Of a DNA stretch of 64,000 nt, positions 1 to 64,000 are shown one piece after another. Positions within the stretch are counted from its first letter, which is position 1, and each line of letters begins with the position of its first letter. The notes under the pieces are model-generated. The model saw nothing but the letters and a program-made list of their open reading frames with translations, searched no databases and was not told the DNA's origin. The translations under genes were made by a program, and so were the position numbers. Origin of the DNA: Chrysoperla carnea (lineage: Eukaryota > Arthropoda > Insecta > Neuroptera > Chrysopidae); NCBI RefSeq assembly GCF_905475395.1, contig NC_058338.1, positions 36,462,935 to 36,526,934 on the forward strand, written 5' to 3'.

Positions 1-267
1 TGAACAATGATTGAATATTAATTAATTCAATTGTTTGCTATCAATGCTTTAACCTTTGTAATATAGGTAGGTAAGTACACATTATTACACACTATACAGA
101 GTGAATCATTTTAATCAATAAGTTGGTAAATCTTGTAAGGTAACTCAAATATAGAAAAAAATTTCGAATATTAAATGTTGGGTTCTAAGAAGAACATTTT
201 TTATAAATCCTGAATTTAACCATGATCTTTAAGATCATCTATAAGTCGCTTCAAACTCGTAACTGGT
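1..267. other. Short leading stretch without recognised features
   Basis: AT-rich sequence with no convincing ORF, splice-bounded exon or repeat termini. It probably lies in the large first intron of Cbl or in intergenic DNA. Confidence 0.4.
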
Positions 268-361
268 TATAAGTAAAATCGTTATTACAGTCGGGGGGTT
301 CGTTCTGTGGAAAACTTTTAATCTAAGAGGTCCCCATACTGTAATGACAATTTTACTTATA
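268..361. mobile_element. Small hairpin MITE (about 94 bp)
   Basis: The two ends are near-perfect inverted copies of about 24 bp. The left end reads ATAAGTAAAATCGTTATTAC and the right end is its complement with two mismatches. They enclose a GC-richer centre with a run of G at 292-297 and a matching CCCC at 332-335, so the whole unit can fold into one hairpin. It encodes nothing. The superfamily cannot be assigned from the ends alone. Confidence 0.7.
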
Positions 362-3300
362 TTAACAATGTGTGTGTCAGATGTTAATAATTACTTATTT
401 CTTAGTTTTTAGAGCCAAATTTTGTAGTCGTCTGGGTTTTAGTTTTTGTACTTTATTTTATTGATTCAATACTACCTCCATGGCAACAATAAAATATCAT
501 TAACTAGCCTGATATCCGCTCATTTCATTGGGCTTAAAAGTAAACACCACCGCTTCATACCTTCCACATCTCTTGGTTTCACTTATCTGCCAAACAAACA
601 AAATCCAAAAAAAGAGGACGGAAGTGCCTTCATTTTAAGGAAAACCGTTTTGGGAATATCTCCGTAACCGTGCACTTTAGAACAAAAAAGGCAATTATTT
701 ATCTGTGCCTTTAAAAAATTTATCCAGGAAGCTTAGAACAACAACATATCAAAAAATCAGACAGTTCAACTGAGAGTCATTTCCCTTAAGGTTTATGCAC
801 CACCATCTTACGGTCTACCACTGCTTGTTATTATATTATCATGCAAATCGTCAAAATCGGTTTAACGATTTAGCCGTAAAAAAATAACAAACAAAACACT
901 TCCGCAGTGGTGTAGATTATGATGATTATCAATTACTTTATTTCAAATAAAAAAATATATTAAATTTCATAATATAACATAATCAGAACGCGTATCAGTA
1001 AAAACAACATGCGTGTATATTTTATAGAAACATATTCTATCAATTTCTTTTTTACACAATATTTATCAGATAAATCTGATAATATATCGGAAACAATATA
1101 TTCTATAAAATAAAATTACAATTACGATAAAAATATGACAATTTAACAATATTCTTATGAATGCCAGCAGGTACCGATCGAAATTATTTAAGGTAGTTGG
1201 GTCATTTAAGCAAAATCTTAAGAAAATGGCAATTTTTTAAATTTTTTCCGTGAAGGAGAATTACCGTTTTGACAAAAAACTAATACCTGGCCAATAAGAT
1301 AGTAAAGATAACTTGAGTAATAAAAATTTTATATTTTCTACGATGTTTTTTTGCTTGCCGCTTATGTTAAAAGAAAGTTATTGGCAGCATTATACGTAGA
1401 AACTAAATGTGGAATATATGAGATTGTCAAAAAGGTTTAAAAATAGCAATTTTTCAACCTGGTAAAATAAAATAAAATAATTCTTCTACTTTTCAACATG
1501 TAAAGATATAATACCACTTTCTATTAAAAAGGAAATATAAAAAACTTTGTCGAAATAAAAAGTATTTACGAAGAATCAAGAGAAAACCTAAGAAAACAAT
1601 AATTACACCTCTTCAAAAAGTTCAAAAGATAAACAAGTATAAATTTTATACACAAATAAATTGAAAGTTTTTTTGAATGTAATGACAAAAATCTCCCCAA
1701 AATACAACACCACCTACTTCAACTCTATCATGTGAAAATTGAAAGGCTTCATGTTACTCTCTCATATTAGACAGATGATATTTCTACACACAGTGTTCGT
1801 TCAATCGTGTTAGATATCAAATATCTTTAAAAAAAAGTGTCCAAGTTAGAGTAAAACTCTTATAAAAAGGGCTCCGTATTATAAAATATAAACTGTCAAC
1901 CATGGTGCCACGACCGTTGATTCGAGGACATTGGTAGATTCGAGAACTTTTTTTATTGGTAGCTCGCATTCAAAGACTGAAGTGTATGGGTTGGCCTTAT
2001 CGCATTGGATTAGAAAACTAAGAAAAATGTATCCTTGCATGGTTTATAACTTGCAGCATTTTTTCGATACCGAAAGTAAAAGAAAATAGTCGATTGTTTT
2101 GACCCAACAATTCAGCGGCGCCCATGCAAATAGGACAAAACTACGAAAAGTTTTCACATAATTTGATTCACTCACATAGAACAGGAATGACGGAGTTGGT
2201 TACTAGACCGGGTATCTAAAATATCTGGGTTCAAGTGTCGACTTCTGTGTAATTTTTTCGTTTCTTTCTATTTGTTCAAATGAAAATACCTGGTGTGCGA
2301 TTTCCATTAAAGTTTACAGTGTCACTCTCATATGTTAAGTAGTACAATGTGTTGAGATAGCAAAAGCTATTGTATGATGTATGAGGGATCTTTGGCTTAT
2401 ATAAAGTACACAAAAATTTGAAATAAATGAAAAAATTTAGTTTCATAATAAAAATATGTATCATAGATGTTTTTATGATATCTTTCGAACTTTTTTTCGC
2501 ATCATTACTAATAAATACTAAAGATAATTCAAATTTGATCATTTTTCTTGGAGATATTTAAAATTTCGAAAAATTTTAAAGTATATACTTTAAAATCGTT
2601 ATTTTAATAATTTTGTCGAGCGTTAATTTTTGTTTTATTTATCGGTGCTTTGTTTAAAAAGTGCTCTTTAGTAATAACACACCCCCGTATGTTCGACATG
2701 TTAGTACGGAATCCTTAAACAAAGAGTTATATTTTTCTTTATTATTTTTTGTTTTTGTTTAAAAATGATATTTGAGGTGTTTTGTTTCGTGAACTTGATT
2801 AAAAATCCATCAATCCAACATACACAATAAAAAATTGTGATCATGAATTATGCTTGCCTGATTTCCCTCTATCAATAAATTTTAATATGTTGCTTTTGTA
2901 CAATAAATGAATGGTAGAATGTTTTTTAAATTATATTCTCTACCACAAATTTGAAAAAGTTTAATAAACTTACAGACAATATTTATTACCGTCATTTAAA
3001 AAACGAAAGGGGTTGTGAGTTATTACCTTAGAATAGACTATATCTCTATAACGGCGGAAATGATTAAAACACTGTTCAATATAGTACCTACTCATGGCTA
3101 AAGAGCGGATTCTTGGTGTTATCTTCAAAATGAAGGTAACACCCCATTTTTTATGCCAGACATTTTTATCAGGATGAATGTTAGTTTTCCTTGATAACTT
3201 ACTTATGGATTACTGAATAATTTCGGGATATTTAAAAAATATTCCAATCGAATTGTGGTTAACCAAAAATTGATCTAGTTATCCCGGTTTAGCATTCTCG

Positions 3301-4307
3301 ATTTTCGTCAAAGAGTAACCTTTTCAGTTTTTATAAGCTTTTATGTAACTTACAATTTTTGTTAGCTTGTTAAGGTCAAATTTTGCAAGCTGAATTAGAA
3401 CCAATTCCTCTTATCTTACTGAGTTGAAAGTTGACATGATGGTTTAGTTCCGATAAGCTGATTCTACACTTTCTCCCTATCGCTTCCTTTAAAGGACCCA
3501 GCAAGTTCAGATAGGAAAATCGCTTTTCCAACTTTTTCTAACCCACCCCAAAATGTTCTTCACGGCCCAACGTTAGACGATTTATTTTATCTCATCTAGA
3601 ATCGGAGATATTGATCAAAATGCGTTTGAGCTTAGGAGAAAAAATAAAAAAATGGGTGATAGATTTAGATACACCTAGTCCAAATCAAAATTTGCGACCA
3701 CTCAGCTACCATTAAAAACAATAATACTTTTCGCATATACAAATGCAAGACCAAACAAGACAAAATGCAAACCCATTACACTAAATTCGTTAAACAAAGA
3801 GTCAAATACAGTTTTGGATTTTGTCTGTTCAAACAGCATGTTTTCCCACAAAGTTTCCCTTGTTTTCATTTTTTTAGAGGTGAAACCCCAATTGTACTTA
3901 TGTTATGTTGTAATAAAATGAGATCGTAAATAATTCGAAATTTCTCGAAAATCTTACTTTCTACAATCTCCTAGCATCAAAGATAGCTAAATTTGAAAAC
4001 AAATTTTAATTAATAATTTAAATAATTCATGACATGAGCATGATATTAAATAAACAAACAATTACTCACAAGAATATTTGTTTATCATTTATTTGTCTTC
4101 GTTTTAAGAAGTAAATACTTATTTATCACTTTAAAAAGAGTTAAATAAAATAATAAATTATTATACATCCATATTGGGATACAACCAATAAAATTTGTTA
4201 CATGCCACGCCTATGAATTTTCTTTCCATCATTGAATTTCAAGAGATAAATGATATTCCTTGTTTGATAATAAGTACTGTAAGTTGTATTGTACCTATAT
4301 GTATAGA
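362..4307. other. AT-rich gene-free stretch
   Basis: No ORF here resembles a known protein; the short ORFs at 446-667 and 2276-2542 are low-complexity and lack exon context. A short hairpin with 8-bp arms (TTATCAGA/TCTGATAA) lies at 1063-1082. No remaining Cbl exon was recognised on the minus strand. Confidence 0.45.
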
Positions 4308-4337
4308 AATTAAAATTGAAACGTTTCAATTTTAATT
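4308..4337. repeat. 30-bp perfect palindrome
   Basis: The half-site AATTAAAATTGAAAC is followed directly by its exact reverse complement, with no spacer. A second short inverted pair (TTAGCG/CGCTAA) follows within a few bases. It sits about 45 bp before the 315-bp satellite array, so it may mark an edge of the element that carries the array. A symmetric protein-binding site is an alternative. Confidence 0.75.
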
Positions 4338-4380
4338 ATTTAGCGTTCGCTAAAAATGATTTACACTTTACTTAATTGAA

Positions 4381-5620
4381 ATTTGATCCGACCTTATTTG
4401 AATTTTTTTGAAACCCACTAATTTTGGGCCATTCTTTTCAGCTGTGATATTAATTTTTCGCTAGCTATCACTTATGTGCTTAATTCCGGGACCACGACTC
4501 CACATTCTCGAAATCTATCAGAGCTAAATTAATTTTGATCACAAATTTGAAAAGAATGGCCCAAATTTAGTAGGATTACATACTTGGTTTATCAAAATTG
4601 GATAAAATTTGGATGTTATAGAGCAAAAATAAATTTTTTGGATTCTAATGACGTCATAAAGTTAAAAAATTCGATTTTTTGATAACAAAGGCAAATTTGA
4701 TCCGATCTTTTTGGAATTTTTTTTGAAACTCACTAATTTTGGGCCATTCTTTTCAGCTGTGATGTCAACTTTTCGCAAGCTATTACTTATGTGCTTAGTT
4801 CCGGGACCACGACTCCACATTCTCGAAATCTACCAGAGCTAAATTAATTTTGATCACAAATTTGAAAAGAATGGCCCAAATTTAGTAGGATTACATACCT
4901 AGTTTATCAAAATTGGATAAAATTTGGATGTTATAGAGCAAAAATAAATTTTTTGGATTCTAATGACGTCATAAAGTTAAAAAATTCGATTTTTTGATAA
5001 CAAAGGCAAATTTGGTCCGATCTTTTTGGAATTTTTTTTGAAACCCACTAATTTTGGGCCATTCTTTTCAGCTGTGATATCAATTTTTCACAGGCTATCA
5101 CTTATGTGCTTAACTCTGGGACCACGACTCCACATTCTCGAAATCTATTAGAACTAGGTTTATTTTGATCACAAATTTGAAAAGAATGGCCCAAATTTAG
5201 TAGGATTACATCCTTAGTTTATCAAAATTGGATAAAATTGGGATGTGATAGAGCAAAATTAAATTTTTTGGATTCTTATGACGTCATAAAGTTAAAAAAT
5301 TCGATTTTTTGATAACAAAGGCAAATTTGATCCGGACTTTTTGGAATTTTTTTTGAAACCCACTAATTTTGGACCATTCTTTTCAGCTGTGATGTCAATT
5401 TTTCGGTAGCTATCACTTATGTGCCTAATTCCGGGACCACGACTCCAGATTATCGAAATCTATTAGAGATAGGTTAATTTTGATCACAAATTTGAAAATA
5501 ATGGCCCAAATTTAGTAGGATTACATACTTAGTTTATCAAAATTGGATAAAATTTAGATATTATAGAGCAAAATTAAATTTTTTGGATTCTGGTGACGCC
5601 ATAAAGTTAAAAAATTCGTT
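4381..5620 (+). repeat. 315-bp satellite array, about 4 units
   Basis: Four direct copies begin at about 4381, 4695, 5010 and 5325, a period of 314-315 bp, with high identity. The fourth copy decays after about 5619. Each unit contains an inverted pair GGGCCATTCTTTTCA / TGAAAAGAATGGCCC (4426-4440 and 4548-4562 in copy 1). The first three units carry the palindrome TGACGTCA at 4649, 4964 and 5279; in copy 4 it is mutated to GTGACGCC. The repeat is non-coding. Such arrays occur as free satellites and as cargo of Helitron-like elements, and these cannot be told apart here. Confidence 0.9.
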
Positions 5621-6007
5621 GTTTTTTAGCTATACGAAATATGTGATAAAAAGACATAACGCACGTACAGACGTCACGATAAAACTACAAAACAACTTCC
5701 CTTGCTACCAATTATTCGTGACCAAGAACATGAATTTTTTATTTATATTTGAATTACTCATTCATTTTAATTTTTACAGCGCCAAAATTATTGTTACTTA
5801 AATTGTATATTGTATTTTTCTTTGGATATTCCCCATAATCCAAATACAGAAATCATTGCCGTATAAATATAATGCGTTTTTTACAGTTCAAGTATGTTAT
5901 TAATAACAATAATAATAAAGTACATCACATATTTGGTAATACACACAAAAATTGGTTTTAGGATTCACACAACCTCCATCTACTGATTAACATCTGAAAA
6001 TAGAGTA
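5621..6007. other. Gene-free spacer
   Basis: AT-rich sequence after the satellite. The ORF at 5583-5801 starts inside the degenerate last satellite unit and has no protein-like features. Confidence 0.4.
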
Positions 6008-6142
6008 TCCCACCCTGTGGTCATTTTAATTTATAATGGCTAGTAGCTCATTTTGTTGTTAACCAATCAACAAATAACTTAAACAAAAATTGTAGAGTTT
6101 GATGGGGAAAATCATGTTCTGACATCAGATTGGACCTAGTAC
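6008..6142 (+). mobile_element. Dispersed repeat family C, copy 1
   Basis: This segment starts at a CCACCCTGT motif and contains AGTTAACCAATCA-like and GAGTTTGATGGGG-like blocks. The blocks recur in the same order at 35191-35301 and in reverse orientation at 31391-31522. Three diverged copies of about 110-135 bp mark it as a mobile-element fragment. ACAGGGTG-type ends are common on insect DNA elements, but the class is not determined. Confidence 0.6.
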
Positions 6143-6545
6143 TTCTCAACGGGTAAATACGTCACTACCATTTTTAATATTCAAAAACATAACTATTTTT
6201 TATTAATAATTAATAAAAAATCCAATTATTAATTTAAAAAGAAATTACTTAAATATACTTTTGCTTAATTATTCTTTCATTTATATATGAATTTGTGACA
6301 AAAAAAAATTAATGCAAGTTCTCAATACAATTGTTATATTATGTACATAGAAGTAAAAATTGGATAATTTACATGCATTGTGTGATAATTAAAATATGAG
6401 TAATACATAAATGATACAAAAGTAACATTATATTTCATTAAAATATTTCATATAAATGTAGCCTCCAATTAATTAATGAGTGCAAAATGAATTACTTCAG
6501 ACTATATAGAATTTTGTTCTGCATTAAATTACAGGAGTTATATTT

Positions 6546-6615
6546 TTATACCATGTATATATGAAATATACATAGTATATTAAGTTTAGTCCCCAGCACA
6601 AACTCCTTACAAATT
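6546..6615 (-). mobile_element. Family A end fragment
   Basis: The end block TTTATACCATGTATATATGA, with the adjacent AAGTTTAGTCC-like stretch, matches the terminal region of the longer family A copies (for example 51508-52131). Only the terminal 70 or so bases are left before the sequence diverges. Confidence 0.55.
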
Positions 6616-6964
6616 TGGACGCCGGAAGTGCCTACGGCGGCCTAAAACTCTGTAACCATACGTACACTTGAGGCCAAAAATGGTAATAATATTTATTGTA
6701 GGAAATTTAATTTCTTATCTTTTAGTCAATTTTTTTTTCGTAAAAAGTAATTTCAAGAGGTAGACGCTGCTTTTGCAGGTAAGAAGGCAAATTATTTTTT
6801 GCTAATTATGTCACTACTCTTTTTTATTAATCTTTCACCAGGTGGTTGAAGCATTGAACGCTTTACAACTTCATAAATATTAATTTTATAATAAAAGTTG
6901 AAAAAAAAAATTGAAAAATTCTCCAGAGTATTAATTATTTTCAACAATAAGTTTGAAAAAAGTA

Positions 6965-7135
6965 TTGTTATAAGTCTTGGTCTTGCGAAAATAAGTCTTG
7001 CAAGAGCAGAGTTGAGTCTTGGTCTTGATCCTGATTCATATAGAAGGCGTGTTGGTATTGATCTTGTCGAAGTAATACTATATTGGTCTTGGCCTTGAAA
7101 AATTTGCAAGACCAAGACTGCAAGACCGAGACTAA
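6965..7135. repeat. TCTTG-rich degenerate minisatellite with inverted end
   Basis: Imperfect repetition of GTCTTGGTCTTG-type words runs through about 7100, then the complementary words CAAGACCAAGACTGCAAGAC follow. The tract can therefore fold on itself. ORFs on both strands here (6792-7148 minus, 6898-7098 plus) are by-products of the repeat. Confidence 0.65.
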
Positions 7136-8040
7136 TTTTGCTCATCACTAAAAATATTATAACATACTAAAACAAAAATCATCAAAAGCGGACAGATTCC
7201 ACTAGTGCTGAAAGTGTTAACACATTAAAACGGCGAATCGAAAAATAAGTATTTTGCCAAAGTCATTACAGTTTCTAAAATTAATCAACTAGTGGAAAAA
7301 AAACCCAGTGTAAATTATTTTCGTACGAATGAATCAATTCTTAATACAAAAGACATTTTACACAGTTAGTGAATACCACACACACAAAAGGTATTATTTT
7401 AATTGTTAAATTGCCTATTTGATTACAAAATACATATATTACCTACAATAATTATTGTCTGAGAAATATATTATTATATCCTATTGTTTCTTTGATAGAA
7501 TAAAGTGTATAACAATCATAGTACCTAGGTATAAGCTATGCTTACATTTTTAAAGATAGTATAAAGCCATGTTTACATTTTTAAGAAAGTTTGTAACATG
7601 CGGAATGCCATGCAGCCAATGATGACTGATAACGAATTTGCCACATTACCCATAAAAATTTTAAAGTAGACTTGATATCATAACAAAATTTGACAGTTAA
7701 AATTGATTAAAAAACGAAGTTATAAGCTTTCAAAATTTGTTGCTCGCCTTTGCAAAACATGATTACATGCAAAACAGAGTTTTATATGTAATCTCTATGG
7801 CAACATCGTGACGTCAACAATGACGTCACTTTTAAAGTATCTTTAATTTTTGTTTCATTAGGAGTTTTAAACTATTTTGTATACTTTTAAAGTTTTTAAA
7901 AAACCAGCTTCACTTTTTTATCCGTGCAGTGAGTATTCTTCATCGGAAGTGATAAAAAAATTTAATCATCATTCCTTTTGTGATTCTTTCTAATTCCATC
8001 ATTTCATATTAGTATGTCATCAATAATATAACAAGTAAAA
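7136..8040. other. Gene-free stretch with a double TGACGTCA site
   Basis: No coding signal is visible. The only distinctive element is the pair of TGACGTCA octamers at 7809-7828, listed separately. Confidence 0.4.
7809..7828. promoter_or_regulatory. Two CRE/ATF-type palindromes, 4 bp apart
   Basis: Two perfect TGACGTCA octamers (7809-7816 and 7821-7828) are separated by ACAA. TGACGTCA is the consensus site for CREB/ATF bZIP dimers. No gene start is nearby, so the site may be a distal element or repeat debris rather than a promoter. Confidence 0.35.
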
Positions 8041-8074
8041 TTCACAAAATTGAAAGAGCCTCCGAAAAATTTTT

Positions 8075-8150
8075 CGAGTACGGATCAAATTGGATTCATC
8101 CGTTTAGGTGCTACGATGCCGCAGACAGACAGACAGACACACAAACACAC
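8075..8150 (+). mobile_element. Retroelement-like tail with CA/GACA-rich end
   Basis: The phrase CCGTTTAGGTGCTACGATGCC is followed by GACAGACAGACAGACACAC. A related phrase (CCGTTTAGAGGCTACGATGCC) is at 57674-57694, also followed by a CACA-rich stretch. Tails of this type are common in degenerate insect interspersed elements. The element is too short to classify. The ORF across it (8050-8364) is not a gene. Confidence 0.45.
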
Positions 8151-8499
8151 ACATAGCGGTCAAACTTTACAAAAATTTGTAAAAAACAAAAATACCATTT
8201 TCTGTGGTGGACCACAATCAGATAAAACAAAACCGACAGGCTTTGTAGAAAACAAAAAACAATCGAGCTGTAGACTACATTTACATATGTCTTCCAGCAC
8301 ATTACAGGCATTAAAATTCGAGAAGAAGAATTCGAATTCGAGAAAATTCGAGAACAGGCATTAAATTTTAGTTGTATATCTTCGTGAAAAATGATCGAAT
8401 CTTAATTCCCTATAGTCGCATCAATGAATGTTTTTACTCAGGCGTCCTCAATAACAGTTCTGATTTTGATGAATTTTATTTCAAAATGATTCTTTCTGT

Positions 8500-8570
8500 A
8501 TATTATTTAAAATCAGAAACCTTTCAGAGGGGGAAATAATCTAGAGGGAAAATAGGCGAATAGGAAAATG
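8500..8570 (+). repeat. Dispersed repeat copy shared with 10045-10110
   Basis: AAATCAGAAACCTTTCAG followed by a G-rich run and AATCT(A/G)AGGGAAA occurs here and again just outside the array element at 10114. It is probably a flanking or terminal part of the same repeat family. Confidence 0.5.
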
Positions 8571-10044
8571 TCGCGTCTAATATATCGACGCCCAGCCTAA
8601 ATCGCTAATGATAGAAGTTTGAAATTTCAAAAAGATATTAATGGTATATAATGTATAGGTGTAAACATAACTTTATAATCAAACGCACAAATTTATCAAA
8701 AACTTTTAGTATATATATTATTGTGTTTCAAATTTTCTTAATTACAAAACAATGTTTTGTATTTTTTGTCATCTATAATGAAAATAATCACATATTTTAC
8801 GATACTATGTGTATACAATGTTATTTTACTGCGGTTCCCTATCTAGAAATACGGCGTTGTTCAGAAGAAAACATAAATCCTTTCACAGATAGTCTAGTAT
8901 GCCCGTTTTTAGCGCAATGTTAAATTTTCGTAACCGAGATACAGCAAACCAATATATGTAAATAATATCGGAAATTTTTCGTAGAATTCAATGCACTATT
9001 TTGATCAACTTTGGCCGCCCTATTCTATTGATTCTCTATTGCTAGTTTGGCAAAAAATAGTGCATTTTTACGGAAATTTTTCGATTTTTTCCATGTATTT
9101 CGCTTTTACTTATTTACCATTAAAAATTTTTAAATCCTTCCAGTCGTGACTCGGATTTGTTACTTAAAAATATTATAAAAAAAAAAGAAACCTATCTAAG
9201 ATTTGAGTATAGAAAAGTTTTCTTTCTTGGATTTATAAAATTTTCCCAGAATCATCTGTTTATTCAACAACAAGAAATCAATTTTATTTATTTACACTTC
9301 TTTATTTTTTTAGAAGATTGATTTTTGTATGAGTAAAGTAATTATTCTGAGAGTTTTTCATGAAATTAGTATATCTTCAAACTAAGTGGTTATTATCAAA
9401 TTGAACTGGATAGCTATAAAATTAGAATCGCTAAATAACTTTTTGTTAATTTTTATAATATTTTGCATAGATGCTTTCGTAGTTTTTAAGAGCGCAACTA
9501 GACGATCAGCTACTTCTTTCCATAAAAAAAGAGAATTATTTTGAAAAAAAGAAAATTTTGTGGCACACCCGGTACATTAAATTATTTTCCTGATTCATTC
9601 AAATAATATCATTAAATATTAATAATAATATATATCTCATATAATAATATCCGTATTTTTTATTGAAAAAGCATAAAAAATATTTCATTAAAATGAATCG
9701 AATTTTGAAATAGAGTTAAGATTTATTTATTCGCATACATCAGTGATTTGTCAACGCTGTATTAGTTCGCTACTCATTAGTTCATATTCAATAAGCATAT
9801 TTCTCATCATTCGTACTAAGAAAAAATTACGTCAATAAAAACACATCTTCGACAATTGTTGGGATATCATGAGATAGATGTATACTGACAAGATATACAC
9901 ATAAAACTGAATATTGCTGAACGAGTTCGCTTCGAATCAAATTAACAACACTGGCATTTAGTTAATCAAGCATCAAGGAATATATAAAATAGTCATTCTT
10001 GCAGCTCCGACTTGGATTATTTTTTTTAAATGTTTTTTTATAAA
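8571..10044. other. AT-rich gene-free stretch
   Basis: No recognised gene. The ORF at 8651-8923 has no family resemblance and no exon context. Confidence 0.4.
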
Positions 10045-10113
10045 TATTATTTTAAATCAGAAACCTTTCAGGGGGGGAGGGTAATCTGAGGGAAAGGAGG
10101 CAGTGCCCCGGCC

Positions 10114-11056
10114 CTATAGCCGCCCCGAAAAACATGGTCCTGCTGACTTGAGGCTGAAGTCAGCGTAGCCAACACTACATCTCCGGATTTCTTACACGTA
10201 CCAAAACAGGGTTTGTGGCATATTTTTTTGCCAATTAAATAATTTGTTTGCTGCTACCGAAGTACCGAGTAACGAAGGTCCAAATGACTCAAAGCTGAAG
10301 TCAGCGTAGCTACCACTGCATTTCTAAAACTGAAGCATCAATTCAAACTAGATTTGAGTGATAAATTTTTTTGCTAATTATTTACTATTTTTTTTCTTTA
10401 CAAACAACGATCCTGCTAACTCGAGGCTAAAGCTAGCGTAGACACCGCTCTGTATTTCTACATCCGTACCAACTATTTAAACTGGATTTGCAAGATATTT
10501 TTTTGCTAATTCTATTTTTTCCCCCAAAGAATTGTTTTTTGCCGCTACCATTATCGAGTAATTATGGTCCAGATGACTCGAAGCTAAAGCCTGAGTAGCC
10601 ACCGAAATATTTCTGCATCCACACCATCTATTCAAACGGGATATACGATTTAGTTTTTTGTTAATTCTTTGTTTTTTTTTTTTGTTTTTTTCTTCAGAAA
10701 TAATTTTATTGCCGCGCGACCCTTAACAAGATACAAGGCCAGCGTGACCACCGTTGTATTTCTGCATCAGTACGATCTATTCAAACGGGATATTTTTTTA
10801 GTAATTCTTTGCTTTTTTTTTTTTTTTGCTGCTTCCATTTAGAGAAATGATGGTCCTGTTGACTTAAAGCTGCAGCCAGCTTAACCACTGCTGTATTTTG
10901 AGATCGACAGTTTCAATTCAAACGAGATTTGTGAAATGTTTTTTTGCTCCTTCTTTGCAATTTTTGTCAAAGAATTAATTTGCTACTACCACTATTGAGT
11001 AACGATGACTTCAGTCTCAAGTCAGCAGGAGCATTGTTTTTCGGAAACGGCTATAG
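10114..11056. mobile_element. Inverted-repeat-bounded tandem array (about 0.94 kb)
   Basis: The left end (CTATAGCCG, then CCGAAAAACATGGTCCTGCT, then GACTTGAGGCTGAAGTCA; 10114-10163) recurs inverted at 11007-11056 with only a few mismatches, giving roughly 50-bp TIRs. Between them lie about six diverged direct units of about 140-160 bp. Each unit has a TCAGCGTAGCCACC-like block, a CATTTCTNNATC-like block, ATTCAAAC(T/G)(A/G)GAT and a TTTTTTTGCTAATT tract. The structure suggests a non-autonomous DNA element whose interior expanded in tandem. Confidence 0.7.
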
Positions 11057-11624
11057 CAAAAAATCAATTCTTTGGTAAAAAATAACAAATAATTAGGATA
11101 AAAATATGGTGTCAGTTTTATTACGGCCCTATGATTTGGCTACGCTTGCTTCATACTTGATTTTATACTATAGGTGTCACCTAAAGGGGTGAAATAGACG
11201 ATGAAAGTTTACATGAAAATATATACAAATTTTTAAAGATCAGATTAAAGTTAATAATTTTAATTCAAAAATTATGAAATTTTAATTTTTAATATTACAA
11301 TCAATTTGAAAATACGGTCTTCATGACTGCTTCCGATTTTTTTTTCTTTTCAATATAATTTGCATATCATCTATAATGAAGAATATAGCTTGTTTCTTAC
11401 TTGAATTGAACAAAATAAAAGAAACTGTCATACGTAATAAACCAGTAAATAGAAATAATATCCCGTTACTACTTATAAATATTATGACTATTATTATTTA
11501 TTTTATATTATATAAGCAAATAATTGAACTATTTATTACTTTCGTGTAACTGTGTTTTTCGAAATGAAAAAAAGCAAATACTGTTAATAACAGACAGGCG
11601 CGACAGATTGTATATCAATTTTTG
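11057..11624. other. Gene-free spacer
   Basis: AT-rich sequence with nothing recognised. The tail of the preceding array family may extend to about 11170. Confidence 0.4.
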
Positions 11625-12446
11625 TATACCATGTATGTGAAATATACCAAGGTATGCTAAGTTTAGTCCCAAGTTTGTAACGCTTAAAAATATTGATACT
11701 ATGAACAAAATTTTGGTATAGGTGTTCATAAAATCACCTAATAAGTTCATTTCCGGTTGTCTGTCTGCCTGTCTGTCGTCTGTCATCACGACTACTCAAA
11801 AATGAAAAGAGATATCAAGCTGAAGTTTTTATAGCGTGCTTAAGACGTAAAAAGTAAGGTAGCGTTCGTAAATGAGCAACATAGGCCAAGTGGGGCTTGG
11901 GTCCGTAGGACCCATCTTGTAAACCGATAGAGATACTGTCTGTATAGACAGAGTGTACTGCCGATACCCTGTATAGACAGTACAGTGTTGAATATCAGTA
12001 CATGCATTATTTTTTTATAAATTAGAAGAGTTTAAAAAGCCATCACAATGGCCGCCATTTATTTGGTTTTCGAAGATTTCAAAACCACCAGTTAAAACTA
12101 CCTGCAAATTTTCAACTTTCTATCTTTTACAGTTTTGGAGAAAATAGACACCAAAGTTTTGTTCTAATTTGCGCCCTCACGGATAAAGGCCCAATTGACC
12201 CATGTTGCTCATTTACGAGCATAGCCTCATTTTTCACGTCCTGAGCACGCTATAAAATTCAGCTTGATATCTCTTCTCGTTTTTAAGTTATCGTGTCCAC
12301 CGGCGAACAAACAGATAGACAACCGGAAATGGACTCATAATTAGGTAATTTTATGAACACCGATACCAAAATTTTGTTCGTAGAATCAATATTTTTAGGC
12401 ATTACAAACTTGGGATTAAACTTACCTTGATATATATTACATATAA
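11625..12446. mobile_element. Family A head-to-head pair (foldback, about 0.8 kb)
   Basis: The left 270 or so bases are a minus-oriented family A terminus. They start GTATACCATGTATGTGAAAT, pass AAGTTTGTAACGC and GTTCATAAAATCACCTAAT, and reach GTAAATGAGCAACATAGG. The right 270 bases (about 12180-12446) are the same terminus in plus orientation. Blocks internal to family A (TTTTGGAGAAAATAGACACC, GCGCCCTCACGGATAAA) lie between, next to two TGTCTGTATAGACAG-like motifs at about 11938-11985. It is either a true long-TIR foldback element or two opposed insertions. Confidence 0.65.
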
Positions 12447-13236
12447 CTCAGAAAAAGGGATTTGAATTCTTTTTGAGATTTTGACTATTACTAAAAAATT
12501 TATAAATAAAATATCATTAAACAATAAATTTTTTACTTAAATGTTTTTTTTCTTAATCATTCTATGAATTATTTCCTACTTTTTAGTCGAGTTTATTTTC
12601 AGATATAGAAAAAGTCGTTAATCCTGAAAATTCCGATAAATGTAATCGAAAAACTTATTAAATTATTGTACAGTCATCGGTCCTTGATAAGTAAGGGAAG
12701 TTTCAATTCAATCCGACGTGTTAAAGTTGGTGAAAATGTCGTTCAAAGATTCCGGTACATAGATACACACCAAGCTAATAAAAGCGTGTTAAAAAATAAT
12801 TCATAATCTATAATATTGCATTATTATTTATCATTCTACAGAACCCTAAAATAAATGCATATCCGATTCACACTTGAATAAATTTTTTTATTTTAATTTC
12901 ATAATTCCGGTGTTTCACCATCCAATACTGAATAAACATTAGTTTCGATAAATGTGTAAGTATTTACAATGCAATATTTTTATGAGAAGATCATGACAAT
13001 TATATTTAATTATTACAAAGAAATTATTACCATACTTTTAAAAAATAGTAATTTATTCATGTAATGAATTTCCTAACGTACCACCACCTTTTAATAAGAA
13101 TAAATATTTCATTTATTACTCTCTTTCATACGGGTAGTTTGACTCCCATATGAAGGTGACCTGCACAAGTTTTTCTATAATTAGTGTCTTAATCAGCTGC
13201 TTCTTAATTGCATGTAAATATTTTATTTTATGTTAA
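12447..13236. other. Gene-free stretch with a likely transposon remnant
   Basis: About 12660-12800 contains phrases typical of decayed interspersed elements (TTGGTGAAAATGTCG, CATAGATACACACCAAGC, AATAAAAGCGTGTT). No ends could be defined. The rest is AT-rich with no coding signal. Confidence 0.35.
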
Positions 13237-13827
13237 TTAAGGATGTACGAGCGCCAGGGCAATTTTGGATAAAAGGTTCAATTTTTTGTATATGAAGTTA
13301 GACTAAGTCTAAATCAATTCTGAAAAATTTAGGGGGGGGGGGGGTTGTTGCCCGATTATTTAAATAAATAAATGACTTTAAAAATAGGCATATTTAACAT
13401 AGGTCTTTTGGGAAAACGGTAGATGGGTGATGTTTTCATAGATTTTTCCAAAACTAGTCGGTGAAAATGTCAAAAAAAAACTATTTAAATTAAATTTAGA
13501 ACCTTAATAAATTATTGAAAACAAAAAAAAAACGTTGTGCCCGACTAATTAAGGTTGTATGAGCACGGTAGAGGGGATACAAATTAAAAAACTATATATT
13601 TTCAATTTTGATGGTCAATATGTTGTACCTTGACGATGTAAGACGAAAAGTAAGAATACAATTTTTCGATATTTTCGAAATAACGAAAATTGAAAATGAA
13701 AAATTGTATTCTTATTTATCGTATACATTCATGAAGTTATAACAAAATCCATCATCAAATTTGAAAATAAGGTACAATTAATTTCAACCTCAAGTCTAAA
13801 TTTTCCTTGGCGCTCGAACAACCATAA
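13237..13827. mobile_element. TIR element with TTAAGG...GAGCGCCA ends (about 590 bp)
   Basis: The left end TTAAGGATGTACGAGCGCCA is matched, inverted, by TGGCGCTCGAACAACCATAA at the right end (13808-13827). A third, diverged end-like copy (TTAAGGTTGTATGAGC) lies inside at about 13549. An internal inverted pair around 13650-13720 (AGAATACAATTTTTC / GAAAAATTGTATTCT) adds a second hairpin. There is no ORF of note. The G13 run at 13332-13344 is inside. Confidence 0.55.
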
Positions 13828-14217
13828 CGGAATTAAGTTGGCCTGCGCCAAAGGAAAATTAGAGATTCCAGATTAATTAATTATTGTAAATAGGACTGAA
13901 CCCGAATGACATAAAAGTATCTAAAGCAGGTAGAATATTCGAATACCTATAACATATCCTTTTAAATCGATAGAGTCAAGGGTATAATCGTAGTGCTTGA
14001 AATTTATTTGTAACTTTAACCTTTCTGATCTAGACAACGACTTTTTTTTATAAATTTTTTTCATCAATGAATATTTAAGAGGATTTTTTAAAAAATTATA
14101 CAGTTTCATGACAATCAAAGAATGATTTCACACCAATCAAAAATGTATATGAAACAGCTTTAACTTAATTACCAAATTACAAGGTGATAAAAAAAATTAA
14201 ATTACATTTTTAAATTA
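13828..14217. other. Gene-free spacer
   Basis: AT-rich sequence. The ORF at 13921-14118 (minus) is basic and low-complexity with no recognisable domain. Confidence 0.4.
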
Positions 14218-14600
14218 GAAAAATTCGAAGCGCAGTAGCTGCGTTAGCAAATTCCCTCAGAGATTGAAAAAAAACACACACATTTTTCTAAAAATCGAAT
14301 ATTGCATTTTTCAAAAATTTTTATTACGAACTATAAGCGCCTAGAGAAAAAATCACAAGAGTACTTTATTGCTTAAAACTGATCAAAAAATACAAAAATA
14401 TTTTTATTTTGAAAAAGTTCAGTTTTTCTAATTTGCTCATTCCCCCACCCTTTATTTATCGTTCGATTTTTCTCATTAACGAACTTGACCTTTCAAATAC
14501 CAAAACTCTTCTTGATACCAAATTTTATTCAAATCGGACATAAATTGCGACCGCTAGAGAGTTTACAGACACATACATACCTACAAGCATACATATATAT
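14218..14600 (+). mobile_element. Family D retroelement-like fragment
   Basis: The block GCTGCGTTAGC...AATTCCCTCAGAG, then a poly-A-rich stretch, CATTTTTCTAAAAATC and AATATTGCATTTTT, recurs inverted at 33660-33772. Downstream it runs into AAATTTTATTCAAATCGGAC and CGACCGCTAGAG, followed by an ACATACATAC-rich tail, a layout common in 3' ends of insect LINE remnants. Class assignment is inference. Confidence 0.5.
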
Positions 14601-15900
14601 ATAAAAATTTTAACGATAGTCATTTTTGACATTTATTAGGTAGGATCTATGGACATTTTCCAAAATTCCATCGGCAGTACAAAAGCAATAGTTTCATTTC
14701 CTTCACCAATTCGCAAATAAAAACAGAACGGTAAAAGATATCAATGTTATTTTTTTAATTTTAGATTTTCGATAATGGCATTTTTATTTCATTTTTTTTT
14801 TAAATGAGCGAGCACCTCTTAGATGTCACAAGAAGGCTATTTTCAAATACAAAACTTAATTAATTTCAACGGATGTAAACGTGATTCATAAACATGTGGG
14901 TTAACTGTAGAGAAATGCACTATTCAGGGTCTTCCAATAAGAAAAGATATTTAAATTTAATAAAAAATTTAAAAAAACCCAATATTTTTGTGGAAAGGCT
15001 AAAAGAGCAATTTTATTTTAATCCAAAGTACAACCTCTGAGGTTACTAATGGAACAGAATATCTACCACGGCATTTCTTGCATATTAGCATTCGTTTGAT
15101 GAAATTTCATCACTTTTTAGCATAATTTCGATTGTATATCACGATTCCCAAAGAAAAAGGTCCAATGGTGTTAAGTCGCACTATATCGGCGACCAATCAA
15201 AATCTACATATCGAGAAATAAGTAATGTGCGTCAGAAATACGTAAACTTTTATTTGTTTACAAGTATTTAAATGCCAACATTCAAGTTTCTATTATTTAG
15301 TATTACAAGGGTATAAACAATTGTGTAAGAAATTTTCAAGTCCAATTATTAATTAACATAGACAATAAACAATTGTTAGACCTCATTTATATTCAACAAT
15401 GTTTAAAAAAAAAAAAAAAAATTATATGAAAATTACAAAACACAAGTCAATGAATTGCTAAATAATAATAATTTTATATATTTTATGCAAATTGTTTTTT
15501 ATCAAATTCAGTTCGATACAAAATAATATATTAAATATTTTTAGTTTAATAATATGTATATAAATATATGAAAAAGACATACAAAAATAATCAAAACTAA
15601 TTTCTATACATCCCGGATGTCGACCAATGATTATGATCTTACTTCCGGCATTGTGACGTCATCTATATATCTAAACATGAATTACATGCGATTTGAGATG
15701 AACAACAGTTAAAATAATTTAAATAATGAATAAAATATCAAATTTAAATATTCAAAAATTAAATTTTTAAACTACAAAATTCCAATTGCATTCTATATTA
15801 AAAATTTGGGTCTATAATCTTTCTAAGTGTTAAAACTTTTTTTAAATTTATAACTTTGTTAAGATTTTGACATTTGATATCAAAATATTGTCAACATTTA
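14601..15900. other. Presumed Cbl intron 1 sequence, gene-free
   Basis: This lies directly downstream of the Cbl exon 1 donor, on the transcribed minus strand. No acceptor-bounded block encoding the Cbl EF-hand or SH2 region was recognised. A lone TGACGTCA is at 15654-15661. The rest is AT-rich. Confidence 0.4.
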
Positions 15901-15925
15901 TTAGTTAAATAGTGAATAAAAGGGT

Positions 15926-15931
15926 ACATAC
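15926..15931 (-). other. Cbl: Splice donor of Cbl exon 1
   Basis: On the minus strand the exon ends ...AATAG followed by GTATGT, a consensus-like donor. The exon stops in phase 2, just after NNFGN. This is where homology to vertebrate Cbl (FG-x-x-x-VPW) would have to continue in the next exon. Confidence 0.85.
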
Positions 15932-16482
15932 CTATTTCCAAAGTTATTTTTCCAAAATTCAGCAGCATCCGATTTCGTGATACGAAATTGATCACCAGTA
16001 AAAACACCACTTGGGAAAATTGCTTTTAATTCACTTAACATATGACTAAACACTAAACTGAGTTTTGTTAAATTACGTCTATAATGTGAATTTTCATCGA
16101 ACATTTTCTCTTTACCTTCTTTAAACAATTTAATTGCTTGTTTACATTTTCGCATTAAGTTTATAATAAATATGTTAAAATGTTCGTTCGAATGTAGCAC
16201 AGCCATTCGATCCTCATATTTCGAATAAATTAAACGTAATCGTTGATAAGTATCAGGTAATATATCTAAAATAAACGGTGGTGAATTCTTTAAATTCATC
16301 TTTTGATGTTGACATAATTTTACAACTTTATCCATTAATTTCCACGTTTTATCTAATGTACGTTTATCGGTTGCTAATTTCGGTTGTGTCATTACATCGG
16401 AAAATGCACCATGCAATTTTGAGAATATATTTGATGTGAAGTTTTTATGTTGTACGGGCCGATTACCACGACTGGTGGCCAT
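15932..16482 (-). CDS. Cbl: Cbl E3 ubiquitin ligase, first coding exon (partial)
   Basis: Cbl proteins are RING E3 ligases that bind phosphotyrosine on activated receptor tyrosine kinases through the N-terminal TKB domain and ubiquitinate them for down-regulation. This exon encodes 183 residues plus two bases. It covers a short basic N-terminus (MATSRGNRP...) and then the four-helix bundle of the Cbl_N domain, from about residue 40 to the exon end. Family hallmarks are [54 protein letters not shown] and IFPSG.F.GD.FRITK.DAAEFW. The ATG at 16482 is the only start in the exon and opens a typical Cbl N-terminus. The reading frame continues a few codons past the donor and stops, as expected for intron. 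The EF-hand, SH2, RING and proline-rich regions are missing and must be encoded at lower coordinates, outside the window or unrecognised. Identity is clear; completeness is not. Confidence 0.95.
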
Positions 16483-17190
16483 TATTATGCCAGATAATTG
16501 TTGTCAAAACACTGTGTTGGTTTGATTTTTTTTTATTTTTCAATGAACATTATTTTATTTTCATTTTTAATCCTTTTTTATTCACATTATTTATCACAAT
16601 ATTTATTTTGTTTTAAACACTTCATTATTTTTTGATGACACAACGTTGCACCTGATACCGTAATCATAATCGCGCTTCACTTGACATCCTTCTTTTTAGT
16701 AATAAAAATTCTTATAAATTAATCTTGCATTAATATCGACAATGCTGTTTCACTTCATGTAATAGAATAGAACCGACATATATTATGTAGGTTCATATAC
16801 ACGTGTATGTTAGTGTTTTGAAATATCAGTATTCAGAAGATATTTTAAACATTTAAACTATAGATGTTTGTGGACACCTTAAGGAGCCCGTCAAAATATC
16901 TTGTCTTGTACAAATAGAAAGGCTATAATAATATATTTTATTTGAATCATAAACTTTGGAAAATATTGCCTGGAAATGTAAATATATTTACGATTCAAAC
17001 TTATTAAACTCATTAACACAGTTTATATATGTCACCGAATTTCTTTTAATGGTGTTTATAATAAATCGATCACGGCTAACTCACTATAGCTGTCAGCTTA
17101 GTTTAGATCTAACAAAATACGATTTTTAGTCGGTCATTTTATAAACGAATATGTAAGTTATTGTCCGAATATACTGCACCGTTTTACAGT
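16483..17190. promoter_or_regulatory. Cbl 5' flank / divergent intergenic region
   Basis: This is the region between the divergent Cbl (minus) and CMC4 (plus) starts, so it should hold the Cbl 5' UTR and promoter. No TATA box or convincing initiator could be chosen among many AT-rich options, and no ORF is present. A family B repeat follows immediately. Confidence 0.35.
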
Positions 17191-17537
17191 TATTCGCACC
17201 GTGCGTGAGTTTTATAGGAGGCGTTTCCATGGCAACGATGCACTACTTTAATTATAGAATTGTATGGATGCATATATAATTTTATGGATTGCATTTATGA
17301 CTTACATTGAAAATTTAATATTATTGTCTCACAAATTTAAATAAAAAATTATGATAATTTACATTTGAAAAATAATATTTGTGCAATTTGATTTCTTATT
17401 TTCACAGTTTTTAATGCATTAAGTTATAAAAGCAAATTGCAAATTAGTCATAAAAGCCTCCTTTATCGCCAAAATTTTCACTGGAAGCGCTGGAATCGAT
17501 TTTATTGTCCCTATCATGACTACGTACACAACAAATA
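17191..17537 (+). mobile_element. Family B MITE, copy 1 (347 bp)
   Basis: It starts TATTCGCACCGTGCGTGAG and ends CATGACTACGTACACAACAAATA, so the ends share an inverted TATTCG....GTGCGT pattern. Copies with the same start, GGAGGCGTTTCCATGG, GTCATAA(A/C)AGCCTC and TTTATTGTCCCTA blocks are at 36989, 47267 and 55385; a diverged inverted copy is at 24684. It is non-coding. This copy sits in the Cbl-CMC4 divergent intergenic region. Confidence 0.8.
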
Positions 17538-18134
17538 GGCAACATGTATTTGTGTCTATAGAACTTCAAATCGAAATTAATAGTTAGATGAATACTTACA
17601 AAAACGCCACGAGGGTTTACTTATTTAAAAAAAATTAAACAAAATAATCTAATTAGCCTAAGAAAGGTTAATCAGGGCGCATTTTGCATTTCATGGTGCG
17701 CTAAGCTACGATTTGACTGGTAAACAACGGTAGTTTATGTTAACAATTTATCATCAGTTTACAATTCTACCCGATTTATTATAAAATAACGATTCTTAGA
17801 ATACTCCGGTAGCATATACATAGACTGTGGTATCAGTTTTTGTAAAATAGAGTCAATTATATAGTGTTTCCGTACCTGGGTAATTTATTTAACTATAGTT
17901 TATGTATCTATGATTTGTATGTGGTATTATTCAATACGTGTTATATAACCCGGCAATCCACTCCAGACAAAATAAAAAACAAAGAAAACAAAAACAAAAT
18001 TACCGTTTATTTAAATAAATACACAAAGTAAGTTAAATTTTAACAAACCAAATATAAAAAATTTAACACATCAATGGCAATATCGTTTATTTCTAAGACG
18101 TCTTAAAATTTTTTATCAAAGAGGTTATAATTCA
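17538..18134. promoter_or_regulatory. Presumed promoter/5' UTR region of the CMC4-PIGM block
   Basis: No gene is present. The start of the polycistronic transcript should lie here, closest to the CMC4 ATG. No clear TATA or initiator stands out. There is no good acceptor just before the first ATG, so the 5' UTR may be unspliced. Confidence 0.35.
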
Positions 18135-18164
18135 ATGAAAACTAAATGCCTAAACCTTACATAG
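18135..18164 (+). promoter_or_regulatory. Upstream ORF overlapping the CMC4 start
   Basis: An ATG 11 nt before the CMC4 ATG opens a 9-codon ORF that ends TAG at 18164, 16 nt inside CMC4 in another frame. Its start context is poor (T at -3), while the CMC4 ATG has AAA before it. Leaky scanning past it is therefore plausible. If used, it would reduce CMC4 initiation and could favour reinitiation downstream. It matters only if the transcript starts upstream of 18135. Confidence 0.45.
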
Positions 18165-18411
18165 ATCCTTGCAAAAAATTTGCTTGCAGAATACAAAAGT
18201 GCTTGCAAGGTAAATCGTTTTTCTTTTCAAATACTAGAAAATTAAATTCAAATTGTGTTTTTTTACCCATCTAGAACATAACTTCCAAGAAGACCGTTGC
18301 CAATTAGAGATCGAAGAACTACGGCAGTGTTGTGTTAAATGGAAAAGTGAATCAATTTGTTGCTCGGGAATCGACATACCTCCAAAAAAAGAAGAAGCCC
18401 CGGAACAATGA
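18146..18411 (+). CDS. CMC4: CMC4, twin-CX9C mitochondrial protein (two exons)
   Basis: CMC4 is a small cysteine-rich protein of the mitochondrial intermembrane space, imported and oxidised by the Mia40 relay. Exons 18146-18209 and 18275-18411 join in phase 1 to give 66 residues. It opens MPKPYIDPCKKFAC, and CRIQKCLQ follows. C9/C19 and C30/C40 each enclose nine residues, giving the twin CX9C hairpin. The extra cysteines C14, C41 and C50/C51 and the CCSG motif near the end match the CMC4 family and no other CX9C family I know. Length matches animal CMC4 (about 68 aa). The gene is easily missed because neither exon is long. The stop TGA shares its TGA with the next start (ATGA at 18408). In humans CMC4 is also expressed from a shared locus with MTCP1. 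Confidence 0.93.
18210..18274 (+). other. CMC4: 65-bp intron in CMC4
   Basis: Donor G/GTAAAT at 18210 and acceptor TTTTTTTACCCATCTAG ending at 18274. Removing it restores the twin-CX9C frame exactly. This is the only intron seen in the four-ORF block. Confidence 0.92.
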
Positions 18412-18602
18412 AAGAACGTACAGTATTGAAAAAAAGGTCTTGGGCACAACGTAATCCACGCGCATTTTTTGCAATATTCGCTACAACAAGCTTATTAATT
18501 TTATACTCACGACCAATTTATGATATATTCATCCGTGAAGATTACGACACATATAAAAAACGTATGGAAAAGGAGCGATTAAGTAAACAGTCAGCAGAAT
18601 AA
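18408..18602 (+). CDS. Single-pass membrane microprotein, 64 aa, unidentified
   Basis: I do not recognise this protein with confidence. It has a basic N-terminus (MKERTVLKKRSWAQRNPR), one hydrophobic segment at about residues 19-33 (AFFAIFATTSLLILY), then SRPIYD and a charged, probably helical C-terminus (about residues 39-64). The layout resembles small mitochondrial inner- or outer-membrane proteins of the SMIM20/MITRAC7 or PIGBOS1 type, which also have one membrane segment, a P-[IVL]-[YF]-like turn and a lysine/glutamate-rich tail. That is resemblance of layout, not proof. The start at 18408 overlaps the CMC4 stop as ATGA and has A at -3. A longer in-frame ATG at 18357 lies inside CMC4 coding sequence and is less likely. 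The next ORF starts 3 nt after the stop. Context with two mitochondrial CX9C proteins favours a mitochondrial role. Confidence 0.85.
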   Translation: MKERTVLKKRSWAQRNPRAFFAIFATTSLLILYSRPIYDIFIREDYDTYKKRMEKERLSKQSAE

Positions 18603-18605
18603 ACT

Positions 18606-18803
18606 ATGGAATCAGTTAAAAAAGCACATAAACGTTTTCGTAATTATCCCGTTTTATTAACTGAATGTAGGAACGAAGCTTCAGAATATGCTGCGTGTGT
18701 TTTAAATAGTGGTGGAATTAAATATCAAGAATGTGCTAAAGAATTTACTAATTTTAAGAATTGTATTCAAAAGGCTGCAGCTAAACATAAGACTAAACTA
18801 TAA
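18606..18803 (+). CDS. NDUFAF8-like twin-CX9C complex I assembly factor, 65 aa
   Basis: A small CHCH/CX9C protein with C21-x9-C31 and C43-x9-C53, the second helix reading ECAKEFTNFKNC. The basic N-terminus followed by a short helix (RFRNYPVLLTEC), the Y-x-x-C spacing and the CAREF/CAKEF-type second helix fit NDUFAF8 (C17orf89). NDUFAF8 is a mitochondrial intermembrane space or matrix-facing partner of NDUFAF5 in early complex I assembly. Human NDUFAF8 is similar in size (74 aa). The start has A at -3 and G at +4. It lies 3 nt after the preceding stop and 3 nt before the PIG-M start. Other small CX9C families are possible, but cysteine spacing and flanks agree best with NDUFAF8. Confidence 0.82.
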   Translation: MESVKKAHKRFRNYPVLLTECRNEASEYAACVLNSGGIKYQECAKEFTNFKNCIQKAAAKHKTKL

Positions 18804-18806
18804 AAG

Positions 18807-20162
18807 ATGGAAGCTTTAACCAAATTTATTTCATTACCTTGTAAATACCATTTAATTATTGGATTTATAATTCGATTATTCCTGATTTATTATGGCGAGT
18901 ATCTTGATGAAATTTCCGAAGTTCCTTACACTGATATAGATTATAAAGTATTTACAGATGCAGCAAGGTATGTATATAACGGTCAATCTCCGTATGACCG
19001 ACACACATATCGGTATAGTCCTTTAGTTGCCATATTTCTGATACCAAATATAACTCTTCTCCAAAGCTTTGGTAAAATTTTATTCTCTTTGGTTGATATA
19101 ATTGTAGGAATCATAATGTATCAAATTGTCATGGAATATTTGAAGAATACAAATATTTTTGTTTCGAAGTCGTATAATTATAAGTACTACGCAAATTGTT
19201 CAATGTTATTGTGGGTTTACAATCCAATGTCAATTATAATCGCAACGCGAGGAAATGCAGACTCAATAGCTGCATTTCTAGTTTTAACAACATTATACTT
19301 ACTTTATGTAAAACGGAATTATTTCTTAGCAGGTATTTTACACGGATTTGCATGTCATTTTCGAATATATCCAATTGTATTTAGTTTAGCAATGTTTATG
19401 CACTTGAGTAAATATAATGTTTCATACTTTAAGAAATCGGAATCCAATGAATTAATGCTAAATTCTAACAAAGAAATTATTAAATCAGGGCAAAGAGAAC
19501 CGAAAAAACGTACAATATTTCAAAAACGATTTTTATACTATTTAATACCAAATTTTGATCAAATTAGTTTGATAATCGGGACTATTTTAACATTTGGGAT
19601 CCTAATTGGCGTATTTTACCATTTATACGGATATAAATTCCTTTATGAAACATATATTTATCATGTTGTTCGAAAAGATCCTCGCCATAATTTCTCAATC
19701 TATTTCTATTTACAATATCTAACTGCCGATATTAAAAATTTAGGTATCTGGCATAAAGTATTAATGATATTACCAAATTTAGTATTACTTTTGGTAATTT
19801 CAATACGTTATGGATTACACAGAGAATGTTTATTCTTTTCCATATTTGCACAAGCTATGATTTTAGTAAGTTATAATACAGTTATGACGTCACAATATTT
19901 TATATGGTTTTTATCGATATTACCATTAATTATATGGCATTTACAATTAACACGAATGCAATGGATAAAATTAGGTTTAATGTGGGTTATTGGACAATTA
20001 GCATGGTTATTACCAGCGTACGTATTAGAATTTAAGGGGCATAATACATTCTTGTTTATATGGCTACAAAGTGTAGCGTTCTTTTGTGCAAATATTGTTA
20101 TTCTTAGTCGATTAATTAAATATTTTACTCCTATTATTGTTAATATCAATAAAGTAGATTAA
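18807..20162 (+). CDS. PIGM: GPI mannosyltransferase I catalytic subunit PIG-M, 451 aa
   Basis: PIG-M adds the first mannose, from dolichol-phosphate-mannose, to GlcN-acyl-PI on the lumenal side of the ER during GPI-anchor synthesis; it works with PIG-X. The protein is polytopic with many hydrophobic segments. Conserved blocks are YTDIDYKVFTDAARYV, containing the lumenal DXD-type motif D43-I-D45, YRYSPL, RGNADS (148-153), RHNFS (293-297) followed by YFYLQYLTA, TSQYF (361-365) and LPAYVLEFKG.NTFLFIWL near the C-terminus. Length fits the family (423 aa in human). It is a single uninterrupted exon, which is unusual for a gene of this size but common for PIGM. The ATG lies 3 nt after the NDUFAF8-like stop with AAG before it and G at +4. 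A loop at about residues 210-245 is basic and less conserved. Confidence 0.96.
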   Translation: MEALTKFISLPCKYHLIIGFIIRLFLIYYGEYLDEISEVPYTDIDYKVFTDAARYVYNGQSPYDRHTYRYSPLVAIFLIPNITLLQSFGKILFSLVDIIVGIIMYQIVMEYLKNTNIFVSKSYNYKYYANCSMLLWVYNPMSIIIATRGNADSIAAFLVLTTLYLLYVKRNYFLAGILHGFACHFRIYPIVFSLAMFMHLSKYNVSYFKKSESNELMLNSNKEIIKSGQREPKKRTIFQKRFLYYLIPNFDQISLIIGTILTFGILIGVFYHLYGYKFLYETYIYHVVRKDPRHNFSIYFYLQYLTADIKNLGIWHKVLMILPNLVLLLVISIRYGLHRECLFFSIFAQAMILVSYNTVMTSQYFIWFLSILPLIIWHLQLTRMQWIKLGLMWVIGQLAWLLPAYVLEFKGHNTFLFIWLQSVAFFCANIVILSRLIKYFTPIIVNINKVD

Positions 20163-20560
20163 TTAGTTTGTCTATTCAAATTGTTGTTATTTTTAATTTG
20201 TTTTTATTTACTGTTTTTGGTTAACTGAAAAGTATTCAGCTTGGATTTTTACATGATTCGTTGAATTCATGTCGAAGTTTTGATTGATTATTGAGACGCT
20301 CCTTAATTCAACAATTCCTGAGCTGAAATTTTGTTACTATGTTGTCTGATAATAAGAAGAGTTAATGCAATAATCTCATTTAAATTGCCTCAATTAAATT
20401 GTGGTTGGAAAAAAGTCTTCATTTTTTTTTTACTAAACATTTGCCCGTGATGAAATGTCGTTGTACTTGCTTATAAAATGCGGTAACCAGAAACAGTTAA
20501 ATAAAATTTAGCTAATATTATTATTTTATTATTTTTATCCTCTACTTATATTATATTTTA
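20163..20560 (+). terminator. 3' UTR and polyadenylation signal of the four-ORF block
   Basis: After the PIG-M stop the first AATAAA on the plus strand is at 20500-20505, followed by T-rich sequence. It would end the shared transcript about 340 nt after the last stop. No AATAAA lies at the junctions between the four ORFs. Confidence 0.6.
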
Positions 20561-23109
20561 TAAACTCGGACACGTTTTGAGGGTCTCACGATTCTTTGAG
20601 AGTCATATGAAGCTGGAAATATTTTAATGATAGTTTTCATTTCAAAAGTATTTCATCGTATGGCAAAATTACGATCGCTGCACTATTTAGAAAAGGTTAA
20701 CAGTCGAATCTGAAATAGCGAAAGGAATTGAGAATTTTTCTCATTTATTGGGGTTTAGCCTTGTTTAATACTAGACCGATAATACAAGCATCTTAGATAT
20801 AATTTAAATATTTACCTAAAGAAATATGCATATATTTATAAAACTAAACTTAAAATTTTTACCAAAAAATATACATACTCTGTGTAAAGGAGTGGTTTTT
20901 TATACGCAAAGTATACATTTAGGTCAAATTTAGGATATTTACTTCCTTCTTACTACGATTCCACTCCAGAGCAACGTGTAGACGCGACAATCGATAAGTT
21001 TATTCTAATAAGCTATATGACATTATGATGGAATCATAGACTTTACTAACCTATCACGATTTCATGCACTTCATTCGGTAGTCCTGTCGTTCAGGTGTGA
21101 TCTTGACCGCAGTGAGAAAGGTAGAAAGAGGAAGAAATTTTAGGCGTATAATAGAGATGCTATACGCGCCTACTATATCTGTCTCTACTGCGATCAACCG
21201 TTTGGCGTCGACTTTGCAACTCTATAGTTTTATCTCTATGGCTGTAAATCACCATTAGTTTTATAAATTAAAATAATTACACAAATAAAATAAAATAAAA
21301 TCGGCTCTTCCTTAACGAGGTGTAGCGTGTCTCAGCTATGGAAATCAAGATTTGGAAAACTGGCATGATCTGGTAATAAAATAAATCAGTATAGGAAGTT
21401 TCTTTCTACTCAAGGTTCGAATGTATACTAACCTTGTAAAAATTGTTGTTAATTTTTGATACAGAAATTTTTTCAAAATGTAACTATGTCACAACCTATC
21501 GTAGTATAAAATACAAATCTAAGTCAATTTCAAAAATAAAATTTGATTCTTAATTTTACCAATTATTATTAGTATTATTTAAAAAATTTATTGTTAATAT
21601 TATGGCGGAATTTTAATAAACATTTTTGTTAAGTTTGTAAATTAAGTCTGTTAATTAAAAAACATTTTTGTAAAAATAAAGGAACCATCAATTAAAAGAC
21701 TACGCACAAACTACACGCGAGAGAACAGTATGACATACGGTACACGCGTGAGAAGAGTATGAAATAAATGGTACACGCAAGATGAGAGTATGGAATACTG
21801 TGAAATTTTTACTGTATATTATGTATGTGTTTGTTTGTTTACCTTTCTTTACTTACATGACGTAAAAAAACAAATGAATGCGTAATCAATTCTGCCTATA
21901 CATGGTATTTCAAAAATTGTTTGTTTTCACTTGTTTTATTCTTTGTTTAGTTCACTTCTGTCATTGCATAGATAAAATATATTTGTGCCTGTGTACAGAG
22001 ATGGAAGTTAATTGGGTGATTTTATGAACATCAGAGGAGTATACCCAGGTTTTTTTACTATATTCTATATAATAAGCAATTACAATATTCTTCTATTGCA
22101 ATAGCAATACTATATTCTATATAATTTCTGCAACTTTTGGATTTTTTCTGCCCAGAAAACATTGTTGCAAATATCTCCAAAACTATTTGAATTAAAAAAG
22201 TAGCTATGTTGACGATTTAAAGAAGGTGTCCGTAATCAGGTCCCGAAGAAAAAGCTATCAAAGACTTAGAGAGAGGTGATAACCCAATATGAGTTTTCAA
22301 ATATAATTATTGGAAAACAGCAAAGATAATTCAAATACAAATTTTTACGCCATAAAGCCTTGGATGATTAGGTCAAATTCGCCCTTGGTAGAATATTTCA
22401 AGAATTATAATAATTGCAAAAAAGTAATGAAGTTCTAAATATAATTAAAAATTATGAAAATAGAAAACTTTAAAGAAAATTTCATAAAGAAAAGTTATTC
22501 GATAACTAAAACTAAATTAAAATGACCTATTTAATTAAAATTAAATTTTTTTGTCTAATTTACATTCTCGAGACTTGCCATATTTTTCAAATAAATCTAT
22601 TTTAGTTTCAAAAGTAGATTGGTTCATGCGCATCAAGTTCAAATTTTAATGTGTCAAATAATATTAAATCAGCTGTTTATTAATGAACAAAGTTGACAAA
22701 ATGATACAATAATAATAATATTTATATAAAATTTTATTTTAGACTAATGTACAATATTAATTTAATATAAAACAATAAATTACAAACAATAGACTAGAAT
22801 AAAACAATATAATTATAAAGATTTTTTATAAGGAAAAATCAGAAAGTATTTTTAAACACCCACGTTTTTCATCGCGTGATACCATTGTAAAAAATGTCTT
22901 TACATACATCTGCTTAATATTTGTTTATATTTCATTATAAATTGCCAAAATAATTAAATAAGTGATTGATATTATATTATCTATTTAACTAAGTAATCAT
23001 GTTATAACTAAGTACAGGTGTAATTTATTACCGATAATAAGTTTCATAGATTATTCCTTCAAAGGTGTATTTAAAAAAAATTTTTTTTATTTGCTATAAA
23101 TTAAGAACA
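20561..23109. other. Gene-free stretch
   Basis: AT-rich sequence without a recognised gene. A short family A-like phrase (GGTGATTTTATGAACATC) is at about 22015-22032. A GC-richer patch at 21050-21240 may be a decayed element, but no ends were found. Confidence 0.35.
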
Positions 23110-23248
23110 ATGTCTGATTGTGATAATGATAACTTTTCTAAAACACCAATACCCATTTCGAAAGTTGTTGAATCTACGTCCAGTAATAAAAATATTCAAA
23201 CTGTTATTGTGACGAATAATGAAACAGTGATCCATGATATTACTTTTG
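23110..23248 (+). CDS. Candidate first coding exon (46 codons, phase 1)
   Basis: The ATG at 23110 (AACA before it) opens a polar, protein-like sequence starting MSDCDNDNFSKTPIPISKVV, rich in Ser/Thr/Asn with a VIVTNNETVIHDITF end. It then meets a good donor, TTTTG/GTGAGC. Past the donor the composition turns to hydrophobic junk and a stop, as expected of intron. An earlier in-frame ATG at 23065 adds an unlikely hydrophobic run. No family was recognised. The exon ends after the first base of a codon, like the candidates at 29099, 45502 and 59085. A chance ORF cannot be excluded. Confidence 0.45.
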
Positions 23249-24683
23249 GTGAGCAAAACAAATTTTTAAATCATTTTGTGTACCAACCCTGTTTTTTGTT
23301 TATTTACTCATTACTGCTTTTGAATACACTTTTAATCAATCCTTACTCATTTTTCTGGCATACTTATTCATGAAACATTCATTTAATTTAAGGCTTTTAG
23401 ATGAACTTAATGGCTTTAAAAAAAAATATCGTTATGTCAACCTTATCATTGTTTATTGTAAGATAACATCTTCATTTTAGATTAGATAAAATGTTTTCAT
23501 TTTTAATAAGTAAATTGTGTGTATATTAGATAGTGAATTTCAAGGTAATATTTTGAATTTCAAGGCAAAAGATATTCAAAACTAAAATATCTGTTAACTT
23601 AACAACTTCTTTTAATAAAAATTTGATAATAATTTATAACATTTACAATACTATTGTATCAACTTCGGTAAAATAGAATGAACGAAATGAATCCTAGTAA
23701 AAAAATTCCGATTGATTACCTATCTAAACGAATCAGAAATAAATTGAAATAATTCAGTTATTCAGTTTTCGATTCAATTTTATTCAAAGCCATGCAATAT
23801 TTTGTATGGGTTGAATTCCGAATTAGTGAGCTTGAATCGGAAATTAATTTTATTTCATTCCTATTTATTCACATTCATTCTGATTTAAAATTATGGATGG
23901 GTAATGATATTGTCCAGTGTTTGCCAATGTATATCATCGATTCTTTCAAATAACAAAGAAAAATCAACTGCACCTTTTTTACAAATATAATCCCAAAGGT
24001 TAGGTATGTTTTTCAAAAAAAGTTTTCACATTCGAACATACGTCCTGTGGTTTTGATGAATCTAACTGGACTTTTTTCATTTTAACTTTACTAAAGTATT
24101 TTTGTAAATTTTTGAATACTGCAATTTTATAAGGATGAAAGATAATGATTTGATGTATAGTATCTACAAGTTGAATGAACCAATTATTTTGAAACTAGAG
24201 AATTAAAAAACCGAAAAAGAAATTCGTGCTTAATTTTTCAGTTTGCCGACAAAATCACATAAAACCGGAAGTAAAATTGCAAAAATCAGAATTTTATTGT
24301 CGATTTAGAGAAATAATGTATAAGTGATACAAAATATCAACAGTAATTTATTTTCTTATTATTGTGTATAGGCAATTTTATTAGAGATATGATATAATGA
24401 TAACCAAATCCGTGCGGTACATTCTTAGATCGTGGGTCTAGTTTTAATCATTAGGCAGCACGATAAGCTTTAAAATGAGGGGTAATTCATGGAATTTGAT
24501 GAAGGAATAAGGAAGATCTCGCGGACCCACAGAAAAACAGGCTAGAAAAATAATATATAAAATAGTACCATGTATTGTTATTCTATATTTAAGATAATCG
24601 GTTATAATCAAAATGGTGATTGAAAATAGATTCCAAATTGCATTATTTTGAACATGTTAAAATCGAAGCAAGGTATCCGTTGG
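23249..24683. other. Gene-free stretch
   Basis: Presumed intron or intergenic DNA, AT-rich. Nothing recognised. Confidence 0.4.
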
Positions 24684-25035
24684 GAGCGTAGTCATGGTAG
24701 GATCAATCAAATCGACGCCAGCGTTGCCATTGGCGTAAAAGGTGGCTGTTATAACTTATTTTCAATTTTTTACATGTAAATTGTATAGCAAATGTCAAAT
24801 TCAGATTATTGAAAAATAACATCTAATTAAATTTTTTGCATTAGAAATTGTGAAAATAAGAAACGAAATTGCATAAATAATACAATAAATTGCATAAATA
24901 ATTACCTATAAAGTAATTACTTATTTAAATTTGATAGAAAATAGTATTAAATTTTCAATGTAAACCGTATATACAAACCATAGAATTATATGCCCATCCA
25001 TACAATTATGTAAATAAAGTAGTGTATCCTTACTA
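24684..25035 (-). mobile_element. Family B MITE, diverged inverted copy
   Basis: Read on the minus strand, this has the family B order: GATACACTACTTTA-like start region, TATAATTCTATGG-type block, poly-A/T middle, GCCACC..TTACGCCAATGG-like block and CATGACTACGCTCCC end. Divergence is clearly higher than among the plus-strand copies, so this is an old insertion. Confidence 0.6.
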
Positions 25036-28000
25036 ATATGATCTTTTAAAAATAATACAAAGGTAAAACATGTGGGCCGTTCCGAGTATCTCTCGCAATA
25101 AACGAAATGGGCTTTGTTCTATACCAAAGAAATATAAAATAATGACCCTGCCGGGACCATTAATAAGATATACATATTCATTACCCCCACCTTATAACAA
25201 ATAAAGGCTTAAAAACGGCTCATCTTTTGTTAGACCAAAAATAAAGCGAATGAAGTGGTTTCATTCGTAATGATTTTATGTGGCTATATTAATCAATCGG
25301 GTATCGAGAACTACAAACGTGTATATGAAAAACTATGACGATTTTCCTTCCACCAATACGAACAAATTTGATCCTAATGGGAAAATTTAAACAAGGACAG
25401 TTTTTTCTTTAATTGTGTAGCAAATTTTGCACTTGTGTTTTATGTTTATCGATACGACATTTTGATAAAGAATAAAATTTGTATGTTATGAATAAATCAT
25501 AAAATAATCTTTATCCTTGAATTCTTATAGAATTACTTTAGAGAGGTTTATTTAGTATTTAAATTTTTATAAACCGTAGTCTTTAGTTATGTTCAAGGTT
25601 TAGTTATATTTTTGTTACTAAAAATAATTACGAACACTTTTTCACTAATATATAAATAATTTATAATTAACATTTAAAATTTATGCACAAAATTTTGAAT
25701 AAATTTATTTATGATATTATTTTTTTAAATTGTAACTGTATTTGAAAATTATTAATTAGCTTATCCGAAAATCAATAATATAAACCAATAAATTCATAAA
25801 ATAAAATATATTGCAGGCAACTTGCAAAACAGTATTGTACACATTTGCTTTTTATGCATATTTGATTGTTTTTGCCGTATGAGTGTTATTTCCCTGGTAT
25901 TATTTAAGTAATTTTTTGCCGTAAAATATACCGCTCGAGGAGACGTATCAGATGGTCTATGACAGGAATGACGAACCTTTATGTATCAAAGTGCCATTTT
26001 TTCTAAAGTAATGTTTAATGAGACCATAAACGTGTCGTCAAATAATTTTTACTTCTTGATTATTGGGGAAATAATAATAGTCAATGAAATTGACTCTTAT
26101 CCACCATGTAACTACAATAATAAACAAGCGCATCGTCTGTTGGTTCATACGCGTTCGTTCGTAAAATAATACTTCATAGTAAACTTTATGATCGGTGGCA
26201 TGCTCAAAATATTGTGTCGGGTAGTCTTGAGCTGGATCATTTTATGGTCTCCTGTCATTTAAATTATACGGGGTCATAATTCCTTACAAAATTTGGTCCT
26301 TATTTAATCTTTTTGCCACTTGTAAACATTATGCTTATAGATTTCAAATACTATTTTCTCTCAAAGAATTCATTTTATAAACACGACAGAGCCTACAAAA
26401 ATTTATCTGTTCGAAAAATGAAAAAAAGTATCATCGCCAATATGTTAATCTAGTGAAACTTTCGAATATTTTCCAATATTCCCAGTGAAAACTGGTATAC
26501 TTTCAACTTCCCGACGAGAAACGAGCCACCTTGATTTTTCATCATCTAACCTAATGTTAAAAAGAGAATTATTGAATAATACAATCACAGTGATGTAGGA
26601 ATTTTGGGTGAACAGAGCCATGAGGCATAATTTAATATTCTCTAAATATCTTTTATCCATTATCGTGTTTATAGAATTCAACAGTTTGACATATGTTACA
26701 AATTTTACAAAATAATCGTACAATTATAAATTAAGTTATACATAGATTTTATGGGAAAATAGCTTTTAAGTAAAAAGCGTGATGTTATTTTAAAACAGCT
26801 TTGTTTCGATAATTAAAAATATTAAAAGACAAAAACTTAAGTATCAAATATTCGACACGCATAGGCTATCATATTTAAATCGAACAACATTGAACAGCTG
26901 GCGTAGTTAATTATATTCATGTTTTTTTTATATAGGGTGTCAAAATTTTTACAAGGATGACAAGGATATAATGAATTCTATGTTAAATTTTGTAACGCTA
27001 AGAAATATAGGTTTGTAAAATTATGTAATTAGTTATACTCAAAAAAGTGTGCGGTTTATAAAGGCGAGATTGTACTCTAAACAAATATTCTTATATTTTT
27101 TCGCTTCCCGTATTTAGGTTTTTGATTACATTCACCCGAAGGTTTTGAGCCTTACAAATCGCCTGGGTTAGAGGGCATCATCATACCCGCAAAAATGCAG
27201 ACGGTTTCTAATTGAATGATCCCATGGCGAGAAGTCCATCCACTAAGCCTGCATAAACTTGACTCGCATTCCTAAGAAATGAAGATGGGCGAATCTTACA
27301 AAACTCATCCAAGAACTTTAAATCCATAAGTTTTAATCGTTCCACCTTAAGACACTGCAGAGACTTGTAGGTAGACATATTCGAAATATTTCAAATACAA
27401 GAAGAATATTCAACTTTAAATAGACGTATTGTAATAAGTACATGTCTGTCGAGACAACCTTAGACATCGAAATTGTCTTCAACAATATCAGAAGAGCTAA
27501 TTACAGAATACTACTTTTTCAAGAACTTTTTCCTAAATACATTATACACTTAGAGCCTCTTCACGTAAATATAGTTGCCTCTTTTAGTTGCAAACTAGTT
27601 TATAAGTTACAATTACATTCGAACCAATTTTTTTTTATCATCAATTAGACAATTAAAATGAAACAAATGCAAATAACCACGGAAACCGATCAGTCAACTG
27701 GCTAATCGCATCTGAGCTCATTTTCAATAAAATTGTTTAAAAACAACTTTATACTTGACACACTATGCAAATAATATGATAATTTCGATTCGGGTTATCC
27801 CCGTGTTTGACAGTTTTGGTAACAATTTTAAAATTAAAAAAAATCTTTTTTACCGACCTAAATTTTGAAATATTTTTACGAGTTTTACTAAATGCGATTA
27901 CAAAATGAATTGAAATAACATTAAAACCACATTAATTAAATAAAATTATTACATTGTATAATATTAAAATATTATATTAAATTCACTTTTATTAAAAAAT

Positions 28001-29098
28001 ATATATTTTTTACTTTATGATTAAAACATTTGGCACATAGTGACATCTATACGTAAACTAAACATTTATGCCCCCCACTTATATCATACAAATAAGAGAA
28101 CGGTAAAAGTATATGCGAATGTGGTTTGACATATTCATAGTGGGGAAACAACGTTGGAAAAATCAACGATCAGTTGAAAAACAACTGTGGTTAGAATATT
28201 TTTGTGCAAAAACTGTGAATAAAAAATAAATAAACTGATAAATAATAAATATTGTTTGTAAATTGCCAAAATTAGAAACAAATTTAGTGATTTATGTAAT
28301 TTAAAAAAAAATTTGGTTAAGATAATCAACACACAAAAAAAAAAAAAACAGTGATTAATTAATATTTTTGTGTACGAATAATGAAAATTTTGTGTGAACT
28401 TGTGAATTTGAATTAGAACCGTGAAATTTTGGTAATAGAGTGCCTTGAGTTTTTAACAAATAACGGTGGATGAAGATTTATAAATTTTTCGATTGATTTG
28501 TTTTCTTGATAAATTGTTTGTGAGGGGATAACTTTAAAAAGTTAATACTTCTTTTTTTAGCAATTTTTCAAAAGTGCAATTTAAAAATTAAAAAAAAAAA
28601 AAACAGCCATCTACTGGTATTTAAAATAGTTTGAACAGTTATGTGATTATTTGAATGTCGTTTTGTATACATGACCCAAATACAGTGTATGAAACGTGTA
28701 TATTGTAATAAGAACATAGTGGAGTGTGTTTGTCTACCTATTGCCAATTAATGATTAAAAAGAAATAACAGTTATTTTTTTATTTAAAAAAAAGTCATAA
28801 TAAAAGCGTTCGCTTAATTAATTTCCAAATCAAATTATATCTCAAAAGTATTTAGATTTAAAACTGATTGTGTTCTAATTCATATGAAGGAAAGTAAAAA
28901 TTTACAATAAAAATCCATGATCTTCACCTACTTTTTATTGAGGTGGAATTCTGCAATACTTATTAAGGTTACTTAATTATTTTTGCAATAAAATTATTGC
29001 ACATAAAAACTTTAACTCTCGAAATGAATTTCATTAATTTTGATTAAAAAATAAATATTTTTTTGGTTTTAATGAGAATTTCTTATTGACCAAAAAAT
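25036..29098. other. Gene-free stretch with decayed repeats
   Basis: About 25965-26250 has a CAGGAATGACGAACCTTTAT start and a GTGCCATTTTTTCT block reminiscent of hAT-type elements, but no matching far end. A GC-richer patch at 27100-27400 may be transposon-derived. About 28170-29098 directly precedes the candidate exon at 29099 and could be its 5' UTR; it contains an arthropod initiator-like TCAGTT at 28170. Confidence 0.35.
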
Positions 29099-29360
29099 AT
29101 GGGAGTGCATAAAGAAAAGCGTAAGGAATACGAAAGTGGTTATTTTGATGAGGAATCTGATTCATCGGATCAGATGAGTAGTAGGATGGAACGGTTAGTT
29201 AATCGAATAAAAGTGCGAAAAACTAGTTTTAGTGAATATAAAAATCGTGTTATTGATGCGTTGGGCACATTTAGTTTGGATAAAAATTGTGATGATGAAA
29301 ATGATGATCATGATCAACAAGAGAATGAAAGTAAAGAAAATTTAGTAAATCGAAAAAAAG
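29099..29360 (+). CDS. Candidate first coding exon (87 codons, phase 1)
   Basis: This is the most gene-like of the isolated right-hand candidates. It starts MGVHKEKRKEYESGYFDEE, then has SDSSDQMSSRMERLVNRIKV, a predicted amphipathic stretch to about residue 60 (FSEYKNRVIDALGTFSLD), and a strongly acidic DDENDDHDQQEN segment before NRKK. It ends at donor AAAAAG/GTAATG, after which the frame becomes hydrophobic and stops. The composition is charged and polar, unlike random AT-rich ORFs in this window. No protein family was recognised. It probably is a disordered, cytoplasmic or nuclear N-terminus. The phase-1 end matches the other candidate first exons. Confidence 0.55.
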
Positions 29361-31390
29361 GTAATGTTTATTTGCTTTTCTTCCCGTTATGTTACACCAA
29401 AGGCGACTAGCTAAGTTACTGGTGACAAAATCGCATATGTAATTATGCTTACTAGAATCTTTGTCTAATTATTTTCTACATATTTTTCCAAGCTGACAGT
29501 TTATATTAAAATCTACAGCCTAGCCACTGAATCATCTTCAGTGTATCTTTAGTCTCAGTTATTCAGAGGCATTATTGATAATTTGTAAAAAGTAAAAAAT
29601 TGAATTCCATGCATATTAAAATAATTTTGACATGTGTTCCAAAAGTTTGTTCAATGTCAATTCTATCCTAACCTTAAATAACTTGAGGCAATTTCAGCAA
29701 CGACAATTACGATTCAAAATTGAATTTTGAATTGATATCTATTGGTTTGAGATCACTGATCAGATCAGATAATAATTAAAAGTGAATGACTCTACAGAAT
29801 GTCTCAGAATAACCACTCCTAACTTTTTCGAATTAAAAAGAAATAAAAAACTAAACTTTTTTTTTTATACAAGCTCCAAAGAAACATATTTTTAACTAAA
29901 ACGTGTCCTAAAAACATCGAAATTGTCTCTTGTAAAATTGTTTTCTACTGTACCTAATGTTTGAAAATTATATATTATTTCGAAATCGAGAGGAATCCCC
30001 AAAATATATTTAAAAGCCTCTTGTTTTGACATTAAATGACATTTGAGTTACTTAAATATTACACTCATGTTAAATTGGTTTAATTCATTATCAAAAGTTC
30101 TTTTTATTAATCCATCAATTGTTTTAAAGTACCTTAAGGTTATGTCTTATGAATGGCGATGCTACGCTTTTAATTTTATTTCGACATACGCCCCAACAAA
30201 ATTTTAAATGTTGCGTAATAAAAATAAACCGTAAAGCTTCATATGTCGATAATCTCTCTGAATGCAGCCATTGAACTATGTTCCTATTGTCATTGTTGAT
30301 TTCTTTTTCTCTTTTTTGATTAACCTTTTCGGATATAATTCTACCTGCATTGTGAAATATTAAAAATATTAAATATTAATCTATATTAAATCTAAATTTC
30401 AAAATGTTAACTGGAACTGTATGTAATTATTTAATACTTCTCTTTTAGTCTCCGGGACAGCACCCTTTTTGATAAATGATCACACTTGAAACTTCGTAAG
30501 TGACTTTTGATGAGTCTACCAAACTTTCCTCGATTTGTTTTTCAAAGTTTTTACTTAAATGAGCATGATAAAGTCTATGGCCACCTGATAATATTGATAA
30601 TTATCAAATGAGGGTGCTGTCCGGCGTACTATTTCATAGTGAAGATGATTTCGAATATGGTGTCCAGTTGTATTTGGTACCCATATATGATATTTTATTA
30701 AATTTTTGTGTAAAAAAATTACAATAAAATTAAGAGTATTTAAGGCTTTCATTTTAGTGAAAGTAAATTTTATTAACAACACAAAAAAATTGGAAATGAA
30801 AGTTTACCTAAACCAAATCACTTTATAAATAATTTTTTTGGATATAATAAATTATTTTAAATGATATGATTAGAAAAACAACAAAGTTTAATCAATTAAA
30901 AAAAATTCGATGTAAGTAAATAATCATCCGTGATGTTAAAATTTTATCGGATGTATTTTATTTTAAAAATAATAATCAATCAAAAAGGCAGGGAATTAAA
31001 AGACTTAGGTTATTACCGCATTATTTTCAATCTTAAGAGCGGGTTAACTCCAATTGTAATTCCATATTTTGTAACTAGGATCATTAAACTTTTGCAAATG
31101 ATCAAAAAATTGAGATTTAACTGTGGAGGAGGGAGGGTATACAAAATTGGAACAATAAAGTTTCTGGAAACATCCGAATATTAACCTATAAGCTTTTCTG
31201 AACAAGATTCAATTGACAAAATGCGATGACATATATTTAAGTCGCATTTACCCCGAATGATAACGTTTTTTCAAAAAAATATTTTAAACAAAAATTGTTT
31301 GTTTTTTTATGAGGCTCAACTTTCTAATTTAAAGTGTTATTATATCTCTGACCGTTTAGGATGTAAATTGCCTATTAAAGAAACCTGAAG
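29361..31390. other. Gene-free stretch
   Basis: AT-rich presumed intron or intergenic DNA. The ORFs at 30555-30782 (minus) and 30930-31184 (plus) lack any family resemblance. Confidence 0.4.
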
Positions 31391-31522
31391 AACTAGCTCC
31401 AATCGGATGTCAGAACATAATGTGCCCCATCAAACTCTGCAACTTTTATTTAAGTTATTTTTGGATTGGTTAACTACAAAATGAGATATTTAGGTGTATT
31501 AATTCAAATGGACCACCCTGTA
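31391..31522 (-). mobile_element. Dispersed repeat family C, copy 2 (inverted)
   Basis: The reverse complement carries ACAGGGTGGTCCATTTGAAT, TAGTTAACCAATCC, GCAGAGTTTGATGGGG and GACATCCGATTGG, in the same order as 6008-6142. The ACAGGGTG end is next to a TATATATA tract. Confidence 0.6.
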
Positions 31523-33017
31523 TATATATCAGGTTCGATTATATTTTTTATTGGCTTGTCATTCGATAGGACTATACAGCAGTTTGGTTTTGTAAAATTA
31601 AATCTGCGAACCCTTATGGAGAAGTGATATCATATTTTATGCAAACACCTGTTTCTTAAAAAAAATTCCAAACTATCATTAAATCAGTTAATGAACTGGG
31701 CTTGCTGCCATAAAGTGAAAAGCTCTATCTCCAAGAAACATAATTTTACAATAAATAAGAAAAACAAACTTTAAAATTAACTAAGTACTGTGTTAAAATA
31801 AGCCAAAAATAAATAATAAAATTTTAAGATAATAGCTTTCCCTGTTTGTGAGTTTCTTGAGACAAGTTTTATATTACAAATATTTCCACGGTGATTTTTT
31901 TTATTCTAAATCAAATAGATTTTGGTCTTATTTGGATTGAGTTTGTCACTTTACAAGGTATCAGTCAAATACCTAGCATTTTTGAAAAAAAATCCCTTAT
32001 TGCTGAAATAATCGTCTCATTTTTCCTCATGACGCCCAAATTAAACGAAAAATTTCAAAATACATTTTTTTTCCGCCTCAAAAATGAAATGACTTCCAAT
32101 CAACGTTGTTGGATGAACGTAAGTAGTTCCGACCTTCTTGAGTTTTTAAATACCTTAGTTAAAGGGCACCCTTAAGTTGGCAAATGGCTCTTGTAAAATC
32201 AAAGTTTTTCCTTATGTTACACGAATACTATGTGTATTCAGAACGTTGGCCATCACCTTCTTAAGCACACTGTAATTCAAAATAATAGTGTACATTTAAA
32301 ATCGATAATTTTATGTGTAGGTGTTAAAATTTCTGATAATTTTATATGTAAAGATATATTTCTTGTGAAATAAATAATTATTTTTTCGATATTAGTGGTA
32401 AGCAACTTTTTTTCTTAGAATACAAACTTTTATTTCATGAAATTTTACTGTAAATATTTCTTATTAGATTCTAGAAAATTTTGACTGATTTCACAATAAG
32501 CCTCGCCTTGAATCAAGCACTCAGAACTTTTGCCTGAAACTTTTTTCTGTAATAACTTATCCTACAAGATATTTCTGATAAAAGAGTAACAATAAGGACA
32601 TACTGTATTTGCTAGATTATAAAAATAAAACTAATGGCACAAGTAATTTTATCCAGAAAACTACTTACCTAATGAATTTTATTAGTTAATAATTATTAGC
32701 TACTTTCTCCTTACTTAAATCACTTATTTAATTGCAATGTCATAAATTAAAGACATGACTGGAACATGAACTGAAGACATGGCATAATTACTTTATGAGT
32801 AATTGAGACTTAATAGATTTATTTTGTTTTTGCATAAATTGTCCACGAATAAGGTTTTTATTGAATTTACATCGATTTTCAAAAGAAAAAAATAACGTAT
32901 AGGAAAAAATATTATAAAAAGTTAAACAGATGGGCAGACTTAATTGTTTAGATACTTTACTATTGAACAATATTATTATAATTAAAATTGTTAAACGAAA
33001 TATGCAGATAGTCTTAT
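31523..33017. other. Gene-free stretch
   Basis: AT-rich sequence. The ORF at 31891-32175 has no domain or exon context, and the one at 32788-32970 (minus) is low-complexity. Confidence 0.4.
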
Positions 33018-33503
33018 TCTATAATATAAAAATGAATCGCTGAATGTGTTGCTAAGCGTAAATCTCGAGAGTAGCTGAACCGATTTCGTTAATTCTTTTT
33101 TTATAATATTCCTTGAAGTGTGAGAATGGTTCTTACGTTAATAAGTCTATAAACAACACTTTTCTATATTCCCATACAGAAGATTCGTAATAATAATTAA
33201 AAGTCGATTTGCACTTTAATTTTCCATACTATAAAGTTTAAGTGTTAGTAGAGGGGTTCCGGGAAAGCAAAACAATACAACGACTGCTTTCAAATGACTT
33301 CATTTGGAGCAACTAAAGTAGTTCGGGAAAATTTCATGCCAACTTTTAAGGTTTGTAATAGTTTTTGCAGTTGTATGTTTATTAATCATAACTATTATAG
33401 CCCAAATACTTTTTTCCTTCAGATAAGAAATCTGAAAAGTATTAAAAAATAAATAAATAAAGAATCGACTGTTAGGCGGTACGAAGTTCGCCGGGTCAGC
33501 TAG
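33018..33503 (+). mobile_element. Non-autonomous Helitron (486 bp)
   Basis: It starts TCTATAATATAAAAATGAAT and continues with CGCTGAATGTGTTGCTAAGC and GAGTAGCTGAACCGATTTCG, the usual 5' region of insect Helitrons. It ends with a short hairpin (GGCGGTACGAAGTTCGCC), GGGTCAG and CTAG followed by T, the canonical 3' end. No Rep/helicase coding is present, so it would depend on proteins encoded elsewhere. The base before TC is T rather than the expected A. Confidence 0.85.
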
Positions 33504-33659
33504 TATTAAATACATCTATATTAAATACATGATAATTTAAATACACACTTGACGAATCTCAAACACGCCCTCGTCCCAGAAGAGTTAGAATTGTCCACAC
33601 ATTAACTGATTGGTTCGCCGAGTTGGTTTGCGAATGCACCTGGTCAACTTGTCAGTCTG
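33504..33659. other. Short spacer
   Basis: Nothing recognised between the Helitron and the family D copy. Confidence 0.3.
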
Positions 33660-33772
33660 GCTTAAATTAAAAATGCAATATTTGATTTTTAGAAAAATGT
33701 TTTTTTTTTTTCAAACTCTGAGGGAATTCCGCTTAGCTAACGCAGCTCCTGCTCTACGAATTTTCTTGTATG
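33660..33772 (-). mobile_element. Family D fragment, inverted copy
   Basis: The reverse complement matches the left part of 14218-14600: AGCTGCGTTAGC, GGAATTCCCTCAGAG, a poly-A-rich stretch, ACATTTTTCTAAAAATC and AATATTGCATTTTTA. The LINE-like tail part is missing. Confidence 0.6.
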
Positions 33773-35190
33773 TGCATATCTTGTGAGATAGTACATTAAT
33801 ACGGAATTATACATTAATGCGTGTTCACTCCACCTTTTTTTTATTCAAAACATTTACTCATTTTGCAGTAGGATTTTAAATGTGCACTTGGGAGTACAAA
33901 CTGTTTTGATTTTAATTACAGATAATTTGTCAAAAATATATATTCACTCGTACAGGAATACAACCCCATAAAATATAATTTCTAACATAGGGTTTTGCTT
34001 TGTTTTCAAATCATATATGCGTCTTTTCTTTCCCTATAACATAAAATACATAATTTCTCAAATTCATATGTAAGTATAAAATATGTGTCTATTGTTTATA
34101 TCCCTCATCAATATACAGGGGTGCTTAAAAAAGTGCAAACAAAGTAATTTTTTAATTCTTGAATTCTATTTTTTTAATAATTAATGTTTCTCTTTTAAGT
34201 TATTCCGTAATCAAACAAGGTGGCGAATTAAATAAAAAACCTGGAAATATTAGTAATTAGAAAATAAACAGTCTCGGCAAGATAAAGTGATACAAATATC
34301 TTTAGGGTCTTAATGCCAAAGGTAAATAGTAAAAAAATATAGTAAATAACTATTTGACATCTATAATTATTTGACTAGATGAACAGTGCGAAATTTCCAC
34401 ACCCCCCAATAAGCACCATAAAGTATAGGTACACTCGTTTTACCTCTAAGAAGGCGCAAGGCCTTCGCTTGGTGATAGTCTTAAGAATTTTGAATGTACA
34501 TTTTCATATACTTAAAAAGTTACATACAATGTGTAAAAGGAATTTCTATTTAAAGACTGTTTTTTATATTGCTTACTATTTAATTGAACACCCTATAGGT
34601 ATATGCAGAGTGTAGAATTTATACAAGGGTTATTAACCCCTTCGAGTTTCCCTTAAATAATATTCATGTTTAATAACAATCTCTTGATATAACCACCATA
34701 CCACAAGTTTTGTGAGTTTGTTTTTTGCGATATATTTCACAATCAAAAATATAGGTACCGTACAATTATTGTTTACTGTTACCATTGCAAGTTCACAGAG
34801 TGTAATATAGTCATTATTACTAAAAAAAATATTGATTGCATCATATGGAGACATTACAAGTCCTCGACTTGTATCATTAAAAAGTAAATCGTTATATCAG
34901 TTTTTTAAATGAACGTTCTTAAATCCAAATTTACATATTAGTAATGACTCTTTTTCTGTAGAACTGTTGAGTAGTGCGGCTTATTTTGTTACGAAAAAAA
35001 AACCTTACCAATGATGTATAAAATTATATCATTTTCTTTTTAACACCCTATAAAAGCTTGGTCTGTGTTTATATGTATGTGTGAATGTGTGAATTTTTAA
35101 ACTCAGTTTTCACACCAATTTCTAGAATTTTCTGAAATTCATATGTATCGATGAAAAGAGAGTAAAAATCGATCAAAATACAATAACATG
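33773..35190. other. Gene-free stretch
   Basis: AT-rich sequence. A CAGGGGTGCTTAAAAAAGTG phrase at about 34119 and TAGGTATATGCAGAGTG at about 34597 may be edges of decayed elements, but they were not paired. The ORFs at 34379-34615 and 34633-34854 are not supported. Confidence 0.35.
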
Positions 35191-35301
35191 AGTCTATTAT
35201 AGCTTATAGCTCGTTTGGAATTAACCAATCAAAAAATAACTTAATTGAAAGCGGCAGAGTTTGATGTAGAAAATCATGTTCTTAAATCGTATGGGACTAG
35301 T
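35191..35301 (+). mobile_element. Dispersed repeat family C, copy 3
   Basis: It contains ATAGCTCGTTTGGAATTAAC, CAATCAAAAAATAACTTAA, GCAGAGTTTGATG and AAAATCATGTTCT in the same order as copies 1 and 2. The CACCCTGT end is not preserved. Confidence 0.55.
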
Positions 35302-35662
35302 TATCCGGATAGTCAATTTAGATCCTAAAAGGTAAAGGATAGAATAACACTAGACAGTTGATCATCATTAAAAAACTAACATTTTTTTTATTAAAATCAT
35401 TTTTTCGAAAATCGTTACCTTTCGGAAAAATATGTCATTTAATCGAATGAAAATATGCTAGCTACAGAAAAATGCTTTATCCGAAAATTGTCAAGCACAA
35501 TATAGGACGTTGGCCTAAAATTCTAGTTTCAAGGTCGTTTGACGTTAATCTTCAAATGATCTTGAAAATTTACCTGGATTTAAAAGTTATTCAAACAGAC
35601 AAATGACCTTTATTGTTCTTGATAACTTTTGTCTAAAATTTTTTTCGATTTAATCAATAAAG

Positions 35663-36087
35663 ACATGTCACACATACATAACTGATATTACCATATAATA
35701 CATACTATACAATTTGCGTCCTCGCGGGTAAACTGTGATGTTTGCGAAAAAATGTTTCAAACAAAAGTTGTTTATTTCTTTATAAGGGACATTTTTTACG
35801 TATTAACTTTTGTTCTATCTCTAGCGGTTTGATTCATGTTGCTCATTTACGAACTCGACCTCGCTTTTTACGTCCTCAGCACGCTATCAAAATTTCAGCT
35901 TGATATCTCTTTTCGTTTTTGAGCTATCGTGTTGACAGACGGACAAACAACCGGAAATGGAGTAATTAGGTGATTTTATGAACACCCATATCAAAATTTT
36001 TTCGTAGCATCAATATTTTTAAGCCTTACAAACTTGGGACTAAACTTAATATACTATGTATATTTCATATATACTTGGTATAAAAAT
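35663..36087 (+). mobile_element. Family A copy (5'-truncated, about 425 bp)
   Basis: It starts in the internal ACATGTCACACATACATAAC block and runs through TTTGTTCTATCTCTAGCGG, GTTGCTCATTTACGAACTCG, GACAGACGGACAAACAACCG, ATTAGGTGATTTTATGAACA and AAACTTGGGACTAAACTTA. It ends at the terminal CATATATACTTGGTATAAAA. The order is the same as in 48607-49135, without the GTGAAAACAAACAATTGAC start. Confidence 0.8.
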
Positions 36088-36988
36088 CTCTTATTTCAAA
36101 AACACTGGCATTGTTAGTTAATTTCCCATAAACCGTACAGAAAATCGATATGAATTTTTTACTAAGGCTATTTACTAGCCATATTCTATGTAGAAAAATA
36201 ACATGTACATTTCAAAAAGCATCCACAAATATAAATTTACTTTTTGCATAAAATTTTTGTTTCGTTCTGACTTCTAAGGAAATTATGGTTAAAAAGAAGT
36301 ATTTCGCTCATTTTATCATCAAAGAATAATCCACAATATTATAATGCTTGTTTCATAATATAATATCCAATTATTACTCTATAATATAAAAATGTACATA
36401 TGTTTTTATCCGCAAAGTGGATTGTAATAAAAAAAATATTGCGTTGGTTTTTTAAACTTAAAATAATATTTATAAGCAAAAGTATATAAAAAAAAGAAGA
36501 AACTTAAGTCGAATGACCTTTGAATATAATTTGTTGAACTGTTTTAAGGTATCATCCGCAGCGCGTTTAGTATTGCCATGTCGATTACTTGTCATCATCA
36601 TATTTCATTTTATTATGTGTGTGAGTGTACCCTACTACAAATCTATATATCCTATCCATGCATGCGGCTCTCTTGTATATGTACAATGTTTTGTGTTGTG
36701 TTTTAAATACCTCTTTGCTGACTACCTTCCTTCCCAATATATCTCTCTTCGTTCAAGAGACCAGGTGTTTTACACACATTCAGTGAAAAGGTAGCCAATA
36801 TTTTAGTTTATTATTTATTATACTATAATAAATAAACTATTGTATTCAAGTAATGAAAAAATAATTTTAAACCACCTTTGAAAAATTGTTGATTTTGTGT
36901 TTATAAAAAACGTAGAAATCGAAAATAGAAAAATTCAAACTAGTCTTTAGTTGAAAGTAACATCAAGGCGCATTCAATAACTTTGAGA
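36088..36988. other. Gene-free spacer
   Basis: It holds a Helitron-like 5' phrase, TCTATAATATAAAAATG, at 36378 with no matching 3' end, so this is only a possible fragment. The ORF at 36513-36794 is cysteine- and valine-rich by chance and has no family resemblance. Confidence 0.35.
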
Positions 36989-37349
36989 TATTCGCACCGT
37001 GCGTGAGTCTTTTGGAGGCGTTTCCATGGTAACACATACTACTTAGAATTGTATGGATGCATATATAATTGTATGGATTGCATTTATGACTTACATTGAA
37101 AAGTTAAAATTATTGTCTCACAAATTTAAATAAATAAATTGCAATTTGCTTTCTTATTTTCACAATTTTTCATGCATTAAGTTTAATTAATTAGTGTTTT
37201 TCAATAATTTTAATTTGAAATTTTCTATAATATTAACATGTAAAGAATTGCAAATTAGTCATAACAGCCTCTTTTAACGCCAAAATTTTTCACTGGAAGC
37301 GCTGACATCGATTTTATTGTCCCTACCATGACTACGCACACAACGAATA
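36989..37349 (+). mobile_element. Family B MITE, copy 2 (361 bp)
   Basis: It starts TATTCGCACCGTGCGTGAG and ends CATGACTACGCACACAACGAATA. It shares all internal blocks with 17191-17537 and 47267-47664, including an AATTAATTAGTGTTTTTCAA segment that copy 1 lacks. Flanks read TA on both sides. Confidence 0.82.
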
Positions 37350-39406
37350 CTAAAACTTTTCAACAATTATTCAGCCCAAAGTATTGTAAAAAATTTCATT
37401 CACCTAAGTGTTATATTTTTGCAGAAAATCCATGCAAAAATTCATTTTAGCGATAACGTGAAAAAATGGACTTGATTCCGATTTCCATAAATTTTTTAAA
37501 ATGATCCTTACGGAATTTGAACCAAGTTCTACCCCTTATATTTGTGAACTGCGCATATTTATAGAAAGGGGATACAACCGCTTCCTGAACAAACAATAAA
37601 ACTGCTGAAAGTCCGGGTCTAGAGGATTTATGGTTGCTAAATTCAAATATCAATTTTAAATTTTTTCGTTTTTAAGTAGGATTAAAAATTGCTGCAAAGT
37701 GGTATCTAGGGGTTCTTTGGGTTGCTGAATCCAAATATAATATCATTTAAGTGTAATTTTTAGAAGTTGATTATAGGAAAAACGTTAATCTGACATTACA
37801 TAGAGATTCAACGACCAAAAAACTTTTTAGCTATATTTAACACCATTTGGGGCGTTAGGAAGAATTATTTTTGCAATTGCAATCTTCCACGTACCATAAA
37901 AGATAATTTTCATTGACAAAAGCCTCAAAACTTTCTGCCCTGAATAAAATGAGAATTAACACTTGACTCAAAACTTAATTAAATTTAATTCCTTCGAAAC
38001 TTTTTTTTTTTTCATAAAACAACTTGTATCTCGAAAATAAAGCGTTTTATACCATACGCTCATATGAACTTCTTTGCTTCTTTTGATACAAGTTACCCAT
38101 ACCCATACCTGAAGTTTATCAACACGTTATTGAACCACTATATATATGAAAAAAAATTTGACAAAAAAAAATTTTAATCAAATCCATCATAATAAGCGGT
38201 GTGTTGATTTAAATAAACTTTATTAAATTGATTATTAAACTTTATTGATAAATTGATTTAATAAACTTTTGTTAAACCGTTTGCGGGGTTTTTGTTATTC
38301 GGTGGTAGGTACAATGCATACAATATTTTAAATTTTGTTTTTGTTTTTATACGATATTTTTAACCTTTAAGTTGTAAGACCTGCACCCAAAAAAAAAAAA
38401 GAATATAAATGACAACAACACCATTAAAATATTTCTCTATACAGGAAATTGAGAAATTGAATATTTTTGTTTGTTATTTGAATTTTATGATTTTTTGGTC
38501 TACTGATTGAAAATGATATAAAATGATTTGTAAATTGTGTCAAATCATTTTTATGTTCGCGGGGGTTGTTGGTTACTTGAAGAAACAATAGTTTGTGAAC
38601 GCTAAACGACCTCCATATATAATGTCTAGAATGAAGTACAAGGATATTGAAATTACGATATTTTATTTTCATTGCAAATAAAAACAAACGTAAACATTTT
38701 TTTTATATAAGCTAAAATTGGTTTTGTACCATAGTAAGACTTGTATCAGTGTTGAACACAATAAAAGTTTGTGTGCCTATAAAAATTTTTTCACGTGAAG
38801 AAAGAAAAAAACTAAAATAATCCAAAATTGTCTCAAAATAAATACAGGGAAAGGTCAATAACCTTCAATGAGAATGTAAATGCATTCTGCCATTTTAAGG
38901 AATCAGATAAAAGTCTATTCCTATCAAATGCGCATATCATCGGTCAGGTTTCTTTCATGTTTCCGTTTCTTTCCTGAAAATTACCAATGAGTATCAAATT
39001 TAAATTCACAAGTTGTTCTTTAAAATGTGCGGTTAAACTACCGTAACATTCTTGGTTGAGATAGGTCGAAAAAGTTAAAAAAAATACTCAAAATTTTTCA
39101 AATTTGCGAAATTAAGTTATGGAAAAGAAAATTATAAAAGAAGATCTATTTTGACATGAAAACCTTAAAATCTTCCTATGAACATGAGTCCGCAAATTTT
39201 AGAGCTATTGGCGCTAAAAAAAACAACCAAGTACCGCTTTTCATTGGTCCCGAAACTGTTGTATTTTCGGATAAAAGTAGGTTGTTACAGTATTGCTTCT
39301 AGTACTGTCAGATACTAAAACTGTTAGAGGATTTCAAATCTTTCCCATAAAAATTCAAATACCCCCTTCCATCACTCAAAAATGATATTGTTTGTTTGTA
39401 TATACA
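37350..39406. other. Gene-free stretch
   Basis: AT-rich sequence. The ORFs at 37447-37653 and 38424-38687 (both minus) show no domain. No termini of mobile elements were recognised. Confidence 0.4.
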
Positions 39407-39707
39407 TCCCTATATTTTATAAATGTGAAAGTAAGGTTATTTGTCTGTACAACAATATAGCTCACACATCAGAGTAACACATGAGCTATAATTTATAGGA
39501 CAATTCATGGCCTTCTTTTTTGATATACTCATGAATTATGACTATTTCACACTTAAAAAAAATTGAAAACTTTGCATATATTTTAGCTGTGTAAAACAAT
39601 CTCTTCGAGTGTTATGGAAGGAGGATAAGTGAGCTCAAGGGAAGTGGAGGCTATAAAACGGTGGTTCTAACTTTTAAACCCAGTGAAGCGGGCGGGTATC
39701 AAGATAG
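39407..39707 (+). mobile_element. Non-autonomous Helitron-like element (301 bp)
   Basis: It starts A/TCCCTATATTTTATAAATG and continues GTGAAAGTAAGGTTATTTGTC, the start of a widespread insect Helitron-like family. It ends with the hairpin phrase CCCAGTGAAGCGGGCGGG, then ATCAAGATAG followed by T, a mutated CTAG/T end. It is non-coding and inserted between A and T without duplication, as expected for Helitrons. Confidence 0.75.
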
Positions 39708-42700
39708 TCTAATATAATTCATTGTTACGATTCCAAAAACACAATAGCACGTGTTAAATGCTATGTTTATAGTCTCGCTTAAATACGTACATTCCAATGC
39801 TGTTTTTGCAATGCTTTATTTTATTTATAGTGAATTTTACCATACAATCATAGAAATCGGAGCTCTTCTGGTTTTTATTGAGTCTTGATTATCGAGGCTC
39901 TGATGTATAACCTTTGTTTTAAACTTTTTTTTTTTTTAATAAATAACACAAATGCGATACAATAAGCTTCATGACTGACCCATGTACGAAAATTTACACT
40001 CCTGTATAGGAAATTGATGTTAAATCTCGATATGCGTAAAAAAGCATGAACATAATTATCCAATAATACACAAATGCTTTACTATTATATGATAGCACCA
40101 ATAATTATTTTACTCAAGTATAGAAACCCTGACAAATGATATAGTAACCCATATACAGCAAAATAAAAAATACCTTGACATTTTTTTCCTATAGAGAAAA
40201 TATTCTTAATACACAATTGACCTAGTTTATTAGTATTTAGGTTAAACAAAAGAATTATATTCGGTTATTTATAGATATAGATATCAATATATCCTTCTAC
40301 ATAAAATTAGTAGTATCCTTCTACATAAAATTATCGATTTATTTGCTCGAAAATGTAAACTTACGTACTAACTTAAGTCGTGTTGATACCAAAACGAAAG
40401 TATTACCAAAACATGTTAGTTTTTACAGATGCTCTCCTAATACTCTAGACATGAAATTTTGTGTATCTATTAATGAGTATTTAATGCGTCTTCTGTAAAA
40501 TGTCAAATAGATTGATTCAGTGTACGGTTAACCATAAATTAATTTTTAAAAACAACTCTTTTCCTCACGGGTCGAGATAGTAATAAATATTGAATACCAA
40601 GATTATACAATAAATATCGTATAATTAATCGACAAAAACTTTCGTAACAGCGTTACTAATACGCGAACGTCGTTTTCGCATTATTGATATCTCAAAACTA
40701 ACATAAATTTTTTGAAGCCATTTATGGACGTGGAAACAAGTTTAATTTCCAATCAGGCGATTAATTTTCGACTTGTATGTTCGAAAATATAACTCAACAC
40801 GTTAGGTAATGTCTTACAAATGATTTTTTAAAATTGCGCAATATAGTGTAAATTTTATAGAAGAGTTGTTAACAGAAAAATGTGTGGATGTACCCAGAGG
40901 TAAATGTTTATTAAAAATTATTGACCTGTATTGTTTATTATAAACACAATCAAGTTGAATTTAGAGGACATTAAAGAGCATAGACCCCTTCTCACAATCA
41001 TGAGCCATCCATTAACAATAATTACTCAAACAACAATTACTCATCAATTTTTTTAATGTTGGCATTAATCTAAATTGTCCTTCTCAATGTTAACAACCTA
41101 CGCCTCCTGTAAGTACTCTGAAAGAGATTTTCTAATTAATTTTTGTTTGGTTTTACGACACAAAATAAAGGGACAATTGTTGGAAAAATTATTGGTTTTA
41201 AAATTCAGTTTGTATACACGTGTATGTATCATCTAGCTTTATTTTAGATACAAACAAATTTTTATGTATTCGCCTACATCCGATCAATAGAAGTAGAGAT
41301 ATCCAAGAAAACGCCGCCAAAAAAAACAATGTAGAGATAAAATGAAATACCTTTAAAAAAATTAACCTTCTCGAAAAATATTCCGAATTGATAATCAAAA
41401 TCCGGTAGATTTACCCCTACTCTACTATATAGAAAAATAGATTAAATAAAAGACGTATTGGCTCACATTATGCGACAATCGTTGTTTATCTCGATCAGGG
41501 TTTTCCCAACAGTAAACAAAATATTTTATTAAATAAATTTAAATTATTCAAAATTTCCGAGTAATAGACGTAAACATGTTAAGAGGAAAAATATTTATAA
41601 ATAAAACATAAAATGTTTTTTTGAAAATAATTTTCTGATTTTAACTTCCATTGAAAAACAAGTTAAGGATATACAATTTAATTATTGTTGATTTTAGTTT
41701 TTTAAAAATTTACATTTTAAAATGGTTAAGAAAAAATAATCAATTACTGACAATGATATTTTTTGCCAATATATTATTTGTAATTACAAAAATGTTTCAA
41801 AAATCATTTCAATAAACTTTGTTTTTTTTGAAAAAAAAAAAATTATTTTTATAACATTTCAAGGTCAACTAGATAGATAGATTATTTATTTATTGCCAGA
41901 AACAAAGCTGAACATTGTTTTTCTGTGTAAGACATGAAATTTATTTTGAAATTTTTTGAAATCGACTGTGGTTTTTTCTTAATATTTTGATTTATAAATA
42001 AACGATTACCAAGAGACATGTTTTTTATAGATGTTAATTGAATTTTGCATATAATTTTGTGTATGTTATTATTTTTGTCTACGATATTCGTCTACATATC
42101 TACAAAAATGATTTCTGTAAATGAAAATGTGGAAAAGAGAATGCATCTCGCATGGAAATCGTAACATAGGCTTCATCTACCGATGCAATATTTATGCTAA
42201 GTACGGGCGCTTACTTGAGATAACTCTCTAGATGTAATTTTACTTCTTCGCCCGTGCCTCTTCGCGATAGTGCGGAGGAAGCTCAACAATTTATACTTGT
42301 TAAGTAAACATTTTAGTTTTTTCTTACAACGTGTTATGGGTTAAATGTTCCGACAACAGCAAAACTCGCTTACAACGAATAATAGTACATATACAGAGTA
42401 CAAACAAAAAATCGGAAATTTAATTTTTTGTTTTAATCCAATAATGACAACATTTTAATGTTTTATGTGATAGTTTCATTACCGGCAACGATACATTTTT
42501 TTTTGTATAAATCCAATGACAGTCAACATTTTCCTCTAAGCCATAGTTTCGGTTCTTTTTGTGTACTGGTTTTCATTTTTTTATAAAATGTATCGAATAA
42601 AATTCAGTTTTAAAATATACCGGAAGTATAACCAATCTATGTCTATGTCCAATCTATGTCTGTGGCACAGAAAAAAAATAGGGAAAGTAAAAATATAAAA

Positions 42701-42799
42701 TATTATGAACGTGTAATAAAATTTATTGCATTTTTTGAGCGAAAAATGATATAAAGGATTATTTAATTATACATTTCCAAACTTCGGGCATGACTTACA
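39708..42799. other. Gene-free stretch
   Basis: AT-rich sequence with no recognised gene or element ends. A GC-richer patch at 42150-42290 with a short inverted pair (ACGGGCG/CGCCCGT) may be a transposon scrap. Confidence 0.35.
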
Positions 42800-43060
42800 A
42801 TATGAGACTAGAACTATCTGTAGACTCAATAGTTTCTGAGAAAAACCCTTTCAAAGTTTATCGTTTCTTCGAAATTGCAATTTTTTGCAATATTCTAATT
42901 CTTCGCAACCCCTCGTAAATCTGAAACAAATTTCTAAAGAATCAGAGTCAAAATTCATTCAGAACGACAGAATATTGCAAAAAATGACGTTCGAAAAAAT
43001 GATTTGATAGACTTTATCTCGGATACTATTGGGTCTACAGAAACATTTCTAGTCTCATAT
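42800..43060. mobile_element. Long imperfect hairpin element (261 bp)
   Basis: The left arm ATATGAGACTAGAACTATCT, then GTAGACTCAATAGTTTCTGAG, pairs with the right arm, whose complement reads ATATGAGACTAGAAATGTTT and CTGTAGACCCAATAGTATCC. An inner pair (TTTTTTGCAATATTCT / AGAATATTGCAAAAAA) extends the fold. It is non-coding. No flanking duplication was identified, so a satellite unit is an alternative to a MITE. Confidence 0.65.
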
Positions 43061-43916
43061 TTTAACAGATTTAGTCTACTTGGAAGACGTCCTTAAAAGG
43101 TTCATAAAAAATAGTCCTTTAGGGTTATAATCATCAAAATGATTTTTTCCATTTTTGACAAAATTGCGTTCGGCGCTCGAGGTGACAAACTTGGATTACT
43201 CATCAGACCAACATTATAAACAAGTCTGCAAAAAATCAGAATTATTGAGTGTGTTGCTACCCCATACGTCAAATGTCAAATTTTTGGTTATGTAAGGAAT
43301 TTACTTAACATTGTCATATTTTTTTATCGCCTTATATTTCGAAAGCGAAAAGATCCAAGGATCTCTTATCCAAAGGTTGGCAATATATTATTGAATCACT
43401 TTGTTATTGTTTTATTTGTTTATGTTGCTACCTCTAGTATTTTGATCCTGTTTTGTAATTTTCCTCTTTTGATAGAGTTTACACTTAAAATAAATTAAAT
43501 TCATATAAAGAGCATTGATCTCTATACCACGTTCCGCCAAGAATGTTAATATAGACTGTCCTTGTTTTTTATCTCCACCCTTTATATTTTATAAGTAAAA
43601 CTTGGCGCCCTAAGAATATAAAAACAGCCAACACATAATATATAATGCACCTACTCTGCCTAAATAAAAAAATGTATTATTTATATCATCACTTAAATAT
43701 CATAACAGGTCAACCATAAAAAACAGAACTTTACTCAGTAATTAATAATTTTTGCATAATTATTATACCACTATTCTTTACGAAGTAAGCTTGGGTACAA
43801 CATGTAGGTATATACACATAAGCGGCATTTATTTTATTTTTTTTTAATTATAACGGTTTTTGCTGACTACCATAAAATATCGTTATTAGTTTACGTGTAC
43901 GATTTGAGAGTTATTT
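43061..43916. other. Gene-free spacer
   Basis: AT-rich sequence with nothing recognised. Confidence 0.35.
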
Positions 43917-43929
43917 ATGATACAAGTGG

Positions 43930-44148
43930 TTCGCGGTAAGCTTAGAGTAGCGGGTTCGATTCCCGCCGTCGCAACAAAATTAATTTAATTAATAGTTGTG
44001 ATGGGCTGGTATATGCATGAAGGAGGTGCACTCAGCCTCTGAAATTGAGTAACTGATAAATGAAATTATCAGTGGAAAGGTGGTAAAACACATATATGGT
44101 ATCACAATGGGCTCAATAGCCTAAGTGTGTCCTTCGTGGACAGCCAAT
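43930..44148 (+). mobile_element. tRNA-derived SINE with 13-bp target-site duplication
   Basis: The element begins inside a tRNA-derived head. The box B region GCGGGTTCGATTCCCGC and GTCGCAAC are intact, while the box A half is missing, so the 5' end is truncated. A body follows with GTTGTGATGGGCTGG, GAAGGAGGTGCACTCAGC and CAATGGGCTCAATAGCC. Perfect ATGATACAAGTGG copies flank it at 43917-43929 and 44149-44161. Perfect duplications point to a recent insertion by LINE machinery. The same family is at 52540-52696 on the other strand. Confidence 0.88.
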
Positions 44149-44161
44149 ATGATACAAGTGG

Positions 44162-44778
44162 GATAAGAGTATTATTAACGTACATATGCATTTGCGAAAC
44201 GAGTGCGTAACCCTTTTTTTGATTTTGATAGTAATTTGGCTAATTTAATTGATGGAAATTAATTCACCTTAAGAAAATCGCAAGTTTAAAAAAATATAAA
44301 GTTTTCATTTTTACCCGACAGAAGAGAAGCTTTTTTCGGATTGTGTAAATCCAAACTATCCATTTTTCGAAGTTATGTAAAATATAAAGTAACTGAAAAG
44401 CAAATATTTAAATGAGAATTTAATAGTATTTAAGATAATTATCGATTTCTTAGAATCATAAAACGTGTTTCAGCTTTATGATACAATTCCTCGATTGATA
44501 TTTATCATTTTAATTTCAAAATATCAAGAAAATTATAATGCAAAAGTCTTACATCACAAAAGAAGAAATATTTTTTCATAGGCACTGAGAATATTTGGTA
44601 AGGGGGGGGGGGCTGAAATGGTAGCAAAGATTAAAAGTCTTTATTGATATTTGCTCATGAAATTAATTATGGTCTAAGAGACGGTATAAGGTCGATCTTC
44701 ACTCATCTGATAACCAGATGAGGAATATTTTTTATGAAATCTATCAAAAAGTGTAACTGGCTATTTTAATTAAATTAA
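44162..44778. other. Gene-free spacer
   Basis: AT-rich sequence with a G11-12 run at about 44601-44612. Nothing else recognised. Confidence 0.35.
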
Positions 44779-45041
44779 TTTTAATCAATTTTTTCCATGA
44801 ACGGTTTTTTATTTACCATTACTTTTTCGTAATTAAATTATCTTTCTTTTAACACCAATTTCGATGGATTAACAGATCGAAGTATTTACGTATATTGACT
44901 TACCTATTCATATGGTACGGACAGATCTATACCGATTTGTTAACCAATTGAAATTGATATCAGAAGAAAGATAATTTAATTACGAAAATAATGGTATAGA
45001 CTTGCCTGAAAAAAACCGTTCATGGAAAAAATTGATTAAAA
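44779..45041. mobile_element. Hairpin MITE with about 110-bp arms (263 bp)
   Basis: The left arm begins TTTTAATCAATTTTTTCCAT and continues GAACGG...ACCATTACTTTTTCGTAATTAAATTATC. The right arm is its inverted copy, ending CATGGAAAAAATTGATTAAAA. Arms are over 80% alike with small indels, so nearly the whole element folds. It is non-coding. Confidence 0.75.
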
Positions 45042-45501
45042 CATATTTATTTAAAAAATAGTACTTTGTGGAATACATTTTTTGAAATCTACATGTTTGG
45101 AAACGATTTTTTAATTATACAAAACTATTTATTTGAAATTCAAAATTTCGTCCCAAGAAATAAATAAGTCCATACATTATTATTATTATTTTTTTTTTAG
45201 GGTAACCGAATCCAAATGATAATAAAAGCTTTTGTGAAATCATTTGCATTGTTCTATTTCAAAGTATTTTTATTTGATTCCACTTTCAATTGTTTAAATT
45301 AAATTGTTTACACAAATAATTTTTATATGTGATCAAGATCATATTTTTCGAAATATTTTAGTGTTGTCATAGTTTTCATTCATCTTGCAACAACATCCAA
45401 CATAATCACTCTCAGTTATTAATTAATTAAACACTCTCATTAACGCTCTCAAACTTGAATTACTCTCAGTTAAATTAAAAAATTGATTGAAGATATAAAT
45501 A

Positions 45502-45535
45502 ATGGAATTTTTATTTTATAAACTTTTTAAATTAG
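45502..45535 (+). CDS. Candidate short first coding exon (11 codons, phase 1)
   Basis: ATG at 45502 with ATA before it starts MEFLFYKLFKL and runs into a strong donor, TTAG/GTGAGA. Two TCAGTT initiator-like sites (about 45414 and 45469) lie upstream. The exon ends in phase 1, like the candidates at 23110, 29099 and 59085. The peptide is too short to identify; this is a splice-site-based guess. Confidence 0.25.
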
Positions 45536-45994
45536 GTGAGAAAGTTTATTTATTTAATAATTTTATTTCAATGCATCAATTACTTTGAATGGATATTAAT
45601 CGGATTCATATAAATATTATTTCAAACAATTTTTACTGTTATTTTAAGGGTGTATGTATAGTCTAGGTTAGAATTCATTGTCATTGATTCGCTTTGTACG
45701 CAATCGAATTTAGAATCGCTAGCTGAAATATTTATAAATACTATATCGTGTCAGTTTAATATAAATTTGAGTTTTTACACAATGTGTACATCATAAACGT
45801 AAAAATGCCTCATTTAAGGCCGGGGTTACAGCCCTTGGGTTACGGCACCTCCTTACCACCAAATAAAAAAAAGTTCAAATTAAAATTTTAGCGGATTTAA
45901 TTGCACATTTTTGGTTCTTTTTCAACTTTTTATCTTCCAAATTGACCGAGTTATGCCAATTTTAAAAATTTTTGCTAACTTGAATCATTCTTTC
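45536..45994. other. Gene-free spacer
   Basis: AT-rich sequence with nothing recognised. Confidence 0.3.
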
Positions 45995-46160
45995 GTAAAC
46001 ATCACTGTTTACCCGTGAGGGCGCAACTTAGGAAAAAACTTTAGTGTCTATTTTCTCCAAAACTATAAAAGAAAATATTCGGGTAACTTTAACTAGTGGT
46101 CTTTTGAAAAGATTCTCGGACACGGACCTTGCCTGCTGCTCCGAAATGGCCATTTGAAAC
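45995..46160 (+). mobile_element. Family A internal fragment
   Basis: It carries the internal family A blocks ACCCGTGAGGGCGCAACTTA, TGTCTATTTTCTCCAAAACT, ATAAAAG and CTTTAACTAGTGGTC. The same order occurs within 51508-52131 on the opposite strand. Both element ends are missing. Confidence 0.65.
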
Positions 46161-47266
46161 GTAAAAATGCAAAAAACTATTTGTTTTTTTACATTTTTTT
46201 TAAAAATAGGTAAACTTTAATCGAAAGTAGTTATGCGACCAGATCTGTGTTAATTTTTCGGTAATTCTTTTAGGAAAAGAGGTTGATTAATGGCAATATT
46301 TGCTTAAGAGCACCGGGACTATAATATTTATTTAAAAAGATAATATTTCCTGTACAAAGTATCCAAACACTACTGATATTCCTGGTCATTGATTGTCATC
46401 ATAACCTCCCTCAAAAAATAAACTAGTTCAAATAACAATAACAAAAAATTCAAAATCAGTGTGAGTTGGTGAGGGTGTATTTTTAAAATAAACTTTCTTC
46501 CCAGTATCGTATTTCTTTCACACAAAAACCAGATACAAAAGATATACATGATTTTTGTTAGTATCTATTGTGTATCCGTATTTTAAAAATACATTTGGGT
46601 CTTTTTTGTTGTAGTATTTTTAAATGTAACGCTTTAGGCTTTAAAGTTTTTTTTATGTTTAAATAATAGCAACACGATTTAGAAAGGTGGCTTGTGAGTT
46701 GTGTTACTGAATGTTGGTCGATTACAGATTTAAATTTACTTTATTCTACTAAATATTTATTATCATGTAATAATACCTTCTCTGAAACCTTAATTTCACT
46801 TTTAAATTATTTGCGATTTTAATAATAATTATTGGATTTGTAATTTAAATTATAACATTTTTTTTATTCCTTTTCAATACATCAATTGACTTCAATTATT
46901 ACTAAATAAAGTATGGTCGGCAATTAATTGACTGATGAAATTGTATGTTACGGTGGTTAGTTCGAATCTTAATTGGTGGATCAAGACTTCATCCCAATGT
47001 TGCATACAAATTAATAAATAAAAGATAGTTGCTCAGTTTGCGTCTCAAGTTCTCATGTCAGGTCTAGCACCGATCAATTTACTTTATGTGCTGTTAAATA
47101 ACAATGGTTATTCTATGTCATTCAAGTGCCATTTGGCATCATTTGCTCCTCCATGATTGCTGGTGGGTTATTTCATCCAAAAAATTTAAGCATGGGCTTG
47201 CAGTTTATTTCTGTTGATTAGGAATTGGATTTCGGAAAAATAAAGGTATATTTTGCCTTTCTTTGT
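46161..47266. other. Gene-free stretch
   Basis: AT-rich sequence. At 47120-47205 a solo end of the TIR element found at 50081-50534 can be seen (AAAAAATTTAAGCATGGGCT, with a TGCCATTTGGCATC-like block). Confidence 0.4.
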
Positions 47267-47664
47267 ATTAGCATCGTGTGTGAGTTTTATTGGAGGCGTT
47301 TTCATGGTAACGATACACTATTTTAATTATAGAATTGTATAGATGCATATATAATTGTATGGATTGAATTTATGACTTACATTGAAAATTTAATATTATT
47401 GTCTCATAAATATAAATAAAAATTATGATAATTTACATTTGAAAAATAATATTTGTGCAATTTGATTTCTTATTTTCACAATTTTTAATGCATTAATTTA
47501 ATTAATTAGTGTTTTTCAATAATTTTAATTAGACATTTTCTATTACAATAACATGTTAAGAATTGCAAATTAGTCATAAGAGCCTCCTTTATCGCTAAAA
47601 TTTTTCACTGGAAGCACTGGCATCGATTTTATTGTCCCTACCATGACTACGCATACAACGAATA
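47267..47664 (+). mobile_element. Family B MITE, copy 3 (398 bp)
   Basis: The longest family B copy. It starts TATTAGCATCGTGTGTGAG and ends CATGACTACGCATACAACGAATA. It contains both segments that are separately missing from copies 1 and 2, so it probably approximates the full-length form. Confidence 0.82.
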
Positions 47665-48606
47665 GAGTATTAATATTTTTTTAAATTTCTGTTACAGGTG
47701 AGTTGGCATAAAAATCAATTATTTTCCCAAAAATTTTATGGTAAGATGTAAACATATTTTTATATATCAAGAGATAATCCCTTTTACTATCAAAATTGGC
47801 AGTTCCTCCTTGTCAATATTTATACATACATGCTACGCATGCGTTACACTCGTTTACGACTTATGGCATATAATTGTCGAATTGACTTTGCTTAAAAAAC
47901 ATCAATTTTTAAATTCATTTTATAATATGGAAGTTTAAATTTTTAACTTCACAGTTGATTTATACTTTTTTCGAAATATTTTTTTTAACCATGCGACTGT
48001 GATAGATTTATTTAAAAAAAAATGATTTACTGGATATTAAGTATTCATTTATTTCTGGAATTATGTAAATTATATCGCTTTAAAAAGTAGTGCACGTGTT
48101 TAATTTAAATTAGAGTTCCTTGAGTTTAAAATAATTTAAATAATATCGAAAATGATGCCTTGCTATTTACGTCAGCTGTTTCTATTATTTAAATATGACT
48201 GTAAAGCCTCGAAGGTTGTTATTAACTCTTTATTTCCTTTTAACAATGTACACGGATTTTTACTTGTCAATTTGAAATTCATTCGTCTGCTAATTTTTAA
48301 AACGCAAACAAGTAAAAAATCTTCAAAAGGTATAATTTAAATTTTTAAAGAATATACGTAAATTATTTTAAACTCAAACATTTTTAATGAGGACTATATT
48401 TATAGTTGAATAAATCTACCCGATTTTGATAAAAAATTTGATAAATTTTTGCAAATGGCAAATTTTTTTAAAAAATAGAATTCTTTTATTGTAAAAAATA
48501 AAAAAAAGGAGTTTTCAGGTTACGGAACGATCTGCGCGAATTTCTGCATGTGGCGATGTTTTCTTGAATATCTCTACATCTATTGATCGGATTGAAACGA
48601 ATAAAA
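47665..48606. other. Gene-free stretch
   Basis: AT-rich sequence. The ORF at 48152-48340 also runs into a weak donor (AAAAG/GTATAA) in phase 1, but its hydrophobic composition does not look like a real N-terminus. It was not called as a gene. Confidence 0.35.
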
Positions 48607-49135
48607 ACAAGTGAAAACAAACAATTGACTGAGTTAATTGTTGAAATATTTGCATAGGCAGTGTTGATTACTCTATCACATATATCATTACACATACATA
48701 CATGTCACACATTCATAACTGATATTCCCATATAATACATACTATACAATTTACACGGATAAACAGTGATGTTTTCGAAAAAATGTTTCAAACAAAAGTT
48801 GGTAATTTTTTTATAAGGAATATTTTTTACATTTAAACTTTTGTTCTATCTCTAACGGTTTACAAGACCCAATTGACCTATGTTGCTCAATTTCGAACTC
48901 GACCTCACTTTTTACATCCTGAGTACGCTGTAACAATTTAAGCTTGGTATCTTTTTTCGTTTTTGAGTTATCGAGTTGACAGACGGACGGACAACCGAAA
49001 ATCGACTAATTAGGTGAATTAGGTGAATTGTGAACACCTATACCAAAATTTTGTTCGTAGCATCAATATTTTTAAGCGTTACAAACTTGGGACTAAAGTT
49101 AGTACAGTATTACATATATGCAAGGTATAAAAATA
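48607..49135 (+). mobile_element. Family A copy, near full length (about 530 bp)
   Basis: It has both ends: start ACAAGTGAAAACAAACAATT followed by GACTGAGTTAATTGTTGAAAT, and end ATATATGCAAGGTATAAAA. Internal blocks are ACATACATGTCACACATTC, TTTGTTCTATCTCTAACGG, GTTGAC AGACGGACGG, ACCTATACCAAAATTTTG and AAACTTGGGACTAAAG. There is no ORF with protein similarity, so it is non-autonomous. No TIRs or Helitron ends were found; the class is unassigned. Confidence 0.78.
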
Positions 49136-50080
49136 ATTGTTTATTATGAATTTCTGCATCGATCTTGCCTGGCATCGAATCTTGAACATAGTAAAATAAC
49201 TTTTCGAAAAATGAGGAAATTGAGTTGAAATTCTGGAAAAAAAATGTAACTTTTGATCATAAATAAGAGTGGTAAATTCCATTGGACATTCCATGCTCGC
49301 TACATAACCTCAATTTTCAGAAAAACGAATTTCAACTGCTCGTACAGTTCAGGCAAATCATCGGACTTTGACAACCTCCAAAATGAGATGTATAACTGAA
49401 CGATCGGACCGTCTAAAATCGATTCTACGGGCCAACAAAAATGGGAATTGATTTAAATCTCTTGTCAATTCATTCATTGCCACAGAACCCTATCTAGCGA
49501 CTGGAATACCATTAAAAAATAAATTTTCTTCGAATAATTTCTGTTACGTGTGCGCAATTATACTTTGTATTAAAACTAGATAATCTTATTGTGAGTTGAA
49601 CATGTAAATAAAATACTTTTAACAATAATGGATCATTATTAAGTTATAAAAATCATTTTAATGGCTATATCTAAGAATTTTTTTTTTTAATAATCAAATC
49701 ACTAAACAAACAGAAACAGTTACAATAAATCATAAATGGAAAGTAGTAACATCAAACAAAAGTAATTAACAGTAATAAACAAAATTATAAAATATTTTTA
49801 AGTGCTATAGACTGAATCATCATATCTATAACACTTACACGAGCTCAACTTGTGCATTCATTAAGATGTCTTCCTTGTACATGTGAAATTCCTTGATAAA
49901 TGCTCTGATCTGCTTTATTCTATATAACAATTTATTTCAAAAGATGATAACTTTTTCTAAGAAATGCAATATCATTTATATTAACAATTTCCCCAATATG
50001 AGAGTTTTTTGAGAATTTAATAACAGGTTTGTAACTAAAAAAACTGCACAGGATTTTTATCTGCTTCCTATATAGACTGC
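49136..50080. other. Gene-free stretch
   Basis: AT-rich sequence. Several short minus-strand ORFs (49079-49294, 49932-50117) are chance readings of repeats or AT-rich DNA. Confidence 0.4.
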
Positions 50081-50534
50081 AAGCCCATGCTAAAATTTTT
50101 CGGGGGAAATGATTCATCAGAAATCATTTTGAAAAGATGCTCCTAAGTAAAAGTAAGTTTAAGCTCCATGGCGTCACTTTTTCCGCGTTACTTGTGAGTA
50201 CAGGTGACAAAAACCTATTGTCGTATAAAAACAGGTACCAGAAGTTAAAAATTTTTTTTTCCCCGTCAATTTCCGAATCTCTACGTGATTTATTTCTGTA
50301 CGGCATCTAGTCAATTCGTTTCGAATACTTATGCTGAGTTAGTATCCTTCAACGCCGTACATATATGCTGGTGAAGGGTTGAGATTCCAAGGGGTGTGTC
50401 ATTCAATTATCACCTGTTCTCATCTGTACCGCGCAAAACTGATGCCATGGCGCTTAATCTTACTATTACATATAGGAGCATCTTTTTTAACATGATTCCT
50501 GCTCAATTTACCCAAAAAATTTTAGCATGGGCTT
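50081..50534. mobile_element. TIR element with about 93-bp inverted ends (454 bp)
   Basis: The left end starts AAGCCCATGCTAAAATTTTT and runs through GAAATGATTC, AAAAGATGCTCCTA and TAAGCTCCATGGCGTC. The complement of the right end reads AAGCCCATGCTAAAATTTTT, GGAATCATGTT, AAAAGATGCTCCTA and TAAGCGCCATGGCATC. A related single end is at about 47120-47205. It is non-coding. The target duplication could not be resolved. Confidence 0.72.
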
Positions 50535-51507
50535 ATACTTTGCTAAGCCGGGTAATTTATTAAAAAACTTCTATCACGTCAAACTTTCTTGCAAAATCCA
50601 TTTGAAAAATCGAAAATTCGAACAATTTAGGGGAATAATAGAGGGGTAATAACTCAAGAGGGAACCTCGCATTCAGTTGGAAATTGTCAGTTGATCGTAT
50701 CCCAACAAAATGACGGTGTCTGATTAGTTTGTGATAAAGCATGCGGGAAACAGAAGATGGAAAGCGAAAACTTGCTCGAAGGAGCATCAAGAAGAAGATT
50801 AACTTGTATTTTTAGAGTATCCTATCTCCATTATTTATCGTAATTTCTTGAAGAAATCTGTGTGGTGTATTCAAGTTTGCAGAATGAATGTAAATTCAGG
50901 GACCTAATACCATAAAGCTGCAAAATCACTGCCCAAACGGTTGATCGCAATATAGCTGCCTTCGTCTCATTTATACGTGCTATAACCATAATAGTGTATA
51001 CAAAACAATGAACATGTGTGTCGTCTACGCGCTTCTGTAGTTGCACTTATTATTTATTGACTGCGAAATAGAGAGGGAAGAACGCCTATCAGTTCTGCCT
51101 TTTTCTCTGCGATCCAGAATGCACTTATTTATGGTATTATTATCTCTATGATGTAATCTCTCTCATCTAAGGCGAGTTGTTAGGTTAAGGTTAGCTAACG
51201 ATTGTCGGTCTCACGACAGTATGAGTTAGGCTACTATAACTATTAGCGTCTACCTCATGTGTTAGAATTAAAAACAAATAATAAATCAATACGAAACACG
51301 GTTAAACGTCCGATTTCCATGAAATGAACTAAAAGACACGGTCCAAATACTTTTGATGAAATTTTCACATATTAAAAATTCATACTGTATATGCCAAATC
51401 TAAAAATAAATAAATAATATATACAATAAAATATTGTGTTGCTTAATTAATTTTATAAACATTTCTTTTTAAAATTTAATCATTACAGTAACAGAAAAAA
51501 GTAATGC
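50535..51507. other. Gene-free stretch
   Basis: No gene recognised. The ORFs at 50560-50790 and 50831-51046 (minus) have no family resemblance. The region is slightly less AT-rich than its surroundings, possibly old transposon DNA. Confidence 0.35.
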
Positions 51508-52131
51508 TTTTATACCATGTATATATGAAATATATTTCAAGGTATACTAATTTTAGTACCAAGTTTGTAACGCTTAAAAATATTGATAATTTGAACACAA
51601 TTTTGGTATAAGTATTCATAAAATCTCTTAATAGTCCATTTTCGTTTGTCCGTCTGTCATTCATCGCGATAACTCAAGAATGAAAAGAGATATTTAGCTG
51701 AAATTTTTGTAGCGTGCTCAGGACGTAAAAAGTTAGTTTGAGTTCGTAAATGAGCAACATAGGTCAATTGAGTCTGGAGTCCGTAAAATCAATCTTGTAA
51801 ACCGTTAGAGATAGAAGAAAAGTTTAAAAACATTACTTATCCGCAAGGGCGCAAACTAGGAAAAAACTTGGGTGTCCATTTTCTCCAAAACTATAAAAGA
51901 TTAGGAGTTTAAAATTTTCAGGTAACTTCAACTAGTGGTCTCGTGAAAGATTCTAGAACAAAGAAAAGTTCTATAGAAAATAAATACAAAACAAATGGCG
52001 ATCGAAAGACCTTGTGTTGATTTATTAAATTTTTCTAATTTATTAAAAATAATGCAAGTACATACTGACATTCACTTTCTATACAGAGTATTTCAACAAT
52101 TAACTCAGTCAATTGTTTGTTTTCACTTGTT
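51508..52131 (-). mobile_element. Family A copy, full length (624 bp, inverted)
   Basis: On the minus strand it starts AACAAGTGAAAACAAACAAT, followed by TGACTGAGTTAATTGTTGAAAT. It passes the internal GACCACTAGTTGAAGTTACC, TTTTGGAGAAAATGGACACC and GCGCCCTTGCGGATAA blocks, then the GTTGCTCATTTACGAACTC block, and ends ATATATACATGGTATAAAAG. This is the longest single copy and shows the family's complete order. Confidence 0.82.
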
Positions 52132-52539
52132 ATCATTATTATAATGATTATATTTATGTAGAATCATATATACATAATATTATTTATTCTATAATGCATA
52201 TTAAATATTATAAATGTTATTTTTAGAAAGTGACATTTAAAAATAACATCGAAATATCTGATACACAACCACTCAACTCAATCACTATATTATTTATAAT
52301 CTGGTATAAAATGGCGATGGCATATTCAAATCAGAATTTAAGGTAGACTTTGGAGCATTACTAATACTAATATCTTTGTCTCAATTTTTGCGATTTTGGA
52401 GCTTCAATCTCGCGAAATATTCACCTAAAAAATGTAATTCTAATGATTTCCTCTTTTAGAAACAAAGTAGGCTAGAATTGGTATGATTGAAACCTAACTT
52501 TTAGTTTTATTTGCGTCCACTATAAAATTCCAATTTATT
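52132..52539. other. Gene-free spacer
   Basis: AT-rich sequence. A TTTAAGGTAGACTTTGG phrase at about 52339 resembles the TTAAGGTAGT MITE ends but has no partner. Confidence 0.3.
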
Positions 52540-52696
52540 GAGAGCTGAGTGCACCTCCTTCATCCATATATCATTCACTAAAGCAGCCCATCACAACCAT
52601 TAATTAAATTAATTTTGTTGCGACGGCGGGAATCGAACCCACTACCCTTAGCATACCATGGACGGAATTGGTTACGCCTTAACCAACTGACCTAAT
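52540..52696 (-). mobile_element. tRNA-derived SINE, second copy (inverted)
   Basis: On the minus strand it shows a complete tRNA-like promoter: box A-like TAGGTCAGTTGG near 52694, then GGTTAAGGCG, and box B GGTTCGATTCCCGCC. The same body follows as at 43930-44148 (AATTAATTTAATTAATGG, TTGTGATGGGCTGC, GAAGGAGGTGCACTCAGC). It is 3'-truncated relative to that copy. It is not a functional tRNA: the anticodon arm is disrupted and a SINE body follows. Confidence 0.82.
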
Positions 52697-53313
52697 ATTA
52701 GCATTAAAAACGAATAAATTGTTTAATTGCCGGCATACGCGTTGTGTCGACTCATACTGGTTTATATACATAAAATATGTAATATATAAATAAAAATAGC
52801 AACAGTTAACATAAATATAGAGTTGTTTGTTAAAATAAATTGTCGCTGATATTCTATGTTTGATATTGGATAGCATACTGTTAATATTAAAAATATTATT
52901 TTACGATATTTTTTAAGTTTATTTTTTAAACAGACTAAATGGATTTTTAGTGTTGACCTATATAATTGTTGTTGATAAAACTTTTATTATTGTTTCGCAC
53001 TAAAATGCGATCATTATAGTCTCCCAGCAAGCCGACATGTTGACTATTGTATGCAAAATACAGAAGAGTATTTTGCGTTTTTTCTTTTCTTTCTATTCTA
53101 AATATAGGTTTTACAGTTATAACACATGTATAAAAAAAATCGGATGTGAATTATTCCCCGTGGTTTCATTTATAAGCATAAATAAACTTGCTGGTCTTAC
53201 AATCTTAAGCTAGTTCATAATTTGGGTCGTCTGTAAAACTCGAATGTTTGTTCTGGACCTCAAATGTTTTTGGTTTGGAGCGTTATTGGAACTTTTTTTA
53301 AATTCGTTAACAA
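52697..53313. other. Gene-free spacer
   Basis: AT-rich sequence with nothing recognised. Confidence 0.3.
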
Positions 53314-53550
53314 ACAAGTGAAAACAAACAATTGACAGAGTTGCTTGTTTAAATACCATGAATATACAGTGTTGATTACTCTGCCATAGTACACACACAT
53401 ACATGTCACACATATATAACTGATATACCCATATAATACATACTATTCACATTCACATTTAACTTTTTGTTCTATCTCTAACGGTTTAAAAAATTTTTTA
53501 GCGTTAGAAACTTGGGACTAAACTTAATATACCTTGCATATTTCATAATA
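53314..53550 (+). mobile_element. Family A copy with internal deletion
   Basis: It starts ACAAGTGAAAACAAACAATT and keeps ACATACATGTCACACATAT and TTTTTGTTCTATCTCTAACG. It then jumps to TTAGCGTTAGAAACTTGGGA and ends ACCTTGCATATTTCATA. The middle of the element (the GTTGCTCATTT to ATTTTGTTCG part) is deleted. Confidence 0.72.
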
Positions 53551-54903
53551 AATGTAACTTTTTATATATTCAACCTAATTCTTCTAAAGTATTGACTTTT
53601 TATAAGAAATAACTTTCTAAGTGTATTCGTCTGTTTTTCCATTATGAGAATCAGTTTGAATCAACCACTTTTGGTCGGAACTGAAAGCTGTAAACATGTT
53701 CATTTCATCCGAAATGACCCATTTACTTACAAGTCTTACATTCAATTAAATATTTTGAATATTAGAGTATCTTTCATCGGATATACAAGATATTAATGTG
53801 AAATTTAGCTCTTAATAGTAAATCGATTTTGTTAGATATGTTTTTAGCTTTCGCTTCGAACCAGAAGTGGCTTATTCAGAATAGTTTTCATAAGAGAGAG
53901 CAATACAACACTTTAAATTAGATTCCTTCTTTAGAAACAACTTTTGAATCTAAAATGCCTTTCTTTTCTTACGAGAAGTATTCTGTATAAGCCAAGGAAC
54001 CTGAAAACACTCTATGGAGTTCAGAAGGGGGGAGGATACGAGTGATCTGAAACACTCGGTATAATGTACTACTAAGTCCTTAAAACTTTAAAATAAAAGT
54101 GATGATAATTTTTTCTTGATTTTTTTTTTAAAACGACTAAAATCCGTTTTTAAAATTTCTTTTGTAGCGTTATTCTAATATTATCTCAGAAACACTGCTG
54201 TTTTTTATTTATACTGGGAATTTTTTACCACAGATTTAAATAAACCTATTAACGTAACAAAGTTTAACTGAATAAAACTGGCTGGTTTAATTAAAGCAAC
54301 TTTATACATTTGTAAAATAATGAACACATTTTTATAGCAAGTACGAATGTTGTTTCTCTCACCGCTAGTTATTCGTTTATATATTATATTAATACAATAA
54401 ACACAATAATAGTAGTGTGTTCTAAAGTATCACAGTACAGGGTGTTTCAAGATATCACAGTAGGGCTAATGAAAAATGGTAGCTTATTTTAAAATAATCA
54501 TAATTTTTAAATTTGTATACACTTATAGTCGGAAAAGTCTTCTTTTTATATACATGGTGTTGAAATTTTAGAAAAATGACCGTTTTGTTAGTACTGCCAA
54601 ATTAATGTTTAGAAAAATGGAAAATTTTGCATATTTAATGAACTAAGAATTTCTCATGATTTAAAGCTATGGCGAAAGCAACGGTGGAGATATAAATGCA
54701 CTGTAACCCAATTTTCGAAAAAAATCTCTTTGCTGATTTCACTGAAAATACAATATCGTTAAGTATTCTTTCATTTAAAGTCAGTATCATAAGATGTTTT
54801 TCCGAAACAGGGATATTAGGGTTAAATCGAAATGCTTTCTGTTGACACTAGACTACCACTCGTTAGAAAATATTTTTTGCTTTTTACTTTAATATACATT
54901 TTA
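53551..54903. other. Gene-free stretch
   Basis: AT-rich sequence. A CAGGGTGTTTCAAG phrase at about 54437 resembles the ends of common insect elements, but no partner was found. Confidence 0.35.
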
Positions 54904-55582
54904 AACGAGTGAAAACAAGCAATTGACTGAGTTAATTGTTGAAGTATGTATACATGTATAGAAAGTGATGAACGTCAGTGCTTGCATTATTTTCAATAAA
55001 TAGGAAAAGTTTAAAAAACCAACACAATGATGGCTGCCTTTGGACCGCCATTTGTTTTGATTTTCGAAAATTTGAAAGTGGTTTCTAGATTTTTTTTTCG
55101 TTTTTCGAGAATCTTTCACAAGGCTATTAGTTGAAGCTGCCTGCGAATTTTCAACTTCCTATCTTTTATAGTTTTGGAGAAAATGGACAATTAAATTGTA
55201 CTAATAGTACAATTTAATTGATTCGATTTTATATTTTTGCATAGTTATAAGATATTTTAAATCAGAATTAAAATATCGAACAAACTACTCAAATTAAACT
55301 GAGTCCTTGAAAAATTTACTTTGGTTTTTTAAATGTTGGCCTCGATAAAACAACTCAAGTATAGGTGATGATTTTATGAACACCTATTCGCACCGTGCAT
55401 GAGTTTTACTGGAGACGTTTCCATGGTAACGATACACTACTTTATCAATTTTATTATCCCTACCATGACTATGCACACAACGAATACCAAAATTTTGTTC
55501 GTAGCATCAATATTTTTAAGCAATAAACTTAGGACTAAACTTAGTATAACTTGATATATTTTATATACACATGGTATAAAAA
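54904..55582 (+). mobile_element. Family A copy interrupted by a family B copy
   Basis: It starts GAGTGAAAACAAGCAATTGA, followed by CTGAGTTAATTGTTGAAG, and passes AGTTTTGGAGAAAATGGAC. After an altered middle (about 55195-55360) it resumes at GATGATTTTATGAACACC. Family B copy 4 (55385-55486) interrupts it exactly between AACACC and ACCAAAATTTTGTTCG. It ends ATATACACATGGTATAAAA. Confidence 0.75.
55385..55486 (+). mobile_element. Family B MITE, copy 4, miniature (102 bp) nested in family A
   Basis: It keeps only the two ends: TATTCGCACCGTGCATGAG, then GTTTCCATGGTAACGATACA, and CCCTACCATGACTATGCAC with ACAACGAATA. The interior is deleted. Its host is a known repeat, so the uninterrupted target is visible in sister copies (AACACCTATACCAAAA). 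The insert starts and ends at the TA steps of that site. Confidence 0.85.
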
Positions 55583-57655
55583 CTGACTTAAATTGTATCA
55601 TTCTATACATTAATTAATAATTTTGGTGGTGATATTTATTTACAACTAGAAAATAATTGAAGTAGTAAAATAATTGCGCATTGTAGTTACTTACTTACTT
55701 AAATATGAGTACACTAAATAATGTGTATGAGTTATTGTTTATATTTCGAAATATTTTGTTTGAAATATATGTTGGTTGCCCTTGTATCTAATTCTTTAAT
55801 ATAATTACCTACTTTTATTATCAAAAAAAATTAAAACTATATAGGAAGACCGATTAAAAAAGTAACGCTTTTCACTATTGTTCTTTTATTTAGGTTACCT
55901 ACATAACTCAGGATTTAATTGTGATCTACACAAATTTTGATTCATCATAAAAGTTAAAGAAATATGCAAAGATTGAATAATATTAGGGATTTCAATAAAA
56001 CTTTATAAATCATTTTTTTGATTAACAAAGTTTCGAAAAATCACAAAAAATTCCTAGATCATCGGACTTCCTTATTATTATTTTATCGTTCAAAGTTGGC
56101 TGAAAAATGATGAATCATATAGGTTATTCTTTTCAATTGGATATTTCTATATCAAAAAATCTAGAGGGTGTGATAAAAAACTATCTAAAATACTTAGACA
56201 ACCTTGTAGTTTATATACCATAAAAATATTAGGTTGTCGATAATATAAAAACAAAATTTTAATTTAACTATGAGTTCATCGAAGATCCATCATTTGATGA
56301 ACAGAGACGATTATAGTTAGAGTATTGCTGATTGAAGAGCGATATCTATATTATCAAATTTATAAGCAGCACTTGTATACAATATATTATATATTTTTGT
56401 AGTTGCGCGGTATTGTGCAGCTAAAAATAACACATTATTTGACTACAAAGTATTTATTTCCAGAAAAATGATTAAATCCATAAAAATGGTAAAAAACCAA
56501 TCCATAATCAAATTCTGGATTATTACTGCTGGGTGTGTTTTCACAATTAACAACACAACACCTTTGATTCGATCGTTTTTTACTCTTTTTAATTTGAATA
56601 TTAAATCATTATTTAGTTCCAATTGTTAAATGACATTTTAGTCCGAGAGCTATCTAACGAATTTTCATAATGCTTCAAACACCTACCCAAAAATGCCTGC
56701 CAGTTCTACTATTTCTGCTAAACGACTGTTTACAAAACTTAAAAACACGAGGTGGCGCATAGGTCGTCCGTCAAAAATACTTTACTATTGGTGTATTGGT
56801 ATACTCATTAGTCAGTAAAACCTCGTGCAATAAGTGTCGAAAGTGATACCAGGAGATCTTATAAATTGTATACGGACTAAAAAAAATTAAAAAAAAGAAT
56901 TTGATAATAAACAATGAACATAAACAATTCCCTTTCATAACTTAACATAATCACAATAGCAATATAGTAGTACTAATTCATCCGTCAACCATTATTGTTG
57001 TTGAGACAGACAGACATATCATTTAAATATAAGGTAACTACTACTTGCACATTGTATATGGCAGAATGTAATTGTTCTAGATTCTCTTGTAAACAATTAA
57101 ACATTCTGTGATATTTAAATTTATAATTTTGTTATTATTATTATTATTATTATTAGATTTAAAGTCATGTTTTTTTTTTTAATATTTGATTTTTATTCCA
57201 AAGAAATTATTTGAATTTTTATTTATTGTGTACTATTTATTAAAAATATTATTAACTGTGATTTCCTAGTCTTTCTGAAATCTTAGAAATTTTAATCATC
57301 TGAAAAATGAGGCAATTGTTAATTAATCCCCAATTCTTCTGATAATAATTCTAGATAAGCTCGCTAATTGAATTACGAAAATAACGTTTTAAATTTTTTT
57401 CAAATAATCTGATCACGTATATAACAAAACACAAGTGAAAGATTTTGCCAAATGGCATATTGGTTACGTTAGCCCTCCCACCTTCAAGTAATGTTTTTTT
57501 TTAAATCAACAGATTTTGATAACAAATAATCGAAATAATTGATCATTCGGACCATAATAGAGAGACGTACAGCATCTACAAAATTTAAAAAACCCCCGAC
57601 AAACGCGATTTATTCCTTGTAAACCGATTTTTGGAAACTTAGCTATAAAATGTTC
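55583..57655. other. Gene-free stretch
   Basis: AT-rich sequence with no recognised gene. It contains the (TTA)n microsatellite at 57132-57155. Confidence 0.4.
57132..57155 (+). repeat. (TTA)8 microsatellite
   Basis: An uninterrupted trinucleotide run of about eight TTA/ATT units in AT-rich DNA. Confidence 0.9.
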
Positions 57656-57735
57656 TAAATCAAGTCGGTTCGACCGTTTAGAGGCTACGATGCCACTGAG
57701 AAACACATAGACGCACAGATAAACACTTTAAACTT
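57656..57735 (+). mobile_element. Retroelement-like tail, second copy
   Basis: TCGGTTCGACCGTTTAGAGG then CTACGATGCC, followed by AAACACATAGACGCACAG, parallels 8075-8150. Overlapping ORFs on both strands (57506-57706 and 57678-57956 minus, 57790-57996 plus) show no recognised domains. Confidence 0.4.
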
Positions 57736-58130
57736 ATAACACTCCTTCTTAAATCAAAATGAAAGTGATGGTCAAGGACATCAGATGAGATGAAAAGGAT
57801 ACTTAGAGAGCTATCATTTTTTGGATCAAAGCTAAAATTATCGAAACTTAGCGAATCTAAACTATATGTTGTAAAATTAACAGCTCTCGGAGTGAATGAA
57901 TATACAAGCAGTTCAGGCAGTGTAATTTTAGAATCGAAATTACGTATATTTTTCAAGATTTGGTTTCAACAGTGGCTCAAAGAGGGAATTAGATGATTAT
58001 CAGCTTTCATTAATCACATGTATTTAAACGGGAAACATGAAGTTTGTTTTGATAAAAACTATCATTTTTTATTTATGCTGTATTTAATCTGATAGAATAA
58101 ATAATCGATAAATATGCGTATCTAATAATG
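57736..58130. other. Gene-free spacer
   Basis: Nothing recognised; two overlapping opposite-strand ORFs here lack family resemblance. Confidence 0.3.
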
Positions 58131-58433
58131 TTTAAGGTAGTTCACTCGTTATAGTTAAGTCCATAATAACATGATCTTATATTGCTGCACTATTTGTAGT
58201 AATAGTATATAATACTCTGACATTGCATCTATATATATACTCCATTCACATACACATACACAAATTTGCACAAATGAATTATTTAAACTCGGATACCTCC
58301 AACATTTAATTAATTATTAATATTTCATTCCACAGTCTGTGAAAAATTTTCACTTTTTTATATTAATAAAAATCTTTATTTCAATTTTATTGAATTCCTA
58401 GAAATGACATTTTTTCATGTGAACTACCTTAAA
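58131..58433. mobile_element. TTAA-flanked MITE, GGTAGTTCAC ends (303 bp)
   Basis: The left end TTTAAGGTAGTTCAC and right end GTGAACTACCTTAAA are perfect 15-bp inverted repeats that include TTAA on each side. TTAA at both borders is the target duplication expected of piggyBac-type elements. The outermost element bases GGTAGT match those of 61060-61376. It is non-coding. Confidence 0.65.
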
Positions 58434-59084
58434 ATTTGGTTTTATAAAAATAAAGGAATGAACTGATTATCTTTTCAAAATATTCAACAAAAATAAATAA
58501 ACTGATTAAATTATTTGTTTATTTAAAATACATCAAATGTATACAAAAACTCTTGACTATATACTTACTAGACTCCGCAAAATAAAATAATAAATTTTCT
58601 ATCAAAGTATATACTATAGCATAGTGCTTAGTGGGGCATCGACATACCCCAAACAATTATTTATACAAAATTATTATCCTGATGGCGATGTGCTTTTGAT
58701 CCAATTGAAAAATAGGCTAATTTGTAAATTTTTTTTTTCAAATTGTTTCCAAAACGGAACATGTATAACATGTATACATGTATACGGGACAATTTTCTTA
58801 GATCTTTTGTTTGTATTTTTGAAAATTTAATTTATTTTAAAGTTTTTAAAAACATGTATGCAATTCATTTTATACACACTCATTTACAATATTGTATACT
58901 GCTATTATTCACTTTTATTTAACAACTAAAATTATTTTTTAATGACTCATTCAATTTTTTTAAAAGTTGTAATAACCAAATAAAATTATATGATTCACTA
59001 ATTTCTATATAGACAAATTAATTTTTTTGTCTCTCAAAATTTTTCTCTTTGCTTTCTGTTCCCATTTCGTTTTACTCACTCTTT
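58434..59084. other. Gene-free spacer before candidate exon
   Basis: AT-rich sequence. The last 60 bases (59025-59084) are pyrimidine-rich on the plus strand, which fits either a TCT-type promoter/5' UTR or an acceptor tract for the exon at 59085. Confidence 0.35.
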
Positions 59085-59145
59085 ATGTCTTCATTCTGGC
59101 TCTTGTCCGGAGTATCACCAGAGGATGATATCAAGGAAAAGGGAA
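59085..59145 (+). CDS. Candidate first coding exon (20 codons, phase 1)
   Basis: ATG at 59085 opens MSSFWLLSGVSPEDDIKEKG and runs into a full-consensus donor, GGAA/GTAAGT. Codon choice and the amphipathic, acidic sequence look protein-like and differ from the random AT-rich frames nearby. A pyrimidine-rich stretch precedes the ATG. The frame ends in phase 1 and a candidate microexon follows 190 bp on. No family was identified; I could not match the peptide to a known N-terminus. Confidence 0.5.
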
Positions 59146-59335
59146 GTAAGTATAAATTCGTGGAATAAGTTTTTTTATTCTTTAATTCATCACATGCAAC
59201 CATCATTTGGAATTTTTTTCGTGCTACTTTTTTAAAATCATTTCTTACAAAATTGTCCCGTAAATCACTTACTTATTTAACGACCTACTAAGCTACCACC
59301 TAAATCTTCTTGAAATCATTTTTCTGCTATTTCAG

Positions 59336-59347
59336 TTAATCAGGAAG
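59336..59347 (+). CDS. Candidate 12-nt microexon
   Basis: A strong acceptor (TTTTTCTGCTATTTCAG ending at 59335) is followed after 12 nt, TTAATCAGGAAG, by donor GTAAAT. Joined in phase 1 to the exon at 59085 it adds INQE and leaves phase 1 unchanged. It could therefore be included or skipped without a frame change. The donor is only moderate; the exon could be longer or false. Confidence 0.35.
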
Positions 59348-59370
59348 GTAAATAAAATAAAACTTTTGTT

Positions 59371-60238
59371 AGGGTAATTTTGACCCAAAAAGTACAAAAA
59401 TCGGTTGCATTTGTTGACTGGTCGAATAGTTTTTGAGATACGGACTAAAATCGGTCCAAAAATTGCGATATCTTAGAAACTCTTCACCCAATCATTAATT
59501 TAACCGGATTTTTATACTTTTTGGACTAAAATTACCCTATCCACTGAGTTTCATCAAATTCCAAAACAAATTTTTTTTTTTCGATTTTCTCGATTTTTTC
59601 AAAGGGGTACCCCTTAAAAAAATTGCAAAAAATCGAAAAATTTTTTTCATCTCCAATTTCGATAAATTTCAGTATATAGGGTAATTTTGACCCAAAAAGT
59701 ACAAAAATCGGTTGCATTTGTTGACTGTTCGAATAATTTTTGAGATACGGACTAAAATCGATCCAAAAATTGCGATTTCTTAGAGACTCGTCACCCAATC
59801 ATTAAATTAACCGGATTTTTATACTTTTTGGACCAAAATTACCCTATCCACTGAGTTTCATCAAATTCCAAAACAAATTTTTTTTTTTCGATTTTCTCGA
59901 TTTTTTTAAAGGGGTGCCCCTTAAAAAAATTGCAAAAAATCGAAAATTTTTTTTCATCTCCAATTTTGATAAATTTCAGTATATAGGGTAATTTTGACCC
60001 AAAAAGTACAAAAATCGGTTGCATTTGTTGACTGGTCGAATAGTTTTTGAGATACGGACTAAAATCGGTCCAAAAATTGCGATATCTTAGAAACTCTTCA
60101 TCCAATCATTAAATTAACCGGATTTTTATACTTTTGGACCAAAATTACCCTATCCACTGAGTTTCAACAAATTCCAAAACCAAATTTTTTTTTTCAATTT
60201 TCTCGATTTTTTCAAAGGGGTACCCCTTAAAAAATTGC
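59371..60238 (+). repeat. 307-bp tandem hairpin satellite, about 2.8 units
   Basis: Units start at 59371, 59678 and 59985 (AGGGTAATTTTGACCC). Within each unit the start, AGGGTAATTTTGACCCAAAA then AGTACAAAAATCGGTT, is matched by an inverted AACCGGATTTTTATAC...CCAAAATTACCCT about 125 bp on. Each repeat can therefore form a long hairpin. The AAAGGGGTACCCCTT palindrome recurs too. The array stops abruptly at about 60238. Two 88-aa minus-strand ORFs are repeats of each other and arise from the array. Confidence 0.88.
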
Positions 60239-61059
60239 ATTTACTTACGAGTTCTGACTCTTTCTTACCCCTTCACTGCGGTCAAGAATTCACTTATTGG
60301 GTTTCCTATGTCTATACAGCTCTATGGTACTATCTCCATGGATAGTCGTGTCGATAGGTAAAATATTTAGAGAAAAACTACTGACTGGCTGACTGTGTAA
60401 GCAATCATATAGAATTAAACATACCTACCTATACTTGAAAGAAGAACGTTCGCGATGTTTACAATAGTAAATTATTAATCAATGCCATTTCAATCTTATT
60501 TGAATGATCTAATTTGAATATTAAACTGGTATTTTATTTTATTATTAATAATATTATTAGTTTATATAAGATATTAATGTATAAATTGTTTTATTTATTA
60601 TTCATGTTGGATCCTAATATTCAAATCAAAACACATGCATATTTAATTAAGGAAAGTTTTGTGTCTCGAAATTAAACTCAACAAATTTATTTCTGTCGAC
60701 ACAAATGTAAATTTTGCCTGCGTATTTTTTTAAGGCTCACGTGTAAGATAAGTGTAGAGCAAGATGCTAAAATTATTCAACAATTGGATTGTTGAATAAA
60801 AAATAATAATTTTTGTATTTTATTTCAAATTGTTTATCATAAATAATATTGGAAAGCTTAGCCAAGAAAACTTTTTTAAAAGCTATGTATAATTAAATAT
60901 ACATATTGTGTTAAAATCAAGCATTATTAGTGCTAATTGATAACATAACTTTAAGAATATTAAAGTTATAAATTTTTTTATGGTCTAAATTTGCACTAAA
61001 TATGCTTCATTTTAATACTTTTCAATTTTTGTGCGATGCAATTTTTATTCATATCTTAA
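60239..61059. other. Gene-free spacer
   Basis: AT-rich sequence. The first 130 bases (to about 60365) are less AT-rich and share short phrases with 21090-21240 (ACTGCGGTCAA, TCTATGG), possibly a shared old element. Confidence 0.3.
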
Positions 61060-61376
61060 GGTAGTACTATCGGTAATAGACTTTGCATTTAGAATTTAAT
61101 GCAACTTGGCATAGTTGTCCATTATTATATCATAATTAACCAGTTAAATTTTTAGGGGTCTTCGGAGAATTGAAAATCTGAAGGTCCAGTTTTGTGAAAT
61201 AAAATAAAATCTGTGATTTCCCATAAGGATCAATGTTAAAATATCTTTAAAATACCTTTTTTTCAGTTCTCTGAAGGCCCTTAAAAATTTAACTGGTTAA
61301 TTATGATATAATAATGGACAACTATGCCAATTTTCACTAAATTCTGAATACAAAGTCTATTACCGATAGTAATACC
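61060..61376. mobile_element. TTAA-flanked hairpin MITE, GGTAGTACTATCGG ends (317 bp)
   Basis: Arms of about 115 bp are nearly identical inverted copies: left GGTAGTACTATCGGTAATAG, then ACTTTGCATTTAGAATTTA; right ending CTATTACCGATAGTAATACC. TTAA borders it on both sides (61056-61059 and 61377-61380). The arm block TTGTCCATTATTATATCATA is identical on both sides. TTAA duplication suggests piggyBac-type transposition; the ends resemble those at 58131-58433. Confidence 0.82.
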
Positions 61377-61380
61377 TTAA

Positions 61381-62687
61381 AGAAAATGAAAGCAGTTATT
61401 TTTTTTTTTGATGTACTAAATTAGTAAAAATTTGTGTCCCGAAATTGATTTGTTGATTTAATAGACCAGAATATGTCCATTAAAGATAAATAAGCGAAAG
61501 AAATATCTAGTTAATATTTCTGCCTTTGTTGATTGTTTTGTTTTCAAATATTATAAGTATTAAAAACGTTAATTATTGAAATTAATATGTTCTTATCGAT
61601 TTGTAAAAGCAATTATTGGAAAATATTGTATTATAAATTTATTGTGAAATTAGAGATAAGCGTGTGTTATAAATACACTTTTTCAATTCGCATGTGTTTG
61701 TCATAAAATGGCGTGGGAGAGTTACTTATTTGAATACGTTCTCCATTTTAAACAAAAAAAACTGAAATGGACACCACATTACTTCCTTGTACTGTTAAGA
61801 ATTAAAATCAAAATCGAAACATTAATTAATTAAATCAATAAAATCAAAATCTTTTAAAGTATGAAACTTTTAAAATGATTATATGATAAATTGTAGTAAA
61901 TTACATAAAATATTTGCAATTATAAGAAAATTTTTACATTTTCTGGATTTATTTTTTCATAGCATGACAGTCGAAATTGGTTAACCACATTGAATATCAA
62001 CAAGTATCGTCACTTTAATCGATAGTCGTTAAAAGCTATATGTATATTTTTGTATTGAAGTGAAAGTATGTGCATGAACACATGGTGTTCGTTATTGCTG
62101 ACTAATTTCAATTTCACTGATAATTTTTCGCTATAACCGGTATATATTTAATAAGGCTAAAATAAATTTTATGATGCTGCTACTAGTGAAAGGAAAAGAA
62201 AAAAGCATGGCAAAAACGCTAAGTGGTTTATAGTCTACACCTGTATTTTCCATAAACTTTAATCGACTCATTCTGTGTAACGACCAACAACCCCTCTATA
62301 ACTTTAATCTAATCAACAAAATGGTCAATTTGATTTTCGTACCAAGCATGTGCTAATAATGACATAACATGTGCTAATTTTAATGATATGAGCAAAATTC
62401 ATAGAAATACCATAATCTTATCATCCCTTTTTTAATATTTTATACTGGATGTCCCCGCAAATAAATTTGCCGACTTGCAGCGCATATTTCTTAAGCATTA
62501 TTAAGTTGAATTACAAACTAGGCAAACTTTTGTGCAAAATTTAGTAGTTACGAAGCTGTGGATTCTTAAAGTAAGCAGTATTATGCCTAAAATGATGTAC
62601 TTTAGAATTTTAATTATCGTTTTTTTATTTTTTTATTTTATGACTAGCAAAATTTTTATTCAATTTATATTGTTCAAAATGTCTCTA
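61381..62687. other. Gene-free stretch
   Basis: AT-rich sequence with nothing recognised. Confidence 0.35.
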
Positions 62688-62995
62688 TTGCAGGCATGGG
62701 CAAACGTAGCTCAGAGAAGTCCCTCAGACTTCTGTAACTAACATACGAGTAAGACAGTGATAACCTAATCAGAGACAACCAACAATACGAGTAAGACAGA
62801 GAGAAAACCTTTTTTTTTACCTATCTCATTACTATTAGAGAAACTGAGATAGGTAGAAGAGTCGTATACCCGTCTTGCTTCCTTCTCTATGAGCAATGCG
62901 GACTTGGATAAAGAGTTACACAATAAAGTTTATGGCACACAATAAAGTTAAAACAATGGTGACTTCGACTTAAAATAACTCGCCCATGCCTGCAA
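62688..62995. mobile_element. hAT-like MITE, CAGGCATGGGC ends (308 bp)
   Basis: The left end TTGCAGGCATGGGCAAAC is mirrored by GCCCATGCCTGCAA at the right end. CAGGCATGGGCAAAC-like ends are common on hAT elements. The flanks share TCTA, shorter than the 8-bp duplication expected of hAT. The interior has two CGAGTAAGACAG copies and a hairpin ACCTATCTCA/TGAGATAGGT at about 62819-62855. It is non-coding. Confidence 0.68.
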
Positions 62996-64000
62996 TCTAT
63001 TGTATCTCTTGGCAAATTTTTCGTTTTCTTATAATTTTAACCGTATCTTTCTGAAGAGTATCTGGGTCGTATTTTTCAGTCACGGCCTTCTAGATGTATT
63101 TACTTTTTGAATTTTAATTGCTCCTATCATCTTATCTGTTATGAGCTTTAGAAAAAAGTGTAAGAGGAAATTAAGATTTTCACCCAAAACGTTTTCAAAA
63201 TTATTTCTTAGTTTGCGAGTTTATTCGTGGTGGGACACCCTACGTCTGCTATTCAATGTTTTTACATAATATTGAATTTATTTATTTTATTTGTTTATTT
63301 TTTTATAAATATAAATAAAACAAAATTCGATTTATACAAAATAAAATTTAATAATCACATTGGAGGCTTGACATTGGTTCGTTAGCGTTCGTTCCTCATT
63401 TTGTACTTCGTTATATATTTTTACATAATTTGATTACCATATAGAGATACAAATTATAATTGGTCATTATTTTCAACAGTAATGATATTTTTAAAATACA
63501 ATTCAAATTGACAATATAAAAAAGTTCCTACACAAATCTATTTTAGATAAATTTCTGTTTTTTGTTGTAGAAAATTGCTAACCTGCTTTTTCTTTACAAA
63601 TATATGTGTACAAGTCTTGGACTTGGAAATTAAAGATACTCGCCACATGACAGTATAATATAATAATATTAAAATATCAAGAATAACATTAATATATTTA
63701 TCTTAAATTGAAAATTTATGTAAAAGTAGACATTTTTGAAATCAACGCCAAGTATGAAGAAAAGTTCACGCGAGTGGGTATGGAGCAGCTCTCTAACCGT
63801 TTGAACTAGCGATGTGTACGAAAAATCTATGGTACAATCCTTCCTTTAATGAATTGTCTTCAATTATTTTACAATTTGTTAATTATTTTAACGTTTATAT
63901 CCATCCATTTCCTATAACGTTTTCTATAACTAAACTTTCCTTTAACGTAAATGATTCCTACAACGTTTATTCACTTCAACGTGAGGTAATTATGTCTAAA
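62996..64000. other. Gene-free end of window
   Basis: AT-rich sequence. An imperfect run of TATAACGTTT/CAACGT-like words at about 63890-63985 is seen but not classified. No shared downstream exon for the candidate first exons was recognised before the window ends. Confidence 0.35.

Follow-up and report, generated by a model that had tools for sequence, protein, structure and literature searches.

Four intact open reading frames lie head to tail on the forward strand of the 64,000-nt window, as we term the whole stretch of DNA analysed, and encode CMC4, a membrane microprotein, a twin-CX9C protein and PIG-M, in that order (all coordinates below refer to the + strand). ORF1, a homologue of CMC4/p8MTCP1, consists of coding exon 1 (18146..18209) and coding exon 2 (18275..18411, with a TGA stop at 18409-18411), separated by a 65-nt phase 1 GT-AG intron (18210..18274) that was placed from the reading frame and the match to the CMC4 family. 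It shares a 4-nt ATGA overlap (18408..18411) with ORF2 (18408..18602), which encodes a membrane microprotein of 64 aa. The intronless ORF3 (18606..18803), specifying a 65-aa twin-CX9C protein, follows after a 3-nt gap (TAA-ACT-ATG), and a second gap of the same size (TAA-AAG-ATG) leads to the intronless ORF4 (18807..20162), encoding the 451-aa PIG-M, GPI mannosyltransferase I. The coordinates and junction letters thus confirm the sequence-only reading of this DNA, which had described four intact ORFs on one strand with one ATGA overlap, two 3-nt gaps and a single intron, located in CMC4.

The single AATAAA reported 3' of the last ORF was found at 20500..20505, 338 nt beyond the PIG-M stop, and is a candidate poly(A) signal; a second AATAAA occurs at 20148, inside the end of PIG-M. 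The accompanying claim that the junctions leave no space for poly(A) signals has to be abandoned, as another AATAAA (18598..18603) spans the ORF2 stop at the ORF2/ORF3 junction and represents a candidate internal signal. The ORF3/ORF4 junction carries the TATA-like sequence TATAAAAG (18799..18806), directly 5' of the PIG-M ATG. At the other end of the block, an upstream AUG with T at -3 opens a 9-codon ORF (18135..18164) that overlaps the ORF1 start out of frame and is relevant only if transcription starts 5' of it.

In a genome-wide search, in which only candidates from a loose first look were scored, each of ORF1-ORF4 matched solely its own place, with no second copy of any. Ten other ORFs of the window were also scanned; one gave a weak hit to DUF6353 that did not reach threshold (E 0.00083), and the remaining nine gave no match at E 0.01. 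A TERT-like reading frame and TTAGG repeats mark this insect as probably not a fly.

Identity of the encoded proteins

ORF4 matched the Pfam PIG-M family (PF05007) with E 9.1e-70 and 235.9 bits (cut-off 23.4). Pattern searches for PIG-M relatives in GTDB and in IMG/VR contigs gave 17 and 1 matches, respectively, none of which was a relative. The spliced 66-aa product of ORF1 matched Pfam CMC4 (PF08991; E 2.4e-17, 63.4 bits, cut-off 28.9) and is a twin CX9C protein, with cysteine pairs 9/19 and 30/40, each with 9 residues between. The case for ORF1 rests on the Pfam match, because its score in our codon measure, which was trained on PIG-M and a Cbl exon, was reached by 75% of 2000 sampled flanking non-coding windows and is therefore uninformative.

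ORF3 has cysteines at positions 21, 31, 43 and 53, the 9-11-9 spacing of a twin CX9C protein. Its Pfam matches were weak, of CHCH/CX9C type and all below cut-off, and those to PDB sequences, for the most part complex I CX9C subunits, were likewise weak (E 0.36 at best). Its codon score was reached by 2% of 2000 non-coding windows, and one reverse frame (0.164) scored better than its own (0.075). With 65 aa, this spacing, a single exon and a mannosyltransferase ORF downstream, ORF3 has the defining features of the arthropod 'group 8' CHCH proteins. We take the human group 8 protein to be NDUFAF8, and the designation NDUFAF8-like fits ORF3 by cysteine spacing and size only. The human group 8 protein has 74 aa (Hayden & Jorgensen 2007, PMC2075485).

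The ORF2 product has a single hydrophobic segment, in which residues 19-37 form the best 19-residue stretch (mean Kyte-Doolittle 1.49), and carries a net charge of +7. Searches of Pfam and of PDB sequences, both taken to E 10, and of NCBIfam, taken to E 0.01, returned no match to it. Its codon score exceeded those of all 2000 sampled flanking non-coding windows, and at the composition of the window any one frame would remain free of stops over 64 codons with a probability of 0.0044, before abutment on both sides is demanded. Identification of ORF2 as PIGBOS1 was tried and rejected: an alignment score of 30 to human PIGBOS1 gave P 0.054 with full shuffles, and P 0.36 and 0.52 with block shuffles preserving the pattern of hydropathy.

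Taken together, the Pfam matches, cysteine spacing and coordinates bear out the identities proposed earlier for CMC4, the twin-CX9C protein and PIG-M, as well as the operon-like layout. Two of the products belong to a class that undergoes oxidation in the mitochondrial intermembrane space, a third is a membrane microprotein, and PIG-M is an ER enzyme.

Relationship to Drosophila CG9865

The same set of ORFs is already in print for Drosophila CG9865, in which uORF1-3 lie upstream of a putative mannosyltransferase (Hayden & Bosco 2008, PMC2276209), so that its description as unusual in the sequence-only reading does not hold. In transcript FBtr0071680, uORF1 encodes a 65-aa p8MTCP1 homologue, uORF2 84 aa and uORF3 a 76-aa twin-CX9C protein; their Ka/Ks values of 0.12, 0.07 and 0.04, respectively, indicate purifying selection on all three, and the most distant EST came from D. 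willistoni for uORF1 and from Aedes for uORF2 (PMC2276209).

In the present block, too, three small ORFs precede a mannosyltransferase: the long last ORF is PIG-M, the first small ORF is a p8MTCP1/CMC4 protein with twin CX9C, and the third, immediately 5' of PIG-M, is a twin-CX9C protein, the 5'-to-3' order in CG9865 being taken from the uORF numbering. The first ORFs are nearly equal in length (65 aa in CG9865, 66 aa here), while the third are 76 and 65 aa, and the second, matched by position alone, are 84 and 64 aa. We are therefore highly confident that the block is the orthologue of CG9865, the four-ORF PIG-M locus of Drosophila, in an insect that is probably not dipteran. CG42497 was considered as a fly uORF gene, but this was a guess for which the literature search gave no link, and it was dropped. 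In the literature searched, CG9865 was named in two papers, in one of them just as an entry in a list of genes. A literature search pairing PIG-M with CMC4 returned no paper, and nothing on this locus was found in the available text of a fly Poly-Ribo-Seq study (PMC4359375) or of a paper on smORFs in flies (PMC11674832).

As this insect probably lies outside Diptera, the full four-ORF block is likely older than that order. The arrangement itself is not new; what is added is the full block in a probable non-fly insect. Being an ordinary orthologue of CG9865, a locus already known, the block reveals no new kind of system.

Start contexts and junctions

An A at -3 had been claimed for every start, which is correct for ORFs 2-4, two of which (ORFs 3-4) also have G at +4, but not for ORF1, whose context (CTAA|ATGC) has T at -3. 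Nine AUGs precede PIG-M; A occupies -3 in four, which include the starts of ORF2 and ORF3. The number of out-of-frame AUGs in ORFs 1-3, including the ORF2 start, is 6 vs. 9.8-9.9 in synonymous shuffles (P 0.004 with 2000 and P 0.008 with 3000 shuffles) or, without the ORF2 start, 5 vs. 9.0 (P 0.003), and the z value of AUG in these ORFs is the lowest among the 64 triplets; for PIG-M, 19 were counted vs. 19 in shuffles. This shortage under plain shuffling came mostly from ORF1 (P 0.02 alone, vs. 0.56-0.57 for ORF2 and 0.14 for ORF3) and was gone when the shuffles kept codon-border dinucleotides (5 vs. a mean of 5.6, P 0.49). After this control the test no longer supports AUG avoidance; the control varies little (minimum 5), and avoidance is therefore not disproved.

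Folds of 100 nt at the three junctions showed no more structure than their shuffles did (z +1.72 at ORF1/ORF2, where the fold was the weaker of the two, then -0.25 and +1.99), offering no sign of an IRES or of a structured reinitiation element. For comparison, z was +0.26, +0.96 and +0.52 in three stretches taken from within ORF3 and PIG-M. No Rfam match at the gathering score was found within the window. A sigma-70-type promoter scan returned 5 sites vs. 5.0 expected, a promoter model that is inapplicable to an insect.

Expression of the block

The best explanation of the whole, which we regard as probable, is that the CG9865 orthologue is transcribed into one mRNA that yields four proteins by scanning-based translation. 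Judging from the layout of the DNA, a single mRNA very likely spans the block; it would start 5' of 18146, lose the 65-nt CMC4 intron and end near 20500-20530, and it is likely, if somewhat less so, that it gives rise to all four products. Ribosomes would often bypass the weak ORF1 start and initiate at ORF2, and those ending an upstream ORF may reinitiate at the AUG that touches the stop or lies 3 nt beyond, with the process repeated stepwise down to PIG-M. Being reached by stepwise reinitiation, PIG-M would have a low output governed by the three preceding ORFs, and the benefit of the arrangement would probably be shared low, housekeeping-type expression rather than a common pathway.

Reinitiation or leaky scanning is a plausible route to the downstream ORFs, and a combination of the two appears to be the most likely mode of translation, although we would give it no better than an even chance. 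Counting against pure leaky scanning is that ribosomes bound for PIG-M must pass nine AUGs. The 3-nt spacing is in turn unfavourable for reinitiation. Length likewise matters: the longer the uORF, the less reinitiation occurs, and in plant protoplasts the drop is sharp above 34 codons (PMC2276209). Moreover, in the judgement of Crosby et al. (2015, PMC4528330), most fly dicistronic pairs fail scanning rules, and polycistronic genes of the fly may often rely on an IRES. Nevertheless, we favour scanning over internal ribosome entry because the ORF1 start is weak and the junctions are unstructured; a lack of stray AUGs in ORFs 1-3 would agree with scanning, but it is lost under the stricter control, and the sloth1/sloth2 gene provides a precedent. 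Entry at ORFs 2-4 seems unlikely, given that any element at the junctions would have to lie within coding sequence, their folds are no stabler than shuffles (a point that bears on structured elements only) and Rfam gave no match.

The likelihoods that we attach to these alternatives do not exclude the layers of the best explanation. A more serious competitor, possible though clearly not favoured, is that the long RNA exists, and yet most PIG-M is made from mRNAs starting at a TATA-less internal promoter inside ORF2/ORF3, the small-ORF proteins coming mostly from mRNAs that terminate at the 18598 AATAAA. The signal is indeed present at 18598-18603, and of 159 fly dicistronic loci, 45 express both products only from dicistronic mRNA, with monocistronic forms of both genes at another 45 and of one gene at 69 (PMC4528330). 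Yet the DNA available for such promoters is coding, and RNA starting ~30 nt downstream of TATAAAAG at 18799 would lack the PIG-M ATG. Internal starts would also be opposed by the AUG shortage seen in ORFs 1-3, but this fails the stricter control. It is improbable as well that the small ORFs are mainly regulatory uORFs that damp PIG-M, their peptides being incidental. Hayden & Bosco term them conserved peptide uORFs and discuss regulation of the main ORF (PMC2276209), but ORF1 belongs to the CMC4 family, ORF3 keeps its four cysteines, no other copy of the three proteins was found in the genome and the fly Ka/Ks values are far below 1; PIG-M may still be damped as a side effect. Finally, ORF2 has no family match at the thresholds used, as would be expected if it were no gene, but that it arose by chance, or that the block is a retrocopy or mis-join, is very improbable: ORF1 retains its intron, the block occurs once in the 100.7-Mb contig, the ORF2 codon score lies above all sampled non-coding windows, and Drosophila, too, has an ORF recorded between those for the CMC4-like and twin-CX9C proteins (PMC2276209).

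A stronger version of the preferred single-mRNA explanation, which we consider doubtful, holds that the four-cistron mRNA dates from before flies diverged from other insect orders and has since stayed intact at near-zero spacing, and that ribosomes move along it from ORF1 through ORF3 to PIG-M by serial stop-start reinitiation. If true, this would be a natural operon working without trans-splicing or IRESs. In any case, the locus offers a test case, through comparative genomics and reporters, for how insects translate third and fourth cistrons, and annotation pipelines that assign one CDS per mRNA would presumably miss the three small proteins.

Comparison with known polycistronic loci

Apart from CG9865, a close parallel is the pair formed by uORF3 and the mannosyltransferase, already reported in arthropods (Hayden & Jorgensen 2007, PMC2075485). 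The arthropod group 8 proteins of that account, 65-69 aa long with the pattern C-9-C-(11-15)-C-9-C, are encoded without introns ahead of a mannosyltransferase main ORF, and ORF3 resembles them in its size, in how its cysteines are spaced, in having no introns and in the PIG-M ORF that follows; the passages on group 8 deal with just this one small ORF. In land plants and nematodes, the group 8 small protein precedes unrelated main ORFs (PMC2075485). CMC4 also shares a transcript with another ORF in human, where p8MTCP1/CMC4 is joined to p13MTCP1 at the MTCP1 locus (PMC2276209), although the partner gene differs.

The sloth1/sloth2 locus (Bosch et al. 2022, PMC9681215) resembles the block in placing small membrane proteins on one mRNA, with a 5-nt gap, a weak first start and a strong second one, and a reporter assay there supports leaky scanning across the gap. 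It differs in having two cistrons, paralogous mitochondrial products and no large enzyme ORF, and its translation was reporter-tested. In D. melanogaster, 159 dicistronic, 7 tricistronic and 2 tetracistronic loci are recorded (PMC4528330); the two tetracistronic loci are unnamed in the main text of that paper, from which CG9865 is absent. Small proteins are over-represented among these FlyBase polycistronic genes, as they are in the block, and at loci with only polycistronic transcripts the stop-to-start distance ranges from -34 to 319 nt (PMC4528330), a range that includes all three junctions described here (4-nt overlap, +3 and +3).

A four-ORF block very probably orthologous to a known Drosophila locus

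The window carries four intact ORFs in head-to-tail series on the + strand, and this block is real and is very probably the orthologue of an already known four-ORF locus. ORF1 (18146–18209 joined to 18275–18411; 66 aa, one 65-nt GT-AG intron) matches Pfam CMC4 (E 2.4e-17) and ORF4 (18807–20162; 451 aa) matches PIG-M (E 9.1e-70). Between them lie ORF2 (18408–18602; 64 aa), whose product has a single hydrophobic stretch and a net charge of +7 and matched no family within the thresholds applied, and ORF3 (18606–18803; 65 aa), in which 11 residues separate two CX9C motifs and for which Pfam returned sub-threshold matches, none above cut-off. The junctions comprise one ATGA overlap (ORF1/ORF2) and two 3-nt gaps; this layout, the ORF1 intron and both Pfam identities agree with the sequence-only reading. 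Two of the four products are of the twin-CX9C type, a family whose members undergo oxidation in the intermembrane space of mitochondria. PIG-M is an ER enzyme, and the block's products have no evident pathway in common. The AATAAA placed by that reading after the last ORF is present at 20500, but it is not the only one, as others occur at 18598 (spanning the ORF2 stop) and 20148 (at the end of PIG-M). The TATA-like TATAAAAG lies at 18799, and RNA starting ~30 nt downstream of it would begin past the PIG-M ATG. Head to head with the block, ~1.7 kb away, is an ATG-bearing coding exon of a Cbl homologue (15901–16482, − strand; Pfam Cbl_N, E 2.4e-55), and the two may share a promoter region or have adjacent ones.

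At window composition, 64 codons without a stop in one frame have P = 0.0044, and ORF2 lies within 4 nt of a neighbouring ORF on either side. With PIG-M and the Cbl exon as the training set for a codon score, 2000 non-coding windows were sampled: 0/2000 reached the score of ORF2 and 2% that of ORF3; 75% reached that of ORF1, for which the score is therefore uninformative. Whole-genome searches (559,487,470 bases, 337 contigs; window in the 100.7-Mb contig C2), in which candidates from a loose first look were scored, found each ORF once, at the block. Separately, a 140-Mb insect contig was seen to contain a gene for cytochrome oxidase subunit I of bacterial type (G000:C1:138884626-138888966; 532 aa; NCBIfam CtaD_CoxA, 710.9 bits). 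Its top relative among the best 80 is from Rickettsia tamurae (95% identical), and the gene would be either an insertion derived from Rickettsia or DNA of a symbiont that became attached to the contig.

The arrangement had been called unusual, but the same ORF set is already published: excerpts of Hayden & Bosco 2008 (PMC2276209) describe Drosophila CG9865, a putative mannosyltransferase, with three conserved uORFs, namely uORF1 (65 aa, p8MTCP1 (CMC4) homologue; Ka/Ks = 0.12), uORF2 (84 aa; 0.07) and uORF3 (76 aa, twin CX9C; 0.04), the most distant ESTs given there being from D. willistoni, Aedes and Acyrthosiphon, respectively. According to Hayden & Jorgensen 2007 (PMC2075485), the group 8 ORF, the third of these uORFs, lies upstream of a putative mannosyltransferase in arthropods; in land plants and nematodes the ORFs that follow it are unrelated ones. 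From the uORF numbering and the position of group 8 directly before the main ORF, we infer a 5'-to-3' sequence of uORF1, uORF2 and uORF3 in the fly. Arthropod group 8 ORFs are given as 65–69 aa, C-9-C-(11–15)-C-9-C and intronless (PMC2075485); ORF3 shares all three features. Fly uORF3 (76 aa, PMC2276209) exceeds the length range. Crosby et al. 2015 (PMC4528330) count 159 dicistronic, 7 tricistronic and 2 tetracistronic D. melanogaster loci, with junctions of −34 to 319 nt at loci having polycistronic transcripts only, and the block layout is therefore of a known kind. The group 8 account of once-separate genes in stable transcriptional fusion (PMC2075485) fits the block best, and common housekeeping expression may hold the genes together. 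Our addition is modest, consisting of a likely age for the block and an anatomy suited to scanning-based translation.

Age of the block

The genome holds a TERT RNA-binding domain (E 5.2e-13; G000:C4:16343644-16344015) within a 714-codon open frame, so that the telomerase gene of this insect may be intronless. In addition, (TTAGG)5 has 458 overlapping matches in the genome, the reversed pattern 2. Flies are not known to have telomerase or TTAGG, so the host is probably a non-fly insect, and the block as a whole probably predates Diptera. Counting against a non-fly host, the five readable 3-kb contig ends examined (three contigs; the sixth end is N) carried TTAGG or CCTAA in single units at most. 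Among the matches listed, which are part of the 458, all (TTAGG)n places are on C1, a chromosome-size contig with short arrays dispersed in its interior (L009, L010 and others) that would represent interstitial telomere repeats or telomere-targeting elements.

Translation of the downstream ORFs

Leaky scanning past ORF1, followed by stop-start reinitiation at the close junctions, would bring ribosomes to the later ORFs, a route to which we give about an even chance. Scanning ribosomes are favoured because the first start is weak and later ones are stronger: A at −3, previously claimed for every start, holds for ORFs 2–4, but ORF1 has T (CTAA-ATGC), and ORF3 and ORF4 also have G at +4. They are favoured, too, because 100-nt stretches spanning the junctions show no excess of folding stability over shuffled sequence (z +1.72, −0.25 and +1.99). 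A nine-codon, out-of-frame AUG ORF (18135–18164) overlaps the CMC4 start and, if transcribed, would place one extra weak AUG ahead of ORF1.

ORFs 1–3 contain 6 out-of-frame AUGs including the ORF2 start vs 9.8–9.9 in synonymous shuffles (P 0.004; P 0.008), or 5 vs 9.0 without that start (P 0.003), and AUG has the lowest z among the 64 triplets; PIG-M has 19 vs 19. The shortage is absent when shuffles keep codon-border dinucleotides (5 vs mean 5.6, minimum 5; P 0.49), a control with so little room to vary that it neither establishes nor rules out AUG avoidance. Leaky scanning alone is disfavoured because nine AUGs, four of them with A at −3, precede the PIG-M AUG (spliced, from ORF1 on), which favours its combination with reinitiation. 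In the bicistronic gene sloth1/sloth2, a reporter assay supported leaky scanning over a 5-nt gap, according to excerpts of the published account (PMC9681215), and the block has in common with that gene a weak first start with stronger initiation context after it.
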